From: Vagococcus sp. CY52-2
Lineage (GTDB): Bacteria; Bacillota; Bacilli; Lactobacillales; Vagococcaceae
Length of the DNA stretch: 64,000 nucleotides
Reading direction: 5' to 3'
NCBI RefSeq assembly: GCF_022655055.1
Contig: NZ_CP093384.1
Coordinates: forward strand, 310,001-374,000
The position numbers were made by a program, and so were the translations under genes. Positions 1 through 64,000 of the stretch are shown here, one piece after another. The notes under the pieces were generated by a model, which ran no database searches, had not been told where the DNA came from, and saw only the letters and a program-made list of their open reading frames with translations. Each line of letters opens with the position of its first letter. Position 1 is the first letter of the stretch.

Positions 1-162
1 GTTACTATCATGGTTAAAGGTGATGTGGCGGCTGTTGAGAGTGCAGTAGAAGCTGGGGCAAGAGCGGCGAAAGAAATTGGGACACTGACAGCACATAACG
101 TCATGCCAAGACCTATTGAAGCAATCGGAAAAATTGTATCGGTTCACAGTATTGATGGATAA
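1..162 (+). CDS. BMC-H shell protein, 3' end only
   Basis: Only the last 53 residues lie in the window, read in frame from base 1 to a TAA at 160-162. They contain the end of a BMC domain: a strand followed by the KGDVAAVESAVEAG helix typical of hexameric shell proteins, then HNVMPRP, which closes the fold in the PduA/EutM group. A short tail (EAIGKIVSVHSIDG) follows. The next shell gene starts 16 bases downstream, so this is one of several tandem shell genes in the choline operon, which begins to the left of the window. Confidence 0.9.
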   Translation, partial: VTIMVKGDVAAVESAVEAGARAAKEIGTLTAHNVMPRPIEAIGKIVSVHSIDG

Positions 163-178
163 AGAGGAGGGGATGCAG

Positions 179-502
179 ATGCAAAGTTTTGAAGCAATTG
201 GCGCAATCGAAACATTTGGTTTGGTATTTGTACTAGAAGCGTGTGATGCCATGTGCAAAGCGGCAGATGTTGAGTTAGTCGGATATGAAAATGTTGCATC
301 AGGGTATATTTCAGTCATTGTAAAAGGTGACGTTGCTGCGTGTAAAGCAGCAGTAGAAGCTGGAACATCAGCAGTAGAAAAACTAGGAGCGGAAGTTTAT
401 AGCTCGGTAGTGATTGCTGGACCACATATGGATTTAAATAAAATCATTCAGTATTATCAATTACTTGATGAACCGCTTCAAGAGGAGGGAGCTGCTGTTT
501 AG
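179..502 (+). CDS. BMC-H shell protein with short C-terminal extension
   Basis: A 107-residue BMC-domain protein, expected to form hexagonal shell tiles. Residues 3-85 carry the fold (EAIGAIETFG, AADVELVGYE, VKGDVAACKAAVEAG). About 20 further residues after IAGPHM form an acidic tail not found in minimal PduA-type tiles. The start at 179 is chosen because AGGAGG at 165-170 sits 8 bases upstream; the in-frame ATG at 173 is too close to it. The stop codon abuts the ATG of the aldehyde dehydrogenase-like gene, so the two are translationally coupled. Confidence 0.88.
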   Translation: MQSFEAIGAIETFGLVFVLEACDAMCKAADVELVGYENVASGYISVIVKGDVAACKAAVEAGTSAVEKLGAEVYSSVVIAGPHMDLNKIIQYYQLLDEPLQEEGAAV

Positions 503-1924
503 ATGAGTAGAGCAGACAAAGATCTGTTATCAATCCAAGAAGCAAGAATTCTTGTAGAAAACGCAAGGAATGCTCAATTTTTAGTTAAAGATTATAAGCA
601 AAGTTACTTAGATAAAATCATTAATCAATTAATAGATGATATAACAATTGAGTTAGCACACTTTGTAGACATGGAAGTCAATGAAACAAAACGTGGGTGT
701 AAAAAAGACAAGGAATGGTTATTAAATACTTTTTTATCACAATTAAAAAAAGAGTTACCCGACCAACAGTGTATTGGAGAGCTTTTAAAAGATTCTGCGG
801 GGAATATTTTAAAAGTAGGTGTGCCTTTAGGAGTGGTAGTAGCCTTCCCTTCTGAAAATAATGTCGTCCTAAACACGTTATATAGTCTTATTATCGGCAT
901 TAAATCGGGAAATAGTACTATTATTATTCCAGATAATCAAGCCTATCGTACAACCATTCATATTGTAAATGGTGTTAAAGATATTTGTGAAAAATATGGT
1001 TTGCCAGTGGGCTGTATCACATGTCTTGAGACCACTTCTGAAAGTGGAATATTAGAAATAGTGACACATAAAAACACTTCTATGATTATTTCGGCCGGAA
1101 AAATAACCAACACAACTAACACTCAAAAGCCGATGATTTATGGAGGAACAGGTGGAACACCAGTTTTTATTGAACACACAGCTAATATTTCAAATGCCGT
1201 ACAGTCAGTGATAGACAGTCGTTCGCTAGATAACGGGATGTTACCAGGTTCAGAACAATATTTAATTGTTGAACAAAGCATCGCGAGTGAAGTGAAAAAA
1301 CAATTTCAAAAAAAAGGGGCTCATTTTCTATCTGAAGAAGAAGAACATCAGTTGCTTAATCTGTTACAGCCTAAAAATAATGGCATTAATCCTATATGCG
1401 TTGGTAAAAATGCTAGAGAATTAGCTAAAATGGCTCATTTTTCTGTTGAAGAAAGTACCAACATTCTAGTATCGGAAAAAAATTATGTGCATGAGCTAGA
1501 TCCTTTTGTTAATGAAATGAAATGCCCAGTGATTGCTTTTTATTTAGAACCTGATTGGATGCATGCCTGCGAAAAATCGATTCGGTTATTAAGGGAAAAA
1601 AATAACGGTCATACGATAGCGATCCATTCAAACAATATAGAAATATTAAACCAATTTGCCTTAAAGAAACCTGTCGGACGAATGATCGTTAATTCACCGT
1701 CGTCCTTAGCTAGCATGGGAATTGATTCAACGTTATCAATTTCTTGTTTATTAGGTGGTTTAACAACTGGTAAAGGTATTAGTGCTAAAAACATCACAGC
1801 ATCAGATTTAACGTATATGCGAGAAATTAGTCACTCAACAAAGTATGTTGAACATACTAGCAGTGTTGAGGAAGAATCACATGAAAAAATGTTAGAAGAG
1901 ATTTTACGAAAAATTTTAGCTTAA
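503..1924 (+). CDS. Aldehyde dehydrogenase-like BMC protein lacking the catalytic cysteine
   Basis: This 473-residue protein belongs to the acylating aldehyde dehydrogenase family (PduP/EutE/CutF) and is a paralogue of the protein at 10604. They share the N-terminal DKDLxSIQEAR stretch and the overall layout. The catalytic block differs: the active copy reads DNGTICASEQ (Cys251), while this one reads DNGMLPGSEQ, putting Pro248 at the nucleophile position. The cofactor-region motifs are also eroded (AFPSENN against GIIPSTNP). The C-terminal 18 residues form an amphipathic helix (EKMLEEILRKILA) like BMC-targeting peptides. I infer a non-catalytic or scaffolding role in the compartment. It lies directly upstream of cutC. 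Family assignment is firm; function is unknown. Confidence 0.85.
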   Translation: MSRADKDLLSIQEARILVENARNAQFLVKDYKQSYLDKIINQLIDDITIELAHFVDMEVNETKRGCKKDKEWLLNTFLSQLKKELPDQQCIGELLKDSAGNILKVGVPLGVVVAFPSENNVVLNTLYSLIIGIKSGNSTIIIPDNQAYRTTIHIVNGVKDICEKYGLPVGCITCLETTSESGILEIVTHKNTSMIISAGKITNTTNTQKPMIYGGTGGTPVFIEHTANISNAVQSVIDSRSLDNGMLPGSEQYLIVEQSIASEVKKQFQKKGAHFLSEEEEHQLLNLLQPKNNGINPICVGKNARELAKMAHFSVEESTNILVSEKNYVHELDPFVNEMKCPVIAFYLEPDWMHACEKSIRLLREKNNGHTIAIHSNNIEILNQFALKKPVGRMIVNSPSSLASMGIDSTLSISCLLGGLTTGKGISAKNITASDLTYMREISHSTKYVEHTSSVEEESHEKMLEEILRKILA

Positions 1925-1950
1925 AACATTATGTAAAGTGAGGAATTAAG

Positions 1951-4491
1951 ATGGATATTAAAGAATTTTCAGCTAAATTGGCTGAAGCAACAAAAGAATT
2001 AAGTACAGAAGAACAGCAAGCCTTGATGAAGATGTTTGCTTCTGTATCAGATGATATTACAAAAACAGATTCAGTTGATTTAACTTTTGTAAGCGGTAAT
2101 CACACAGAGATTCCAAATGGTGTTACACCTAGGTTAGAAGCGTTGAAAGAAAATTATTTAAAACAAAAACCGACTATCACAACTCATAAAGCGCGCGTCA
2201 TGACCGAAATAGCTAGAGAAAATCCTGGAATGCCTAAAAATATTTTGCGTTCAAAATCATTTAAGAAAAGTTGTGAGACAGCACCATTAGTGATTCAAGA
2301 CAATGAATTAATTGTTGGTGCACCAAATGGCGCACCAAGAGCTGGATCTTTTTCACCAGATATCGCATGGCGTTGGATGGAAGAAGAAATTGATACTATT
2401 TCTAGTAGACCACAGGATCCATTTTATATTTCTGATGAAGACAAACGCATCATGAAAGAAGAGTTATTTCCATTTTGGAAAGGCAAATCAATTGATGAAT
2501 ACTGTGAAGATCAATTTAGAGAAGCAGGTGTTTGGGAAATTTCTGGTGAATCATTTGTATCAGATTGCTCTTATCACGCATTAAACGGTGGGGGAGATTC
2601 TAATCCTGGTTATGATGTCATCTTAATGAAAAAAGGGATGCTTGATGTTCAAAAAGAAGCGCAAGAACAATTAGATAAATTAAGTTATGACAATCCTGGA
2701 GATATCGAAAAAATTTATTTCTATAAATCAATCATTGAAACAGCTGAAGGCGTAATGATTTACGCTCGCCGCTTGTCAGAATACGCAGCACAACTTGCAG
2801 CAAAAGAAACGAATCCACAACGTAAAAAAGAATTACAAAAAATTTCAGAAATTAATGCGAGAGTACCAGCTCATAAACCTGAAACATTCTGGGAAGCAAT
2901 TCAAGCCGTTTGGACCATTGAATCTCTACTTGTTGTAGAAGAAAATCAAACAGGTATGTCAATTGGTCGAGTGGATCAATACATGTACCCATTCTTTAAA
3001 AATGATATCGAAACAGGTCGAATGAGTGAATATGAGGCATTCGAATTAGCGGGTTGTATGTTAATTAAAATGTCAGAAATGATGTGGATAACAAGTGAAG
3101 GTGGTTCTAAATTCTTTGCTGGTTATCAACCATTTGTCAATATGTGCGTGGGCGGAGTAACTCGTGAAGGCTACGACGCAACCAATGATTTAACTTATTT
3201 ATTAATGGATGCTGTGAGACATGTAAAAGTGTACCAACCATCATTAGCTTGTCGTATTCATAATCGCTCACCTCGAGAATACTTGAAAAAAATTGTGGAT
3301 GTTGTTCGTGCTGGAATTGGGTTCCCTGCCTGTCATTTTGATGACACACATATCAAGATGATGTTAGCTAAAGGTGTATCGATTGAAGATGCACGTGATT
3401 ACTGTTTGATGGGTTGTGTCGAACCGCAAAAAGCAGGAAGACTTTATCAATGGACTTCTACAGCTTATACACAATGGCCAATTTGTATTGAATTAGTATT
3501 AAATAGAGGCGTTCCTTTATGGTATGGTAAACAAGTTTGTCCAGATTTAGGCGATGTATCACAATATAAAACATATGAACAATTTGAAGAAGCTGTTAAA
3601 GAGCAAATCAAATATGTGACAGAATTATCATCCATCGCAACGGTTATCACTCAACGTGTTCACCGAGATTTAGCACCAAAACCGTTAATGTCAATCATGT
3701 ATGAAGGTTGTATGGAAAATGGAAAAGATGTATCAAGTGGTGGGGCGATGTATAACTTTGGTCCTGGTGTGGTTTGGTCAGGATTGGCAACGTATGCAGA
3801 TTCAATGGCAGCTATTAAAAAATTAGTCTTTGAAGAGAAAAAATACACACTTGAAGAACTAAATACAGCACTAAAAGCAGACTTTGTTGGTTATGAACAA
3901 GTTAGAACAGATTGCTTAAATGCACCAAAATATGGAAATGATGATGACTATGCAGATTTAATTGCAGCAGATCTTATTCACTTTACAGAAAAAGAACATC
4001 GTAAACACAAAACATTATTCTCAGAATTATGTCACGGAACGTTATCTATTTCAAACAACACACCTTTAGGTCAGTTGACAGGAGCATCTGCCAATGGTCG
4101 TAAAGCATGGATTCCATTATCAGATGGTATCAGCCCAACACAAGGAGCAGACTTCAAGGGACCTACAGCGATTATTAAATCTGTTTCTAAAATGGCCAAT
4201 GACACAATGAATATGGGAATGGTTCACAACTTTAAAATTATGTCAGGTATGTTAGATACAGAAGAAGGCGAAAATAGTTTAATTACATTACTTAAAACAG
4301 CGAGCGTGTTAGGAAATGGCGAAATGCAATTTAACTACCTTGATAATGAAACCCTTCTAGATGCACAAAGACATCCAGAACAATACCGTGATTTGATTGT
4401 TCGTGTGGCAGGATATAGTGCATTCTTCGTTGAATTATGTCAAGACGTTCAAGATGAGATTATCAGCCGTACAATGATAACAAAATTTTAG
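1951..4491 (+). CDS. cutC: Choline trimethylamine-lyase (glycyl radical enzyme)
   Basis: CutC cleaves choline to trimethylamine and acetaldehyde inside the microcompartment. The 846-residue protein carries the glycyl radical motif RVAGYSAFF with Gly821 and the thiyl motif GCVEP with Cys489 and Glu491. The choline-pocket residues known from the Desulfovibrio enzyme fall at the same numbers: Tyr208, Asp216, Phe395, Thr502 and Tyr506. Together these separate it from pyruvate formate-lyase and glycerol or propanediol dehydratases. The length matches short type I CutC; the long N-terminal extension of type II (GRM2) CutC is absent. The first ~30 residues form a charged amphipathic helix that could be a targeting tag. 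A GAGG ribosome-binding site precedes the ATG. CutD follows after 15 bases. Confidence 0.98.
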
Positions 4492-4506
4492 CAATAAGTT
4501 AGAAAA

Positions 4507-5457
4507 GTGGTGAATCAATTGATAGATTCAGTCGAAAGACAGGTTATGGTTTTTAATATCCAAAAATATAGTCTTTATGATGGACCTGGTATTCGGACGA
4601 TTGTATTTTTTAAAGGCTGCCCTTTAAGATGTCAATGGTGTGCTAATCCAGAAGGGTTAGAACGAAAATTTCAAGTCATGTATAAAGAAAGTATTTGTAG
4701 TGATTGCCATGCTTGTGTGGATGCTTGCCCAGTTGGAATTCATTATATTGATGAAAAAGGAAATCACCAAGTAAATCGTGATATTGCGTGTACAGGATGT
4801 CAAGAATGTGTGGCAGTTTGTCCAATGTCTGCGTTGAATATAACAGGTGAGATTCGCTCTATTTCTGAAGTAATGGAAATCATTCATGAAGATGATGAGT
4901 TTTATGAACAATCTGGTGGCGGTGTGACATTGAGTGGTGGTGAGTGTACTGCTCAACCAGAAGCAGCACTTGCGTTATTACAAGCATGTAAGACAGACGG
5001 CATTAATACAGCAATCGAAACATGTGGACACTCACGAATGGATCGATTGATGGCAATTGCTGATTATGTGGATTTATTTTTATATGATTTAAAACATATG
5101 GATCCAGTGAAACATAATAAACTAACAGGTATTAGCAATGAACGAATTTTAGAAAATCTAAAACAATTATTAGAAGATGGGCATGATGTTCATATTAGAA
5201 TGCCAATGTTGAAAATGATTAATGATAGTAAACCAGAAATTGAGCAGATTATTAATTTCTTATTACCTTACAAAGATTATCCTAACTTCAAAGGCATTGA
5301 TTTATTACCATACCATAAATTAGGTGTGAATAAATATGGCCAATTAGGTATGGAATATCCAGTAGACGGCGATCCATCATTAACTGATGCGGAGTTAGAC
5401 CAAATTGAAAGTTGGATTAAAGAGTATGATTTCTTTGTAAAAGTGGTCCGACATTAA
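4507..5457 (+). CDS. cutD: CutC activating enzyme, radical SAM protein
   Basis: CutD uses S-adenosylmethionine and a [4Fe-4S] cluster to install the glycyl radical on CutC. The radical SAM cysteine motif (C-x3-C-x2-C in GCPLRCQWCANPE) is near residues 38-45. It is followed by a ferredoxin-like insert with two cysteine quartets (CSDCHACVDACP and CTGCQECVAVCP), standard for glycyl radical activases of this class. Length (316) is normal. The start is uncertain: GTG at 4507 has no good ribosome-binding site, and TTG at 4519, preceded by AAGTGGTG, is an alternative that removes four residues. The gene is in the same operon as its substrate cutC. Confidence 0.95.
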   Translation: MVNQLIDSVERQVMVFNIQKYSLYDGPGIRTIVFFKGCPLRCQWCANPEGLERKFQVMYKESICSDCHACVDACPVGIHYIDEKGNHQVNRDIACTGCQECVAVCPMSALNITGEIRSISEVMEIIHEDDEFYEQSGGGVTLSGGECTAQPEAALALLQACKTDGINTAIETCGHSRMDRLMAIADYVDLFLYDLKHMDPVKHNKLTGISNERILENLKQLLEDGHDVHIRMPMLKMINDSKPEIEQIINFLLPYKDYPNFKGIDLLPYHKLGVNKYGQLGMEYPVDGDPSLTDAELDQIESWIKEYDFFVKVVRH

Positions 5458-5490
5458 GTGATGAGAGTGATTAAAAAGGAGTGAGTTGAC

Positions 5491-5835
5491 TTGTTAGATG
5501 ATACGGTTAAACGAGTAATAGAAGAATCTGTCCCAGGAAAACAAGTCACCTTAGCTCATGTGATAGCTTCTCCCATAGAAGAAATTTATGAGTCTCTAGG
5601 TATTGAAAATGAAGGAGCCATTGGTATTTTGACTATTTCTCCTTTTGAAACAGCAATTATCGCAGCAGATATTGCAGGAAAAAGTGCCGATGTACAAGTT
5701 GGGTTTTTGGATCGTTTTACAGGATCTGTCTTGATTTCTGGAGATGTTCAAAGTGTAGAGGAAGCTTTGCAAACAGTGGTCAATACACTGAAGCAAACAT
5801 TGAACTATGAAGTTGTTAAGGTGACACGAACATGA
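5491..5835 (+). CDS. Circularly permuted BMC-H shell protein (EutS/PduU/CutR type)
   Basis: A 114-residue shell protein with the permuted BMC fold. An N-terminal strand pair (VPGKQVTLAHVIASP) precedes the core, which reads ILTISPFETAIIAADIA then ADVQVGFLDRFTGSVLISGDVQSVEEAL. These blocks are diagnostic of EutS/PduU-like hexamers, whose extra N-terminal strands can form a small barrel over the pore. Translation starts at a TTG with AAGGAG about 8 bases upstream. Its last codons overlap the start of the next gene by four bases (ATGA). Confidence 0.92.
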   Translation: MLDDTVKRVIEESVPGKQVTLAHVIASPIEEIYESLGIENEGAIGILTISPFETAIIAADIAGKSADVQVGFLDRFTGSVLISGDVQSVEEALQTVVNTLKQTLNYEVVKVTRT

Positions 5836-6272
5836 AAAAACGTGTGCTTATTATAGGACCTAAAAATAGTGGGACAAGAGTGATTGCTCAAGGGATTGAA
5901 CAATCACAAACACCGATAAAAAAAGTAGCTAATGTATTATATACCGATAAAACGATTATTGTACCTAATACTTATTTAGAAAGTCCGTGGATGCATAAGC
6001 ACATTATTGCATTGCAACAATCAGCTAGCTACGCATTATTCTTAGTCCCTATACAATGTAAGAAAATAAGTTACCCACCTAATTTTTCAAAGGTTTTTCG
6101 CGTACCAGTTATGGGGATTATCACAAGTGTGGGTGATGAGTTTTCAAAAAAAGAACAACAATATGCTAGAACCGTGATTGAAAAAATAGGGTTGTCATCA
6201 AACTGGTGTCAGCTTAATTTAGAAACAGAATTTGATTTAGAAGACATGATTCAAATACATAGTAAAAAATAA
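5832..6272 (+). CDS. EutP/PduV-like protein with degenerate GTPase motifs
   Basis: This 146-residue protein aligns over its length with the EutP/PduV family of small Ras-like proteins in microcompartment operons: an N-terminal strand-loop start (KKRVLIIGPKNSG), a PNTYLESPWMHKHIIAL segment where EutP has its DTPGEY region, and a late PVMGIITSVGDE segment. The nucleotide-binding motifs are damaged. The P-loop reads GPKNSGTR, missing the essential Lys-Ser/Thr, and the expected TKxD is TSVGD. It probably does not hydrolyse GTP by the usual mechanism. Start overlaps the upstream stop (ATGA). Role in BMC assembly or positioning is inferred from family and context. Confidence 0.7.
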   Translation: MKKRVLIIGPKNSGTRVIAQGIEQSQTPIKKVANVLYTDKTIIVPNTYLESPWMHKHIIALQQSASYALFLVPIQCKKISYPPNFSKVFRVPVMGIITSVGDEFSKKEQQYARTVIEKIGLSSNWCQLNLETEFDLEDMIQIHSKK

Positions 6273-6295
6273 ATTGTTAGAAAGGAGGTGTTACG

Positions 6296-7438
6296 TTGTT
6301 AAATGAATTTCAAGTCGCAACCCATATTATTTCAGGAACAGATTCTTTAAGTGAATTACAAAATCTTTCCTTAAAAAAAGTATTAATAGTGTGTGATCCT
6401 TACATGGTAAACAGTGGAAAAGTAGAAATAATGACGAGCCTGTTTGTGGAAAGTGGTGTCGAATACACGATTTTTTCAGATATATCTCCAGATCCAACGA
6501 TTGATATTGTAACAAAAGGATTGGTCTCTACGTTATCTTTCGAGCCAGATAGTATCGTTGCTCTTGGTGGAGGTTCTGCAATGGATGCAGCCAAAGCCAT
6601 TCGTTATATTTATCAAATGATTAAGCAAACACTTGATGTATCACTGGTTTGTATTCCAACAACAAGTGGAACTGGGAGCGAAGTCACATCATTTTCAGTG
6701 ATATCTGATCCATCAACGGATAGTAAGTATGCGTTAGTAGATAAAAAAATGATTCCAAACGTTGCCATATTAGATCCAAAAATTGTGTTAACAGTCCCTA
6801 AAAACATTACGGCAGATACTGGTATTGATGTGTTTACTCATTGTATTGAAGCTTTAGCCTCAACTAAAGCAAATGACTTTACCGATGCCAATAGTGAAAA
6901 AGCAATCAAGATTATTTGGAATGATTTAGTTAAGGCATACAATGATGGAGATAACTTAATCGTAAGAGAGATGATTCATAATGCCTCTTGTTTAGCTGGA
7001 ATTGCATTTAATGAAGCCTCTTTAGGAATATGTCATAGTTTAGCTCATGCTTTAGGTGGAAAATTTCATATCCCACATGGACGAGCGAATGCGCTGTTAT
7101 TACCTCATGTTATTGCTTATAACGCAGAACTTGATAATGATTTTGAAACATCTAATTTAGAGACGTACTATCAAATAGCAAATGTTTTAGGGGTACGATC
7201 TGGTACGAAAAAATCTACAGTCTATGCTTTTATTTCTAAACTACAACGGTTAATGAAACAACTAGACTTACCTCAAACTATTGAAGAATTTGAGATTGAT
7301 AAAGATGATTTTATCTCAGCTATTCCTGAGATGGCTCAAAAAGCAATGAAAGACCAATGCACGATAACCAATCCTAGACAACCTCAGCAAGCTGATTTAG
7401 AAAATATCTATAGTAAATTGTTGAGAGGTGGGTATTAA
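6296..7438 (+). CDS. cutO: Iron-containing alcohol dehydrogenase (CutO/EutG type)
   Basis: A 380-residue group III (Fe) alcohol dehydrogenase. It shows the nucleotide-binding GGGSAMDAAKAI motif, the TTSGTGSEVT motif and metal-ligand histidines in DVFTHCIEAL, CHSLAHALGG and IPHGRANALLLPH. In a choline microcompartment it is expected to reduce acetaldehyde to ethanol, regenerating NAD+ used by the CutF aldehyde dehydrogenase. Translation begins at TTG with AGGAGG upstream at a good distance. The next gene starts immediately after its stop. Gene symbol follows usage for choline operons; substrate is inferred from context. Confidence 0.92.
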   Translation: MLNEFQVATHIISGTDSLSELQNLSLKKVLIVCDPYMVNSGKVEIMTSLFVESGVEYTIFSDISPDPTIDIVTKGLVSTLSFEPDSIVALGGGSAMDAAKAIRYIYQMIKQTLDVSLVCIPTTSGTGSEVTSFSVISDPSTDSKYALVDKKMIPNVAILDPKIVLTVPKNITADTGIDVFTHCIEALASTKANDFTDANSEKAIKIIWNDLVKAYNDGDNLIVREMIHNASCLAGIAFNEASLGICHSLAHALGGKFHIPHGRANALLLPHVIAYNAELDNDFETSNLETYYQIANVLGVRSGTKKSTVYAFISKLQRLMKQLDLPQTIEEFEIDKDDFISAIPEMAQKAMKDQCTITNPRQPQQADLENIYSKLLRGGY

Positions 7439-8014
7439 ATGTATTTTTTTACAGAAAAAGACCTACGTATGATGTATAAAAAAAAAGCATTTAATCAATT
7501 TGTTTTAGAGAAACATCAAAAATTAACACCAGAAGCAAAACAATTTTTATCAGATCGAAAAATTGATGTGACGATTAAAAAAGAAAAAGATATCGTAAAC
7601 AATGAGCCTGAATCAGTGAAACAAGCAACTAATACAGAATGGATTGGCTATAAAGAAGTTCTTTCCTCAGAAATATTAGAAGCCTATTTTCTTGGTGAAA
7701 AAATTAAACATAAGATAACGCATCGTATATTATTACTTGAAACATCAATTAATCATATGCTGTCGCAAGAAGAAAAATCAAAAGAAACATCTGATGATCG
7801 TTTTCCTGTATGCGAGAATGTGTCTTCTTATGTGGTTAATTTGGAAGGGCCACTACTAGTAAAATTACAAAAAGTCTATGGGTTACTTTGTTTGATGGCT
7901 CGAACATTTCCTGAATTTAGTCATGGGTTTAGAGAAGTGATACGCGAGCTGGTAGACATAGTTGACACGATAGTTGGAGGTATAGATGACAAACGAAATG
8001 ACATTACATTGTAA
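7439..8014 (+). CDS. EutT-like N-terminal domain protein of unknown function
   Basis: A 191-residue protein. Residues 3-45 (FTEKDLRMMY ... KLTPEAKQFLSDRKIDV) resemble the N-terminal segment of EutT, the ethanolamine-locus cobalamin adenosyltransferase, and similar segments opening EutQ. The remainder is helical (KITHRILLLETSINHMLSQEE) and lacks the cysteine-rich metal site of EutT. CutC does not need B12, so adenosyltransferase activity is unlikely to be required here; a structural or assembly role is possible. The ATG follows the preceding stop directly, with GAGAGGTGG as ribosome-binding site, and its 3' end overlaps eutJ by 29 bases. Confidence 0.6.
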   Translation: MYFFTEKDLRMMYKKKAFNQFVLEKHQKLTPEAKQFLSDRKIDVTIKKEKDIVNNEPESVKQATNTEWIGYKEVLSSEILEAYFLGEKIKHKITHRILLLETSINHMLSQEEKSKETSDDRFPVCENVSSYVVNLEGPLLVKLQKVYGLLCLMARTFPEFSHGFREVIRELVDIVDTIVGGIDDKRNDITL

Positions 8015-8822
8015 TAAGTTTATCGAAACATTTGAAACGGTTATTAAAACACCTAAAAAAAGTAAGTCTGACATCTATTATACAGGAGTCGATTTAGGAA
8101 CGGCTTGCATAGTTTTGGTGGTTTTAGATAGTGACTATCAGCCTGTTGCAGGTGCTTATCAATACGCCAATGTTGTAAGAGATGGAATGGTAGTTGACTA
8201 TGTAGGTGCTGTAGATATCGTCAGTGAATTAAAACAAGATTTAGAAAAAAAACTTGGAACCACACTTGTTTATGCAGCAGCATCACTACCACCAGGAACA
8301 GATGATTTAGATGGTGGTGCGATTAAAAATGTGGTTCAAAGTGCAGGGTTTGAATTAACCAAGGTATTAGATGAGCCAACAGCTGCCAATCAGTTATTAA
8401 ATATAACTGATGGCGCTGTGGTTGATATTGGTGGAGGAACAACTGGAATTGCTATTTTAGAAAATGGAAAAGTAGTGAAAGTAGCCGATGAAGCAACAGG
8501 TGGAACACATTTATCACTTGTGATTGCTGGGAATTATAAATTTAATTTTGAACAAGCCGATAAATACAAACGAAATGAAGCGCATCATGATGAATTACTG
8601 ATCGTGGTAAAACCTGTTATTCAAAAAATAGCATCCATTATTTCAAATCAAATTAATGGTTATAAAGTTAATGCTATCTATCTTGTAGGAGGTACTGCTT
8701 GCTTAAAAGGAATCGAGACAATTATTGAAAAAGAAACAGGGATAAAAACAATTAAGCCCATTAATCCTATGTTTGTAACACCCATAGGAATTGCGTTGAG
8801 TTGTACTAATCAAGTTATGTAA
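7986..8822 (+). CDS. eutJ: EutJ-like actin/Hsp70-fold chaperone
   Basis: A 278-residue member of the EutJ family, an actin-like ATPase fold common in ethanolamine and choline microcompartment operons. Visible phosphate-binding motifs are GVDLGTACIVLVVLD (phosphate 1), VVDIGGGTTGIAIL (phosphate 2) and the adenosine motif YLVGGTACLKGIE. The DEPTAAN motif, shared with Hsp70/MreB-type proteins, sits between them. It is thought to help fold or activate lumen enzymes, but the biochemical role is not established. TTGGAGG lies upstream of the ATG, inside the previous gene. Confidence 0.9.
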   Translation: MTNEMTLHCNKFIETFETVIKTPKKSKSDIYYTGVDLGTACIVLVVLDSDYQPVAGAYQYANVVRDGMVVDYVGAVDIVSELKQDLEKKLGTTLVYAAASLPPGTDDLDGGAIKNVVQSAGFELTKVLDEPTAANQLLNITDGAVVDIGGGTTGIAILENGKVVKVADEATGGTHLSLVIAGNYKFNFEQADKYKRNEAHHDELLIVVKPVIQKIASIISNQINGYKVNAIYLVGGTACLKGIETIIEKETGIKTIKPINPMFVTPIGIALSCTNQVM

Positions 8823-8834
8823 GGAGGCACAAAA

Positions 8835-9128
8835 ATGGATTGTCGAATTATTAAATCACCAGGTGAGAACACAATGGCTATTTTAAATAGACGAAAAAGT
8901 TCAAAAGAAAAATTAGAAAAACCAGGCGCTGTCGGTTTAGTACAAGGAAAATTGATTGAGATGGTTTGCGCCACAGATGTGGCTGAAAAAGCAGTTGGCG
9001 TGACGATTGAAGACATTCGTGGAAGTTGTCCTCAAAACATGATTTTATTAGCTATATTTGGTGATACAGCCTCCGTTGTCGCTGCGATTGATGAGATTAA
9101 ACGAAGAGAGAAGAATAACGAATGGTAA
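8835..9128 (+). CDS. GrpU-like permuted BMC shell protein with G-x-C-P-Q motif
   Basis: A 97-residue shell protein. An N-terminal strand pair (RIIKSPGENTMAILNRR) precedes the core helix pair (AVGLVQGKLIEMVCATDVAEKAVGV) and a final LLAIFGDTASVVAAIDEI helix, i.e. a permuted BMC domain. Residues 63-67 read GSCPQ, matching the pore-lining motif described for GrpU-type glycyl-radical BMC shell proteins that bind an Fe-S cluster at the hexamer axis. Cluster binding here is inference from that motif. AAGGAGG precedes the ATG. The gene overlaps the downstream eutN-like gene by seven bases. Confidence 0.8.
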   Translation: MDCRIIKSPGENTMAILNRRKSSKEKLEKPGAVGLVQGKLIEMVCATDVAEKAVGVTIEDIRGSCPQNMILLAIFGDTASVVAAIDEIKRREKNNEW

Positions 9129-9385
9129 CGGCAACCTTAATAGATAATATATGGGCAACACGCAAATCGGATAAGTTACAAGGACTTAAGTTAATGCTCG
9201 CTCAAATTAATGGAGGCGTTAAAGACGGTGAGATAATGGTTGTATGTGATGTTATTGGAGCTGGAATTGGTGATCGAGTTATTATTGCAACAGGGACAGC
9301 AGCTAGACGTATGTTAGAAGATGATTTGATTCCTGTTGATGCAGCAGTCATTGGTATTATCGATGAAAGCTGTGAGTCTGTATAA
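9122..9385 (+). CDS. eutN: EutN/CcmL-type pentameric vertex protein
   Basis: An 87-residue BMC vertex protein that forms pentamers closing the icosahedral corners. Characteristic stretches are ATRKSDKLQGLKLMLAQ, the DVIGAGIGDRVIIATGTAARRM core, and the VDAAVIGIID end. Length matches EutN/PduN/CcmL. It is the only pentamer-type gene visible in this operon. Start overlaps the upstream stop. Confidence 0.95.
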   Translation: MVTATLIDNIWATRKSDKLQGLKLMLAQINGGVKDGEIMVVCDVIGAGIGDRVIIATGTAARRMLEDDLIPVDAAVIGIIDESCESV

Positions 9386-9400
9386 AGAGAGTGTGACAAA

Positions 9401-9997
9401 ATGAAAAAATTGATTTGTGCCAGTGATGTTGAATCACTTCATGAAGAGAATAAACGAGTCATTCCTATATCAGAGAATACGATTGTAACCCCTTCAGCAC
9501 ATGATTTAGCTGAAGAATATGCTATGACATTTAAAGTTGAAAAAGAAACATTGGATTTACTAGACCTGATGACTGGTGAGTGGAGTAAGGAATCACTCGT
9601 GATCTTATTAAAAAGTTTACTAACAGGGGATCTCTTAACACCATTTATTCTTGAAAAAGACTCAAGTGGAATAGAAATTATAAAAAAAGAGAGCATCAAA
9701 TCACAAGAATTTCCGACAAAAGAAGAGGGTGTTACTTGTCAAACAGTGATGCACTCAACTGATGGGACAGCAGTTATTGAATTATTATCTTTAGAAGATA
9801 CTCACTTTATTGAACAACAACTAGAGGAGTCTTTCTATTATGTTATTTCTGGTGAATTTGATACCACTTTGAATGAAGGAAAGACAAATTTAACCATAGG
9901 TGACTTATTACATATTCCTAAAAATGAAGTCATTGATTGGAAGATTATCAAGAAAACAATGGTACTTAAAATACAACTAAAAGGATGTGTTAACTGA
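9401..9997 (+). CDS. eutQ: EutQ-like cupin protein
   Basis: A 198-residue protein of the EutQ family. The N-terminal part (KKLICASDVESLHEENKRV ... IVTPSAHDLAEEY) corresponds to the EutQ/EutT opening segment. The C-terminal ~90 residues form a cupin barrel (FYYVISGEFDTTLNEG ... GDLLHIPKNEVIDW). In Salmonella EutQ has been linked to acetate kinase activity and to BMC assembly; either could apply, and I see no acetate kinase gene in this operon. Ribosome-binding site GAGAGTG precedes ATG. The TGA overlaps the next ATG. Confidence 0.8.
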   Translation: MKKLICASDVESLHEENKRVIPISENTIVTPSAHDLAEEYAMTFKVEKETLDLLDLMTGEWSKESLVILLKSLLTGDLLTPFILEKDSSGIEIIKKESIKSQEFPTKEEGVTCQTVMHSTDGTAVIELLSLEDTHFIEQQLEESFYYVISGEFDTTLNEGKTNLTIGDLLHIPKNEVIDWKIIKKTMVLKIQLKGCVN

Positions 9998-10593
9998 TGA
10001 ATGACTCTCTTGGAATGATTGAAACAAAAGGTCTTTTGGCAACTATTGTGGCATCAGACACGATGTTAAAGTCAGCTGACATTCATCTAGTTGGCGTGAC
10101 AAAAGTAGGTGGTGGGTTAACCTCTATTTTAATTAAGGGTGATGTTTCGGCAGTAACCACAGCTGTGAGTGCTGCTGAATCGAATCTTTCATATTTATCA
10201 CTTGATTCATTAGTTTCATCTCATGTGATAGCTAGGACAGAAGTGGATACTCACTTTTTTATAGATGAGAAAGAGCCTGTTGTAATCGATAGTGAGAATA
10301 TCGAAGAAGTGATAGATAATGATGGATTCATTAGTGAAGATGAGTTGATGACACCTTTAGAGATTGAAGAAAAAATAGAAAACACATTAGATCTTGCCTT
10401 TTTAGAATTAGAGCAGATTACTTACCAAAATAAAGAGGAGCTAGTCAGTCAATTGACTCAAATGAAAGTAGTCGATTTGAGAAAACTAGCCAAACATCAA
10501 ATAGATTTTAGTATCGCTAGAAAAGAACTTTATAAAACAAGCAAAGAAAAATTAGTTGAGGCATTAAGTGAGTTTTTAATAAACAATGAATAG
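9997..10593 (+). CDS. BMC-H shell protein with SAP/Rho-N-like C-terminal domain
   Basis: Residues 1-85 are a BMC domain ([34 protein letters not shown]). An acidic linker (about 86-140) follows, then a helical module of about 45 residues with the pattern VVDLRKLAKHQIDFSIARKE followed by KEKLVEALSEFL. That spacing, two helices with LRxLAK and K-x-KLVEAL, resembles SAP, HeH or Rho N-terminal folds that bind nucleic acid or act as adaptors. PduK and EutK are other shell proteins with tails. Function of the tail is unknown. Starts within the eutQ stop (TGATG). Confidence 0.85.
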   Translation: MNDSLGMIETKGLLATIVASDTMLKSADIHLVGVTKVGGGLTSILIKGDVSAVTTAVSAAESNLSYLSLDSLVSSHVIARTEVDTHFFIDEKEPVVIDSENIEEVIDNDGFISEDELMTPLEIEEKIENTLDLAFLELEQITYQNKEELVSQLTQMKVVDLRKLAKHQIDFSIARKELYKTSKEKLVEALSEFLINNE

Positions 10594-10603
10594 AGGAGTT
10601 TGA

Positions 10604-12124
10604 ATGGAAATATTTGATAAAGACTTAAAATCCATACAGGAAGCAAGAGATTTAGCTCGCCAAGGAAAAGTAGCCGCTAATGAGATAGCGACTTTTTCAG
10701 AAGAGCAAATTGATCAAATCTTACAAAAAATGGTTCAAGTAATCAGTCAACAATCACCAAACTTAGCACAAAGAGCTGTTGATGAAACAGGTTTTGGAAA
10801 AGTAATGGATAAAATGTATAAGAATCATGCGGCATCAACTCTTTTATATGATGAGATAAAACATGAAAAAACAATAGGAATTGTGTCAGAGGATGAAGCC
10901 AAAGGAACATTTGATGTGGCTGAACCAGTAGGATTGGTATTAGGAATTATCCCATCAACCAATCCTACATCAACAGTGATTTTTAAATCAATGATTGCAA
11001 TAAAATCGCGAAATGCTATTGTGTTTTCACCACATCCATCAGCTCTAGACTGCACGAAAAAAACGGCTGAAATGCTAAATCGAGCAGCTGTGTCAGCAGG
11101 AGCTCCAGATGGCATTATAAGTTGTTCGACTATTCCAACTATGGCTGGAACAAATGAATTATTACATGCACCTGAAGTCAGTTTAATTATTGCAACAGGT
11201 GGACCTGGAATGGTAAAAGCAGCATATAGTTCTGGAAAACCAGCATTAGGTGTTGGAGCGGGAAATTCACCAGCTTACATTGAAAAAACAGCTGATGTTA
11301 AAACAGCAGTAGAAAAAATTATTGCGTCTAAAACATTTGATAATGGGACTATTTGTGCATCAGAGCAATCAATAATTTGTGAAAAAGGAATTGAATCAGA
11401 TGTTGTTCGTGAGTTTAAAGCACAAGGTGGATACTTTATGACACCAGAAGAAACAGATAAAGTATGTGGCTTATTATTTAAAAATGGTTATGTCATGAAT
11501 GCCGGATTTGTTGGACGAGAAGCTACAGTAATCGCAGAAGCAGCAGGTATTACTGTTCCGAGTGATACAAAAGTATTGATAGGTCGACAAGAAGGTGTAG
11601 GAAAAGGCTACCCATTATCATTTGAAAAACTGACAACTGTATTAGGTTTTTATGTAGTAAATAACTGGGAAGAAGCTTGCCATTTAAGTATTGAACTATT
11701 ACAAAATGGTATTGGACATACTATGAGTATCCATACGAATGACAAAGACATGGTAATGAAGTTCGCAGCAAAACCTGCCTCAAGAATTTTAGTTAACACT
11801 GGAGGTAGCCAAGGTGGAACAGGTATCTCAACTGGATTACCCATTTCATTTACATTAGGCTGTGGAACCTTTGGTGGAAGTTCTGTTTCTGAAAATGTCG
11901 GGCCAAAACATTTATTAAATATTAAAAAAGTAGCGTATGGATTAAAAGATGTTCGAACACTAGTCAGTGATGATAAAACATTTAACCCATATACGAATGA
12001 ATGCTCTAAAGAAGAAATAACTTGTCACACAAGTAGAGAAAAACAAGAGATAAAAGATGTTTCTGAAAGTGATTTGGAAACATTGACTAAAGTGGTTCGA
12101 CAAATATTATCAACCATGGACTAA
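10604..12124 (+). CDS. cutF: Acetaldehyde dehydrogenase, CoA-acylating
   Basis: A 506-residue PduP/EutE/CutF family enzyme that oxidises acetaldehyde to acetyl-CoA with NAD+ and CoA. The catalytic block DNGTICASEQ places the nucleophile at Cys251. The nucleotide-binding region shows GLVLGIIPSTNPTSTVIFKS and IIATGGPGMVKAAYSSGKPALGVGAGN in two separate stretches. The C-terminus after an acidic linker ends in an amphipathic helix (LETLTKVVRQILSTMD), a likely encapsulation peptide. The N-terminus (DKDLKSIQEAR) is shared with the cysteine-less paralogue at 503. GAGGAG precedes the ATG. Confidence 0.95.
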   Translation: MEIFDKDLKSIQEARDLARQGKVAANEIATFSEEQIDQILQKMVQVISQQSPNLAQRAVDETGFGKVMDKMYKNHAASTLLYDEIKHEKTIGIVSEDEAKGTFDVAEPVGLVLGIIPSTNPTSTVIFKSMIAIKSRNAIVFSPHPSALDCTKKTAEMLNRAAVSAGAPDGIISCSTIPTMAGTNELLHAPEVSLIIATGGPGMVKAAYSSGKPALGVGAGNSPAYIEKTADVKTAVEKIIASKTFDNGTICASEQSIICEKGIESDVVREFKAQGGYFMTPEETDKVCGLLFKNGYVMNAGFVGREATVIAEAAGITVPSDTKVLIGRQEGVGKGYPLSFEKLTTVLGFYVVNNWEEACHLSIELLQNGIGHTMSIHTNDKDMVMKFAAKPASRILVNTGGSQGGTGISTGLPISFTLGCGTFGGSSVSENVGPKHLLNIKKVAYGLKDVRTLVSDDKTFNPYTNECSKEEITCHTSREKQEIKDVSESDLETLTKVVRQILSTMD

Positions 12125-12132
12125 TTAAAGAG

Positions 12133-12783
12133 ATGAGTGAAAAAATGGAAAACTATGAAGAGTTATTAATAGAAATATTAAAGAAAATCGCCCAAGAATC
12201 ACAGACAACAGATCTTAGTATTCCAGTAGGGATTTCCAATCGCCATTGTCATTTATCTAGAGAAGACGTAGAAAGTTTATTTGGTAAAGGATATGAATTA
12301 ACTAAACTTAAAGACCTATCTCAACCTGGACAGTATGCATGCAAAGAAACCATCATGATTTGTGGTCCAGAAGGGATGATTGAAAATGTCAGAATTTTAG
12401 GACCTGAGAGAAAGCAAACACAAGTAGAAGTATTACAAAGTGACTGTTTTAAACTAGGCATAAAGGCACCATTAAGATTATCTGGCGATCTAGATCATTC
12501 AGGTGATGTGACCATGATTGGACCAAAAGGCTCTAAGATGTTGGTTTCAGGTGTGGTTGTGGCAAAACGTCATATTCACATGCCGTTAAAAGATGCCAAG
12601 CGTTTTGATGTTGTCGATGGAGAAAATGTGTCGATTGCTTTTGATGGTGCTAGAGGCGGCGTATTGAATGAAGTTATCGTACGAGTAGATAGTAACGCAG
12701 GCTTAGAATGTCATATAGATGTTGAAGAAGCCAATGCACTTGGTGTAAGTTCTAACACAAACATTGTGATTCAAAAAAATTAA
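12133..12783 (+). CDS. pduL: PduL-type phosphate acyltransferase
   Basis: A 216-residue PduL, the BMC phosphotransacylase unrelated to Pta, converting acetyl-CoA to acetyl-phosphate and recycling CoA in the lumen. Zinc-ligand motifs are visible: SNRHCHLSREDVE near the N-terminus and VVAKRHIHMPLKDAK in the second half. The N-terminal 20 residues (ENYEELLIEILKKIAQES) form the amphipathic encapsulation peptide common in PduL. Start at 12133 is retained; an in-frame ATG at 12145 is an alternative, because the spacing from AAAGAG to the first ATG is short. A classical pta lies nearby on the other strand. Confidence 0.95.
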   Translation: MSEKMENYEELLIEILKKIAQESQTTDLSIPVGISNRHCHLSREDVESLFGKGYELTKLKDLSQPGQYACKETIMICGPEGMIENVRILGPERKQTQVEVLQSDCFKLGIKAPLRLSGDLDHSGDVTMIGPKGSKMLVSGVVVAKRHIHMPLKDAKRFDVVDGENVSIAFDGARGGVLNEVIVRVDSNAGLECHIDVEEANALGVSSNTNIVIQKN

Positions 12784-12812
12784 TATAAAAGAAAATTTAG
12801 GAGGAAATTATA

Positions 12813-13091
12813 ATGAAATCAGATGCTTTAGGAATGATCGAAACAAAAGGACTAATTGGTTCAATAGAGGCTGCTGACGCAATGGTTAAAGCCGCAAATG
12901 TATCTTTAGTAGGAAAAGAATTAGTAGGTGGGGGGATTGTGACTGTAATGGTAAGAGGTGATGTTGGTGCAGTCAAAGCCGCAACAGATGCCGGTGCAGC
13001 CGCTGCTCAACGAGTGGGAGAATTATTATCTGTTCATGTTATTCCAAGACCTCATTCAGAAGTAGAAAACATTTTACCAACAGAAATCTAA
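12813..13091 (+). CDS. BMC-H shell protein (PduA/EutM type)
   Basis: A 92-residue minimal hexameric shell tile, likely a major facet protein. Hallmarks are [19 protein letters not shown], the pore loop [17 protein letters not shown] and the closing HVIPRPH. A strong AGGAGG precedes the ATG with good spacing, better than for most genes in the operon, consistent with high expression. It is the last gene of the choline operon; a hairpin follows. Confidence 0.95.
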
Positions 13092-13115
13092 AACGTTATG
13101 AGATAAAATAGAAAT

Positions 13116-13167
13116 AAAGCGGTGCAAATTATCCTTTTAAAAAGAGATGAGATGTTCCGCTTTTTAT
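13116..13167 (+). terminator. Putative terminator of the choline BMC operon
   Basis: AAAGCGG near 13118 pairs with CCGCTTT near 13156, followed by TTTTATATT. The loop is long and can fold further (ATCCTTTT with AAAAGAGAT). It lies between the last shell gene and the NADH oxidase-like gene. Leaky termination is possible. Confidence 0.5.
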
Positions 13168-13183
13168 ATTAAAGGAGAAAGCG

Positions 13184-14515
13184 ATGAAAAAAACAATCAT
13201 CATTGGTTCGAATCATGCAGGGATTGCAGCAGCAAATGTCCTGTTAGAATACTCTGATACTCATGATGTGGTTATTATTGAAAAAAATGCAGAATTTAGT
13301 TATCTAGGTTGTGGCACAGCTCTTTGGGTAGGACAACAAATTGAGTCGTATGAAGGGCTATTTTATTTAAATGAATCAGAATTTAGAAAAAAAGGGGCAA
13401 CTATTTACACAAATACAGAAGTGACTAAAGTTGATTTCTATAACAAGACAGTCACATGCTCTGACGATAATCATCAAATATTTACGGAACACTATGATAA
13501 TTTAGTATTAGCGACAGGATCTAAGCCAATAATATTAAATGTTCCTGGAAAAGAGTTAGGAAATATTCATTGCTTGAAGACATTTAATGATGGAAAAATA
13601 GTGAATGAACTTGCTGAAAAAGAAACAATTCAACGAGTAGCAGTAATTGGAGCAGGTTATATCGGTGTTGAGATAGCAGAAGCATTACAACGAAGAGGAA
13701 AAAAAGTATTGCTATTTGATGGCGAAAATCGTTCATTGTCAAGTTATTACGATCAAGCATTTTCCCAAAAAATGGATGATACATTGGCAAAAAATGGTAT
13801 AGAACTTCATTTTGGAGAGCGTGTGACAGAATATCAAGGAAATAAACAGATCGAACATTTAGTAACTGACAAAGGTCATTATGCTGTAGATATGGTAATT
13901 AATGCAGTTGGGTTTCTACCTAATAATGAATTAGGTAAAAATCAGTTAGAATTGTTTCATAATGGTGCTTATATTGTCGATGAGTGTCAACAAACAAGTA
14001 ACCCTTCTGTTTATGCAGTGGGTGATTGTGCGACAATCTATTCAAATGCGTTACAAAAAACCGATTACATTGCGTTAGCGACAAATGCGATTAGAAGTGG
14101 TATGGTAGCAGGTTATAACATAGCTGGACGAGACGTTTCATCACTAGGTGTACAGGGCTCAAATGCTATTTCTATTTTTGGATTTAATATGTCTTCGACT
14201 GGATTATCTATTGAATCAGCGAAAAAGAAAGGATTAAACGTGAGTTATACTGAGTTTGAAGATTTACAAAAACCGGCATTTATGGCTGATAATTACCATG
14301 TTAAACTTCGTATTGTATATGACACTAACTCAAGACGAATTGTAGGCGCACAAATGTGTTCTGAAAAAGATGTTTCAATGCTGACTCATCTATTTTCTCT
14401 TTCAATTCATAAAAAATTAACGATAGATGAATTACAATTATTGGATTTGTTCTTTTTACCGCATTTTAATCAGCCGTATAATTATATTACAATGGCAGCT
14501 TTGAATGCTAAATAA
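13184..14515 (+). CDS. nox: NADH oxidase / CoA-disulfide reductase family flavoprotein
   Basis: A 443-residue pyridine nucleotide-disulfide oxidoreductase of the Nox/CoADR group. It has an N-terminal FAD dinucleotide fold (IIIGSNHAGIAAAN), the single redox cysteine Cys43 in GCGTALWVG, a central NADH fold (VAVIGAGYIGVEIAEAL), the second FAD motif VYAVGDCATIYS and a C-terminal dimerisation domain. The active-site context is typical of water-forming NADH oxidases, but CoA-disulfide or polysulfide reduction cannot be excluded. AAAGGAG precedes the ATG. It stands just downstream of the BMC operon, possibly sharing read-through, and could reoxidise NADH when oxygen is present. Confidence 0.88.
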   Translation: MKKTIIIGSNHAGIAAANVLLEYSDTHDVVIIEKNAEFSYLGCGTALWVGQQIESYEGLFYLNESEFRKKGATIYTNTEVTKVDFYNKTVTCSDDNHQIFTEHYDNLVLATGSKPIILNVPGKELGNIHCLKTFNDGKIVNELAEKETIQRVAVIGAGYIGVEIAEALQRRGKKVLLFDGENRSLSSYYDQAFSQKMDDTLAKNGIELHFGERVTEYQGNKQIEHLVTDKGHYAVDMVINAVGFLPNNELGKNQLELFHNGAYIVDECQQTSNPSVYAVGDCATIYSNALQKTDYIALATNAIRSGMVAGYNIAGRDVSSLGVQGSNAISIFGFNMSSTGLSIESAKKKGLNVSYTEFEDLQKPAFMADNYHVKLRIVYDTNSRRIVGAQMCSEKDVSMLTHLFSLSIHKKLTIDELQLLDLFFLPHFNQPYNYITMAALNAK

Positions 14516-14517
14516 AT

Positions 14518-14561
14518 AAAAACCAATGCAATTTTCTATTTCAGAAAAGGCATTGGTTTTT
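14518..14561. terminator. Bidirectional terminator between nox and pta
   Basis: AAAACCAATGC (14519-14529) pairs with GCATTGGTTTT (14550-14560), with T-rich sequence after the hairpin on the plus strand and an A-run before it for the minus strand. It serves the convergent nox and pta genes. Confidence 0.85.
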
Positions 14562-14568
14562 ATTTTTA

Positions 14569-15552
14569 CTATTTATTCATGATTGCTTGACCAGCAGTAA
14601 TGATAGATAATTTGTAAACATCTTCTTCATTACATCCACGAGATAAGTCAGAAATTGGTTTGTTTAAACCTTGTAAGATAGGTCCAATCGCTTGGAAACC
14701 ACCTAAACGTTGTGCAATTTTGTAGCCAATGTTTCCAGATTGAATTTCTGGGAAGATAAACACATTTGCTTGACCAGCTACATCTGAATCTGGTGCTTTT
14801 TGTTTCGCAACAGAAGGAACATAAGAAGCGTCAAACTGTAATTCACCATCAATAGACATTTCAGGAGCTAACTCTTTGGCAATACGAGTTGCTTCAGCGA
14901 CTTTTGTTACTTCTTCAGATTTTGCAGATCCTTTTGTTGAAAAGCTTAATAAAGCAACTTTAGGATCAATATCAAATAATTCAGCTGTTTTAGCACTTTC
15001 AACAGCGATTTCTGCTAATGCTTGAGCATCAGGGTTGATATTAATAGCACAATCAGAGAAAATATATTTTTCTGAGTCACGGTTACCTAACATCAAGAAA
15101 GCACCACTTGTACGGCTAACACCTGGTTTAGTTTTAACGATTTGTAAAGCTGGGCGAATTGTGTCACCAGTAGAGTGAACAGCACCACTTACTAAACCAT
15201 CAGCTAAGTCCATATAAACTAACATTGTTCCAAAGTAGTTTTCATCTTTTAAAATAGTACGTGCTTGATCTTCGGTTGCTTTACCTTTACGGCGTTCAAT
15301 GAAAGCAGCAACCATTTCATCAAATTTTTCGTAAGTGTCAGGGTTAATAATTTCTAAGTTATCAACACTTAAACCACGAGAAGTAGCCAATTCTTTGATT
15401 TCTTCAGGCTTACCAATTAAGACAGGTTCAATTAAGTTGTCTGATTTTAAACGAACAGCCGCACCTAAAACGCGTTCATCTGTGGGTTCAGGAAAAACCA
15501 TACGTATATTTTTGTTAATAATTTTATGTTTAAGTTGGTCAAATAGTTCCAC
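14569..15552 (-). CDS. pta: Phosphate acetyltransferase
   Basis: A 327-residue Pta that interconverts acetyl-CoA and acetyl-phosphate. Visible motifs are IRMVFPEPTDERVLGAA at the N-terminus, the SGAVHSTGDTIRPALQI region, and near the C-terminus VFIFPEIQSGNIGYKIAQRLGG and the PISDLSRGCNEEDVY end. I place the start at the GTG at 15552 (MELFDQLKHK), because GGAGG at 15565-15561 is 8 bases upstream and homologues begin there; a TTG at 15567 would put that site inside the gene. It is the cytosolic counterpart of PduL. Confidence 0.96.
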   Translation of the reverse strand: MELFDQLKHKIINKNIRMVFPEPTDERVLGAAVRLKSDNLIEPVLIGKPEEIKELATSRGLSVDNLEIINPDTYEKFDEMVAAFIERRKGKATEDQARTILKDENYFGTMLVYMDLADGLVSGAVHSTGDTIRPALQIVKTKPGVSRTSGAFLMLGNRDSEKYIFSDCAININPDAQALAEIAVESAKTAELFDIDPKVALLSFSTKGSAKSEEVTKVAEATRIAKELAPEMSIDGELQFDASYVPSVAKQKAPDSDVAGQANVFIFPEIQSGNIGYKIAQRLGGFQAIGPILQGLNKPISDLSRGCNEEDVYKLSIITAGQAIMNK

Positions 15553-15678
15553 GAAAACATCCTCCAATTTTCTTATACTTTTTTCACAAGTCTATCATAT
15601 CATGTTTATGAACAAAAAGAACAGTATTTTGTTCTGTTTTTTCGAAAAAACTTAGGTAAAACATAATAACACCAAATA

Positions 15679-15719
15679 AATTTTTAATAAAATAAAACAG
15701 ATTTTTTTATTTTATTAGT
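15679..15719 (-). terminator. AT-only hairpin downstream of ung
   Basis: AATAAAATAAA pairs with TTTATTTTATT around a short loop between ung and pta. It lacks a clear T-run on the minus strand, so termination is uncertain. The rest of the ung-pta gap presumably carries the pta promoter, which I could not pin down. Confidence 0.35.
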
Positions 15720-15724
15720 ACAGT

Positions 15725-16399
15725 TTAGGATAACGTCCAATTTATCTGTGGTTGATTGGTTTCTTTTAAACTATTATTTATTTTAGAAAATGGCTTTGAG
15801 CCAAAGAACCCCCTGTATGCCGATAGTGGACTAGGATGTGGTGCTTCGATAATGATGTGTTTTGTATGGTCAATTAATTGTTTTTTTTGTTGAGCGGGTT
15901 TGCCCCAAAGAACAAAAATGATAGGGTTCTCTTTTTTATTCAACGATTTTATTATACAATTTGTGAAGTTTTCCCAACCTTTGTTTTTATGCGAATGAGC
16001 CTTTCCTTTTTCAACAGTTAGGACTGTATTAAGTAATAAAACCCCTTGTTTTGCCCAAGGAACTAAATAACCACTACTAGGAGTATTGATTTTACAATCA
16101 TCAGCTAATTCTTTAAAAATATTAACCAAAGAGGGTGGTATCTTGGTTCCTGGTAGTACAGAAAAACTAAGTCCGTGAGCTTGATTATCTCCGTGATAGG
16201 GGTCTTGTCCTAAAATAACGACTTTTGTTTCACTAAAAGGAGTGTAGTTTAAAGCACTAAAAATATTTTGTTTATCAGGAAAAATGGTCTTTGATTGGTA
16301 TTCTTTTTCTAAAAAAAGTTCTAAGTTTTTCACATAGTCGGTTTGTAACTCATCATGCAATATGTCTTGCCAGTCTGTTTGAATTAAGTCTTTTAACAT
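15725..16399 (-). CDS. ung: Uracil-DNA glycosylase
   Basis: A 224-residue family 1 UDG that removes uracil from DNA. The catalytic water-activating loop GQDPYHG (Asp66) and the C-terminal HPSPLSAYRGFFG with the catalytic histidine are intact, as is the LLNTVLTVEKGKAHSH segment. The ATG at 16399 has AGGTG upstream. Length is typical. It is a single-gene unit facing away from the downstream phosphatase. Confidence 0.97.
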   Translation of the reverse strand: MLKDLIQTDWQDILHDELQTDYVKNLELFLEKEYQSKTIFPDKQNIFSALNYTPFSETKVVILGQDPYHGDNQAHGLSFSVLPGTKIPPSLVNIFKELADDCKINTPSSGYLVPWAKQGVLLLNTVLTVEKGKAHSHKNKGWENFTNCIIKSLNKKENPIIFVLWGKPAQQKKQLIDHTKHIIIEAPHPSPLSAYRGFFGSKPFSKINNSLKETNQPQINWTLS

Positions 16400-16503
16400 T
16401 TTTTCACCTCTATTGTTTAGTTTATCATAATTTTTTTATTATAAATGTATCTTTCAAAAAAAAATGGTACACTAACAGTAATAAAAGAACTAGGAGGAAC
16501 ATT

Positions 16504-17373
16504 ATGATTAAATTGATCGCATCTGATATGGATGGCACGCTTTTATCATCCCATCTAGATATTTCAGAATTAAATAAACAAGCTATAAAAACAGCTGCAG
16601 AAAATGGTATTGAGTTTATGGTAGCAACCGGCAGAGGCTACTCTGAAGCTCGGCCTGTTTTAGATGAAGCGGGCATTCACTGTGCTATGATTACTGGTAA
16701 TGGTGCACAAATCTTTGATGAGTTTGATAATGTCTTACATACTGTTAGTTTAGAAAAAGAAACAGTTAAAGAGGCTATGAAAATTTTAGAAGAGGAAGAC
16801 TTATATTATGAGCTAATGACAACAGAAGGTGTGTATTCGAATAATGAAGCACAACGAATTGAAAAGTTTGCGATTCTTTTATCTGAAAATATTCCTCATT
16901 TGACTTTTAAAATGGCAATTGCCATGGCTTCTACTCAATTAAAAATGTTACCTGTTAACTATACTGAGCATTATGATATTTTAGTTGATGATCCTGAAGT
17001 CGAGATTTTAAAAGTGATTGCGTTTAATGAAGAGGGAGCTAAGAGATTTGAGCCAGCTTTAGAAAAACTTCATAAATTAATGAATGTTCATGTGACATCA
17101 TCTGGTGTGAATAACTTAGAAATTAATCATGTGGATGCAACAAAAGGAAATGCTATAAAATATATCGCTGAAAAGCGTGGTATTTCTATGGATGACGTCT
17201 TTACAATTGGTGATAATTTTAACGATTTACCTATGTTAGAAGTTGCTGGTGTGAGTTTTGCTATGGGAAATGCTGAAGAAAAAGTCAAAGAAGTTGCTAA
17301 GTATCAAACAGATACAAATATTGAAGACGGTGTAGGTAAAGCAATACTACGAGCAATTGAAGAAAACCTTTAG
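16504..17373 (+). CDS. Cof-type HAD sugar-phosphatase
   Basis: A 289-residue haloacid dehalogenase superfamily IIB phosphatase. The nucleophile motif DMDGTLL (Asp8, Asp10) opens the protein and the Mg-binding motif GDNFNDLPML lies near residue 238; a Cof-type cap domain lies between. The family dephosphorylates sugar phosphates, FMN or PLP with broad specificity; the substrate is not predictable. AGGAGG before ATG 16504 fixes the start; a longer in-frame extension upstream runs into the divergent ung region and has no ribosome-binding site. Confidence 0.9.
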   Translation: MIKLIASDMDGTLLSSHLDISELNKQAIKTAAENGIEFMVATGRGYSEARPVLDEAGIHCAMITGNGAQIFDEFDNVLHTVSLEKETVKEAMKILEEEDLYYELMTTEGVYSNNEAQRIEKFAILLSENIPHLTFKMAIAMASTQLKMLPVNYTEHYDILVDDPEVEILKVIAFNEEGAKRFEPALEKLHKLMNVHVTSSGVNNLEINHVDATKGNAIKYIAEKRGISMDDVFTIGDNFNDLPMLEVAGVSFAMGNAEEKVKEVAKYQTDTNIEDGVGKAILRAIEENL

Positions 17374-17406
17374 AGCGACGATTTTGATTAAAGGAAGTTG
17401 ATAGCA

Positions 17407-17955
17407 ATGGAGACATACTATATTAAAGAACATGTCCTTTCAGCTAATGTTCGTACAGTTATTAAAGATATTCAGGATAAACCAGTGTATATTTTAGTTG
17501 GACGTTGGGGTGTGAAGGGGGATGTGCTATCGGTGTATAGCATGGAAGGGGATGTTTTAGCAACAGTGAAACAAACGACATATGCTTTTCCATCTCGTTT
17601 TGATTTGTATGATAGGCAACAAAAAGTTGGCTCTTTAGGTAGATTATTTTCATTGAATCGTGATATTTATTTAGTAAAGCAGCTGAATTGGTTAGTTTTA
17701 GCTAATGTTGGAAAACAATCCTATCGAATGTATTCTTTAAAAGAACGAATGATGTTGATGAATAAGCATACATCATTTCAAGGAGATTACTACAAGCTAT
17801 CAATTATCAATAAAGAAGTATCTCCAATTTGTATTTGTATAGGAGCTGTAATGGATTATTGGGCAAAAAATAATGAAAAAAATTGGCAAACTGTTAACTC
17901 ATTTCTTAATCCTAAACCTTCTTATCAATCAATTGAATTAATTAAAAAAAAATAA
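17407..17955 (+). CDS. LURP-one-related / YxjI-like protein
   Basis: A 182-residue protein of the LURP-one/YxjI fold, a 12-stranded barrel related to Tubby and phospholipid scramblase. Supporting features are repeated short beta segments (YIKEHVLSAN, VYILVGRWGV, KVGSLGRLFSLNRDIYLV, YYKLSIINKEVSPICICIG). Function in bacteria is unknown; lipid or membrane association is a guess from the fold. The ATG at 17407 is preferred over the TTG at 17398, because AAAGGAAG is 9 bases upstream. It probably forms an operon with the phosphatase. Confidence 0.65.
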   Translation: METYYIKEHVLSANVRTVIKDIQDKPVYILVGRWGVKGDVLSVYSMEGDVLATVKQTTYAFPSRFDLYDRQQKVGSLGRLFSLNRDIYLVKQLNWLVLANVGKQSYRMYSLKERMMLMNKHTSFQGDYYKLSIINKEVSPICICIGAVMDYWAKNNEKNWQTVNSFLNPKPSYQSIELIKKK

Positions 17956-17990
17956 AAGCACTTTGGGAAACTTTCCTAAAGTGCTTTTTT
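17954..17990. terminator. Bidirectional terminator, YxjI-like gene and asnA
   Basis: AAAGCACTTT (17955-17964) pairs with AAAGTGCTTT (17978-17987), with an inner GGAAA/TTTCC pair and T-run after it. It lies between convergent genes. Confidence 0.88.
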
Positions 17991-17991
17991 G

Positions 17992-18999
17992 TTATAATAA
18001 GTTTATTGTTCCTCGGCATGCTTCGATTGTTTCTTCATCCCATAAAGATACTTGCACTTCTCCAATATGAGCTTTTTCTAAAAGTAACATGCACATACGA
18101 CTTTGACCAATCCCACCACCAATTGTTAAAGGTAATTCATTTGCTAAAATTTGTTGATGGTATGGGTATTTCAGCCGATCAGTTGCGTTGGCTTTTTCTA
18201 ACTGTTCTTTTAAGGAAGTTTCATCCACACGAATCCCCATACTAGATATTTCGACAGCAGTTTGTAGTGGTTCATGCCAAAATAGTAAGTCTCCATTTAA
18301 TTGCCAATCATCGTAGTCAGGAGAACGACCATCATGCGGTTTTCCGCTCAATAATTTATCTCCGATTTGCATAATAAATGTTGTTGGGTGCTCTTTTACA
18401 TAAGCTTGTTCGCGTTCTTTATCATTGAAATCAGGATATAAATTTTCTAATTCTTGTGTTGTGATAAATGAGACGTTGCTATCAAGTTCAATAGATAGAG
18501 ATGGGTATTTCGTATGCAAACGACTAGATGTTTCAATAATGGCATTGACAATTTGTTGGACAGTTTGTTTTAAATAATCTAGGTTACGTTGCTCTCTTGA
18601 AATAACACGTTCCCAATCCCATTGATCCACATAAATAGAGTGTAAATTGTCTAACTCTTCATCACGCCTAATCGCATTCATGTCAGTATAGATTCCATTT
18701 CCTACATGAAAATCATATTGTTTTAAAGCTGTTCGTTTCCATTTAGCTAGTGAATGAACCACTTCTGCAGGAGTATCTAAAGCTGGAACGTCAAATTGTA
18801 CAGGTCTTTCTACACCGTTTAGATTATCATTTAAACCAGACGTTGTATCCACAAATAATGGTGCAGAGACTCTTTTTAATTTTAAACTTCCAGTTAACGC
18901 TTCTTCAAACCAGTGTTTTGTTAGTCCAATCGCTTTTTGTGTGTCATAAACAGACAACGAAGATTGGTAATTTTTTGGTACAATTGTTTTTTTCTTCAT
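17992..18999 (-). CDS. asnA: Aspartate--ammonia ligase
   Basis: A 335-residue AsnA making asparagine from aspartate, ammonia and ATP; it has a class II tRNA synthetase-like fold. Recognisable segments are [55 protein letters not shown]-like [14 protein letters not shown] and the C-terminal [14 protein letters not shown] motif. The ATG at 18999 is chosen (GGAAG about 10 bases upstream) over a GTG at 19008. Confidence 0.97.
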
Positions 19000-19008
19000 A
19001 TAGTTCAC

Positions 19009-19252
19009 TTCCTAATCAAAGATTTCTCACTATTTTATCATATTTTTTTAATTAATGAAAACAAATATAGAATTTCTGAAAAACGACAAAGTCTAAATTG
19101 TATCAATAAGATATATATTATAAATCGTTAAGTTGAAGGTAGTGATGGTAATACAATAAAAGTAAATTATATATTTGTTCAATATAAATGGAATCGTTTC
19201 CTAACATTATGAAATGTGTTACAATAATTCTGAGAAATAAGGAGATGATGAG
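19009..19252. other. Divergent intergenic region asnA / LacI regulator
   Basis: AT-rich spacer holding the asnA promoter (minus) and the regulator promoter (plus). The one clear element is the operator-like palindrome at 19190-19201. TACAAT at about 19219 is a weak -10 candidate for the regulator. I see no gene here. Confidence 0.5.
19190..19201. promoter_or_regulatory. LacI-family operator GGAATCGTTTCC
   Basis: A near-perfect palindrome with the central CG of LacI-family sites, one base different from the two operators at 20267 and 20300. Its position upstream of the regulator gene indicates autoregulation. Confidence 0.7.
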
Positions 19253-20245
19253 TTGAAAGCGACGATGAAAGATGTTGCCGCACTTGCTGGTGTCGGTGTT
19301 GGGACTGTATCAAGAGTTATAAATGGCATAAAAGTTAAGGAACAAACGAAGGATAAAGTTGAATCAGCAATCGAAATATTAAATTATGAACCAAATGAGT
19401 ATGCAAGAGGGTTAAAAAAGAATAAAACTAATACCTTGGCGCTTATTGTCCCTACAATATGGCATCCTTTTTTTTCAGAGTTTGCGTACTATGTAGAAGA
19501 GGAATTAAGCAAAGAAGGGTACAAACTTTATTTATGCAATTCAAACGGAGAAGCTGATAAAGAAAAAGAATACATACAAATGGTTAAACAAAATAAAGTT
19601 GATGGAATTATTGGGGTTACCTATTCGGATATTGATAATTATGTATCTGCTAATTTACCTTTTGTTAGTATTGATCGCTATTTTACTGAAGATGTTTATT
19701 ATGTTACAAGTGATAATTTGTTGGGAGGAAAAATAGCAGCTTCTGAATTGATAAAAAGAAAAGTTCAATATCCGGCATATATTTCAAGTGTATCAAAATA
19801 TAAAAATGAAACATTAAAGAGATATGAAGGTTTTTCAGAATATTGTGAAGAGCATAATCTATCTGTTGTAAAATTAATGGTTGACGAACCAAGAGTGAAT
19901 TTTGTGCAACAAGTTGAGCAGTTTTTGATAGAACACCCTGAAATAGATGGTATATTTGCTGTTAATGATTTAACGGCTTTAGATATTATTAAGGTATTAG
20001 ATAAATTAGAGAGAAAAGTTGGGGAAGATATTCAAATAATTGGATTTGATGGTTCTAAAACGGCACTGGATCAAAATTATTTATTATCAACAATTAGACA
20101 ACAAGTAGATAAGATGGCCGAAGTCTCTGTCCAAAACATTATTAAGTTAATTAATGGAAATGAAGTGCCAAAACGAGTCATGCTACCAGTGAAATTTGTT
20201 GAAGGTTATACAACAAAAAAAAATATTGACATCATTGAAAAATGA
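19253..20245 (+). CDS. LacI-family transcriptional regulator of module 1
   Basis: A 330-residue LacI/GalR repressor. The helix-turn-helix with hinge spans residues 5-60 (KDVAALAGVGVGTVSRVINGI, then EIAxxLNYEPN-like AIEILNYEPNEYARGL). A periplasmic-binding-type effector domain follows with VDGIIGVTYSD and the DGIFAVNDLTALDIIKVL segment. TTG at 19253 is the likely start, with AAGGAG 8 bases upstream; ATG 19265 is an alternative. The same GGAAACGTTTCC-type palindrome occurs before this gene and before the ABC operon, so it likely controls both. Inducer is probably a fructoside or sugar phosphate; this is inferred from neighbours. Confidence 0.92.
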   Translation: MKATMKDVAALAGVGVGTVSRVINGIKVKEQTKDKVESAIEILNYEPNEYARGLKKNKTNTLALIVPTIWHPFFSEFAYYVEEELSKEGYKLYLCNSNGEADKEKEYIQMVKQNKVDGIIGVTYSDIDNYVSANLPFVSIDRYFTEDVYYVTSDNLLGGKIAASELIKRKVQYPAYISSVSKYKNETLKRYEGFSEYCEEHNLSVVKLMVDEPRVNFVQQVEQFLIEHPEIDGIFAVNDLTALDIIKVLDKLERKVGEDIQIIGFDGSKTALDQNYLLSTIRQQVDKMAEVSVQNIIKLINGNEVPKRVMLPVKFVEGYTTKKNIDIIEK

Positions 20246-20311
20246 TGTTAAATTTAACGCATTAAAGGAAACGTTTCCATTTTTTATTTATGACATTATG
20301 GAAACGTTTCA
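20226..20311 (+). promoter_or_regulatory. Promoter and twin operators of the ABC/GH32 operon
   Basis: TTGACA (20226-20231), 17 bases, then TAAATT (20249-20254) is a candidate promoter overlapping the end of the regulator gene. Two copies of GGAAACGTTTCC/A lie at 20267-20278 and 20300-20311, with centres 33 bases apart, about three helical turns, so two dimers would bind the same DNA face. Both sit between the promoter and the ribosome-binding site. Confidence 0.7.
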
Positions 20312-20325
20312 AAAGGGGAGAGAGT

Positions 20326-21642
20326 ATGAAGAAACTTTTTAAATATTCAATGTTGTTAATTGCTACATTGGGTCTAGTATCTGCATGTGGGGGATCTAAA
20401 GAAACCAAAAAAGAAGATAAAGATCCTGGAAGTATCAAAGTTTGGGTACAGTTTTCAGATGAAACACCAGAAGGAAAAGCTTGGCAGGAAATTGTTGACG
20501 GATTTAATAAAGAGTACAAAGGGAAATATAAGGCGTCAACAGAATATATTCCACGTAGTGGGAGTGGTGGTGGATATGAAGATAAAGTAAATGCAGCTGT
20601 AACAACTAAAACATTACCTGATGTAATAACCTTAGATGGTCCAAATACTGCGGCATATGCTCACTCTAAAGTAATTGCACCTTTAGATAATTATTTAAAA
20701 GATGCAGACATGGATGATGTGCTTGATAGTATCAAACAGCAAGGAACTTACGATGGAAAATTTTATGCATTTGGTTTTTCTGAGTCAAGTGTAGGAATGT
20801 ATTATAATAAAAAAATGTTCAAAGATGCGGGCATTAAAGATGAAGAATTACCAACAATTGATAAACCTTGGACATGGAGTGAATTAGAAGATATTTTATC
20901 TAGATTACATAAGAAATATGATTCGCCAGTATTTGATATGCAAATTGCAAGCAACGATGAAATGTTAACTTATGCATATACACCATTTATTTGGTCAAAT
21001 GATGGTGACGTGGTAAACAGCAAAGGAACTGAAGCTAAAGGTCAATTTAATAGTAAAAATTCTGTGGAAGCGTTATCTTTTATTCAGAACTTAGTAAAAA
21101 AAGACTATGTACCAATTACACCGGTGGAAAAAGGATTTGAAACTCAAAAATATCCGATGTATTTAAGTGGTTCATGGACAATGGCAGATTTAGAAGCTAA
21201 TTATCCAGATGTTGATTATGGAATTTTACCTTATCCTGTATCTGATAAAACTAAAAAATTAGTATCACCAACTGGTAGTTGGCAATTAGCGATGACAACA
21301 CAGACTGAGAAAAAAGATGCAGCTGCTGCCTTTATATTATATGCAACAAATACAGAATCAAGTAAAATAATGAGTTTAGCAAATAGTGTACTACCTATTA
21401 GAAAATCTACAATTGATTTAATTAAAAATGACGTTTCTGAAGGCATGAAAGTATTGATGGAGCAAAATCAAGTTTCTGGCCATGCAAGACCTGTTGTGGT
21501 GGCATATCCTCAAGTCTCAAGAGCCTTCCAACAAGCAATACAAGATTTAAGTTACTTTGATGAAAACCCTGATGTACAAAAAGTTGCAGATCAACGAGCT
21601 GAAGAGATGCAGCAAGCAATAGATGTTTCATTAAAGAGATAA
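20326..21642 (+). CDS. ABC sugar-binding lipoprotein
   Basis: A 438-residue extracellular solute-binding protein (family 1, MalE/MsmE type). The signal peptide ends in the lipobox LVSAC followed by GGSKETKK, so it is lipid-anchored. The body has the usual two-lobe pattern (VWVQFSDETPEGKAWQEIVDGFN, FYAFGFSESSVGMYYNKKMF, PMYLSGSWTMADLE). With the adjacent GH32 hydrolase the ligand is likely sucrose or a fructo-oligosaccharide. The start at 20326 follows AAAGGGGAGAG; an upstream in-frame ATG at 20290 lies between the operators and is rejected. Confidence 0.92.
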   Translation: MKKLFKYSMLLIATLGLVSACGGSKETKKEDKDPGSIKVWVQFSDETPEGKAWQEIVDGFNKEYKGKYKASTEYIPRSGSGGGYEDKVNAAVTTKTLPDVITLDGPNTAAYAHSKVIAPLDNYLKDADMDDVLDSIKQQGTYDGKFYAFGFSESSVGMYYNKKMFKDAGIKDEELPTIDKPWTWSELEDILSRLHKKYDSPVFDMQIASNDEMLTYAYTPFIWSNDGDVVNSKGTEAKGQFNSKNSVEALSFIQNLVKKDYVPITPVEKGFETQKYPMYLSGSWTMADLEANYPDVDYGILPYPVSDKTKKLVSPTGSWQLAMTTQTEKKDAAAAFILYATNTESSKIMSLANSVLPIRKSTIDLIKNDVSEGMKVLMEQNQVSGHARPVVVAYPQVSRAFQQAIQDLSYFDENPDVQKVADQRAEEMQQAIDVSLKR

Positions 21643-21648
21643 AATAAG

Positions 21649-21690
21649 AACAGGTAATTAGTAGAATATATTACGAATTGCCTGTTTGAT
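21649..21690 (+). terminator. Intercistronic hairpin after the binding-protein gene
   Basis: AACAGGTAATT (21649-21659) pairs with AATTGCCTGTT (21676-21686) with one U-G wobble, followed by TGATTTT. This is the position where many ABC operons partially terminate or protect mRNA so that binding protein exceeds permease. Confidence 0.6.
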
Positions 21691-21707
21691 TTTAAAGGAG
21701 AGAGATT

Positions 21708-22586
21708 ATGGGAAAGCAAAATGATAGAAAACAGAATGCTTTAGGTTATTTATTTTTAAGTCCTGCACTTATATTATTAGTTATCTTTTTACTCATACCT
21801 ATTGGAATGATGTTTTATTATGCGTTTACAGATTATTATTTGTTAACACCCGATGCAAGACAATTTGTTGGATTAGATAATTTTAAAAAATTGATGTCAG
21901 ACCCAATATTTAAGCAAAGTATTTGGAATACAGCTAAGTTCGTTGTATGGATTATTCCGGTTCAATTGGGAGCTGCTTTAGGAATGGCTTTAATAGTGAA
22001 TAAACAACGTAAAGGAAATATATTTTTTAAAGTAGCTTTTTTTGCACCAGTAGTAATGTCTTTAGTTGTTATCTCCATTTTATGGTTGTATCTATTAAAT
22101 CCAAACGAAGGTTTAATTAACGCATTGCTTAATAAAATAGGGATTGCTTCGATGCCGTTTTTAAAGAGCCCTAAACAGGCAATGTATACCATTGTTTTCG
22201 TTTCAGCATGGCAAGGAGCAGGATACCAAATGCTTCTACTCTTGGGTGGTATGCAAAATATACCAAAAGATGTCTATGAAGCAGCTGAACTAGACGGATT
22301 TACAAAGTTCCAACAATTTAGATATATTACTATGCCTCTACTAAAACCAACAGCAATATTTGTTTTATTAACAACATTAATATCAGCGTTCAAATTAATT
22401 GTTCAACCAATGGTAATGACACAAGGTGGTCCAATGAATTCAACAATGACTATGGTTTACTACATTTACCAAACAGGATTTACTGATAGATTAGTAGGTT
22501 ACTCAAGCTCAATTGCTTTAATATTTACAACGATGATTGGTTTGATAACTATTGCTCAACGTAAAATAACTAAGGAGGATGAATAA
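21708..22586 (+). CDS. ABC sugar permease, MalF/MsmF type
   Basis: A 292-residue integral membrane protein with six predicted segments, beginning with ALGYLFLSPALILLVIFLL. The EAA loop that docks the ATPase is visible as YEAAELDGFTKFQQFRYITMPLLKP near residues 185-215 (given here in overlapping view). AAGGAGAGAG precedes the ATG. It pairs with the next permease, whose gene begins two bases after its stop. Confidence 0.92.
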   Translation: MGKQNDRKQNALGYLFLSPALILLVIFLLIPIGMMFYYAFTDYYLLTPDARQFVGLDNFKKLMSDPIFKQSIWNTAKFVVWIIPVQLGAALGMALIVNKQRKGNIFFKVAFFAPVVMSLVVISILWLYLLNPNEGLINALLNKIGIASMPFLKSPKQAMYTIVFVSAWQGAGYQMLLLLGGMQNIPKDVYEAAELDGFTKFQQFRYITMPLLKPTAIFVLLTTLISAFKLIVQPMVMTQGGPMNSTMTMVYYIYQTGFTDRLVGYSSSIALIFTTMIGLITIAQRKITKEDE

Positions 22587-22588
22587 CA

Positions 22589-23437
22589 ATGCAGAAAAAA
22601 AATATATTATTAAAGATTATAGAATATGTTTTACTGATAATTCTTGCTTCATTGTTCCTATTCCCAATGTTATGGATGGTTGCGTCATCTATGAAACCAG
22701 AAGCGGACGTATTTAACAATTTAACGTCATTAAAAGCATTTTTACCAAGTTTAAATCCAGCCAATTGGTTTAAAACATACGAAGAAGTTATTTCTCGTTT
22801 TAGTGTAGGAACATATCTCTTAAATAGTATTTTTTATGGATTAACATTTGCATTAGGTTCAATTATCGTCAATTCGTTGGCAGGATTTGCTTTTGCAAAA
22901 ATTAATTTTTCAGGTAAAAAAATACTTTTTGGCTTGTTACTAGCACTGTTGATTGTACCGGTTGAAACCATATTAATCTCTCAATTTACAATAGTTGAAA
23001 AATTAGGTCTAGTAAATACTAGATTAGCAGTTATTTTGCCTGGTATGGCAAGTGTATTTAACATTTATCTGTTTCGTAATTTTTTTATCGCAATACCTGA
23101 TGAAATTATTGAATCGGCCAAAATGGATGGAGCTAGTATGGGAACAATATTTTTCAGAATTATGCTCCCAATGTCGAAACCGGCTGTTGCAACAGTAGGG
23201 GTATTATCTTTTATCGGTAGTTGGAATGACTACATTTGGCCTCTAATGGTTCTAACAGATAAGAGTAAATTTTCGATGCAGATTGCCATTACAACGATAA
23301 ATACAACACAACCCGTATATATAAATCAAGTTATGGCAGTTTTAACTATATCAACCATTCCATTAGTAATTATTTATATCGTAGCACAAAAATACATATT
23401 ACAAGGTTTAGGTGGTTCTGGTACCGGAATCAAATAA
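22589..23437 (+). CDS. ABC sugar permease, MalG/MsmG type
   Basis: A 282-residue six-segment membrane protein. The EAA motif reads IIESAKMDGASMGTIFFRI followed by MLPMSKPA, and the C-terminus ends ILQGLGGSGTGIK, close to the usual QGLTAGAVKG end of MalG-type permeases. AAGGAGGATG provides the ribosome-binding site inside the end of the previous gene. No ATP-binding subunit is encoded in this operon, so a shared MsmK-type ATPase elsewhere is presumably recruited. Confidence 0.92.
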   Translation: MQKKNILLKIIEYVLLIILASLFLFPMLWMVASSMKPEADVFNNLTSLKAFLPSLNPANWFKTYEEVISRFSVGTYLLNSIFYGLTFALGSIIVNSLAGFAFAKINFSGKKILFGLLLALLIVPVETILISQFTIVEKLGLVNTRLAVILPGMASVFNIYLFRNFFIAIPDEIIESAKMDGASMGTIFFRIMLPMSKPAVATVGVLSFIGSWNDYIWPLMVLTDKSKFSMQIAITTINTTQPVYINQVMAVLTISTIPLVIIYIVAQKYILQGLGGSGTGIK

Positions 23438-23452
23438 AGGAAGGACACATAT

Positions 23453-24913
23453 ATGAGTCAATCAGTGAATAATTATATTTTAGAAAATAAGAATAAAATC
23501 AATCAAACATTTCGTAATAAGTTTCATTTGATGCCTACTTTAGGGTGGATGAACGACCCAAATGGTTTCGTCTATTATAAAGGTGAATATCATTTGTTTT
23601 ATCAATACTATCCATATGATAGTGTTTGGGGACCGATGCACTGGGGACACGCAAAATCGAAGGATCTGATTCATTGGGAAGATTTACCAGTTGCTTTAGA
23701 TCCTGGTGAAGCATATGATGCAGATGGTTGTTTTTCTGGGAGTGCCATTGTTGTTGAGGACAAGCTATATCTTTTATATACAGGGCACTATGAAAGAAGT
23801 GGAGAAAGAAGAGAGACTCAATGCTTGGCTGTATCAACAGATGGAATAGTTTTTGAAAAATATGAAAAAAATCCAGTGATCTCAGAGAAACAACTGCAAA
23901 AATATGGTGATATATCTGACTTTAGAGATCCAAAAGTTTTTTATCGTGAAGGTGTATTTTATACAGTTGTAGCAACAAAAAGTGAGACAAATTTAGGTAG
24001 AATATTATTATTTGAGTCAAAAGATTTATTTGATTGGCAATTTAAGTCAATTCTTTTGGAAGGGAAAAAGCACCAAGGGATTATGTGGGAATGTCCAGAT
24101 TTGTTTGAATTAGACAATAAGGATGTTTTAATCATGTCACCTATTGAAATGGAAAGACAAGGATATGCCTATTATAATATTAATTCGACTGTCGTGTTTG
24201 TAGGGAAGATAGACTGGAGTGAGGGGAAATTTTCAGTTGAGAATTATCATGAGATTGATACTGGATTAGATTTCTATGCTCCTCAAACTTGTCAAGATGA
24301 CGAAGGTAACAGAGTCATGGTAGCGTGGATGCAGATGTGGCATAGGACAATATGGAGCCACGAATTATCTCATGGGTGGTCTGGCTCGATGACATTCCCA
24401 AGAGAACTAAGTATTGTTGAGAATAAATTAATACAAAAACCTTACAAAACATTTTATGATAACTTGAATACAATATTTAAGGACAACGATATTAGATTGA
24501 CTGAAGAAAATATATATCAAAATAAATCATTAGATAATTTTAATTATTTAAAATTACAGTTAAAAACTGATAGCGCAGAAAAGGTTTATATTGAGTTATT
24601 TGGGAATAAAGTTTATATCAAATATGATGTTAATAGAAATTTGTTAACTTTAACTAGAAAAAATGATAAATATCATATTATTGGAGAAGAAGCTGAAGAA
24701 TTGAATTCTAGAACGATGAAAGTTTTTCCTAAAAATGACGTTCTACTTATTGAATGTATCATTGACACATCATGTATTGAATTATTTGTAAATCATTCTG
24801 ATACGATGACTGCAACTTACTATGATAATAATCGACTAAATCAGGTAGATATTCATGTGACAAGCGGTTCTTCACTGCTTGAAAGTATAGAAATTAGTGA
24901 GCTTAAATTGTAA
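23453..24913 (+). CDS. GH32 beta-fructosidase / sucrose-6-phosphate hydrolase family
   Basis: A 486-residue glycoside hydrolase family 32 enzyme, cytoplasmic (no signal peptide). The nucleophile motif WMNDPNG contains Asp35; the transition-state stabiliser motif is FRDPK and the acid/base motif is WECPD, about residue 214. A five-bladed propeller is followed by a C-terminal beta-sandwich (IIDTSCIELFVNH). As the importer is an ABC system that delivers unphosphorylated sugar, the substrate is likely sucrose or short fructans rather than sucrose-6-phosphate. AAGGAAGG precedes ATG. Confidence 0.92.
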   Translation: MSQSVNNYILENKNKINQTFRNKFHLMPTLGWMNDPNGFVYYKGEYHLFYQYYPYDSVWGPMHWGHAKSKDLIHWEDLPVALDPGEAYDADGCFSGSAIVVEDKLYLLYTGHYERSGERRETQCLAVSTDGIVFEKYEKNPVISEKQLQKYGDISDFRDPKVFYREGVFYTVVATKSETNLGRILLFESKDLFDWQFKSILLEGKKHQGIMWECPDLFELDNKDVLIMSPIEMERQGYAYYNINSTVVFVGKIDWSEGKFSVENYHEIDTGLDFYAPQTCQDDEGNRVMVAWMQMWHRTIWSHELSHGWSGSMTFPRELSIVENKLIQKPYKTFYDNLNTIFKDNDIRLTEENIYQNKSLDNFNYLKLQLKTDSAEKVYIELFGNKVYIKYDVNRNLLTLTRKNDKYHIIGEEAEELNSRTMKVFPKNDVLLIECIIDTSCIELFVNHSDTMTATYYDNNRLNQVDIHVTSGSSLLESIEISELKL

Positions 24914-24972
24914 GAGAAACTAGTGATATAATATAAAGAGATATGTCTTCTCATAGCTGAGAAGGTTTTATC

Positions 24973-25834
24973 GTGTTAATTGGTAGTACTGAAGCAGGCG
25001 GAACGAAATTTGTTTGTTCAGTGGGTGATGAAGATTATTGTGTACAAAATCAAGTGACCTTTCCAACAGCTATATCTGATGAGACGTTGAAAAAAGCGGT
25101 GGATTATTTCAAACAATTGGATCAAATGATGCTTTAGGTGTCGCATCATTTGATCCAATTGAGATTAGAAAACATTACGCCAAAATCAGGGTATTTAACG
25201 ACCACACAAAAACCAGGATGGCAAGATGTGAATGGCATAGTTTATTTGCAAAATGAATGAGATGTCTCAATATCATGGGCTACAGATGTAAATGGTTCGG
25301 TTTATGGGGAATATATTATGTCAACATTATCTAATGAAAAAATAAATTCTTTAGTGTATTATACTGTTGAGATAGGTGTTGTGTTGGTGGTGGAGCTGAG
25401 ATTGACGGTGATAATCTTGACTTTGCTGGGCATTCTGAGATGGGGCATACGTTCGTGAAACGCCATTCATATGACGTTAATTTTGATGAAATCTGTCCAT
25501 TTCATGGAGATTGCTTAGAAGGACTCGTATTAGGCCCAACTTTTGAAGCAAGGCTAGGAAAGAAAGGTGAAACAGTCCCTTTAAATGATCCGGTGCGGGA
25601 TATTATGGCTTATTATTTAGGGTAAGCGGTGATACAAGCTACGTTAATTATTCGCCCAGATAAAATTTTTTTGGTGGAAGTATTTCAAATGAACCATTAC
25701 TTGAAAAAGTTCGAAACAATGTGAAAGAATTTATGAATACTGATGTTGAGTGACCACTATTTGATAAATATATTACAATGCCGTTGATTAAAAACAATGG
25801 GTCTGCCACATTAGGAAATTTTACCGATTTATGA
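24973..25834 (+). pseudogene. Decayed fructokinase (ROK family), paralogue of scrK at 28973
   Basis: From GTG 24973 the translation begins LIGSTEAGGTKFVCSVGDEDY, closely matching the intact kinase, with a GAAGG ribosome-binding site. It is broken repeatedly: a frameshift within 25114-25161, a TGA near 25258, a lost base pair region near 25370-25400, a TAA at 25622 and a TGA near 25751. The segments between (for example EICPFHGDCLEGLVLGPTFEARLGKKGE in pieces, residues of the zinc site included) remain recognisable. The tail diverges after ATLGNF, where an IS remnant begins. The gene probably belonged to the module 1 operon and lost function once a second kinase was present. Confidence 0.92.
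25114..25161. repeat. Perfect 19-bp inverted repeat inside the fructokinase pseudogene
   Basis: CAATTGGATCAAATGATGC (25114-25132) and its exact reverse complement (25143-25161) flank a 10-base loop. The right arm still encodes the expected ASFDPIE; the left arm does not encode the expected kinase residues and adds two bases compared with the intact copy. This looks like a template-switch mutation. Confidence 0.9.
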
Positions 25835-25849
25835 ATACCTCCAAAACGG

Positions 25850-26049
25850 ATTTTAAATGAACGTTATAATGGGTTATTACGTAAAGATGGATTATCTAAA
25901 CAAATGGGTTTCAACGAAATTGAGGAATCTTTTATCCAATCTATTGGATCTAAAAAATAATATTCCTAGACAATCATTAAACTATAAAACACCTTCGGAA
26001 GAATTTTTGAGTTGTGTAGACAACGATATTTTGTTTAGCTTAATGTGAT
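25850..26049 (+). pseudogene. IS30-family transposase remnant (C-terminal part)
   Basis: In one frame the DNA reads LNERYNGLLRKDGLSKQMGF, and after a frameshift NNIPRQSLNYKTPSEEFLS. This is the pattern of the IS30-family DDE transposase C-terminus (NExxNGLLR, then NxRPRKxLGYKTPxEVF). Stops and a frameshift break it and no N-terminal part or terminal inverted repeat is present, so it is an immobile scar. It abuts the truncated fructokinase pseudogene. Confidence 0.75.
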
Positions 26050-26084
26050 AAATGACATTTAAAAAAATTCACAAAACAATTTAT

Positions 26085-26166
26085 GTTATCCGGTTGACAT
26101 GAAAGCGAATTTAATTTATACTCTTAAATATAGAAAGCGCTTTTCAAAAAAATGTTAACCGGTTGC
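26085..26166 (+). promoter_or_regulatory. Module 2 promoter with two LacI operators and a cre-like site
   Basis: TTGACA (26094-26099), 17 bases and TATACT (26117-26122) form a strong promoter. GTTATCCGGTTGAC (26085-26098) overlaps the -35, and GTTAACCGGTTGC (26154-26166) lies downstream; both are CCGG-centred palindromes typical of LacI-family operators. Between them AGAAAGCGCTTTTCA (26132-26146) resembles a CcpA cre site. This implies repression by the module 2 regulator plus catabolite control. Confidence 0.75.
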
Positions 26167-26205
26167 TATAACTGGAAGACTATAATATCATCGGGGGAAA
26201 CTGAT

Positions 26206-27483
26206 ATGTCAAAATTCAAAGAGTCATTTAAAAATCCATCTTATCTACAAAGTTCATTAACCTTACTACTATTCTTCGCTTCATGGGGAGTATGGTGGTC
26301 ATTCTTCCAGCTATGGCTGACTTCTGAATCTAACGGTTTGGGATTAAGTGGTAGCGCTGTCGGAACGATTTTTTCAGCTAATTCATTAGTAACATTAATT
26401 TTTATGTTTATATATGGTACGTTGCAGGATAAGTTGTACATCAAACGAACACTATTAATTGTTTCAGCAGGCATTGCAACACTTGTGGGACCGTTTTTTA
26501 TATGGGTTTATGGTCCATTACTAAAAAATAATTTTAATTTAGGAATACTTGTAGGAGCAGTTGTTTTATCAGCTGGATTTCTATCATCAGTTGGCATTTT
26601 TGAAGCGGTGACCGAAAGATTTAGTCGTTTGTTCGATTTTGAGTATGGTCAAGCTAGAGCCTGGGGATCATTTGGGTATGCGATTGTTGCATTATTAGCC
26701 GGTTTCCTTTTTGTGAAGAATTCTAACTTAAATTTCTGGGCTGGCTCATTTTTTGGCTTATTATTATTACTTAATTTATTGTTATGGAAACCTAAAGCTG
26801 AGAAAATAGCTAGCAAAGAATTTGAAGACAAACAAGCAGAATCAAGTAGTATTCCGTCTCTGAAAGAGATGTTTGGATTACTGAGATTACCGCAACTATG
26901 GGCAATTATTATTTTCATTGTGTTTACATGGACATTTTATAATGTATTTGATCAACAAATGTTTCCAGGTTTTTACACTAGTTTATTTTCAACATCAGCA
27001 GCAGGTGAAAAAATGTATGGTACGTTGAATGCGATTCAAGTATTTTGCGAAGCAATTATGTTGGGTGTTGTCCCAATCATCATGAGAAAAATCGGTGTAA
27101 GAAACACACTATTATGTGGTGTGACTATCATGTGCGTGAGAATAGGTCTATGTGGTTTTGCCTCATCACCAACAGCTGTTTCTTGTATTAAAATGCTACA
27201 TGCCTTAGAAGTACCGATGTTTATTTTACCAATGTTTCGTTATTTTACTTTGCATTTTGATACTAAATTATCAGCCACTCTTTATATGATTGGGTTTCAA
27301 ATTGCAGCACAAGTAGGTCAAGTTATTTTATCTACTCCATTAGGAATATTAAGAGATAAAGTGGGTTACCAGTCAACATTTAGAATTATTTCAATGATTG
27401 TTTTAGTGGCAGGGGTTTATGCCTTCTTTATTCTTAAAAAAGATGATCAAGATGTTCAAGGAGATCCATTCATTAGAGGTTAA
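26206..27483 (+). CDS. cscB: Sucrose:proton symporter, CscB (LacY) family
   Basis: A 425-residue, 12-segment oligosaccharide:H+ symporter. It resembles E. coli sucrose permease CscB through its length: FFASWGVWWSFFQLWL, FEYGQARAWGSFGYA (with the conserved Arg), WTFYNVFDQQMFPGFY, LLHALEVP-like MLHALEVPMFILP, and LSTPLGILRDKVGYQSTF. It imports unphosphorylated sucrose. GGGGGAAA precedes ATG 26206; the ATG at 26152 lies in the operator region and is rejected. It opens the operon cscB-cscA-scrK. Confidence 0.9.
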   Translation: MSKFKESFKNPSYLQSSLTLLLFFASWGVWWSFFQLWLTSESNGLGLSGSAVGTIFSANSLVTLIFMFIYGTLQDKLYIKRTLLIVSAGIATLVGPFFIWVYGPLLKNNFNLGILVGAVVLSAGFLSSVGIFEAVTERFSRLFDFEYGQARAWGSFGYAIVALLAGFLFVKNSNLNFWAGSFFGLLLLLNLLLWKPKAEKIASKEFEDKQAESSSIPSLKEMFGLLRLPQLWAIIIFIVFTWTFYNVFDQQMFPGFYTSLFSTSAAGEKMYGTLNAIQVFCEAIMLGVVPIIMRKIGVRNTLLCGVTIMCVRIGLCGFASSPTAVSCIKMLHALEVPMFILPMFRYFTLHFDTKLSATLYMIGFQIAAQVGQVILSTPLGILRDKVGYQSTFRIISMIVLVAGVYAFFILKKDDQDVQGDPFIRG

Positions 27484-27529
27484 TAAATAAATTAATGACT
27501 ATTAAAAACGAGAAAGTAGGAGATTTATT

Positions 27530-28960
27530 ATGACAAACAAAGATACGATTGAATTAACAAACACACGCTATAGACTAGGGTATCATGTATCTGCGCCATC
27601 AGGATGGATTAATGATCCAAATGGTTTTTGTTTCTTTGATGGTTATTATCATGTGTTTTTCCAACACCATCCACATAGTGCTGAATGGGGACCAATGCAT
27701 TGGGGACACGCTAGAAGTAAAGATTTAGTTCATTGGGAAGAATTGCCAATTGCGTTGACACCTGGTGATAAAGAAGACGAGGATGGTTGCTTCTCAGGTA
27801 GTGCAATTGAAAAGGATGGGGTACTCTATCTATTCTATACTGGACATCATTATTATGGAGATGGTGATAAAGAACATTTTTGGCAAAATCAAAATATGGC
27901 TTACAGTACAGATGGCATTCATTTTACAAAATATGAAAATAATCCTATCATCGCTAAAGAGCCTGGAGATAATACACATCACTTTAGAGATCCGAAAGTT
28001 TGGGAAAAAGATGGCATTTATTACATGATTTTAGGAAGTCAAGGTGAAGATGGACTAGGTAGAGCCATTATTTATTCATCTAAAGACTTATTAGAATGGG
28101 AATATGAAGGGCCTATTTCTAAAGCAACTGGGTTAAAAACGGAAGGCTTTATGTGGGAATGTCCAGACTTTTTTAATCTTGATGGAAAAGATATCTTATT
28201 ATTATCACCACAAGGAATCGATGCTCAAGGGAAAGATTATTTAAATCTGTTCCAAACAGGGTATTTCATTGGTGATTATGACTATAAAACAGCAACATTT
28301 ACACGTGGTGAGTTCCATGAATTGGATAAAGGGCATGATTTTTATGCGACACAAACAACATTAGCACCAGATGGTAGAAGAATTGTAATCGCGTGGATGG
28401 ATATGTGGGAAAGCCCAATGCCTGAGCAAGAAGATGGTTGGGCAGGAGCTTTAACTATTCCACGTGAATTGAGATTAAAAAATGATCATCTTTACATGAC
28501 ACCTGTTAAAGAATTAGAAACTTTGCGCGCAGAAGAATTAAAGCATGATACAACAACTGTAATGAAAGAATTATGTTTAATAAAAGATGCCTTATCTAAT
28601 GAATTATTAATAGATGCTCCACTAGATAAGTCAGAAGAACAAGAACTCATTATTTCATTAAAAACGTCTGAAAATGATTTGGTTTTATTAACTTATTCTA
28701 ATAAAACGAATGAATTTATTTTAAAACGTAATGACAAAGACGACTTAAGATATGGTACAATTCAGTCATGTGATAAACTGTCATTACGAGTATTTATTGA
28801 TACAAGTTCGATTGAAATTTTTATTAATGATGGAGAGCTCGTGTTCACTGAGCGTTTTTATACTGAGGAAAAACCTGAGGTATGTCTTTCAGTTAGTGAA
28901 AAACAAACAATTTCTTATACAGTTTATCGTCTTGAAAACGATGCAGTTTCTTATAACTAA
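27530..28960 (+). CDS. cscA: GH32 sucrose hydrolase (invertase, CscA-like)
   Basis: A 476-residue cytoplasmic GH32 enzyme splitting sucrose to glucose and fructose. Catalytic motifs are WINDPNG (Asp29; Ile instead of the usual Met), HFRDPKVW and MWECPDFF. It is closer to CscA than to its neighbour at 23453: GHDFYATQT, WMDMWESPMP, DGWAGALTIPREL and IDTSSIEIFINDGE follow the CscA pattern. Since CscB delivers unmodified sucrose, invertase rather than sucrose-6-phosphate hydrolase activity is expected. AGGAG precedes the ATG. Confidence 0.9.
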   Translation: MTNKDTIELTNTRYRLGYHVSAPSGWINDPNGFCFFDGYYHVFFQHHPHSAEWGPMHWGHARSKDLVHWEELPIALTPGDKEDEDGCFSGSAIEKDGVLYLFYTGHHYYGDGDKEHFWQNQNMAYSTDGIHFTKYENNPIIAKEPGDNTHHFRDPKVWEKDGIYYMILGSQGEDGLGRAIIYSSKDLLEWEYEGPISKATGLKTEGFMWECPDFFNLDGKDILLLSPQGIDAQGKDYLNLFQTGYFIGDYDYKTATFTRGEFHELDKGHDFYATQTTLAPDGRRIVIAWMDMWESPMPEQEDGWAGALTIPRELRLKNDHLYMTPVKELETLRAEELKHDTTTVMKELCLIKDALSNELLIDAPLDKSEEQELIISLKTSENDLVLLTYSNKTNEFILKRNDKDDLRYGTIQSCDKLSLRVFIDTSSIEIFINDGELVFTERFYTEEKPEVCLSVSEKQTISYTVYRLENDAVSYN

Positions 28961-28972
28961 GGAGGTTTTATT

Positions 28973-29845
28973 GTGTTAATTGGTAGTATTGAAGCAGGTG
29001 GAACAAAATTTGTCTGTGCTGTAGGGGATGAAGATTACCGTGTGAAAGATCAAATTACTTTTCCTACTACTACACCAGAAGAAACATTAAAAAAAGCAGT
29101 GGATTATTTTAAGCAATTTGAGATTGACGCACTAGGTGTGGCATCTTTTGGGCCAATTGAAATTAGAAAACATTCGCCAAAATCTGGTTATATTACAACG
29201 ACACCAAAACCAGGTTGGAAAAATGTCAATGTACTAGGTTATTTAAAAGAGGAATTAAATGTTCCAATGTCTTGGACAACTGACGTGAATGGCTCAGCGT
29301 ATGGTGAATATATTATGTCCACTTTATCAAATGAAAAAATAGATTCATTGGTTTATTATACTGTTGGAACAGGTGTTGGCGGTGGAGCCGTTATTAACGG
29401 TGACTTACTAGGTGAAGCGGGACATCCTGAGATGGGACACACCTATGTTAAGCGTCATCCTGATGATTTAGAATTTGAAGGGATTTGTCCTTATCATGGT
29501 GACTGCTTAGAAGGATTAGTTGCTGGTCCAACTTTTGAAGCTCGTTTGGGCAAAAAAGGTGAAACGGTTCCTTTAACAGATCCAGTTTGGGATATTATGG
29601 CTTATTATTTAGCACAGGCTGTTATTCAAACAACTCTTATTATTCGACCAGATAAAATCGTGTTTGGCGGAAGTGTGGCGAATGAAACCTTACTTGAAAA
29701 AGTTCGTAAAAATGTGACTGAACTCTTAAATGATTATGTTGGGTTACCACCTCTAGACAAGTACATTACTCGACCATTAATTAAAAATAATGGCTCAGCA
29801 ACATTGGGTAACTTTGCTTTAGGATTAAACCAATTACAAGAATAA
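28973..29845 (+). CDS. scrK: Fructokinase, ROK family
   Basis: A 290-residue ScrK that phosphorylates the fructose released by invertase. It opens with LIGSIEAGGTKFVCAVG (phosphate loop), has TVGTGVGGGAVINGD and the zinc-site region EMGHTYVKRHPDD with ICPYHGDCLEGL, giving the His and three Cys ligands of ROK kinases. Start is GTG with AAGGAGG upstream. The pseudogene at 24973 is a paralogue or older copy. Confidence 0.95.
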   Translation: MLIGSIEAGGTKFVCAVGDEDYRVKDQITFPTTTPEETLKKAVDYFKQFEIDALGVASFGPIEIRKHSPKSGYITTTPKPGWKNVNVLGYLKEELNVPMSWTTDVNGSAYGEYIMSTLSNEKIDSLVYYTVGTGVGGGAVINGDLLGEAGHPEMGHTYVKRHPDDLEFEGICPYHGDCLEGLVAGPTFEARLGKKGETVPLTDPVWDIMAYYLAQAVIQTTLIIRPDKIVFGGSVANETLLEKVRKNVTELLNDYVGLPPLDKYITRPLIKNNGSATLGNFALGLNQLQE

Positions 29846-29852
29846 TACTAGT

Positions 29853-29892
29853 AAAAAGGCTTTTATAATGAAGTGTTATAAAGGCCTTTTTT
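29853..29892 (+). terminator. Terminator of cscB-cscA-scrK
   Basis: AAAAGGC-TTTTATAA pairs with TTATAAA-GGCCTTTT, followed by a T-run. It separates the structural genes from the regulator, which must have its own transcript or arise by read-through. Confidence 0.85.
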
Positions 29893-29932
29893 ATGCTATT
29901 CTAGACACAGAAAAATGACGAGGGGTAGTTTT

Positions 29933-30943
29933 ATGAGACCGAAGTTAGAAGATGTAGCCAAAAGAGCAAATGTATCAAAAACAACCGTGTCGCGGGTATT
30001 AAATAATCGAGGATACTTAAGTCAAAAAACGATTGATAAGGTTAACCAGGCGATTGAGGAGCTTAATTATCAACCAAACGTGGTGGCGAGGCAGCTTTAC
30101 AATAAAAAAACTAATATTATTGGATTGCTATTTCCAACTGTAGCAAACCCTTTTTTTGGTGAGCTGGCTGAAGCATTAGAAAAGAAACTATATGAAAAAG
30201 GTTATAAAGTATTAATTGGTAATTCAATGAATGATTCCAAAAAAGAATCAGATTATTTAAATCAATTATTATCGGAGCAGGTAGATGGTTTAATTGTTGG
30301 AACGCATAATCAAGGAATACAGGAATATAAATATCAAAATCTACCCATTGTGGCGATTGATCGCGTGATGAATGAAGACATTCCAGTTATTGAGTCAGAT
30401 AATTATCAGGGTGGTAGATTTGCTACTAAGGAATTGATTGAGCAAGGAGCAAAAAATATCATCCATACGAATGGACCTAGTGAATTAGAAACGCCAGCTA
30501 AACGTCGTCGAATAGCTTATGAAGAAACAATGAAGGAACATGATTTGATACCTAATACAATAACATTAGATTTTAATATTCCCTATCAAGAAAAGAAAAA
30601 AATATTTTATGATTTATTTGAAACATACCCAGATGTAGATGGAATTTTTGCATCAAATGATATGGATGCGGCCTTAATTTTACAAGTTGCAAAAGAAAAA
30701 CGTATACGCGTACCAGAAGATTTATTACTTGTAGGTTATGATGGGACGCTTATGACACGGAGTATTTTGCCAGATTTGACTACTATTATTCAACCGATAG
30801 ACGAGATGGCAGAGATAGCAATTGATATTTTAATGAAACGAATAAATAAAAAAGAAACAGAGAAAGAATATATCCTTCCAGTAAAAATTTGGCGAGGAAA
30901 AACATCAAAAAAGGACAGCTATAAGTCGGACATCATCTATTGA
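29933..30943 (+). CDS. scrR: LacI-family sucrose operon repressor
   Basis: A 336-residue LacI/GalR regulator. The HTH and hinge (KLEDVAKRANVSKTTVSRVLNN, then AIEELNYQPNVVARQL) are followed by an effector domain (NIIGLLFPTVANPFFGEL, VDGIFASNDMDAALILQVA, GYDGTLMTRSILPDLTTI). It differs from the module 1 regulator in the recognition helix (VSKTTVSRV against VGVGTVSRV), consistent with the different operator (CCGG centre). Start ATG 29933 follows GAGGGG; ATG 29915 is rejected. Regulation of cscB-cscA-scrK is inferred from position. Confidence 0.88.
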   Translation: MRPKLEDVAKRANVSKTTVSRVLNNRGYLSQKTIDKVNQAIEELNYQPNVVARQLYNKKTNIIGLLFPTVANPFFGELAEALEKKLYEKGYKVLIGNSMNDSKKESDYLNQLLSEQVDGLIVGTHNQGIQEYKYQNLPIVAIDRVMNEDIPVIESDNYQGGRFATKELIEQGAKNIIHTNGPSELETPAKRRRIAYEETMKEHDLIPNTITLDFNIPYQEKKKIFYDLFETYPDVDGIFASNDMDAALILQVAKEKRIRVPEDLLLVGYDGTLMTRSILPDLTTIIQPIDEMAEIAIDILMKRINKKETEKEYILPVKIWRGKTSKKDSYKSDIIY

Positions 30944-31160
30944 AGTAAAGTTATAGTTCCTTATATTTAATTCATGTAAAATGTATTTGTTGATAAATTA
31001 AGGTTAATGGTTATGACTAAATTGAATATTTGAAATAAATTCTGCGTGACAATATGGTGTAAATTAAGATGAAGTAGGACTGATTATTCTTTTATAATCT
31101 AATAAATTATGTCATGATAGACAAAGTGACAGTTAGACGATAAAGGAGATTGATGATAAT

Positions 31161-31901
31161 ATGAGAAACATAAAAATGACGATTGAATATGATGGGAAAA
31201 GATATCAAGGATGGCAACGGTTAGGAGATTCTGATAAAACAATTCAAGGCAAGATAGAAAATATTATTCATCAAATGACTGGTGAAAAAATAGAAATTAT
31301 AGGCTCAGGTAGAACAGATGCAGGAACTCACGCAAAAGGACAAGTGGCTAATTTTAAAACAGAATCAACTATGTCTTTGGACGAGATGTTAGACTTTTTT
31401 CATCAATACTTACCACAAGATATTGTAGTGAAACAACTTAATGATATGCCAGAACGATTTCATGCTAGATATAATGCAAAGGGAAAACAATATAGCTATA
31501 ATGTCTGGAATCATCGTATTCCATCAGCTTTTTATAAAAATTATAGCATGCATGTCCCAGAGTACTTAAATATAGAAAAAATGGAAGAGGCGTGTGAAAA
31601 ATTAAAAGGAACGCATGATTTTCGAGGGTTTTCTGCATTGAAAAAAACGAAAAAATCAACTACTCGAACTATATCAGATATAGCCATTCAACGTCATGGT
31701 GACATTTTGCAATTTACCTTTGTAGGGGATGGCTTTTTACATAAAATGGTTCGCATTATGATGGGAACATTACTTGATATTGGTGTAGGTCGTTTAACTG
31801 TAGAAGACATCGATAATATTTTTGAGACTGGTATTAGAAGTCAAGCAGGTGATACAGTGCCAGCACAAGGTTTATTTTTAGATGAGGTATTTTATAAGTA
31901 A
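31161..31901 (+). CDS. truA: tRNA pseudouridine(38-40) synthase
   Basis: A 246-residue TruA modifying the anticodon stem-loop of tRNAs. The catalytic aspartate is Asp53 in GRTDAGTHA; MTIEYDGKRYQGWQ, LPERFHAR-like MPERFHARYNAKGKQYSY and FLHKMVRIMMGTLLDIG are all present. Length is typical. AAGGAG precedes ATG at 31161. The 217-base gap upstream (30944-31160) holds no gene that I can support and no clear terminator. Confidence 0.97.
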   Translation: MRNIKMTIEYDGKRYQGWQRLGDSDKTIQGKIENIIHQMTGEKIEIIGSGRTDAGTHAKGQVANFKTESTMSLDEMLDFFHQYLPQDIVVKQLNDMPERFHARYNAKGKQYSYNVWNHRIPSAFYKNYSMHVPEYLNIEKMEEACEKLKGTHDFRGFSALKKTKKSTTRTISDIAIQRHGDILQFTFVGDGFLHKMVRIMMGTLLDIGVGRLTVEDIDNIFETGIRSQAGDTVPAQGLFLDEVFYK

Positions 31902-31902
31902 T

Positions 31903-31942
31903 AAAAAAAGAAGAAACGTGTTGAGACACATTTCTTCTTTTT
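31903..31942. terminator. Bidirectional terminator truA / DHA2 exporter
   Basis: AAAAAAGAAGAAA-GTGT pairs with ACAC-TTTCTTCTTTTTT around TGAG; it overlaps the end of the convergent transporter gene by one base. Confidence 0.88.
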
Positions 31943-33357
31943 TAATCTTTTTTGAAGAATCTGATACCAGTTAACATTGTGGCAATGAAGCAAATAACAA
32001 ATGAAGTGATATAAACAGCATGCATCCCATAAATGAAAACATCTGGACGTCCTGCTATATAAGTTGTAACCCTTTGTCCATAATGCTGACTCATTGCAGC
32101 GTACAAGATAGTTGTTGATAGAGAAATTCCTACCACCATCCCTAAATTTCGTGCAAGAGAATTTAAACTACCTGCTACACCTAAATCCTTTTTCTCGACA
32201 TTGCTCATAACAAGAGTGTTATTGGGTGCTTGAAATAAGGCATTTCCAAGACCGACAAAAATAGAAGCAAATATAAAAAAGATAAGAGATGTTTGTTCGC
32301 CTAAAGTTAAATAGAGTAATTGAGAAATAGTGATTAAAATCAATCCCACAAAAGTTAATAATTTTGCACCAACTTTATCAGTGATATATCCACTAACAGG
32401 AGAGCCAATTATCATAGTAAAAGGAACTACCATCATTAAGATACCTGCAAAACTAGCAGAATAGCCTCTTGTATTTTGTAAATAAAAAGGAATCACAACA
32501 TTTGTAAAAAAGTTTGTGACAAAAATCATAGAAGCTGTTAACAAACTTAACGTAAATACTTTATTTTTAAATAAAGAAAATTGAATGAGAGGATTGTTCT
32601 TTTTTGTCTCAATTCGGTAAAAAATTACCATCGTTATCAATGCAATAATAATTAATAAAATAGGCAATGTGTGTGTATAACCTAATTCTTGACCGATAAA
32701 TATGCCACCAAATAAAGTTAAAATAATTGTGGCAAATAATATAAATCCGATAAAATCAATTTTAGTCCCAGATTTTGTTGAATCTTTTGGTAAAACTTTT
32801 TGTCCAAGTAAGATAGTTAATATGCCAATAGGTACATTGATTAAAAAAATATATTCCCAAGAAAATTGGGCAAGAATGACACCGCCAAGTCCAGGACCCA
32901 TAATCGATCCCAGTGACACGAAAGCACCAATCATCCCTAATGCTCGACCACGTTCACTTAACGGAAAAACTTCTGTGATAATTCCTGTGTTTGTTGACAT
33001 AGTCATACTAGCACCAATCGCCTGGATAACACGAGAAAGTAGGATGAGTTCAAATGTATGAAAGACACCACATAATAACGAACCTAAGACAAATGTTATC
33101 GTTCCAATACGAAATATTTTAATCTTTCCAATACTGTCGCCAACCTTACCGAAAAGTGGTAAACAAGCACAAACGGTCATTAAATAAATTGATACAATCC
33201 ATTCTGCTTGATTCATTGGAATATGCATGTCTTTTGACATTACTGGTAGAGCGATATTAACAATACTTCCATCTAGTGTAGACATGAAAGTAAATAGTCC
33301 AATCGCAACTAAGACAAGCCATCTATTTTTGCTAGGTGATTGATTTATTGTTTTCAT
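31942..33357 (-). CDS. DHA2-family multidrug MFS transporter (14 TM)
   Basis: A 471-residue drug:H+ antiporter of the EmrB/QacA group. The first segment carries the family motif LDGSIVNIALPVM. Motif A-like GKVGDSIGKIKIFRIG, motif C-like GPGLGGVI and the post-TM6 WEYIFLINVPIG are present. The start is ATG 33357, with GGAGG 8 bases upstream; earlier in-frame starts lack such a site. Drug range is not predictable. A divergent XRE-cupin regulator lies next to it and may control it. Confidence 0.9.
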   Translation of the reverse strand: MKTINQSPSKNRWLVLVAIGLFTFMSTLDGSIVNIALPVMSKDMHIPMNQAEWIVSIYLMTVCACLPLFGKVGDSIGKIKIFRIGTITFVLGSLLCGVFHTFELILLSRVIQAIGASMTMSTNTGIITEVFPLSERGRALGMIGAFVSLGSIMGPGLGGVILAQFSWEYIFLINVPIGILTILLGQKVLPKDSTKSGTKIDFIGFILFATIILTLFGGIFIGQELGYTHTLPILLIIIALITMVIFYRIETKKNNPLIQFSLFKNKVFTLSLLTASMIFVTNFFTNVVIPFYLQNTRGYSASFAGILMMVVPFTMIIGSPVSGYITDKVGAKLLTFVGLILITISQLLYLTLGEQTSLIFFIFASIFVGLGNALFQAPNNTLVMSNVEKKDLGVAGSLNSLARNLGMVVGISLSTTILYAAMSQHYGQRVTTYIAGRPDVFIYGMHAVYITSFVICFIATMLTGIRFFKKD

Positions 33358-33562
33358 TAATTTTTCCTCCATTAATCTATTGGTATAGCGTTTAACATCA
33401 TTCATTGGAATAAAGTAAGTGAAATGAATAACCAATAATAAATAAACTACTTTATTATCTTACTACAAAGTTTCATTTTTTAGGGGAATTTTTTATAAGA
33501 AACAAACTACGATATTTATGATAAACTAGGTTGAAAGAATAAATTAGGGGGACAGGTTGTTT

Positions 33563-34120
33563 ATGGTGGAAAGCAATGAAAAAGATGTTGTTCATCAGTT
33601 AGGTGTCTATATTAGAAAGATAAGAAAAGAGTCCGGACTAACGATGGAACAACTATCAAAAAAATCAGGCGTGAGTGTTTTATCAATTGGTAATATTGAA
33701 AATGGTCGGACCAATCCAACGATTAATATTTTATGGAAGTTATCCCAAGCATTAAATATGACCTTATCCCAATTAATTGGTTACTCTAATGTATCAAATA
33801 CTGTATCTAAAGTCAGCACCATGGCTTATTTTATGAGTGATTTAACAAAAGGATGGCTGGTGCAACCTGTTTTTCGTGAAGATAATATTGAAGTGTTTAG
33901 AGTATGCTTAAAGGCTAATTCTATTAATACCGCACAATATCAGCCAAAGGAATCTGTTGAAGTATTAACGGTAATGAAGGGGAAAATTGCTATAAAAGTC
34001 GAAGGTAACATTTATCATTTAGAAACATATGATACGATTAATTTTTATTCTGGAACCATTCATGAATACATTAATGAAACTGATGAGGATGCTCTTTTAA
34101 GTATTGTTGTTAAATATTAA
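33563..34120 (+). CDS. XRE-family regulator with C-terminal cupin domain
   Basis: A 185-residue protein with an N-terminal lambda-repressor-type HTH (residues 10-65: LGVYIRKIRKESGLTMEQLS, SVLSIGNIENGRTNPTINIL) and a C-terminal cupin (VEVLTVMKGKIAIKVEG, YHLETYDTINFYSGTIHEY). This architecture is typical of small-molecule-sensing repressors such as PuuR/SutR. ATG 33563 is chosen; TTG 33557 is possible. It sits between the divergent DHA2 exporter and a co-directional MFS transporter, either of which could be its target. Confidence 0.88.
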   Translation: MVESNEKDVVHQLGVYIRKIRKESGLTMEQLSKKSGVSVLSIGNIENGRTNPTINILWKLSQALNMTLSQLIGYSNVSNTVSKVSTMAYFMSDLTKGWLVQPVFREDNIEVFRVCLKANSINTAQYQPKESVEVLTVMKGKIAIKVEGNIYHLETYDTINFYSGTIHEYINETDEDALLSIVVKY

Positions 34121-34164
34121 AAAGTATATTATAATATATATTTATATATTATAATATACTTTTT
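34119..34164 (+). terminator. Perfect 22-bp A+T hairpin after the XRE-cupin gene
   Basis: The left arm (34119-34140, AAAAAG then alternating A/T) is an exact reverse complement of the right arm (34143-34164), with a 2-base TT loop; the right arm ends in CTTTTT. The left arm begins inside the stop codon of the regulator. It may terminate, or be a regulatory palindrome for the downstream transporter. Confidence 0.7.
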
Positions 34165-34182
34165 GATTTAAGGAGATTAATG

Positions 34183-35346
34183 ATGGAAAAGAAAATAAAT
34201 AAAGTGTTGTTGTTAGGAGTTATTTTTGTAGCGATGAATTTACGATCGCCCATTACTGCTGTAGGACCATTAATAGGGGTTATCTCAGATGATTTAATAC
34301 TTTCAGGAGGGCAAGCGGGATTAATTACTACTATTCCATTGATGTCTTTTGCTATTATTTCTCCAATTGTACCTAAATTAGCAAATAAATGGACAATAGA
34401 AAAAACAATTTTTGGTGCTTTAATTGTCTTATTACTAGGTATGTTTTTACGAGCTATCCCACAACTAACTTTTTTGTTTTTAGGAACAACATTTTTAGGT
34501 GCAACTATTGCGATTTGTAATGTTCTTATCCCAGGACTTGTAAAAAAAGAATTTCCTCATCAAAGTGGTTTAGTAACAGGAATTTATTCTGTCAGTATGA
34601 ATTTAACAGGTGCAATTGCATCTGGAATCAGTATTCCTTTAGTAAGAAAAATTGGATTAGACTGGAACGTTGCTTTGGGATTATGGTCAATTTTAGCATT
34701 AACAGCATTTATTTGTTGGCTACCTCAGTTGAAACGTCAAGATAAAGAGGTTCAAGAGATGGTTTCACAAGAGAATATATCCATTTGGACGTCAACGCTT
34801 GCTTGGTCAGTCACGTTATTTATGGGGATTCAGTCCTTTATTTTTTATGTATTAGTTGCGTGGCTACCAGAAATGTTAGTGGACAAAGGGCTATCGACAA
34901 CACAAGCAGGTGGTATGTTATCATTACTGCAAATGACGTTGTTGCCTATCACATTTATTGTGCCAATTATTGCTGAAAAACGACCAAATCAAAAAAGTTT
35001 TGTTTGGGTTTCTTTTTTATTGTTTGCTTTTGGTATTTTAGGATTAATGGGAAATAATATGAAGATAGTGACTCTGTCTATTATGGGAATAGGTATAGCT
35101 GGAGGAATTGCTTTTAGTTTATCCATGATGTTTTTTAATTTACGAACAACGAGTGCAAAGCAAGCCGCTGAACTATCGGGAATGGCTCAGTCTGTTGGGT
35201 ATTTACTTGCAGCAACAGGTCCTTTTTTATTTGGTTTTTTACATGATGTAACAAAAACTTGGCAGTCATCTCTGATTATTTTATTAATGATGACAAGTAT
35301 TTTATTAATCGTTGGGCTTAACTCAGCGAAAAAACGTGTTATCTAA
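34183..35346 (+). CDS. MFS transporter, CynX/NimT family
   Basis: A 387-residue 12-segment permease. The opening KVLLLGVIFVAMNLRSPITAV followed by GPLIG is characteristic of the CynX (cyanate/NimT 2-nitroimidazole) family. Segments SLSMMFFNLRTTSAKQAAELSGMAQS (two overlapping parts) and the short cytoplasmic loops agree. Substrate unknown. ATG 34183 is favoured (AGGAG with 7-base spacing) over 34180. Confidence 0.85.
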   Translation: MEKKINKVLLLGVIFVAMNLRSPITAVGPLIGVISDDLILSGGQAGLITTIPLMSFAIISPIVPKLANKWTIEKTIFGALIVLLLGMFLRAIPQLTFLFLGTTFLGATIAICNVLIPGLVKKEFPHQSGLVTGIYSVSMNLTGAIASGISIPLVRKIGLDWNVALGLWSILALTAFICWLPQLKRQDKEVQEMVSQENISIWTSTLAWSVTLFMGIQSFIFYVLVAWLPEMLVDKGLSTTQAGGMLSLLQMTLLPITFIVPIIAEKRPNQKSFVWVSFLLFAFGILGLMGNNMKIVTLSIMGIGIAGGIAFSLSMMFFNLRTTSAKQAAELSGMAQSVGYLLAATGPFLFGFLHDVTKTWQSSLIILLMMTSILLIVGLNSAKKRVI

Positions 35347-35386
35347 CATTAACAAGGTATAAAAATTTTTATACCTTGTTAATGTT
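35345..35386. terminator. 42-base perfect palindrome, terminator after the CynX-type gene
   Basis: AACATTAACAAGGTATAAAAA is followed without a gap by its exact reverse complement. It can form a 21-bp stem, with tight loop, and begins at the stop codon of the upstream gene. As a palindrome it could act on either strand. Confidence 0.75.
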
Positions 35387-35485
35387 TATTTTGTTTATGA
35401 AAAATTTGAAAAAGATAGAGATAAGAAAGAATGTGTGGTAAAATGAGAAAAAAATGAGAATGATTAGAAAAAGGGGATGGGTTTA

Positions 35486-36517
35486 ATGACATTAGATTGG
35501 AATAATTTAGGTTTTGATTATATTAAAACTCCGTATCGATACATTGCACGGTATAAAGATGGTAAATGGTCAGAAGGTGAGTTAACAGAAGATAACACAT
35601 TACATATTAGTGAAGGATCTATGGCACTTCATTATGGACAACAGTGCTTTGAAGGATTAAAGGCATATCGTTGTAAAGATGATTCAATTAATTTATTTAG
35701 AGTAGATGAAAATGCTAAACGAATGAAAGTGAGTGCAAATCGTTTGATGATGCCAGAAGTGCCAGAAGAGATGTTTATTGACGCTGTAAAAAAAGTGGTT
35801 AAAGCAAATGAAAATTTTTGTCCCCCTTACGATAGCGGGGCGACACTTTATTTAAGACCTTTATTAATTGGTGTTGGTGATGCCATTGGTGTTGGACCAG
35901 CACCTGAATATTTATTTACAGTCTTTTGTACGCCTGTAGGCCCATATTTTAAAGGTGGATTAAAGCCAACTAATTTTATCGTGTCAGAATATGACAGAGC
36001 AGCGCCACAAGGGACAGGTGCTGTAAAAGTTGGTGGAAACTATGCTGCGAGTCTTTATCCTGGTAAATTAGCAAAAGAAAAACAGTTTTCAGATTGTATC
36101 TATCTTGATCCAGCAACGCATACAAAGATTGAAGAAGTGGGTTCTGCTAATTTTTTTGGTATTACAAAAGATGATGAGTTTGTCACACCGTACTCTCCAT
36201 CTATTTTACCAAGTATTACAAAGTATTCTTTATTGTATCTTGCAAAAGAAAGATTAGGTTTAAAGACTCGTGAGGGAGATGTTTATTTAAAAGATTTGGA
36301 TGAGTTTAAAGAAGCAGGAGCATGTGGAACTGCAGCTGTTATTTCTCCAATTGGGGGAATACAAGTAGGCGATGATTTCCATGTGTTTTACTCGGAAACA
36401 GAAGTAGGGCCAGTAACTAAAAAATTATATGATGAATTAGTAGGAATCCAATTTGGAGATATTGACGCACCAAAGGGATGGATCACAAAAGTAGAGTTAA
36501 CATTAAATAAAGATTAA
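35486..36517 (+). CDS. ilvE: Branched-chain amino acid aminotransferase
   Basis: A 343-residue PLP fold-type IV aminotransferase (BCAT). Motifs include [38 protein letters not shown] (two blocks), [14 protein letters not shown] with the PLP lysine in GAVKVGG, and [11 protein letters not shown], with [11 protein letters not shown] near the end. It interconverts Leu/Ile/Val and their keto acids. ATG 35486 fits AAGGGG 9 bases upstream better than ATG 35477. It lies just before the methionine T-box region but is terminated or transcribed separately. Confidence 0.95.
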
Positions 36518-36524
36518 AAAAATG

Positions 36525-36553
36525 TTGACAGGATTAAAAAAATCGTGTAGATT
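36525..36553 (+). promoter_or_regulatory. Promoter of the methionine T-box operon
   Basis: TTGACA (36525-36530), 17-base spacer, TAGATT (36548-36553), directly upstream of the first T-box leader. Confidence 0.7.
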
Positions 36554-36574
36554 AATGGCAACATATAAATAATG

Positions 36575-36840
36575 TTCTGTTTGATTAGGAAAGTAAGCTT
36601 TGATGCTTTTTAGAGAGACTCTGGTTGGTGAAAAGAGTTAAGTGATGATAAGTTGAAAATGACCTATGAGGAAAGAGTATCGATAGGTAGGTGCTCTCGG
36701 AAAAAGTTTCACCGTTAAAAGAAACACCGATAGATCCATTGTCGGGTATGAGGGAAGAAGAAATTCTTCTAAAAAAAGGTGGTAACACGATAAGTCGTCC
36801 TTTTACATAGTTCGCTATGTAAAAGGGCTTTTTTATTTTT
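36575..36840 (+). ncRNA. T-box leader 1 (tRNA-Met sensing, inferred)
   Basis: A complete T-box riboswitch. Stem I begins at AGAGAGACTCTGG (about 36611); the probable specifier is ATG at 36659-36661 in the context TTGAAAATGACC. The T-box core GGTGGTAACACG lies at 36778-36789; its TGGT pairs with an ACCA tRNA end. The terminator is a 12-bp stem (36799-36810 with 36815-36826) capped by TTCG and followed by CTTTTTT. Uncharged tRNA-Met is expected to favour the antiterminator. The codon assignment rests on position and agreement with leader 2. Confidence 0.85.
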
Positions 36841-36851
36841 ATAGACCTACA

Positions 36852-36880
36852 TTGACATGGTAAGTAGATTGACTTTATTT
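36852..36880 (+). promoter_or_regulatory. Possible second promoter between the two T-boxes
   Basis: TTGACA (36852-36857) with a 17-base gap to TTATTT (36875-36880). The -10 is weak. If active, leader 2 could be transcribed on its own. Confidence 0.35.
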
Positions 36881-37125
36881 TTTACAGAGAACCTCGTGAA
36901 GCTGAGAAGAGGAAAGGTAAACCAATTGAAAATGGCCATGGAGTAATTTATATTCGAGCATTTTGATGTCAGAGTATAACGAGCGCAACCGTTAACTTGC
37001 TAGAGTATGATAGTACTCGATAAGGATTAATTTGTGAGAATTAATCAAATTAGAGGTGGTAACACGCACAAGCGTCCTCAAGAAAACAAATGACAGGGTT
37101 TGTTTTCTTGAGGATGTTTTTTTAT
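36881..37125 (+). ncRNA. T-box leader 2 (tRNA-Met sensing, inferred)
   Basis: A second complete T-box in series. The probable specifier ATG is at 36932-36934 in TTGAAAATGGCC, the same context as leader 1. The core GGTGGTAACACGC is at 37055-37067. The terminator has a 16-bp stem (TCCTCAAGAAAACAAA at 37075-37090 with its complement at 37099-37114) and a T-run. metN starts 23 bases later. Confidence 0.87.
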
Positions 37126-37147
37126 AAATGAATTTGGAGGAAATAAA

Positions 37148-38227
37148 ATGATTGAGTTGAAAGATATATCAGTAACATTCTATCAACCAGACAGACAAAT
37201 TAATGCTGTCAAAGATGTTAATCTAACTATAGATAAAGGTGATATCTATGGCATTGTCGGTTTTTCTGGTGCAGGAAAAAGTACGTTAGTGAGAGTGATT
37301 AATTTATTACAACGACCGACATCAGGTGAGGTCATTATAAAAGGAGAAAACATTACCAATTTAAAGGGAAAGGATTTAAGAAGAAAGAGACAGTCCATTG
37401 GGATGATTTTCCAACATTTTAATCTAATGGCAAGTCGTACTATTTTTGATAATGTTGATTTTTCATTAAAGTATTCAGGAAAATCAAAACAAGAGAGAAA
37501 AGAAAAAGTAACAGAATTATTAGAATTAGTTGGTTTATCTGATAAACATGACGCGTATCCAAGCCAATTGTCAGGTGGGCAAAAACAACGTGTTGCTATT
37601 GCAAGAGCTTTAGCAAATGACCCAGAAATTCTTTTATGTGATGAAGCAACAAGTGCTCTTGATCCAAAAACAACATTACAGATTTTATCTCTATTAAAAG
37701 AATTGAATAAACGGTTAAATCTAACCATTGTACTTATTACCCACGAAATGCAGGTGGTTAAAGAAATATGTAATAAAGTTGCCGTAATGGAAAATGGCGA
37801 GATTGTTGAAAAAGGAGACAGTGTCACATTATTCAGCCAAGCGGAAAAAGAATTGACTCAGACATTTATTCGAACAGCTTCACATATTGATCAAGCCCTA
37901 GAAACGATACTGAATAGTCAATCGTTTATTGATTCATCCAACGATATTTGGCTGATTGAATTATCTTATATAGGAAGTCAAACCAATGAAGCATTAATTT
38001 CACAACTGTACAGTCGTTTCCAAGTATCAGCCAATATTCTTTATGGAAATGTTGAAATTATTCAAGATGTTCCATTGGGAAGCTTAGTGGTCAGTTTGTC
38101 AGGTGACATTGATAAACGACAAGAAGCAGTAGCATATCTTATTGCTGAAGGCGTGAAAATTACAATCGTTAAAGCAGATGAGCCAGTTGAAGTGGAAGGA
38201 GTGAATCATTATGCAAAGGTTAATTGA
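37148..38227 (+). CDS. metN: Methionine ABC transporter ATP-binding protein
   Basis: A 359-residue MetN. Walker A is GFSGAGKSTL, the Q-loop is FQHFNLM, the signature is LSGGQKQRVAIARAL and Walker B is ILLCDEATSALDP. Residues from about 265 form the NIL domain that senses methionine and causes transinhibition. AATTTGGAGGAAATAAAATG gives a strong ribosome-binding site. It heads the T-box-controlled operon and overlaps metI by 17 bases. Confidence 0.97.
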   Translation: MIELKDISVTFYQPDRQINAVKDVNLTIDKGDIYGIVGFSGAGKSTLVRVINLLQRPTSGEVIIKGENITNLKGKDLRRKRQSIGMIFQHFNLMASRTIFDNVDFSLKYSGKSKQERKEKVTELLELVGLSDKHDAYPSQLSGGQKQRVAIARALANDPEILLCDEATSALDPKTTLQILSLLKELNKRLNLTIVLITHEMQVVKEICNKVAVMENGEIVEKGDSVTLFSQAEKELTQTFIRTASHIDQALETILNSQSFIDSSNDIWLIELSYIGSQTNEALISQLYSRFQVSANILYGNVEIIQDVPLGSLVVSLSGDIDKRQEAVAYLIAEGVKITIVKADEPVEVEGVNHYAKVN

Positions 38228-38891
38228 AAATTATCTACCAAATGTGAGTCAAATTCCAGATGAATTTAAGCAAGCGACTATTGAAACATTATACATGTCG
38301 TTTTGGACAGCCATTATTGCGGGAATATTTGGTTTGATATTTGGTGTTATTTTAGTCGTCACTCGACCAGGTGGATTATTAGAACAAAAATATTTGTATC
38401 ACCTATTAGATAAAATTGTGAATGTAGTTCGTTCCATACCATTTATCATCTTACTGGCTTTATTAAATGTTGTGACGCGTGTGATTGCAGGAACAACAAT
38501 TGGCGCAACAGCAGCACTTGTACCACTTGTTGCAGGAGTTGTCCCATTTTTTGCAAGACAGATTGAAGTCGCGTTACTCGAAGTTGACCCGGGAGTTATT
38601 GAGGCGGCTGAGGCAATGGGAACAAGTCCTTTAGGAATTATCTTTAGAGTGTATTTAAAAGAAGGTTTACCAGGCATTGTCAGAGTTTCAGCCCTCACGA
38701 TTATCAATGTGATTGGGTTAACAGCGATGGCTGGAGCAGTTGGGGCTGGAGGGTTAGGGAATCTAGCCATATCAAGAGGCCATAATAGATTTCAAAGTGA
38801 TGTCACTTGGGCAGCATTGATTATTATTTTATTAATCGTATTTATTTGTCAGGGAATTAGTAACTTTATCATAAAAAAAATAAGCCATTAA
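38211..38891 (+). CDS. metI: Methionine ABC transporter permease
   Basis: A 226-residue five-segment permease. The ATPase-docking motif appears as VIEAAEAMGTSPLGIIFRV, and the signature VNVVRSIPFIILLALL and GAVGAGGLGNLAI are typical of MetI. Start at 38211 overlaps metN. Partner of MetN and MetQ. Confidence 0.97.
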   Translation: MQRLIENYLPNVSQIPDEFKQATIETLYMSFWTAIIAGIFGLIFGVILVVTRPGGLLEQKYLYHLLDKIVNVVRSIPFIILLALLNVVTRVIAGTTIGATAALVPLVAGVVPFFARQIEVALLEVDPGVIEAAEAMGTSPLGIIFRVYLKEGLPGIVRVSALTIINVIGLTAMAGAVGAGGLGNLAISRGHNRFQSDVTWAALIIILLIVFICQGISNFIIKKISH

Positions 38892-38912
38892 CAATCAAAA
38901 GGAGAATGAAAT

Positions 38913-39764
38913 ATGAAAAAATTTGTCGGATATATCGTAGCAGTTGCAGTAGTATTATTAGTTGTTACAGGGTGTGGTTCAGGTAATAAAGAGGCAATAT
39001 CTGAATCAAAAAGCGGAAAAGAAATGACAGTAAAATTAGGTGTTGTCGGATCAGACACAGATGTTTGGGATAATGTACAAAAGAGATTGAAAGATGAAGG
39101 AATTAATCTAGAATATGTAAAATTTACTGATTATAGTCAACCAAACGTGGCTTTAGATAGTGGTGATATTGATTTAAATTCATTCCAACATCAAATCTTT
39201 TTAGATAACTTTAATCAAGAACATGGGACAGATTTAGTATCAATTGGGAATACAGTGAATGCACCTTTGGGAATCTATTCAGAAAAAATTAAAGATGTTA
39301 AAGAACTAAAAGATGGAGACACCATCTCTATTCCAAATGATGTAACAAATGGGGGGCGTGCGTTATTACTTCTTCAAACAGCAGGGTTAATCAAAGTTGA
39401 TCCAGCCAAAAAACAATCACCAACAGTGAGTGATATTACAGAGAATAAATTGAATTTAAAAATTGAAGAATTAGATGCTTCTCAAACACCTCGTTCTTTA
39501 CAAGATGTTGCAGCAGCTATTATCAATAGTGGTGTGGCAGTAGATGCTGGATACCATCCAACGAAAGATGCGATATTCTTAGAACCAGTAGACGATACAT
39601 CAAAACCATATGTCAATATTATTGTGGCAAGAAAAGAAGATGAAGATAACGAAACATACCAAAAAATAGTAGATGCTTATCAAACAGAAGATACGAAAAA
39701 AGTGATTGAAGAAACATCTAAAGGCTCAAGTATTCCAGCATGGGATACATTTGGTAAAAAATAA
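38913..39764 (+). CDS. metQ: Methionine-binding lipoprotein
   Basis: A 283-residue NlpA/MetQ family protein. The signal peptide ends with the lipobox VVTGC followed by GSGNK. The mature part shows YVKFTDYSQPNVALDSGDID, NSFQHQIFLDNFN and PNDVTNGGRALLLLQ, the usual ligand-binding segments. AAAGGAG precedes the ATG. It delivers methionine to MetNI. Confidence 0.96.
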   Translation: MKKFVGYIVAVAVVLLVVTGCGSGNKEAISESKSGKEMTVKLGVVGSDTDVWDNVQKRLKDEGINLEYVKFTDYSQPNVALDSGDIDLNSFQHQIFLDNFNQEHGTDLVSIGNTVNAPLGIYSEKIKDVKELKDGDTISIPNDVTNGGRALLLLQTAGLIKVDPAKKQSPTVSDITENKLNLKIEELDASQTPRSLQDVAAAIINSGVAVDAGYHPTKDAIFLEPVDDTSKPYVNIIVARKEDEDNETYQKIVDAYQTEDTKKVIEETSKGSSIPAWDTFGKK

Positions 39765-39788
39765 GGCTACTTAAAGGAGAAAAGGACT

Positions 39789-40994
39789 ATGACAAGAGCA
39801 GAACAATCAGCAATTATAAAAAATTATATTAAAAAACAATTACCTATATATAAAGAACTAGCATTAGACATACACGCCCATCCGGAAGTCAGTAACTATG
39901 AAGTTTACTCATCAGATGTATTAATTAATCAATTGAAAAAAGAAGGTTTTGACGTTAAAAAAAATGTTGCTGGTCACCATACAGGATTTGATGCACGATA
40001 TAAATCTGGCAAGCCTGGACCAACTTTAGCATTTTTGGCTGAATACGATGCCTTACCTGGAATTGGTCATGCATGTGGACATAACTTATTTGGAAACTAT
40101 TCAGTTTTAGCTGCTAGTGCATTAAAACAAGTGATAGATGAAGTTGGTGGTGAAATTCGCATTTATGGAACACCTGGAGAAGAAGGAGGGGAAAATGGAT
40201 CAGCTAAAGGTAGTTTTGTAAGAGAGGGATTTTTTGATGATGTTGATGCCGCCCTCTGCGTTCATCCTGCACACAAGTATGGCAAGACGGCTTTAGGATT
40301 AGCAAACGATCCGGTAGATATTGAATTCTTTGGTGTGGCTTCTCATGCTGCAGCAGCACCTGAAAAGGGAGTTAATGCGCTCGATGCTTTAATACAAGTG
40401 TTTAATGGTATTAATGGACTAAGGCTTCATCTACCAAAAGATGTGAATATTCATGGCATTATTACTAATGGGGGAGTTGCTGCGAACGTTGTTCCTGAAT
40501 ATGCGTCTGGACGTTTTTATTTAAGAGCAGCTAATAGAAAAACGTTAGATGATGTCTATCAAAAAGTTGAAAATATTGTTAAATGTGCGTCAATTGCGAC
40601 AGGAGCAGATTACAAATTTGGGTTATTTCAAAATGGAGTAGATGATATTATTGTGACACCAACATTTGATGATATTTTTGTTAGTCATTTTGAGAGAATC
40701 GGTATTTCAGAAGAAGAAATATATAGTGGTGAAAGACAAAATATCGGTTCTTCCGATGTTGGAAATGTTAGTCAAGTGATTCCAACCATTCAACCAACAG
40801 TATCTATCTCTGATGAATACATTGCAGGTCATTCAGAAGAATTTAAAGCAGCCGCTAAAAGTGAGAAAGGTTTAAATTCAATAGGAATTGCTGCCCAGTT
40901 GTTAGCAGAAACAGCGTTGGATTTACTTTTAGATGACAAGTTATTAAATGAAATAAAAGAAGAACATAAAAAACAAAAAATACAAGGAAATTAA
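39789..40994 (+). CDS. M20-family amidohydrolase in the methionine operon
   Basis: A 401-residue M20 dipeptidase/amidohydrolase (AbgB/PM20D2-like). Metal ligands are in DIHAHPEVSNYE, GHACGHNLFGN and TPGEEGGENGSA; the dimerisation domain contains FFGVASHAAAAPEKGVNALDA. The family cleaves N-acyl amino acids or dipeptides. Sitting as fourth gene of a T-box-Met operon suggests release of methionine from an imported N-acyl or peptide derivative; this is inference. AAAGGAG precedes the ATG. Confidence 0.88.
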   Translation: MTRAEQSAIIKNYIKKQLPIYKELALDIHAHPEVSNYEVYSSDVLINQLKKEGFDVKKNVAGHHTGFDARYKSGKPGPTLAFLAEYDALPGIGHACGHNLFGNYSVLAASALKQVIDEVGGEIRIYGTPGEEGGENGSAKGSFVREGFFDDVDAALCVHPAHKYGKTALGLANDPVDIEFFGVASHAAAAPEKGVNALDALIQVFNGINGLRLHLPKDVNIHGIITNGGVAANVVPEYASGRFYLRAANRKTLDDVYQKVENIVKCASIATGADYKFGLFQNGVDDIIVTPTFDDIFVSHFERIGISEEEIYSGERQNIGSSDVGNVSQVIPTIQPTVSISDEYIAGHSEEFKAAAKSEKGLNSIGIAAQLLAETALDLLLDDKLLNEIKEEHKKQKIQGN

Positions 40995-41244
40995 TCTTTA
41001 TTCTTTATCAATATAATAGATTTTTATATTGATATTACCAATCCCCTCTTTTTAAAAAAACTAACATTATATAGTAAAGATGTAGTGGTCATGCCTTTAT
41101 AGAGATTGGACCCTGCTATAATTTTTTATGTTAATCATTAGGCTTGAAAATAAGAAAATAATTTGTTTATCTTATATAGAAATAAGCTATCCCCCCTAGT
41201 TATTTTTTATTAAGATGTTTCTAAAAAAACAAGTCTAAAGCATG
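40995..41244. other. Gene-free spacer after the methionine operon
   Basis: AT-rich DNA with no supportable gene. A few palindromic stretches (for example AATATAATAG ... TATTGATATT around 41011-41038) could be a weak terminator. No IS ends or tRNA seen. Confidence 0.5.
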
Positions 41245-41274
41245 ACTGAATGGTATTATTCCATTCAGTTTTTT
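41245..41274 (+). terminator. Hairpin ACTGAATGG / CCATTCAGT with T-run
   Basis: 9-bp stem (41245-41253 with 41261-41269), 7-base loop, then TTTTT. It sits 59 bases before the UPF0173 gene, far from the operon end, so it may end read-through or a small RNA of the spacer. Confidence 0.7.
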
Positions 41275-41332
41275 GAGTTATTTTATAGAAATAGGTATAA
41301 TTGATTTATCTAATAAGTTAGGAGGAAATTAT

Positions 41333-42016
41333 ATGAAAATTAGTTATCATGGTCATTCAGTCGTTATTATAGAAACAGATGATCATACTCGTATTTTAAT
41401 TGATCCATTTATTACAGGAAATAAATTAACAGACCTAACACTAGAAAAAGTGGAAATAGATTATATTTTTATTACTCATGGACATAGTGACCATGTGGGG
41501 GATTTGGTTTATTTAGCTAAAAAAAACAATGCTCAAGTTGTTGCTATTCCAGAAATTTGTCATTTTGCAACAAGTCAAGGAATTAAGAATGTTCATCCTA
41601 TGAATATAGGAGGAAAGTTTGATTTTCCGTTTGGTCAAGTTAAAATGGTTTTTGCACAACACAGTTCAGGATATGAGTTGGATGGTGAGATGATTTATAT
41701 GGGAGAACCCGCTGGATTTATCTTTACCATTGATAATAAGTCAATTTATCATGCCGGAGATACTGCTTTTTATAGTGATTTATCTTTGTTGAAAGATGAT
41801 TTTGATTTAGATGTCGCTTTTTTACCAATTGGTGACAACTTTACAATGGGGATAGCAGACGCTGCAAAAGCATCAAACGTTATTCAAGCAAAATTGACTA
41901 TACCGATTCATTATAATACCTTTCCTGTTATAGAACAAAATCCATATGAGTTTATTGGTTTATTACCAGAAAATACAGGTAAAGTATTAGAACCAGGAGA
42001 GTTCATTAGTATTTAA
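41333..42016 (+). CDS. UPF0173 metallo-beta-lactamase-fold hydrolase
   Basis: A 227-residue member of the UPF0173/UlaG-like metal-dependent hydrolases. The HxHxDH motif appears as THGHSDHVGD, with the further ligands in AQHSSGYE, YHAGDTAFYSD and PIHYNTFP. Start ATG 41333 follows AGGAGG. Substrate is unknown; the family is widespread in Firmicutes. Confidence 0.92.
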   Translation: MKISYHGHSVVIIETDDHTRILIDPFITGNKLTDLTLEKVEIDYIFITHGHSDHVGDLVYLAKKNNAQVVAIPEICHFATSQGIKNVHPMNIGGKFDFPFGQVKMVFAQHSSGYELDGEMIYMGEPAGFIFTIDNKSIYHAGDTAFYSDLSLLKDDFDLDVAFLPIGDNFTMGIADAAKASNVIQAKLTIPIHYNTFPVIEQNPYEFIGLLPENTGKVLEPGEFISI

Positions 42017-42027
42017 AAATCATATGA

Positions 42028-42057
42028 GAACAGTCCGAATAGAACTGTTCTTTTTTT
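42028..42057 (+). terminator. Terminator of the UPF0173 gene
   Basis: GAACAGT pairs with ACTGTTC, followed by seven T. Confidence 0.85.
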
Positions 42058-42107
42058 ATTCCAAAAACATGTTGTATTGAAAATGATAAAATAATGAAAC
42101 CTTTCTA

Positions 42108-42136
42108 TTGCATTGTGGATAAAAAAAGTCTATAAT
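42108..42136 (+). promoter_or_regulatory. Promoter of the Rrf2-yhgE operon
   Basis: TTGCAT (42108-42113), 17-base spacer, TATAAT (42131-42136). A perfect 10-base palindrome GTGATATCAC at 42161-42170 lies just before the start codon and could be an operator. Confidence 0.7.
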
Positions 42137-42170
42137 AGCCGAATGTAAGAATGAGAGGAAGTGATATCAC

Positions 42171-42668
42171 TTGAAGTTAACCAATGCAACGGAACAAGCG
42201 TTGGCAATCATGGCATTATTATCGACACAGGAAAAAGACGTACCTGTGTCATCAATCGCAATTTATCAAAAACTGTCAGTTTCTTCTTCTTATATTAGAA
42301 AGTTACTAAGAAAGTTAGTGGTTTCAAATATTATTGAAGGGGTATCTGGAAATAATGGTGGATTTTACATTAAAAAAGAGTTATCTGATATTACGCTATT
42401 ACACATTGTTGAAGCAATAGAAGAGCCGTTTCACTCATTTCCAAAAGTGGGTGTTTTAGAGAGAGCTTTTAGTGATTTTACTAAAATTGCTCAAACAGGT
42501 GATGAACAAATTGCCGAGTGCTTTTCGCGAGCGGATAAAAAATGGAACAAAGAATTAGAAAGAATCACAGTAGAAGATATATTATCTGATGTCTTTCGTG
42601 AGTATGGTGAAATACCACATAGAAATTGGAATGATTTTATAGAGGATGAGAGGTCAATTCAATGTTAA
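42171..42668 (+). CDS. Rrf2-family transcriptional regulator
   Basis: A 165-residue Rrf2 protein: winged HTH at residues 5-70 (TEQALAIMALLSTQ, SSYIRKLLRKLVVSNIIEGVSGNNGGFYI) and the family's dimerisation helix (DITLLHIVEAIEEP). Only two cysteines occur (in AECFS and at the C-terminus), so the three-cysteine Fe-S site of IscR/NsrR is absent. TTG start with GAGAGGAAGTG upstream. It overlaps the YhgE gene by seven bases, so the pair are co-translated and the regulator probably controls its own operon. Confidence 0.9.
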   Translation: MKLTNATEQALAIMALLSTQEKDVPVSSIAIYQKLSVSSSYIRKLLRKLVVSNIIEGVSGNNGGFYIKKELSDITLLHIVEAIEEPFHSFPKVGVLERAFSDFTKIAQTGDEQIAECFSRADKKWNKELERITVEDILSDVFREYGEIPHRNWNDFIEDERSIQC

Positions 42669-45364
42669 ATAGAATAAAAAATGTATGGGATTTATTTGTA
42701 CTAGATTGGAAAAGGATTTTTCATAACAAGCTCACGTTTGTATTGATGATAGCATTGATGATTATCCCATCGTTATATGCATGGTTTAACATTGCTGCAC
42801 TATGGGATCCATATTCAAATACTGGTGGTATCAAGATTGGGATTTATTCCGATGATCAAACAGTTGATTTGAAAGGTAAAGAAATCAATATTGGTGAAGA
42901 GATAGTTGAAAATTTAAAAGATAATAAAACAATTGGCTGGCAATTTGTGTCATCAAAGCAAGAGCTTGATGATAAAGTGAAAACTGGTAAGTATTATGCA
43001 GGAATTTATTTACCAAAGAACTTCACTGAGAATCTTTTAAGTTTTACTAAAGGTGAAATTGATTATCCAGAAATTGAATATCAAGTGAACCAAAAAATTA
43101 ATGCCATTGCACCAAAAATATCTGATAAAGGTGCTGGGACCATTCAAGATACTATTTCAACAGAATTTATTGAAACAGCTAGTAAAACATTATTAGAAGT
43201 ATTTAATGAGATTGGGTTTAACCTTGATGCCAATTTACCTTCTATTAAAAAAATTACGTCAAAAATTATCAAAGTAGATGAAAATCTTGATGAGATAGAT
43301 GGCTATACAAAAGAAGTTTTGGAATTACAAACTAAAATGCCAGAATTTAAACAAAAACTAGCATTGGCTAATGAATTTGTTGATTATATTCCTGAATTAA
43401 ATAAAACAACGGACAAAGTTGTGGCATTAAATGGAAAATTACCTGAGATAGCCCAATATGGTCAAATCGTTTATGATGTTCAAGGAAATATTCCAAAAAT
43501 TAAAAATGCCGGAACTCAGTTAAACAAAGCTGACAATGACATGGATAAAATTGTGAAGATGATGGATGAGGCCATTAATGAAGCAACAAAAGGGTTAGAA
43601 GTCATTGGAACAGCACAAAAAGTGTTACCAGACGTGACAGAGTTGATTAACACAGCTGATGGCATGATTCCGGATTTACAAAAACAATTACAAGAGATAG
43701 CAAATGTGTTGCCAACAGTGACAGAAGGATTGACACAAGGATTGGAAGTATTAGATACCTTGTCTAAAGTGTCAGCTAAATTAGCAGCTGATATTGCGGC
43801 ATTAGATACTGAAACACATACAGCACAAATTCATGCTCAACTTGTAAAACTGGATAACCAATTAAGCACACAACTACAAATTATTCAGTCATTAAAAGAA
43901 ACATTGACTCAATTATCTACCTTACCAAATGCACCTGATTTTTCTAATGCATTGGCACAATTAGATGATTTAGAATCACATGTGAGTCATGCTCAGGCAA
44001 ACGTTCAATCTATTTTAGATAATTGGGAAAGCTACGCAGACGCACCTGCTCAATTACAAGCAAAATTAACTGAAATCAGCAATACATTAAATCAGATTGT
44101 TGTATCAATCAACCCACAAGAAATTGAAGCACAAGTTGATCAAACATTAAAAAATGTTCAACACATGTTAACGTCAGCCGGAAACATTACTGGTACAATT
44201 ATTGATAACAATACAATGAAAACGTTGGATAGTTTATTAACAAATACAACAGGTATTATTAATGAAGCAATAGGATTCTTGAAGGATTATCAAAAAGAGA
44301 TGCCAGCTATTCAAGATGAGATTCATACAGCTAATGTTATGCTAAATGGCAATATGGATTTAATTATTAATGGTATTAATCAAGGTGCTGATTTTTTTAA
44401 AAATGATTTTCCTGTTGTTCAAAGTAAAATGAATAAGGCAACATTATTTATTAAAAATGATTTACCTGGAATTGAAAATGATGTAAAAGAGACCATGTCC
44501 AAAGTTAATGAAAAGGCACCTAAATTGGAAACAGCTTTAAATGCAGCAGAAGTGATGATTAAAGAAGACTGGCCGAATGTTAAAGAAGGTGTTCAAAAGG
44601 CAGCAAATGCCATTAGAAAAGGGGAAAAGGACATTGATTTAGAGGAGGCAGTGAAGTATCTTAAGGGAGATGCTAATGCTGAGAGTAAGTTTATTTCTAG
44701 TCCGGTCAAACTTAAAACGAAAGATGTGTATCCTGTTCCAAACTATGGATCAGCAAGTACGCCTTTTTATACAGCACTTTGTTTATGGGTTGGGGCAGTC
44801 TTATTTTCAAGTATTGCATCAACTAAATTCCATTTAGACGAGGAACACGTAGGGCGTTTTTCAAAACGTCAACAGTTTTTAGCTCGTATGGGAACATTCT
44901 TGGTAGTAGGTTTCTTCCAAGCGTTAATTGTAACAGTTGGAAATCAATTACTCCTTGGAACCTATACAAAAAATCCAGTATGGAATGTGATATTTGCTTT
45001 AATTATTGATTTAGCCTTTATGATGATGGTGTATGTGCTAGTTGCTTTATTTGATAATCTTGGTAAAGGAATTGCCATTATTATCTTGGTTCTTTCTATT
45101 TCAGCAGGTGGAGGAAACTTCCCAATTGAAATGTCAGGACCGTTCTTTAGAGCAATTAACCCTTATATTCCTTTTACCTATGCTGTAAACTTATTAAGAG
45201 AATCAGTGGGTGGTATTTATTGGCCGTCAGCACTTAAAGCTATCACTATTTTGATTAGTATAACAATCGGATTCTTCATTGTTGGGTATATTTTGTATCC
45301 AAAAGCAGAGAGAATCTTTAAAAAAGTAGGAGATAACCTTAAAGAAGGACGAATTCTTCATTAA
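42662..45364 (+). CDS. yhgE: YhgE/Pip-family membrane protein (ABC-2 type)
   Basis: A 900-residue protein of the YhgE/phage-infection-protein family. One N-terminal transmembrane helix (KLTFVLMIALMIIPSLYAWFN region) is followed by ~650 residues of mostly helical, repetitive coiled-coil extracellular domain and then a C-terminal block of about five membrane helices (ALCLWVGAVLFSS, FLVVGFFQALIVTVGNQLL, PFTYAVNLLRESVGG). Homologues act as phage receptors in Lactococcus/Enterococcus and in type VII secretion-related or export roles; the function here is not established. Confidence 0.9.
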   Translation: MLNRIKNVWDLFVLDWKRIFHNKLTFVLMIALMIIPSLYAWFNIAALWDPYSNTGGIKIGIYSDDQTVDLKGKEINIGEEIVENLKDNKTIGWQFVSSKQELDDKVKTGKYYAGIYLPKNFTENLLSFTKGEIDYPEIEYQVNQKINAIAPKISDKGAGTIQDTISTEFIETASKTLLEVFNEIGFNLDANLPSIKKITSKIIKVDENLDEIDGYTKEVLELQTKMPEFKQKLALANEFVDYIPELNKTTDKVVALNGKLPEIAQYGQIVYDVQGNIPKIKNAGTQLNKADNDMDKIVKMMDEAINEATKGLEVIGTAQKVLPDVTELINTADGMIPDLQKQLQEIANVLPTVTEGLTQGLEVLDTLSKVSAKLAADIAALDTETHTAQIHAQLVKLDNQLSTQLQIIQSLKETLTQLSTLPNAPDFSNALAQLDDLESHVSHAQANVQSILDNWESYADAPAQLQAKLTEISNTLNQIVVSINPQEIEAQVDQTLKNVQHMLTSAGNITGTIIDNNTMKTLDSLLTNTTGIINEAIGFLKDYQKEMPAIQDEIHTANVMLNGNMDLIINGINQGADFFKNDFPVVQSKMNKATLFIKNDLPGIENDVKETMSKVNEKAPKLETALNAAEVMIKEDWPNVKEGVQKAANAIRKGEKDIDLEEAVKYLKGDANAESKFISSPVKLKTKDVYPVPNYGSASTPFYTALCLWVGAVLFSSIASTKFHLDEEHVGRFSKRQQFLARMGTFLVVGFFQALIVTVGNQLLLGTYTKNPVWNVIFALIIDLAFMMMVYVLVALFDNLGKGIAIIILVLSISAGGGNFPIEMSGPFFRAINPYIPFTYAVNLLRESVGGIYWPSALKAITILISITIGFFIVGYILYPKAERIFKKVGDNLKEGRILH

Positions 45365-45377
45365 CATTAAATTATAT

Positions 45378-45412
45378 AAAAAAGAATCTAGAATAACTCT
45401 AGGTTCTTTTTT
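45378..45412 (+). terminator. Terminator after yhgE
   Basis: AAAAAAGAATCTAGA pairs with CTCTAGGTTCTTTTTT (one mismatch) around ATAA, ending in a T-run. Confidence 0.82.
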
Positions 45413-45505
45413 GTTATAAATAAAACAATAATGTATTTATGAAAAGGTTGACAAAGCATAAAATGTGGGTATTTAGCAATAAATTAAATAACAATAAAAA
45501 GTAAT

Positions 45506-45534
45506 TTGCAACAAATTAATAGTAGCAGTATACT
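45506..45534 (+). promoter_or_regulatory. Promoter of the diacetyl reductase gene
   Basis: TTGCAA (45506-45511), 17 bases, TATACT (45529-45534). A further TTGACA near 45448 has no good -10. An inverted repeat TTGTC-ACAATA-GACAA follows at about 45559-45574. Confidence 0.6.
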
Positions 45535-45584
45535 AAACAAGAAAAAATAAGGATTGTTGATTGTCACAATAGACAACCCGCTAA

Positions 45585-46361
<777 letters not shown>

Positions 46362-46377
46362 TATCTAGTCATAAATT

Positions 46378-46413
46378 AAACTCTCTCGGGAACATTTCTG
46401 AGGGAGTTTTTTT
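46378..46413 (+). terminator. Terminator after butA
   Basis: AAACTCTC pairs with GGGAGTTT (with wobble), T-run after. Confidence 0.8.
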
Positions 46414-46420
46414 ATACGAA

Positions 46421-46453
46421 AAAAAGAGTGCTGATAAAAAATCAACACACTCT
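46421..46453 (-). terminator. Terminator of the PepSY-like gene
   Basis: On the minus strand GAGTG-TTGAT pairs with ATCA-CACTC around an AT loop, followed by a run of T. Confidence 0.8.
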
Positions 46454-46459
46454 TATCTA

Positions 46460-46819
46460 TTAATCTTCAATTTTATGGATATCAATGATTGAACCAGTAT
46501 GAGCATCTGCTGTAAATTCATATTGAACAAGTTGTCCTTCTTCAACACGAGAAATACCACCTGTATAGACATCTGTTTTAATAGCAAATTTGTCTAAAGG
46601 TTCCTTTTTAAAGTGAATCCAAGAGCCTTCGATTGGGCCATCTTGTAGAAAATCAGATTTTACTTGCTCTAAAATATCGTCTGCTGAAAGAACTTTATTT
46701 TCTTTGTACCATTTTGTGACTAAAGCACCAGCAACGGCACCCATTGCTAAACCAATACCTAAACCAGTCGTTAATCCATGATGATAAACTTCTTTTGTTT
46801 TTTGTTTTTTATGAAACAT
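46460..46819 (-). CDS. Membrane-anchored PepSY-like small protein
   Basis: A 119-residue protein: a short basic N-terminus, one transmembrane helix or signal anchor (GLTTGLGIGLAMGAVAGALV), then about 80 extracytoplasmic residues. The C-terminal YEFTADAHTGSIIDIHKIED matches the last strand-helix of PepSY domains (x-D-A-x-T-G-x-I-I-D). Such proteins are thought to modulate peptidases or act as inhibitors at the membrane. AGGAGG precedes ATG 46819. Single-gene transcript, divergent from pepA. Confidence 0.7.
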   Translation of the reverse strand: MFHKKQKTKEVYHHGLTTGLGIGLAMGAVAGALVTKWYKENKVLSADDILEQVKSDFLQDGPIEGSWIHFKKEPLDKFAIKTDVYTGGISRVEEGQLVQYEFTADAHTGSIIDIHKIED

Positions 46820-46914
46820 GTCGTTACCTCCTATGGTAATACTGATGTTATTATTGTAGCATAAATGATTAAAATGGAAAGAAAAAAGAAGTTAAAAAAT
46901 CAAGTGATTGGTTT

Positions 46915-46941
46915 TTGACTAAGCTTTGCTTATGTTATAAT
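46915..46941 (+). promoter_or_regulatory. pepA promoter
   Basis: TTGACT (46915-46920) and TATAAT (46936-46941) with a 15-base spacer; using TTTGAC at 46914 gives 16. The strong -10 supports transcription into pepA. Confidence 0.55.
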
Positions 46942-46956
46942 TAAGTGAAGAAGAAA

Positions 46957-46988
46957 GAGAGGTGAACTACTAATTATATAATTAGTAG
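46957..46988 (+). promoter_or_regulatory. Ribosome-binding site followed by a perfect hairpin before pepA
   Basis: AGAGGTGA (46958-46965) is the only Shine-Dalgarno match, about 30 bases from the ATG at 46995. The gap holds CTACTAATTAT (46967-46977) and its exact complement (46978-46988). Folding would leave only about 8 bases between ribosome-binding site and start. Confidence 0.65.
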
Positions 46989-46994
46989 ATAATC

Positions 46995-48071
46995 ATGGAT
47001 GATAAATTATTTAATCGTATAAAAACATTAACTGAAATTCAAAGTGTCAGTGGCTTTGAAGACAACATGCGACGGGTTATGGCTAAAGAAATGACACCAT
47101 TTGTTGATAAAGTAGAATATGATGGATTAGGTGGTGTGTTTGGTATTCGTAAAAACAAATCAAACGAAGCACCACGTATCATGTTAGCGTCTCACATGGA
47201 TGAAGTTGGTTTTATGGTGAGTCAAATTTTAGAAAATGGATTGTTTAGAGTCGTCCCTTTAGGTGGATGGAATCCTTACACTGTATCGGCACAACGATTT
47301 ACGTTACAAACAAAAAAAGGTGACTATCCAATTATTTCGACATCAGTTCCACCGCATTTATTAAGAGGAGCAAATAAGCAAAAGGGAATAGATGTTGCGG
47401 ATATTTTATTTGATGCAGGATTTGTATCAAAAGAAGAAGCAGAAGAATTTGGCGTACGTCCAGGAGACGGGATTGTTCCTCAAGCTGAAACAATTAAAAC
47501 AGCAAACGGTAAACGACTCATTTCAAAAGCGTGGGATAATCGCTATGGTTGTACACTGGTGTTAGATGTTTTAGAAGAATTATATGGTCAAGAATTACCA
47601 AATACCTTAATTGCAGGAGCAAACGTGCAAGAAGAAGTTGGGTTACGTGGAGCAAAAGTATCGACTCACAAATTTAAACCTGATTTATTCTTTGCAGTGG
47701 ACTGCTCACCAGCTGATGATATGTCAGGTAAAAAAGATGCAAACGGTCAATTAGATGAAGGATTCTTATTAAGAATATTTGATCCAGGAATGATTATGTT
47801 AGGTCGCATGCGTGAATATATCCTTGAGTTAGCAGAAGATAATAACATTCCCTATCAATACTTTGTTTCAAAAGGTGGAACAGACGCAGGTGCAGCACAC
47901 TTAGTCAATGACGGGGTTCCAAGTGCGGTAATTGGTGTGCCAGGTCGTTATATCCATACTCATCAAACCATGTTTAGTATCAAAGACTATGAAGCTGCAA
48001 GAGAAATGGTCTTGAAATTAATCACAACATTAGATAAAACAGAAGTTGATACAATAATATACGGAAAGTAG
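46995..48071 (+). CDS. pepA: Glutamyl aminopeptidase, M42 family
   Basis: A 358-residue PepA removing N-terminal Glu/Asp. Metal-binding and catalytic segments are visible: ASHMDEVGFMV, the SKAWDNRYGC block, NVQEEVGLRGA, FAVDCSPADD and SKGGTDAGAAHLVNDG. The N-terminus (DKLFNRIKTLTEIQSVSGFE) matches homologues, so ATG 46995 is firm despite the distant ribosome-binding site. It heads a run with thioredoxin-like, UspA and YtpR genes. Confidence 0.95.
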   Translation: MDDKLFNRIKTLTEIQSVSGFEDNMRRVMAKEMTPFVDKVEYDGLGGVFGIRKNKSNEAPRIMLASHMDEVGFMVSQILENGLFRVVPLGGWNPYTVSAQRFTLQTKKGDYPIISTSVPPHLLRGANKQKGIDVADILFDAGFVSKEEAEEFGVRPGDGIVPQAETIKTANGKRLISKAWDNRYGCTLVLDVLEELYGQELPNTLIAGANVQEEVGLRGAKVSTHKFKPDLFFAVDCSPADDMSGKKDANGQLDEGFLLRIFDPGMIMLGRMREYILELAEDNNIPYQYFVSKGGTDAGAAHLVNDGVPSAVIGVPGRYIHTHQTMFSIKDYEAAREMVLKLITTLDKTEVDTIIYGK

Positions 48072-48078
48072 TGAAGAG

Positions 48079-48390
48079 ATGTTAATCCCAACAACGTATG
48101 AAGAATTAGCTAAACCACTTGAAGAAGGAAAAACCATGCTATTTTTTACAGCTGATTGGTGTGGTGATTGTGTCTTTATTAAACCAGACATGCCAGAAAT
48201 TGAAGCGAGTTTTCCTGAATACACGTTTGTCCAAGTGGATAGAGATGTGTTTATCGATATTTGCCAAAAATGGGAAATACTAGGCATTCCAAGTTTTGTA
48301 GCAATCAAAGACGGTAAAGAGCTAGGTCGTTTTGTTAGTAAAGACCGTAAAACGAAAGAAGAAATTATGACGTTTATCAGTGAATTATAA
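48079..48390 (+). CDS. Thioredoxin-like protein with CGDC motif
   Basis: A 103-residue thioredoxin fold. The active site is FFTADWCGDCVFI, i.e. CGDC rather than CGPC; the cis-proline is in LGIPSFVA. Firmicute homologues of this type are present next to pepA and ytpR. Redox role is inferred. Ribosome-binding site is weak. Downstream of pepA by seven bases. Confidence 0.88.
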   Translation: MLIPTTYEELAKPLEEGKTMLFFTADWCGDCVFIKPDMPEIEASFPEYTFVQVDRDVFIDICQKWEILGIPSFVAIKDGKELGRFVSKDRKTKEEIMTFISEL

Positions 48391-48404
48391 AAGGAGGAGA
48401 TAGT

Positions 48405-48860
48405 ATGTTAGAATCACAAGAATATCGTTCAATATTAGTTGGAACAGATGGTAGTGAACAAGCCCAACAAGCATTTGAAAAGGCTGTCGCTGTGGCAAAA
48501 CGTAATAATGCAGATATCGTTGTAGCACATATCATCGAAAATAAATTATACGGCGGGACTATGGCGTTTTCTACTTTTTCTCCAGATATTGTTCAAGAAG
48601 AAACTAATCAAGCAAAAGAGTTGCTCGAGAGCTATCTCCAGATAGCAAACGATTTAGGTTATGACCGAGTAAAAGCAACCTTAGAGTTTGGTTCCCCTAA
48701 AGTGATGATGGCAACAGAACTGCCAGAAAAATATGATACAGATTTAATTATGGTTGGACAATCAGGATTAAATGCGGTAGAACGATTAGTTATGGGAAGT
48801 GTGAGTGATCATATTATACGAACAGCACCATGTGATGTCTTAGTTGTTCGACCTGAGTAA
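48405..48860 (+). CDS. Universal stress protein UspA family
   Basis: A 151-residue Usp. It opens with ILVGTDGSEQAQQAFEKAV and carries the ATP-binding motif G-x2-G-x9-G-S as GQSGLNAVERLVMGSVSDHI, ending CDVLVVRPE. AAGGAGGAG precedes the ATG. It is likely an ATP-binding stress protein; target unknown. Confidence 0.94.
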   Translation: MLESQEYRSILVGTDGSEQAQQAFEKAVAVAKRNNADIVVAHIIENKLYGGTMAFSTFSPDIVQEETNQAKELLESYLQIANDLGYDRVKATLEFGSPKVMMATELPEKYDTDLIMVGQSGLNAVERLVMGSVSDHIIRTAPCDVLVVRPE

Positions 48861-48888
48861 AACAAAAAGAATGGTGAGGAAAAAATTA

Positions 48889-49506
48889 ATGATTGTTAGT
48901 TATAATTTAGAAGCAGTTGGTGACACGCTGATTATTGTTGTAGCAAAAGGAAATAGTAAAGAAGTATCTGTTGTTAAAAAAGATAATGTAGCTTGTATTA
49001 TAGAAAATGAAACAGATCACATTTTGGGTTGGAATATTTTTGATGCGTCAGATCATATTACTAATTTAAATGGAAATGGCCAAATCGAGTTATCATCATC
49101 ACAAATTACTGAGCTTAATTTGACATTAAAAGAGGCAGGATTTTCTCATGAGTTTGAAGTAGATCATTCGCCAAAATTTGTTGTGGGATATGTTCATACA
49201 TGTATACCACATGAAGATTCTGACCACTTAACGGTAAACGACATTGAGGTTGATAATGGTGAACATCTACAAATTGTATGTGGTGCACCAAACATTAAAG
49301 CTGGTTTAAAGGTAGTTGTTGCAAAAGTAGGTGCTATGATGCCTGATGGCTTAATTATTTGGCCTGGAGAATTACGTGGTGTGAAAAGTTTTGGTATGGT
49401 TTGTTCTGCAAAAGAATTACACTTACCAAATGCACCAAAAGAAAAAGGAATTTTAGAGCTAGATGATAGCTATGAAGTGGGAAGTCGCTTCAATTTACCT
49501 CAATAA
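48889..49506 (+). CDS. ytpR: YtpR-family tRNA-binding domain protein
   Basis: A 205-residue protein with a DUF4479 N-terminal part and a C-terminal tRNA-binding (EMAP-II/PheT N-terminal-like) OB fold: VVGYVHTCIPHEDSDHL, IVCGAPNIKAGLKVVVAKVGA (in two parts) and GVKSFGMVCSAKEL. It binds tRNA-like ligands; biological role unclear. ATG 48889 follows GTGAGGA; earlier starts overlap the Usp gene without support. Confidence 0.92.
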   Translation: MIVSYNLEAVGDTLIIVVAKGNSKEVSVVKKDNVACIIENETDHILGWNIFDASDHITNLNGNGQIELSSSQITELNLTLKEAGFSHEFEVDHSPKFVVGYVHTCIPHEDSDHLTVNDIEVDNGEHLQIVCGAPNIKAGLKVVVAKVGAMMPDGLIIWPGELRGVKSFGMVCSAKELHLPNAPKEKGILELDDSYEVGSRFNLPQ

Positions 49507-49597
49507 TTAATACTTTGTAAAAGTTTGAGTTATTAATTGTTGTTTCAAACACTATGAGTTAAAATAACATAGAGACATATTAAAGGGGGGAATTGCA

Positions 49598-49867
49598 ATG
49601 AGTTTTGTTGATGAAACAGTCCAATTTGATTTTGGGGATGCCAATAAACGTGAAGTAAGTGAAACATTAGCGATTGTTTATATGGCGCTAAAAGAAAAAG
49701 GCTATAATCCTATTAATCAAATTGTTGGTTACTTATTATCAGGAGACCCAGCCTATATTCCGCGTTATCAAGATGCTCGTAATTTAATTCGTCGTCATGA
49801 GAGAGACGAAATTATGGAAGAATTGGTAAAAAACTATTTAGTGCATAATGGTATCGATCTATTATGA
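49598..49867 (+). CDS. ireB: IreB/UPF0297 family protein
   Basis: An 89-residue UPF0297 protein, the IreK kinase substrate that limits intrinsic cephalosporin resistance in E. faecalis. The segments [39 protein letters not shown] and [17 protein letters not shown] are highly conserved. In E. faecalis threonines near residues 4 and 7 are phosphorylated; here residue 4 is Val and Thr7 is kept. AAAGGGGGG precedes the ATG. It overlaps ruvX by four bases (ATGA). Confidence 0.95.
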
Positions 49868-50283
49868 GAAAAATGGGATTAGATGTAGGATCTAGAACTG
49901 TTGGTGTTGCCGTAAGTGACTTACTTGGTTGGACAGCCCAAGGGTTAGAAATTATAAAAATTAATGAAGATGAAGGCGAGTTCGGTATTGAACGTGTAGC
50001 AGATTTAGTCAAACAATACGAAGTTGAAGAATTTGTGGTTGGCTTACCTAAGAACATGAATAATACGATTGGTCCAAGAGCAGAAGCAGCAATAGCTTAT
50101 GGTGATTTATTAAAAGAAACCTTTAATTTACCAGTCGTTTATCAAGACGAGCGATTGTCAACTGTCGCAGCTGAGAGAATGTTAGTTGAGCAAGCTAATA
50201 CGTCTCGAGCCAAGCGAAAAAAAGTGATTGATAAATTAGCTGCTGTAATGATTCTTCAAAATTATTTGGATAAAAAGGTTTAA
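49864..50283 (+). CDS. ruvX: Holliday junction resolvase-like RuvX/YqgF
   Basis: A 139-residue RNase H-fold protein. [16 protein letters not shown] supplies the first catalytic Asp, [16 protein letters not shown] the middle segment, and [15 protein letters not shown] with [15 protein letters not shown] the rest. The family resolves Holliday junctions and takes part in 16S rRNA processing. Conserved ireB-ruvX-UPF0473 order. Confidence 0.95.
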
Positions 50284-50305
50284 TAGCCTTTTTATCTTTT
50301 TTTTT
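50269..50305 (+). terminator. Hairpin overlapping the ruvX stop
   Basis: GATAAAAAGG (50269-50278, coding) pairs with CCTTTTTATC (50287-50296), followed by nine T. It may attenuate transcription into the next gene. Confidence 0.78.
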
Positions 50306-50348
50306 GTATAATGAAGAGGAAGCAAAGATGAACAGAAAAGAGGAATAA

Positions 50349-50675
50349 ATGATGACAGATAAACATGTACACACAGATGACTGTAACCACGATCATGAAC
50401 ATGAGGCAGATGATTTAATTACGTTAATTGATGATGAAGGAAATGAAGTATTATTTCGTATTCACTTAACAATTGATGGTAAAGAACAATTCGGTAGAGA
50501 TTATGTATTATTATATGATGCAAGTACACCAGAAGGTGAAGAAGTTGAATTATTAGCTTATGCTTATGAGCAAGAAGATAACGAAGCAGAAGGTCGTTTA
50601 ATGGAAATTGAAACAGAAGCTGAATGGGATATGATTGAAGAAGTTTTCAATGCATTCGAAGCAGAAGAAGATTAA
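50349..50675 (+). CDS. UPF0473 protein (YrzB family)
   Basis: A 108-residue acidic protein. The N-terminus is rich in His and Cys (HVHTDDCNHDHEHE), a possible metal-binding tag; the rest (LITLIDDEGNEVLFRIHLTI, YVLLYDASTPEGEEVELLAY) is the DUF1292 fold. ATG 50352 is an alternative start, better spaced to AGAGGA. Function unknown. Confidence 0.9.
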   Translation: MMTDKHVHTDDCNHDHEHEADDLITLIDDEGNEVLFRIHLTIDGKEQFGRDYVLLYDASTPEGEEVELLAYAYEQEDNEAEGRLMEIETEAEWDMIEEVFNAFEAEED

Positions 50676-50691
50676 ACATCTTAAAATAAGA

Positions 50692-50727
50692 GCTAAACCC
50701 TTGATATGATTGGGTTTAGCTTTTTTT
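50692..50727 (+). terminator. Terminator of the ireB-ruvX-UPF0473 operon
   Basis: GCTAAACCC pairs with GGGTTTAGC, loop of 11, then seven T. Confidence 0.9.
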
Positions 50728-50762
50728 GTAGAGTTTTGGAAGTTTGAGAAGAGGGAAAGTAA

Positions 50763-50909
50763 ATGAAAAAGTATAAAGGAAGCTATACTGTATTATTTTT
50801 AAGTCTTCTAATCGGGATTGTTTTGGGAAATGTTATAAAAGATATGACATTAGGTATATTAATTGGGATTTTAACTTATCCATTGTTTTCTTTCATGCAA
50901 AGATATTAG
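50763..50909 (+). CDS. Small two-segment membrane protein (48 aa)
   Basis: ATG 50763 is preceded by AGAGGGAAAG. The product begins MKKYKGSYTVLFLSLLIGIVL and continues GNVIKDMTLGILIGILTYPLF in a second hydrophobic stretch, ending FMQRY. Two short transmembrane helices joined by a charged NVIKD turn are likely. No recognised family. It precedes the acetyltransferase gene by 14 bases, suggesting co-transcription. Confidence 0.7.
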   Translation: MKKYKGSYTVLFLSLLIGIVLGNVIKDMTLGILIGILTYPLFSFMQRY

Positions 50910-50923
50910 GAAGGGATGCTAAG

Positions 50924-51358
50924 ATGATCACTAAATTAGAGGTTTTAATGGAAAATCAATTACAAGATATTATGTCGATTTGGCTTGATACTAACAAAAA
51001 GGCCCACTCCTATATAGCTAATTCATATTGGGAAGACAATATAGAGTTTGTAGAAAAAGAGCTACCTAAAGCAGATATCTATATAGCAACAGATGAAAAT
51101 GGAAAAATTATTGGCTTTTTAGGTATTTTAGAAAGCTATATAGCGGGATTATTTGTATCGTCTGATTATCAAAGGCAAGGTATCGGAAATAAACTAATAG
51201 AACGAGCAAAAGTTGATTTTGAAGAATTATCTTTAACTGTTTATGAAAAAAATAAGCAAGCAGTAAATTTTTACACTAAAGAAGGATTTAAAATTAGTGA
51301 AACTCAAATTGATGAGGACACAAATGAAATTGAATTAGTTATGGTATACAAAAACTGA
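50924..51358 (+). CDS. GNAT-family N-acetyltransferase
   Basis: A 144-residue acetyltransferase. The acetyl-CoA loop appears as LFVSSDYQRQGIGNKLIERA, with LTVYEKNKQAVNFYTKEGF for the second half, both standard in GNAT proteins. It resembles YjaB-type enzymes; substrate unknown. AAGGGATG precedes ATG. Confidence 0.9.
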   Translation: MITKLEVLMENQLQDIMSIWLDTNKKAHSYIANSYWEDNIEFVEKELPKADIYIATDENGKIIGFLGILESYIAGLFVSSDYQRQGIGNKLIERAKVDFEELSLTVYEKNKQAVNFYTKEGFKISETQIDEDTNEIELVMVYKN

Positions 51359-51384
51359 CAGTGAATAAATCAACTGTCAGTTTT
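51351..51384. terminator. Bidirectional terminator GNAT / LPxTG amidase
   Basis: AAAACTGACAGT pairs with ACTGTCAGTTTT; it overlaps the GNAT stop and lies five bases from the convergent gene's stop. Confidence 0.85.
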
Positions 51385-51388
51385 ATGT

Positions 51389-53578
51389 TTATTGTTTTTT
51401 CTTTTTCATATACCAAAAAATAGCTGCTAAACCAATGATTAGAATTCCTATGAATGGCAGATATTTTTGAACAACCTCTCCTGTTTTAGGAAGACGAGAT
51501 AAAGAGTTTAGTTCTTGATTAACATTGTTTACTTTTTTATTTTTAGAAACTGTTTTCTGAGAATTAGTGTCTGTCTGGCTACTTGTTTCACTAGTCTCTG
51601 AACTGGCTGATTGACTTGATTGTTTACTAGAACTTATTTCTGTACTATCAGTTGTTTCAGGAGCAGGAGTGACTAAAGTATTATCATCTTCAGTTATTAG
51701 AGTAGAAGAGGATGACGTAGAACTTGATTCTTGTTGACTACTACTTACTGTTACATCTGTTGTCTCGGAAGTACTAGTGGTAGAATTCTTTGATTCGTCA
51801 CTTATCGTTTGAGTTGTAGAGTCAGTATTACTTTCTGAAAGTATTGTATCTGTTACGCTAGTTGTTTCTTGTGTCGACTCATTTTCAGATTGACTGATAG
51901 TGTTATTTGTCTGACTTGTTTCACTTTCGCTACTTAAAGAAGAACTAGACTCAGTTTCTGTTGTCGATTCAGTAGAGGACGTCATTGTATCGCTTGTTTC
52001 AGGAATGACTACATCTTTTTTAGTGTGTAGTTGCTTAAATTGATTATTTTCTTCAAATAATTTTCCTATTTCTAGTAAAAGTCTATCTTGATTTGTCGCA
52101 GCATTAAATTGTATTCCTAAAGGTAAATTACCTTTGCTGACATAAGTTGGTAAACTAATAGCAGGTTGGCCAGTTAAATTTGCTAACTGAGTAAAAGGTG
52201 TGTAAGCCAATGAATTTAACCATTGATCGTAGACAACTTTCATTCGTTCATCTTTTGTTTTTAACTCATCAATATGTTTAATTTGTTCAGCGTATTCTGG
52301 TGTTAGTAAAGATTCAGTTAGCCCTGGAGCAGTTGAAGCCGTAGTTGGCGTTAATATTAAAGGATAGTCTTTGTACAAAGCTTCCATTGTTTCTTTAACC
52401 TCATCGTTATAAGCATTGACTTTTTCTAAGTCTTCTTTATGAACCAATTCACTCGCTTGGTAAAGAGCCCACGTAACTGGATCAACATCGTCTATATGTA
52501 AACTTCTTTTTAATGTTTGCTTAGCTAAAAAGTTGGCTAAACTACCTGAAGCAGTTGCCATCTCATAATAACCATGCATTAGTTTAATCCCATCAACTGG
52601 AATAGAGATTTCTTCAGTGACAAATCCTTTTGAATTTAAAAAGTTAACAGCGTTCATAACAGCTTGTTTAGCATCATCACTGACAGGTGTCCCAACAGGT
52701 GAAGTAGTGGTGTAACCTACTTTTATACCAGTAAGATTAGCCGGTGTAGGATTAATATCAGATGTTAATAGATTCTCAAACAAAGCTGTTGTGTCTTCCA
52801 TATTTTTAGCAAGTGGGAAATTGACGACTTGTCCAGTTTTAGCATTTCCTGAAATGATGCCTCTAGAAGGTTTTAATCCGACAAGACCATTCCATGATGC
52901 TGGAATTCTGATAGAGCCACCAGCATCACTACCAGACGCAACAGGCACCACACCAGATGCCACGGCAGCACCAGAGCCACCAGAAGACCCACCGGCTTGA
53001 TAGTTAGGATTCCAGGGACTTCCAGTAGGGCCATAAAGAGTCGAATCAGTCACATTTTTCAATCCTAATTGGGGGTAGTTACTTTGACCAATGATAACAA
53101 AGCCTAAATCTTGTAATGATTTGGCAATACGCCCGTTAAATTTTGTTGTGACATGTTTGTTAAAATCTAACCCATTGGAGTTACTTCCACCAACGATACT
53201 ATGACCTAATCCTTTCATTACAATAGGGACACCAAAAAATGGTTGACCGTTATCGACCATCTCGCTTGCTTCTTTTAAAGCAAGGTCTTTTCTTGTTGTA
53301 ATTAAAGCATTTGTTCGTGGGTTTTCTATGTCATTGACTTGAAAAGCTAAATCAATTAATTCTTCGGTTGTAACTTTTTTCTCTCTTACTAGCTTAGCTA
53401 AATCAGTAGCGCTCATAGAAATGTACTCATCAGTTGTTAGATTCGTGTGTTGTGGTGTATCAGTAACGATGGTTGAACTACTAGTTGTAGCGACAGGAAC
53501 CTCTACGGCATGAGTATGTATACCAACAGATAATAGTGCTGTGGCAAGTAATAATTTTATATGATTTTTTATCGGCAT
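51389..53578 (-). CDS. LPxTG cell wall-anchored amidase
   Basis: A 729-residue secreted surface protein. A signal peptide (HIKLLLATALLSVGIHTHA) is followed by an amidase-signature domain, residues ~40-500. Its Lys-Ser-Ser triad is visible: Lys in VMKGLGHS, Ser in GGSSGGSGAAVASG and Ser in GSDAGGSIRIPAS. A Ser/Thr-rich stalk of about 150 residues follows, then the sortase signal LPKTG at about residue 696, a hydrophobic helix and KKKKQ. Target amide (peptide, cell wall or small molecule) is unknown. ATG 53578 follows AAGGAG. Confidence 0.93.
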   Translation of the reverse strand: MPIKNHIKLLLATALLSVGIHTHAVEVPVATTSSSTIVTDTPQHTNLTTDEYISMSATDLAKLVREKKVTTEELIDLAFQVNDIENPRTNALITTRKDLALKEASEMVDNGQPFFGVPIVMKGLGHSIVGGSNSNGLDFNKHVTTKFNGRIAKSLQDLGFVIIGQSNYPQLGLKNVTDSTLYGPTGSPWNPNYQAGGSSGGSGAAVASGVVPVASGSDAGGSIRIPASWNGLVGLKPSRGIISGNAKTGQVVNFPLAKNMEDTTALFENLLTSDINPTPANLTGIKVGYTTTSPVGTPVSDDAKQAVMNAVNFLNSKGFVTEEISIPVDGIKLMHGYYEMATASGSLANFLAKQTLKRSLHIDDVDPVTWALYQASELVHKEDLEKVNAYNDEVKETMEALYKDYPLILTPTTASTAPGLTESLLTPEYAEQIKHIDELKTKDERMKVVYDQWLNSLAYTPFTQLANLTGQPAISLPTYVSKGNLPLGIQFNAATNQDRLLLEIGKLFEENNQFKQLHTKKDVVIPETSDTMTSSTESTTETESSSSLSSESETSQTNNTISQSENESTQETTSVTDTILSESNTDSTTQTISDESKNSTTSTSETTDVTVSSSQQESSSTSSSSTLITEDDNTLVTPAPETTDSTEISSSKQSSQSASSETSETSSQTDTNSQKTVSKNKKVNNVNQELNSLSRLPKTGEVVQKYLPFIGILIIGLAAIFWYMKKKKQ

Positions 53579-53626
53579 ATTTTTTCTCCTTTTTACAAAC
53601 TTCTTCAAGTGTAATCAAAAACGATC

Positions 53627-53663
53627 AAAAAAGAACGACGTAAATTTTTTACGTCGTTCTTTT
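53627..53663 (-). terminator. Terminator downstream of rnhC
   Basis: AAAAGAACGACGTAAA pairs with TTTACGTCGTTCTTTT. On the minus strand it follows rnhC and precedes the amidase gene. Confidence 0.85.
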
Positions 53664-53750
53664 ACTGACGGAAAAGACGAAAATGTGTAATTTTTTATAA
53701 AATACCACTACTAGAAGACATATTCCAAAATAAACAAAACAATTTTGTAT

Positions 53751-54677
53751 TTAACGATTAATTAAATGGTAGGCTTTTTGCGTATTGGCAAAATGAACTT
53801 TTGCATATTGTTCTAAAAGGGGCATGCCACCTTTTTTGATGATGTTAGCAGCAGCTATATCTGATTTTTGTCCAGCACCTGAAGGCATAGTAAATCCAAG
53901 TTCTTGACTTGCTTTTTCTAAACTAGTTAAAAATTCTGCTCGGCAGATAATAGAAGCTGCAGCAACAGACAAATGATATTGCTCACCTTTCGTTGTAAAG
54001 TAAAGAGGTTTAGTCACCCGATTTTGCTCTTTTGATAAGTATTTGCGATAGTTTGATTCAGGAGTGAATTGATCAATTAGTATACCTTTAGGGGTAATTG
54101 GGCTGATATCTTGCATTAAAAGATAGATGGCTTGATTATGTAAGGCAACTTTCATTCGATTGACATTGTATTCTGGTTGGATTTCATTATATTTTTTTGG
54201 TGTTAATACTAGTTTTCGGTAAGGTATGACATGGATGATTTCTTTGGCAATCCGTTTAATGTCATGATCCGTTAACATTTTTGAGTCTTTTACGCCTAAC
54301 TCTTTTAATAGTGGCATATGTGTGTCATCAACATAAGCAGCACAGACAACAACTGGTCCAAGATAGCTACCATTTCCAACCTCGTCACTCCCCACAACGT
54401 TCCATGAAGCAAAATCTTTTGGCAACGAGTTTGAAGAACTAGAAGATTGTTTTTTTTGCGTCGTATTAGCTCCACGCTTTTCCCACATAGCGGCTTCTTT
54501 TTCAGCGTTGACTCCTTGAAAGACAACTTTTTTTGATTGATAAGCTGTGATAACTACTCCAGGAATTTTGGCTTGAAATAATGCGTATGGGGGTGTTTTT
54601 TGGAAATATGATTCATAAGCTGTTGTTAGTTCACTGATTAGCTTGTCAGAGGCTAATAATGTTATAGTTTGTTGCAT
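53751..54677 (-). CDS. rnhC: Ribonuclease HIII
   Basis: A 308-residue RNase HIII that removes RNA from RNA-DNA hybrids. The N-terminal TBP-like substrate-binding domain is followed by the catalytic domain with VGSDEVGNGSYLGPVVVCAA (first Asp-Glu pair), LGVKDSKMLTD and VAAASIICRAEFL. ATG 54677 with GGAAG upstream is preferred over the TTG at 54683. Divergent from zapA. Confidence 0.96.
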   Translation of the reverse strand: MQQTITLLASDKLISELTTAYESYFQKTPPYALFQAKIPGVVITAYQSKKVVFQGVNAEKEAAMWEKRGANTTQKKQSSSSSNSLPKDFASWNVVGSDEVGNGSYLGPVVVCAAYVDDTHMPLLKELGVKDSKMLTDHDIKRIAKEIIHVIPYRKLVLTPKKYNEIQPEYNVNRMKVALHNQAIYLLMQDISPITPKGILIDQFTPESNYRKYLSKEQNRVTKPLYFTTKGEQYHLSVAAASIICRAEFLTSLEKASQELGFTMPSGAGQKSDIAAANIIKKGGMPLLEQYAKVHFANTQKAYHLINR

Positions 54678-54829
54678 ATTCAACTTCCTTTTTAAAAAAT
54701 TTATGTTAAGTATAACATGTTTTTATCATGAATGATTCTTAAGGTACAACTTGCTGAATTGTCAATTAAAAGAAAGTCATATATAATTAAGTTGCTTCTT
54801 TTAGTGAAGGATTTATGGGAGGATTTAAA

Positions 54830-55300
54830 ATGGCTTTTGAAGAGAACAAACGATATAAAGCAACCATTGCTGGTAATACATATACAATCATAGGAAAAGA
54901 AAGTCATCATCATATGGATATTGTTAATCAGTTGGCAAACGAGCAGCTTGAAACAATTATGAAACATGCTCCTAAGCTATCAACAGAACAGGCTGCTATC
55001 TTATTAGCGATTAATACACTATCTGTTCAAATAAAACAGCAGGAAACAATTTTAAACTTAAAAAAAGATATTAGTGAATTAGAAGATGAACTAGAAAAAA
55101 TGAAGAAGTTAGAAGAACGTCTTGATAAAATCGAGTCAAGAGAAAAAGAAACACGAAAAAAAGTGATACAAGAAAATCGAGAGTTAACAGATGAAGAGAT
55201 GTTGAATCAGATTGAGATTCAAAAAATTGTGAATGAACAAGCAAAAGAAAAAATTAAACGCAACAATCATCAGAAGAAAAAACAACAATCAAACAAATAA
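54830..55300 (+). CDS. zapA: Cell division protein ZapA
   Basis: A 156-residue ZapA-like FtsZ-associated protein. The globular head (YKATIAGNTYTIIGKESHHH, VNQLANEQLETIMKHAP) precedes a coiled coil (KKDISELEDELEKMKKLEER and on) and a long basic tail (IKRNNHQKKKQQSNK), longer than in Bacillus. GGGAGGA before ATG 54830 sets the start. It is followed by cvpA and mutS2, the usual order in lactic acid bacteria. Confidence 0.93.
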   Translation: MAFEENKRYKATIAGNTYTIIGKESHHHMDIVNQLANEQLETIMKHAPKLSTEQAAILLAINTLSVQIKQQETILNLKKDISELEDELEKMKKLEERLDKIESREKETRKKVIQENRELTDEEMLNQIEIQKIVNEQAKEKIKRNNHQKKKQQSNK

Positions 55301-55320
55301 AAAAATAAGTAGGTTTTTCA

Positions 55321-55872
55321 ATGGTTATAACAATAATTAGTATTTTAGTATTATTGACAGGATTTTATGCAGGCTATCGACGAGGTTTTACTTTACAGTT
55401 GGTTTATTTTGTGGGCTATTTGTTAAGTTTTTTTATGGCAAAAAGCATGTATCAATCTGTAGGAAAAAAAATTGAACTATTAATCCCTTATCCTGCGCCA
55501 ACAAAGACAACGAAACTAGCTGTTTTTGATAATCAGCTGATATTTGATTTAGATAAAGCTTTTTATGCAGCATTTGGCTTTTTAATTGTTTTAGTCGTAG
55601 GCTATTTGGTAACAAAATTTGTCGGTATGTTGTGTTATAGATTAACTTTTATTCCATTGCTTCATAAAAGTAACCAGTTAGTTGGAGGATTAATTAATCT
55701 TGCTTTAACCTATATTGGATTAGTCATCGTGTTAACGATAATAAGCATGATACCACTAGGTTTTATTCAAAATGCTTTTGCTAGTTCAGGTGTTGCTAGA
55801 GCGATGATTGAACATACCCCAATACTGTCATCTAGTTTGTATCAGTGGTGGATTAAACAAATTATTTTATAA
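55321..55872 (+). CDS. cvpA: CvpA-family membrane protein
   Basis: A 183-residue protein with four predicted transmembrane segments (ITIISILVLLTGFYAGYRRG, the first; later VVGYLVTKFVGMLCYRL and LINLALTYIGLVIVLTIISM). The Gly-Tyr-Arg-Arg-Gly turn after the first helix is the CvpA signature. Colicin V production family; its role in Gram-positives is unknown. 20 bases after zapA. Confidence 0.92.
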   Translation: MVITIISILVLLTGFYAGYRRGFTLQLVYFVGYLLSFFMAKSMYQSVGKKIELLIPYPAPTKTTKLAVFDNQLIFDLDKAFYAAFGFLIVLVVGYLVTKFVGMLCYRLTFIPLLHKSNQLVGGLINLALTYIGLVIVLTIISMIPLGFIQNAFASSGVARAMIEHTPILSSSLYQWWIKQIIL

Positions 55873-55935
55873 AAGAAGAGCCTAGTAAAATGGGCTCTTT
55901 ATTTACATAAGTCGTATTTTAGGAAGTGAAATAGA

Positions 55936-58308
55936 ATGAAAAAGACAATAGAAGACATTTTAGAATTTGATAAAGTGAAACAATTATTATCACAACATAT
56001 TGTGACAAAATCAGGATTAGAGCATGTGAGTGAGTTAAAGGCTTCTCATTCATATGATGAGATAGAAGAAGCATTAATGGAAACGGAAGATGGGATGACA
56101 GTTCTACGTTTGCGTGGTGGGATTCCTATGCCGATTTTAGAAAATATTAAACCACATATGAAACGAATTGAAATAGGTGCCATGCTTAATGGGGTTGAGT
56201 TAGCTCAAGTTGGACGTGTGCTAAGAACAGTATTAGAGATTCAATCCTTTTTTGATGATTTAAACGATGCTGAGGTTGCTTTACATCGATTATATGATTG
56301 GTCAGAAAAAATGATTGCGTTACCTGATTTATCAAAAATCATTCGATTATCAATTGATGAAGATGGTCATGTAACAGATGACGCGTCACCTGAATTAAAA
56401 CAAATTAGACAAAGTATTAGACGGTCAGAGCAAGCAGTTAGAGAACAGCTTGATGGCATACTTCGTGGAAAAAATTCAAATTACTTGAGTGATACGATCG
56501 TGACAATGAGAAATGATCGCTATGTTATCCCAGTAAAAAGTGAGTATCGCAGTCATTTTGGTGGTGTTGTTCATGATCAAAGTGCATCTGGTCAAACAGT
56601 TTTTGTTGAGCCAAGGCAAGTAGTTGAATTAAATAATCGTTTAAGACAACACCAAATTGCTGAAAGAAAAGAAATCGAGCGTATTTTAGCTGAGCTTTCT
56701 AATGAATTAGAACCTTACAGACAAGATATTTTACAAAATGCCTATGTTTTAGGTAAACTAGATTTCATTAATAGTAAAGCATTATTTGGTAAACAATTGA
56801 AAGCTGTTGTGCCAAGATTGAGCGAGGACAAGGATGTTAACCTTAAACAAGCTAGACATCCACTAATTGATGAAGATGTTGTGGTACCAAATGATATTGT
56901 AATTGGTAAAGAGTATCAAGCTGTGGTCATCACTGGACCGAATACAGGTGGTAAGACGATTACGCTTAAAACATTAGGATTACTTCAATTAATGGGGCAA
57001 TCAGGGTTACCAATTCCTGTTGGAGAAGAAAGTAGTATTGGAATCTTTTCAAATATTTATGCAGATATTGGGGACGAGCAATCAATTGAACAGAATTTAT
57101 CAACGTTCTCTTCACATATGACAAATATTGTGTCAATTTTAGATAATCTTGATTCAGATAGTTTGGTATTATTTGATGAGTTAGGAGCGGGGACAGATCC
57201 ACAAGAAGGAGCAGCATTGGCTATTTCTATTCTAGATAAAGTGGGAGAAATCGGCGCCTATGTTATGGCAACGACTCACTACCCTGAGTTAAAAGTTTAT
57301 GGCTATAATCGTCCAAATACAATTAATGCTAGTATGGAATTTGATGTTGATACACTTAGTCCAACATATCATTTGTTAATTGGAATTCCTGGTCGAAGTA
57401 ACGCGTTTGAAATATCAAAACGTTTAGGGTTATCACCTGATATCATTGAGCAATCTAAACAACTTATTGACGGAGAAAGCCAAGATTTAAATGATATGAT
57501 TTCTGATTTAGAAAATCAACGGAAAATGACGGAAACCGAATATTTGGAAATGCGTCACTATGCTGATGAGGCGGAAAATCTTTATCATGATTTAAAAGAA
57601 GCGTATGAACGATTCTTTACTGAACGTGAAAAAGAGATGAATAAAGCGAAAAAAGAAGCAAATGAAGTCATCAGTAAAGCGCAAGAAGAATCGGAAAAAA
57701 TGATTAAAGAGATTCGTCAAATGCAACTAAGAACAGGGAATAATCAATCCGTTAAAGAACATGAATTGATTGAAGTTAAATCAGGATTAGAAAATCTAAA
57801 ACATGATGAAACGCACTTGAAGAAAAATAAAGTCTTGAAAAAAGCGAAAGAGAAAAAAACATTTAAAGTTGGTGATGATGTTTTAGTTGAAGCATTTGGT
57901 CAAAGAGGAACATTGATTGAGAAAGTTGGCAATAAAGAGTGGCAAGTTCAATTAGGTATTCTGAAGATGACTGTCTCAGAAGATGGCATGACACGAATTG
58001 CACCAGAGAAAGAATCTCGCATGCGTGTATCAACGGTGAAAAGTGATGGTGGCGGTAGTCGTCAATCAGTTTCAACTCAACTGGATTTACGTGGTAAACG
58101 TTATGAAGATGCCTTAGCAGAAGTTGATCAATACATTGATGCAGCCTTACTTGCAGGTTATCCTCAAGTAACAATTGTTCACGGACGTGGAACAGGTGCT
58201 TTAAAACAAGGGGTACAAGAGTACTTGAAAAATAATCGTCGAGTAAAAAAATATAATTTTGCTCCTAGCAATCAAGGTGGAGACGGCGCGACAATTGTAA
58301 CTTTCTAA
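55936..58308 (+). CDS. mutS2: Endonuclease MutS2 / ribosome rescue factor
   Basis: A 790-residue MutS2. The ATPase has Walker A GPNTGGKTIT and Walker B LVLFDELGAGTDP, with the TTHYPELK signature. A coiled coil (DLENQRKMTETEYLEMRHYA onward) and the C-terminal Smr domain (LDLRGKRYEDA, IVHGRGTGALKQGV) follow. Known roles are suppression of recombination and, in Bacillus, splitting of collided ribosomes (RqcU). GGAAGTG precedes the ATG. Confidence 0.97.
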   Translation: MKKTIEDILEFDKVKQLLSQHIVTKSGLEHVSELKASHSYDEIEEALMETEDGMTVLRLRGGIPMPILENIKPHMKRIEIGAMLNGVELAQVGRVLRTVLEIQSFFDDLNDAEVALHRLYDWSEKMIALPDLSKIIRLSIDEDGHVTDDASPELKQIRQSIRRSEQAVREQLDGILRGKNSNYLSDTIVTMRNDRYVIPVKSEYRSHFGGVVHDQSASGQTVFVEPRQVVELNNRLRQHQIAERKEIERILAELSNELEPYRQDILQNAYVLGKLDFINSKALFGKQLKAVVPRLSEDKDVNLKQARHPLIDEDVVVPNDIVIGKEYQAVVITGPNTGGKTITLKTLGLLQLMGQSGLPIPVGEESSIGIFSNIYADIGDEQSIEQNLSTFSSHMTNIVSILDNLDSDSLVLFDELGAGTDPQEGAALAISILDKVGEIGAYVMATTHYPELKVYGYNRPNTINASMEFDVDTLSPTYHLLIGIPGRSNAFEISKRLGLSPDIIEQSKQLIDGESQDLNDMISDLENQRKMTETEYLEMRHYADEAENLYHDLKEAYERFFTEREKEMNKAKKEANEVISKAQEESEKMIKEIRQMQLRTGNNQSVKEHELIEVKSGLENLKHDETHLKKNKVLKKAKEKKTFKVGDDVLVEAFGQRGTLIEKVGNKEWQVQLGILKMTVSEDGMTRIAPEKESRMRVSTVKSDGGGSRQSVSTQLDLRGKRYEDALAEVDQYIDAALLAGYPQVTIVHGRGTGALKQGVQEYLKNNRRVKKYNFAPSNQGGDGATIVTF

Positions 58309-58393
58309 AAAGTGAGCAGATTGTTAGTTCTTTACTACCCCCGATGGTATAATCAGTTTATAAAATAAAAGATGATTTAGGAGATGAATGAAT

Positions 58394-58705
58394 ATGGTAG
58401 AAAATATTACAGATGCAAACTTTGCAGCAGAAACAGATGAAGGATTAGTATTGGTAGACTTTTGGGCACCTTGGTGTGGACCATGTCGTATGCAAGGACC
58501 TATTTTAGATGGTATCGCAACAGAATACCAAGACAAAGTAAAAATTGTTAAAGTAAATGTGGATGAAAACCCTCAAACAAGTCAAGCACACGGAATTATG
58601 AGTATTCCAACATTACTACTTAAAAAAGATGGTCAAGTTGTTGAACAAATGGTTGGTGTCCAACAAAAACCACAATTAGAACAAGTATTTAATAAATATC
58701 TTTAA
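58394..58705 (+). CDS. trxA: Thioredoxin
   Basis: A 104-residue thioredoxin with the WCGPC active site ([13 protein letters not shown]) and cis-proline in MSIPTLLL. Starts at ATG 58394 with AGGAG at 10 bases; ATG 58388 is too close. A TATAAT at about 58345 may be its promoter. It is the general cytosolic disulfide reductase. Confidence 0.97.
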
Positions 58706-58707
58706 AA

Positions 58708-58755
58708 TTATAATCATTCTATGGTGCTATAATCACTGTGGAATGATTTTTTTTT
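58708..58755 (+). terminator. Terminator after trxA
   Basis: AATCATTC pairs with GAATGATT over a 21-base loop, followed by nine T. Confidence 0.7.
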
Positions 58756-58808
58756 CAACAAATTGTATACTTGACTTGATAAAGAGAGAGTACAAGGAGA
58801 TTGAACTA

Positions 58809-60590
58809 GTGAACGAAAGAATAAAAAATAAATTAGCTTTGTTACCGGATCAACCAGGCTGTTATTTGATGAAAGATAAACATAATACCATTATATATGT
58901 TGGTAAGGCGAAAATTTTAAAAAATCGTGTGCGGTCTTATTTTACAGGGACGCATGATGAGAAGACACAACGACTAGTTAGCGAGATTGTAGATTTTGAA
59001 ACGATTATTACAGAGTCGAACACGGAAGCTCTATTGTTAGAAATTAATTTAATTCAAAAAAATATGCCGAAATATAACATCATGTTAAAAGATGATAAGA
59101 GCTATCCCTTTATTAAAATTACCAATGAAAAAGCACCAAGACTGCTTATTACTAGAAAAGTATTGAAAGATAACGCCATTTACTTTGGCCCGTATCCTGA
59201 TGTTAAAGCAGCCAATGAAACCAAGCGACTACTAGATAAAATCTATCCACTTAGAAAATGTAAAAATCTACCAAATGAAGTATGTTTATATTATCATATG
59301 GGACAATGTTTAGGACCATGTGTGAACCCAGTGGTAGAAGCGAAGTACAAAGAGATGGTAGAAGAAATTAAAAAGTTTTTAAATGGTGGTTATACCGAGA
59401 TTCAAAAAGAAATTGAAGGAAAAATGATAAAAGCCTCTGAAAATATGGAGTTTGAAAAAGCAGCAGAATATCGTGATCAAATTCAGTCTATTCAAAGTGT
59501 GATGACCAAACAAAAAATGACGAATGCAGATTTTGTTGATCGCGATGTATTTGGTTATTATGCTGACAAAGGGTGGATGGTTGTTCAAGTTTTTTTTGTT
59601 AGACAAGGAAAACTAATTGAACGAAATGTATTTGATTTTCCATTTTATAATGAGCCAGAAGAAGATATATTGACTTTTATTGGGCAATTTTATCAAGAGA
59701 ATCACCATTTTATTCCCAAAGAAATACTATTACCAAAAGAACTGGATAAAAGCCTTGTCGAAGCGATGATTCCAACTAAAATTTTACAACCTCAACGCGG
59801 TGAGAAAAAAGATTTAGTGAATTTAGCCAATAAAAATGCCAAAATTTATTTGGAAGAACAGTTTAATTTGATTGAGCGAAAAGAAGATAGAACGATTGGG
59901 GCGGTAGAAAAGCTAGGACAAGCAATGAATATTCCAATACCTAATAGAATAGAAGCATTTGATAACTCGAATATCATGGGAGTAGATCCTGTTTCTGCGA
60001 TGGTGGTTTATATTGACGGAAAACCATCAAAAAAAGACTATCGTAAATTTAAAATTAAAACAGTTGAAGGTCCAGATGATTATGCCTCAATGAAAGAAGT
60101 GATTTATCGAAGGTATTCGCGAGTAATAAAGGACAATTTACCAATGCCAGATTTAATCTTAATTGATGGTGGGAAAGGACAGGTACATGCAGCTCAGGAT
60201 GTGTTAGACAATCAATTAGGTTTAGATATACCAATTGCAGGATTAGCAAAAAATGATCAACATAAAACAAGTGAGTTATTATTTGGTCCAGATTTGGAAG
60301 TTATTCCGTTAAAACGTAATTCATCTGAATTCTTTTTGCTTCAGCGCATACAAGATGAGGTCCATCGATTCGCTATTACGTTTCATCGCTCAACACATAG
60401 TAAAACAAGTTTTGCCTCTAAATTAGATGGTATAGATGGTCTTGGACCAAAGCGTAAAAAACAATTATTGACAAAATTTAAATCGATGAAAAAAATTGAG
60501 GAAGCAAGTGTTCAAGATTTGATTAAGTCAGGCTTACCTCAACGGGTCGCAACTAATGTATACCAACATTTTAAATCAATAAAAAAATAG
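58809..60590 (+). CDS. uvrC: Excinuclease ABC subunit C
   Basis: A 593-residue UvrC making the 3' and 5' incisions in nucleotide excision repair. Domains in order: GIY-YIG nuclease ([21 protein letters not shown]), UVR segment ([19 protein letters not shown]), RNase H-like nuclease ([35 protein letters not shown]) and C-terminal HhH2 ([16 protein letters not shown]). GTG 58809 with AAGGAG upstream gives the family N-terminus; a longer in-frame extension overlaps the trxA terminator. Confidence 0.97.
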
Positions 60591-60659
60591 TCAAATGATA
60601 AAAAAAATGTTACAATTTAAAGCATGTTTTTTTAATTCGATAATAGAGGAGTCTTAACT

Positions 60660-60953
60660 ATGAATTTAATTATACAAATCGTTACGTTACTTATCATTTT
60701 TGTCAGTATGTTTATTTATTATCGTCAAGTAAGTAAAGCAAAAAAAAATCAGTTGGGTTTAGAAGTATTAGCTAAATCATCTCAATTAACTATGAGTGGA
60801 TTTATTTTAGGATTAGGTGTTATTTTAACTGAATTAAATTCATTTGGACTTTCAAGAAGTGAATTTGTGAATCATTTACTGATATACGGTGCATTTGTGA
60901 GTTTAGTGACAATTATTAGTATTTGGTACTACTCTAGAACGCTAAAAAAATAG
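60660..60953 (+). CDS. Small membrane protein, YtpI-like
   Basis: A 97-residue protein with three hydrophobic helices (LIIQIVTLLIIFVSMFIYY, SGFILGLGVILTEL, GAFVSLVTIISIWYY) and a basic linker KAKKNQ. The layout agrees with YtpI-type proteins; no function known. AGAGGAG precedes ATG. Confidence 0.65.
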   Translation: MNLIIQIVTLLIIFVSMFIYYRQVSKAKKNQLGLEVLAKSSQLTMSGFILGLGVILTELNSFGLSRSEFVNHLLIYGAFVSLVTIISIWYYSRTLKK

Positions 60954-60967
60954 AAGCATGTTTGTTT

Positions 60968-60999
60968 AAAAAGTCACAGTCAAAAAAATTGACTTTTTT
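60968..60999 (+). terminator. Terminator before ndh
   Basis: AAAAAGTCA pairs with TGACTTTTT around a 12-13 base loop, ending in T-run. Confidence 0.72.
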
Positions 61000-61050
61000 G
61001 TGAAAAAATCATATAGTGTCGATGGACTAAAAGTTGGAGGGAATAAAAAA

Positions 61051-62259
61051 ATGAGCAGACCAAGAGTCGTTATTTTGGGGGCAGGCTATGCAGGCCTAAA
61101 GACAGCTAAAGAATTAAGCAAGAAAAATGTTGAGGCGGATATCGTTTTAGTGAATAAAAATGATTATCATTATGAATCAACGCAATTACACGAAGTAGCT
61201 GCTGGAACAGAACCAGCAAGTAAAATAACATTTAATATTGTGGATGTTATTGATACAAAAAAAGTTGAATTTATAAAAGATACTGTTATTAAGGTTGAAA
61301 AAGATGATAAAAAAGTATTGTTAGAAAACAATGGTGAGCTATCATATGACTATTTAGTAATGGCATTAGGTTTTGAATCAGAAACATTTGGCATTCCAGG
61401 TGTAGATGAATTTTCTTTGCCATTAGTAAATATTAAAACAGCAGAAGCAGCACAAGCACACCTAGATAAAATGTTATCTAATTATCAACAATCTAAAAAT
61501 GAATTAGATTTATCAATAGTAGTATGTGGTGCTGGTTTTACAAGTATTGAATATTTAGGTGAGATTACAAACCGTATTCCAAAATTGGCGAAAACAATGA
61601 ATTTCCCAATGGATAAAGTGAAAATTACTTGTATTGAAGCAATGCCAACCTTATTGCCAATGTTTTCAGAAAAACTTGGTCAATTTGGTATTGACGTATT
61701 AAAAAAACGTGGTGTGACATTTAAAGTTGGCACACCAATTAAAGAAATTAAAGAAAATACAGTTGTTTATGAAGAAAATGGTGAACTAAAAGAAGTTCAT
61801 GCACATACAATTATTTGGACAACAGGGGTTAAAGGAAGCCATGTTGTTGGAGAATCTGGATTTGCAGAACGTCGTGGACGTGTGATGGTGGAAAAAGATT
61901 TACGCGTTGAAGGTTACCCTGATATCTTTATGATTGGTGATGTGAGTGCCGTAATGGATGAAGAATCTGGTCGACCATTTCCAACGACAGCTCAAATCGC
62001 AATTAAACAAGGTGAAGCAGCTGCAAACAACTTAGCTCGCTTATTGAACAACCAACCTACTGAAGCCTTTACTTTTAAATCTTTAGGAACGGTAGCTTCA
62101 ATTGGTAATAATGTTGGGATGGGCCAAATCCTTGGTGGAAAAGAAGTTAAAGGATATATGGGATCAATTGTTAAGAAAAGTATTATCAATAAATCTCTTC
62201 TTGATGTTGGGACTGCAGGAACACTTCTTAAAAAAGGCCGTTTTGATTATTATCATTAA
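61051..62259 (+). CDS. ndh: Type II NADH dehydrogenase
   Basis: A 402-residue NDH-2 transferring electrons from NADH to quinone without proton pumping. FAD fold VVILGAGYAGLKTAKEL, NAD fold VVCGAGFTSIEYLGEI, and the second FAD motif DIFMIGDVSAV are present, with a quinone-site-like TAQIAIKQGEAAANN. The C-terminal amphipathic region (SLLDVGTAGTLLKKGRFDYYH) would attach it to the membrane. ATG 61051 follows GGAGGG. In lactic acid bacteria it feeds demethylmenaquinone. Confidence 0.94.
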   Translation: MSRPRVVILGAGYAGLKTAKELSKKNVEADIVLVNKNDYHYESTQLHEVAAGTEPASKITFNIVDVIDTKKVEFIKDTVIKVEKDDKKVLLENNGELSYDYLVMALGFESETFGIPGVDEFSLPLVNIKTAEAAQAHLDKMLSNYQQSKNELDLSIVVCGAGFTSIEYLGEITNRIPKLAKTMNFPMDKVKITCIEAMPTLLPMFSEKLGQFGIDVLKKRGVTFKVGTPIKEIKENTVVYEENGELKEVHAHTIIWTTGVKGSHVVGESGFAERRGRVMVEKDLRVEGYPDIFMIGDVSAVMDEESGRPFPTTAQIAIKQGEAAANNLARLLNNQPTEAFTFKSLGTVASIGNNVGMGQILGGKEVKGYMGSIVKKSIINKSLLDVGTAGTLLKKGRFDYYH

Positions 62260-62273
62260 AAATAAGAATAAAG

Positions 62274-62307
62274 AGCACCTTATTAGATTGAAGTCTAACA
62301 AGGTGCT
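62274..62307. terminator. Bidirectional terminator ndh / sdaAA
   Basis: AGCACCTTATTAGA pairs with TCTAACAAGGTGCT (one mismatch) around TTGAAG. Both convergent genes end within 15-50 bases. Confidence 0.85.
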
Positions 62308-62311
62308 TATT

Positions 62312-63187
62312 TTATTTAGGTTGATTATTGTAAAGTTGATGCATAATTTTTTTACCTGTTTTAGTTGCTGCTAATCCACCTTCAGCAGTTTCTTTAAAAG
62401 CAGAGGGCATTTGCATTCCGACTTGATGCATCGCTTCGATTACTTCATCTACAGGAATAACACTTTTAACTCCTGCTAAAGCCATATCAGCAGAAATAAA
62501 TGCTTGGGAAGCACCTAAGGCATTTCTTTTAATACAAGGTATCTCAACTAACCCAGCAACTGGGTCACAGATAAGACCTAGCATATTGATAAGGGTTATT
62601 GCAACAGCATGAGATGCTTGTTCAGGTGTTCCACCACACGTTTCGACTAAAGCACCACTTGCCATAGCACTAGCTGATCCAATCTCTGCTTGGCACCCAC
62701 CAGCAGCACCACTAATTGAAGCATTATTTGCAATGACTAAACCGATAGCACCAGCTGCAAATAAAAAGTTGATTTGTTGTTCTTTTGTTAAATCACGTTT
62801 ATCTGTTAAAGCAGATAATACTCCAGCAGCAACTCCAGCGCTACCAGCAGTAGGTGTGGCACAAATTAACCCCATTTCAGCGTTAACTTCATTAACTGCT
62901 ATGGCATTTTGTACAGCACGTAAAATAGTTTCACCACTTAAAAAGTTTCCTTGATTGACATAGTCATTCATCCTAGGAGCATCTCCACCAGTTAAACCGG
63001 TTACAGAAGTAACACCTTTTACCCCTTTTTCAATTGAGGCTAACATAATAGAAAGATTTTTTTCCATATGAGCGATAATCACATCACGTGGTCGCTGTGA
63101 AACATCTATTTCTGTTTGGATCATAGCTTCGGCAATTGAACCATGTTCATTTGCTAAAGTAATTAATTCTTCAATTGTTTCAAACAT
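62312..63187 (-). CDS. sdaAA: L-serine dehydratase alpha subunit
   Basis: A 291-residue subunit of the [4Fe-4S] L-serine deaminase giving pyruvate and ammonia. Cluster cysteines are in LICATPTAGSAG, GAAGGCQAEIG and ICDPVAGLVEIPC. ATG 63187 with AAAGGAG upstream is the start. It follows sdaAB by 13 bases. Loss of one component is not seen; the two-gene form is standard in Firmicutes. Confidence 0.96.
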   Translation of the reverse strand: MFETIEELITLANEHGSIAEAMIQTEIDVSQRPRDVIIAHMEKNLSIMLASIEKGVKGVTSVTGLTGGDAPRMNDYVNQGNFLSGETILRAVQNAIAVNEVNAEMGLICATPTAGSAGVAAGVLSALTDKRDLTKEQQINFLFAAGAIGLVIANNASISGAAGGCQAEIGSASAMASGALVETCGGTPEQASHAVAITLINMLGLICDPVAGLVEIPCIKRNALGASQAFISADMALAGVKSVIPVDEVIEAMHQVGMQMPSAFKETAEGGLAATKTGKKIMHQLYNNQPK

Positions 63188-63200
63188 GTTTGTCTCCTTT

Positions 63201-63860
63201 CTAGTTGAAAAAATCAACCGCATCAATATGTTCAATTTGTCTCAGAGAATCGAGTAAGCCATCCACACGATTATCTACCTCGATAATCATCATAGCTTTT
63301 TCTCCTTTGGCTTCTCTTGTTAATGTCATGGTGCTGATGTTAATATTTTTTTCAGATAACAGTCGCGTTACGTTAGCAACAACTCCTGGTTTATCCTGAT
63401 GGAAAGTAATGTAGGTTGGTGTTGAAAAATCTAAATTAATTTTAAAACCATTAAGTTCAGAAATTTGAATGGATCCACCACCAATAGAGATACCAGTACA
63501 TGTCATGCTACGATCTTTTGTTTTTAATATCATTTTAACTTGATTAGGATGGTCAGCTTTTTCAATTTTAGGTATAAAAGCTACTTCCATTCCTTTTTCA
63601 TGAGCGATTTCCAAGGATTTGGCTAAACGGTCATCATCTGGATCCATCCCAAGTAACCCACCAACTAACGCGATATCAGTTCCATGACCACGATAAGTTT
63701 TTGCAAAAGACTCATATAAATAGATATCAACAGAAAGTGGCTGTTCACCTAAAATACGTCGGATGACTTTTCCAATTCTTGCAGCACCAGCAGTATGTGA
63801 ACTGCTAGGTCCTATCATGACTGGTCCAATGATGTCGAAAACGCTATTATATTGCCCCAT
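63201..63860 (-). CDS. sdaAB: L-serine dehydratase beta subunit
   Basis: A 219-residue subunit. The N-terminal GPSSSHTAGAARIGKV matches the substrate/cluster-adjacent motif. The C-terminal ACT domain (YITFHQDKPGVVANVTRLLSEKNINISTM, in parts) suggests serine binding. ATG 63860 follows GGAGGTAAATC. First gene of the two-gene operon. Confidence 0.96.
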   Translation of the reverse strand: MGQYNSVFDIIGPVMIGPSSSHTAGAARIGKVIRRILGEQPLSVDIYLYESFAKTYRGHGTDIALVGGLLGMDPDDDRLAKSLEIAHEKGMEVAFIPKIEKADHPNQVKMILKTKDRSMTCTGISIGGGSIQISELNGFKINLDFSTPTYITFHQDKPGVVANVTRLLSEKNINISTMTLTREAKGEKAMMIIEVDNRVDGLLDSLRQIEHIDAVDFFN

Positions 63861-63947
63861 GATTTACCTCCGTATATATTATTATTTGATTTTAGTTTAT
63901 CATGAAAGGTTGATTTTATTGTAAACTTAGTCTTTTTTTTATTTAAA

Positions 63948-63997
63948 TATAATGTGATAAAATAGGAAAAAGCGTATTTTAATTTATGAGTGGAGGA
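63948..63997 (+). promoter_or_regulatory. -10 and ribosome-binding site of a gene beginning past the window
   Basis: TATAAT at 63948-63953 and AGTGGAGGA at 63989-63997 indicate a plus-strand gene whose start codon lies just outside the window. Confidence 0.55.
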
Positions 63998-64000
63998 ATA

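Follow-up and report, generated by a model that had tools for sequence, protein, structure and literature searches.

The presence of an aldehyde dehydrogenase (AldDH) homologue devoid of the catalytic cysteine in GRM1 choline-utilisation loci has been known since 2014, when Axen, Erbilgin and Kerfeld reported that this residue is replaced by Ser or Pro wherever a GRM1 locus has two AldDHs, and suggested a role as scaffold or regulator for the altered protein (PMC4207490). The Cys-less sequences were left out of their tree; the tree of Sutter et al. (2021), according to its legend, took them in, and for both GRM1A and GRM1B the same source marks a 'putatively inactive second copy' (PMC8217296). 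The name CutB was used in Front Genet 2019 (PMC6620236). As far as these descriptions reach, the protein considered here represents the same gene family at the same loci and differs in nothing essential; the analysed DNA thus adds another member to a known group.

Some active relatives of CutB have been characterised experimentally. The Klebsiella GRM2 AldDH binds the N-terminal domain of CutC, its co-migration with the shell requires this domain, or full-length CutC, and it cross-links and enlarges CutC complexes; the interactions were recorded in a recombinant system, and the authors concede that encapsulation with CutF, as the GRM2 enzyme is called, is uncertain (PMC6971018). Propionaldehyde dehydrogenase Cphy1178 (structures 4c3s and 5dbv) shares with CutB the fold and the positions of His and Glu, but is active and represents that branch of the AldDHs in which the EP is N-terminal. 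The C269A substitution abolished its activity with no change in structure, thus the catalytic Cys is essential there, and the mutant protein, an engineered analogue of the natural CutB, still binds CoA in the crystal (PMC4762007).

In the window, i.e. the whole analysed stretch of 64,000 nucleotides from Vagococcus sp. CY52-2, a GRM1-type choline-utilisation microcompartment locus spans bases 116-13091, and its beginning lies upstream of the window. The following features were assigned:

116..502, + strand: BMC-H shell protein, immediately 5' of cutB (PF00936)
503..1924, + strand: cutB, Cys-less homologue of acetylating AldDH, 473 aa, Pro248 at the catalytic position (BLASTP, profile searches, AF2 model)
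1244..1246, + strand: codon of Pro248, in the column of the nucleophile Cys251 of CutF (alignment)
1880..1921, + strand: predicted C-terminal amphipathic helix, encapsulation-peptide-like, codons 460-473 (model helix 460-472, moment 0.67)
1951..4491, + strand: cutC, choline trimethylamine-lyase, short (846 aa) GRM1 form (TIGR04394, 1642.6 bits vs cut-off 1050)
4507..5457, + strand: cutD, activating enzyme, radical SAM (position and sequence; the same order in E. raffinosus, where it is annotated cutD)
10604..12124, + strand: cutF, active acetylating aldehyde dehydrogenase, 506 aa, Cys251 (TIGR02518, 722 bits vs cut-off 620)
12133..12783, + strand: PduL-type phosphotransacylase (sequence; the syntenic gene of E. 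raffinosus is annotated phosphate propanoyltransferase)

The 5' part of the cut locus (window 1-116; L186, 10779-14163) contains genes for a MerR-type regulator, a BMC-H protein, a DMT-family transporter, a 102-aa protein and another BMC-H protein. The 191-aa protein encoded at 7439-8014 has no Pfam or NCBIfam match and corresponds to a hypothetical protein at the same position in E. raffinosus; its C. ljungdahlii counterpart is probably a gene of a B12-independent pathway that has been entered as 'EutT function unknown'. At 9997-10593, a BMC-domain protein with a charged C-terminal extension of about 100 aa is encoded.

The cutB gene starts with ATG and lies directly 5' of cutC. Over a full-length alignment of 448 aa its product is 29% identical to CutF of the same locus (BLASTP, E=1e-64), and the ungapped match of DNGTICASEQ in CutF with DNGMLPGSEQ in CutB places Pro248 opposite Cys251. 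Since the flanking D-N-G and S-E-Q are preserved, and the column holds no Cys in any of 132 distinct CutBs, this correspondence is no alignment accident. Hence the original prediction, made from the letters of the window, that proline stands in place of the nucleophile was correct. CutB scored 324.5 bits against TIGR02518, below the curated threshold of 620.1 which CutF exceeds, and has neither the score nor the Cys of a functional acetylating AldDH. The best homologue is the Vagococcus bubulae orthologue (97% identity). An AlphaFold2 model of the window protein (mean pLDDT 87.8) superimposed on acetylating AldDHs 3k9d, the best PDB match, and 5j78 with TM of 0.87-0.89, which supports retention of the AldDH fold. 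The full length and the helical C-terminal tail noticed previously were likewise recovered, the latter as a predicted helix of residues 460-472, in a region where pLDDT is only about 44-68 from residue 451 onward. The helical moment of this tail (0.67) equals or exceeds that of nearly all shuffles, and the predicted helix is amphipathic and encapsulation-peptide-like.

The absence of Cys is a property of the whole family. Eighty homologous loci were obtained from one scan of GTDB genomes; in these, the homologue by which the locus was retrieved never has Cys at the catalytic column and nearly always adjoins cutC (distance of 300 bp or less in 76 of 79 loci). Among 132 distinct CutBs the column is occupied by Ser in 71, Pro in 49, Ala in 9 and Thr in 3. 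Another sample was anchored on CutC instead of CutB and included Desulfovibrionia loci and Bacillota genomes with CutC above the cut-off; a Cys-less CutB was present in all 30 Desulfovibrionia loci among the matches listed and in 12 of the 14 Bacillota genomes. The Cys-less CutB is thus common to almost all GRM1-type clusters, and not peculiar to the Vagococcus genome, a fact already published of which the original prediction was unaware. A relocated catalytic Cys, which according to that prediction would speak against loss of the nucleophile, was searched for in the homologues and rejected: none occurs at the catalytic site, and the CutB-specific conserved Cys, Cys90 (CutF numbering), is situated just before the oligomerisation hairpin, outside the catalytic loop, as judged from domain placement inferred from the residue ranges of Cphy1178 (PMC4762007).

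Further active-site residues were placed by alignment to Cphy1178 (PMC4762007). Outside Lactobacillales and GRM1b, the oxyanion Asn (Asn120 of CutF) is gone in 107 of 117 CutBs, and in a first, smaller set it was Ser in 74/74 non-Lactobacillales proteins; it is retained in 9 of 11 Lactobacillales CutBs, the window protein included, and in 8/9 of GRM1b. Thr122, Gly200 and Gly/Ser216 have given way to other residues in nearly all CutBs, and T122V, G200V and G/S216Y are near-fixed. The base His372 persists in 106/117 CutBs and Glu341 in 114/117, and the window protein retains the equivalents of Asn120, His372 and Glu341. Loss of dehydrogenase catalysis by CutB is strongly supported by the established mechanism together with conservation of these changes; catalysis by the known AldDH mechanism should not occur, while some residual ligand binding may persist.

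Despite this loss the gene is maintained, in agreement with what was proposed from its intact reading frame. In all six CutB pairs compared, dN/dS ranged from 0.06 to 0.18, indicating purifying selection; the reading frame is open throughout the set, CutB-specific invariant residues are present, and the C-terminal tail has a helical moment of at least 0.45 in 88 of 93 CutBs. Recent pseudogenisation was ruled out by the dN/dS values and the family-wide presence. In C. ljungdahlii, CutB (L032, Cys to Pro) was induced by choline, with log2 of 7.2 (PMC12016505); in strain DSM 13528 of this species, choline induces cutF as well as cutB.

A maximum-likelihood tree of 59 sequences (IQ-TREE, LG+G4; SH-aLRT/UFBoot supports, with a bipartition check) united all Cys-less CutBs, with the window protein among them, in one clade with support of 100/100. 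Together with its GRM1 context, and the replaced Cys beside another, intact AldDH, this position identifies the window protein as a CutB. Sister to this clade, with support of 97.3/100, is the active AldDH which GRM2 choline loci possess as their only one, and not CutF of GRM1 loci. Repeated independent losses of Cys from active CutF copies were excluded by the single clade, and such a topology, with the GRM2 AldDH as sister, would most simply imply one loss of Cys at the base of CutB, Asn120 being lost later in most lineages; the GRM1b CutBs, in which Cys is gone and Asn kept, resemble the first step of this process. The GRM2 AldDH of Proteus and Klebsiella shares with CutB the type of EP-like C-terminal tail and the kind of locus but, unlike CutB, retains Cys, Asn120 and His372, is the sole AldDH of its locus and is accompanied by a CutC which is longer at the N terminus by about 300-350 residues. 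CutF of the window (EutE-type, TIGR02518) has the AldDH fold and a C-terminal amphipathic helix as CutB does, but differs from it in possessing Cys251 and Asn120, and is not its closest relative.

CutB occurs together with the short CutC and is lacking from GRM2 loci in which CutC has an N-terminal extension: where CutC is long (1136-1165 aa), only a Cys-bearing AldDH was found. In the stretches read of GRM2 loci L187, L189, L237, L238 and L242, and of Photobacterium contig 534, there was a single active AldDH with long CutC and no CutB. In one of these, from a Klebsiella pneumoniae record (L189, 5864-7509), the coding sequence of the GRM2 AldDH is interrupted, its two parts lying in different reading frames, and no gene is listed for it; the cause is either a true frameshift or a sequencing error. 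In the literature we found no statement of CutB as one clade sister to the GRM2 AldDH, of its occurrence with short CutC and absence with the extended GRM2 form, or of a Bacillota genus whose GRM1 locus comes without CutB; the figure of Sutter et al. (2021), known to us by its legend, may nevertheless show the sister relation (PMC8217296).

The explanation which we favour, with moderate confidence, is that CutB is a catalytically dead acetylating AldDH which has become a standing component of the GRM1 choline microcompartment and acts as an assembly scaffold of its core. The AldDH fold and the oligomeric platform would be retained and, with the amphipathic C-terminal helix, reused for organisation of the organelle core; CutC may be bound by way of an interface already present in the common ancestor of CutB and the GRM2 AldDH, and acetaldehyde oxidation would be left to CutF. 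Participation of CutC binding in this role is possible by analogy, considering the adjacency of cutB and cutC, the behaviour of the Klebsiella sister protein and the long CutC of GRM2 loci lacking CutB; homology to a CutC-binding protein alone is insufficient to prove it, and we came across no study of the interactions, localisation or knockout of any CutB. Retention of His372 and Glu341 in most CutBs counts against a pure scaffold, which would not need them. Among the roles suggested originally (a structural partner of the active dehydrogenase, a linker between cargo and shell, or a sink for substrate or CoA), a structural or linker role would fit best, and the sink gained no positive support, as the acyl-enzyme cannot form and the nucleotide-site residues are altered. 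A more speculative extension, which we put forward only tentatively, is that CutB was the catalytic dehydrogenase of an ancestral choline organelle and became a CutC-docking scaffold after CutF had taken over, while the GRM2 homologue stayed active and docks on an additional, degenerate CutC domain; core assembly would then have been solved in two alternative ways, by CutB in GRM1 and by the extension of CutC in GRM2.

One could imagine instead that CutB is a non-catalytic subunit of mixed tetramers or dimers with CutF, tuning its activity, affinity or packaging. AldDHs of the same group are indeed tetramers (PMC4762007), an active CutF accompanies CutB wherever both could be read (the window, L034, L071, L183, L188 and others), and the oligomerisation segments of CutB are no less conserved than those of active enzymes, although the active set is more diverse than the CutB set, and entropy by domain therefore says little on interfaces. 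However, the identity between the supposed partners is low, the closest active relative of CutB is the GRM2 enzyme and not CutF of its own locus, and it is cutC, rather than cutF, that cutB adjoins, which makes such hetero-oligomers rather unlikely. The frequent preservation of His372 and Glu341, which a scaffold leaves without explanation, and the binding of CoA by Cphy1178 C269A would be understandable if CutB were a ligand-binding regulator or a reservoir of NAD, CoA or acetaldehyde devoid of enzymatic function. This we consider improbable, as the near-universal changes (N120, T122, G200V, G216Y) affect the positions expected to accommodate NAD or the oxyanion, and the Vagococcus CutB has a degraded nucleotide loop and a degraded PHP motif.

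Catalysis by a different residue, for instance a Ser nucleophile, could be suspected from the predominance of Ser among the replacements and the usual retention of the base; on the other hand, 61 of the 132 proteins, including all those from Lactobacillales, have Pro, Ala or Thr at the site, and some Desulfovibrionia CutBs have Gln for His372, hence we regard it as highly improbable. We give hardly any credence to the view that CutB is a functionless decaying duplicate. It is true that CutB evolves faster than CutC (dN/dS of 0.18 vs 0.05 in the Vagococcus pair) and is missing from one genus, yet the frame is open in every member, selection is purifying in each pair, invariant residues specific to CutB exist, and the protein persists across Bacillota, Desulfobacterota and Gammaproteobacteria.

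The genus without CutB is represented by two Bacillota genomes (G056 and G095); the GRM1 locus of each encodes a short CutC and an active AldDH, but CutB is absent from the entire genome and is therefore not indispensable. These loci (L173 and L174) are GRM1-like, with a short CutC (79% identical), and constitute a natural CutB-less lineage. Although our additions to the published picture are modest, the occurrence of Ala and Thr at the catalytic site, the loss of Asn120, the GRM2 sister relation and this lineage make the scaffold idea more testable. In particular, the sister relation turns the remark of 2014 into a comparison of a dead and an active homologue, with two forms of CutC and a lineage devoid of CutB. 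More generally, pseudoenzymes that reside in bacterial organelles are candidates for the unknown rules by which the core is assembled.

A Photobacterium (G398; L088/L220 and L192/L124) has a GRM1-type CutB (Pro) plus a GRM2 locus with a 1137-aa CutC. In another gammaproteobacterium (G1083; L235 and L236), a GRM1 locus with CutB (Pro) occurs besides two more Cys-bearing AldDHs, one of them in a 676-aa open frame. A second CutC-like enzyme, 56% identical to CutC of the window (1266 bits) and with an in-frame TAG, is encoded in genome G399 (L125), and no CutB was found beside it within the 4.7 kb examined. Several Desulfovibrionia carry comparable genes for CutC-like enzymes, with scores of about 1300 bits.
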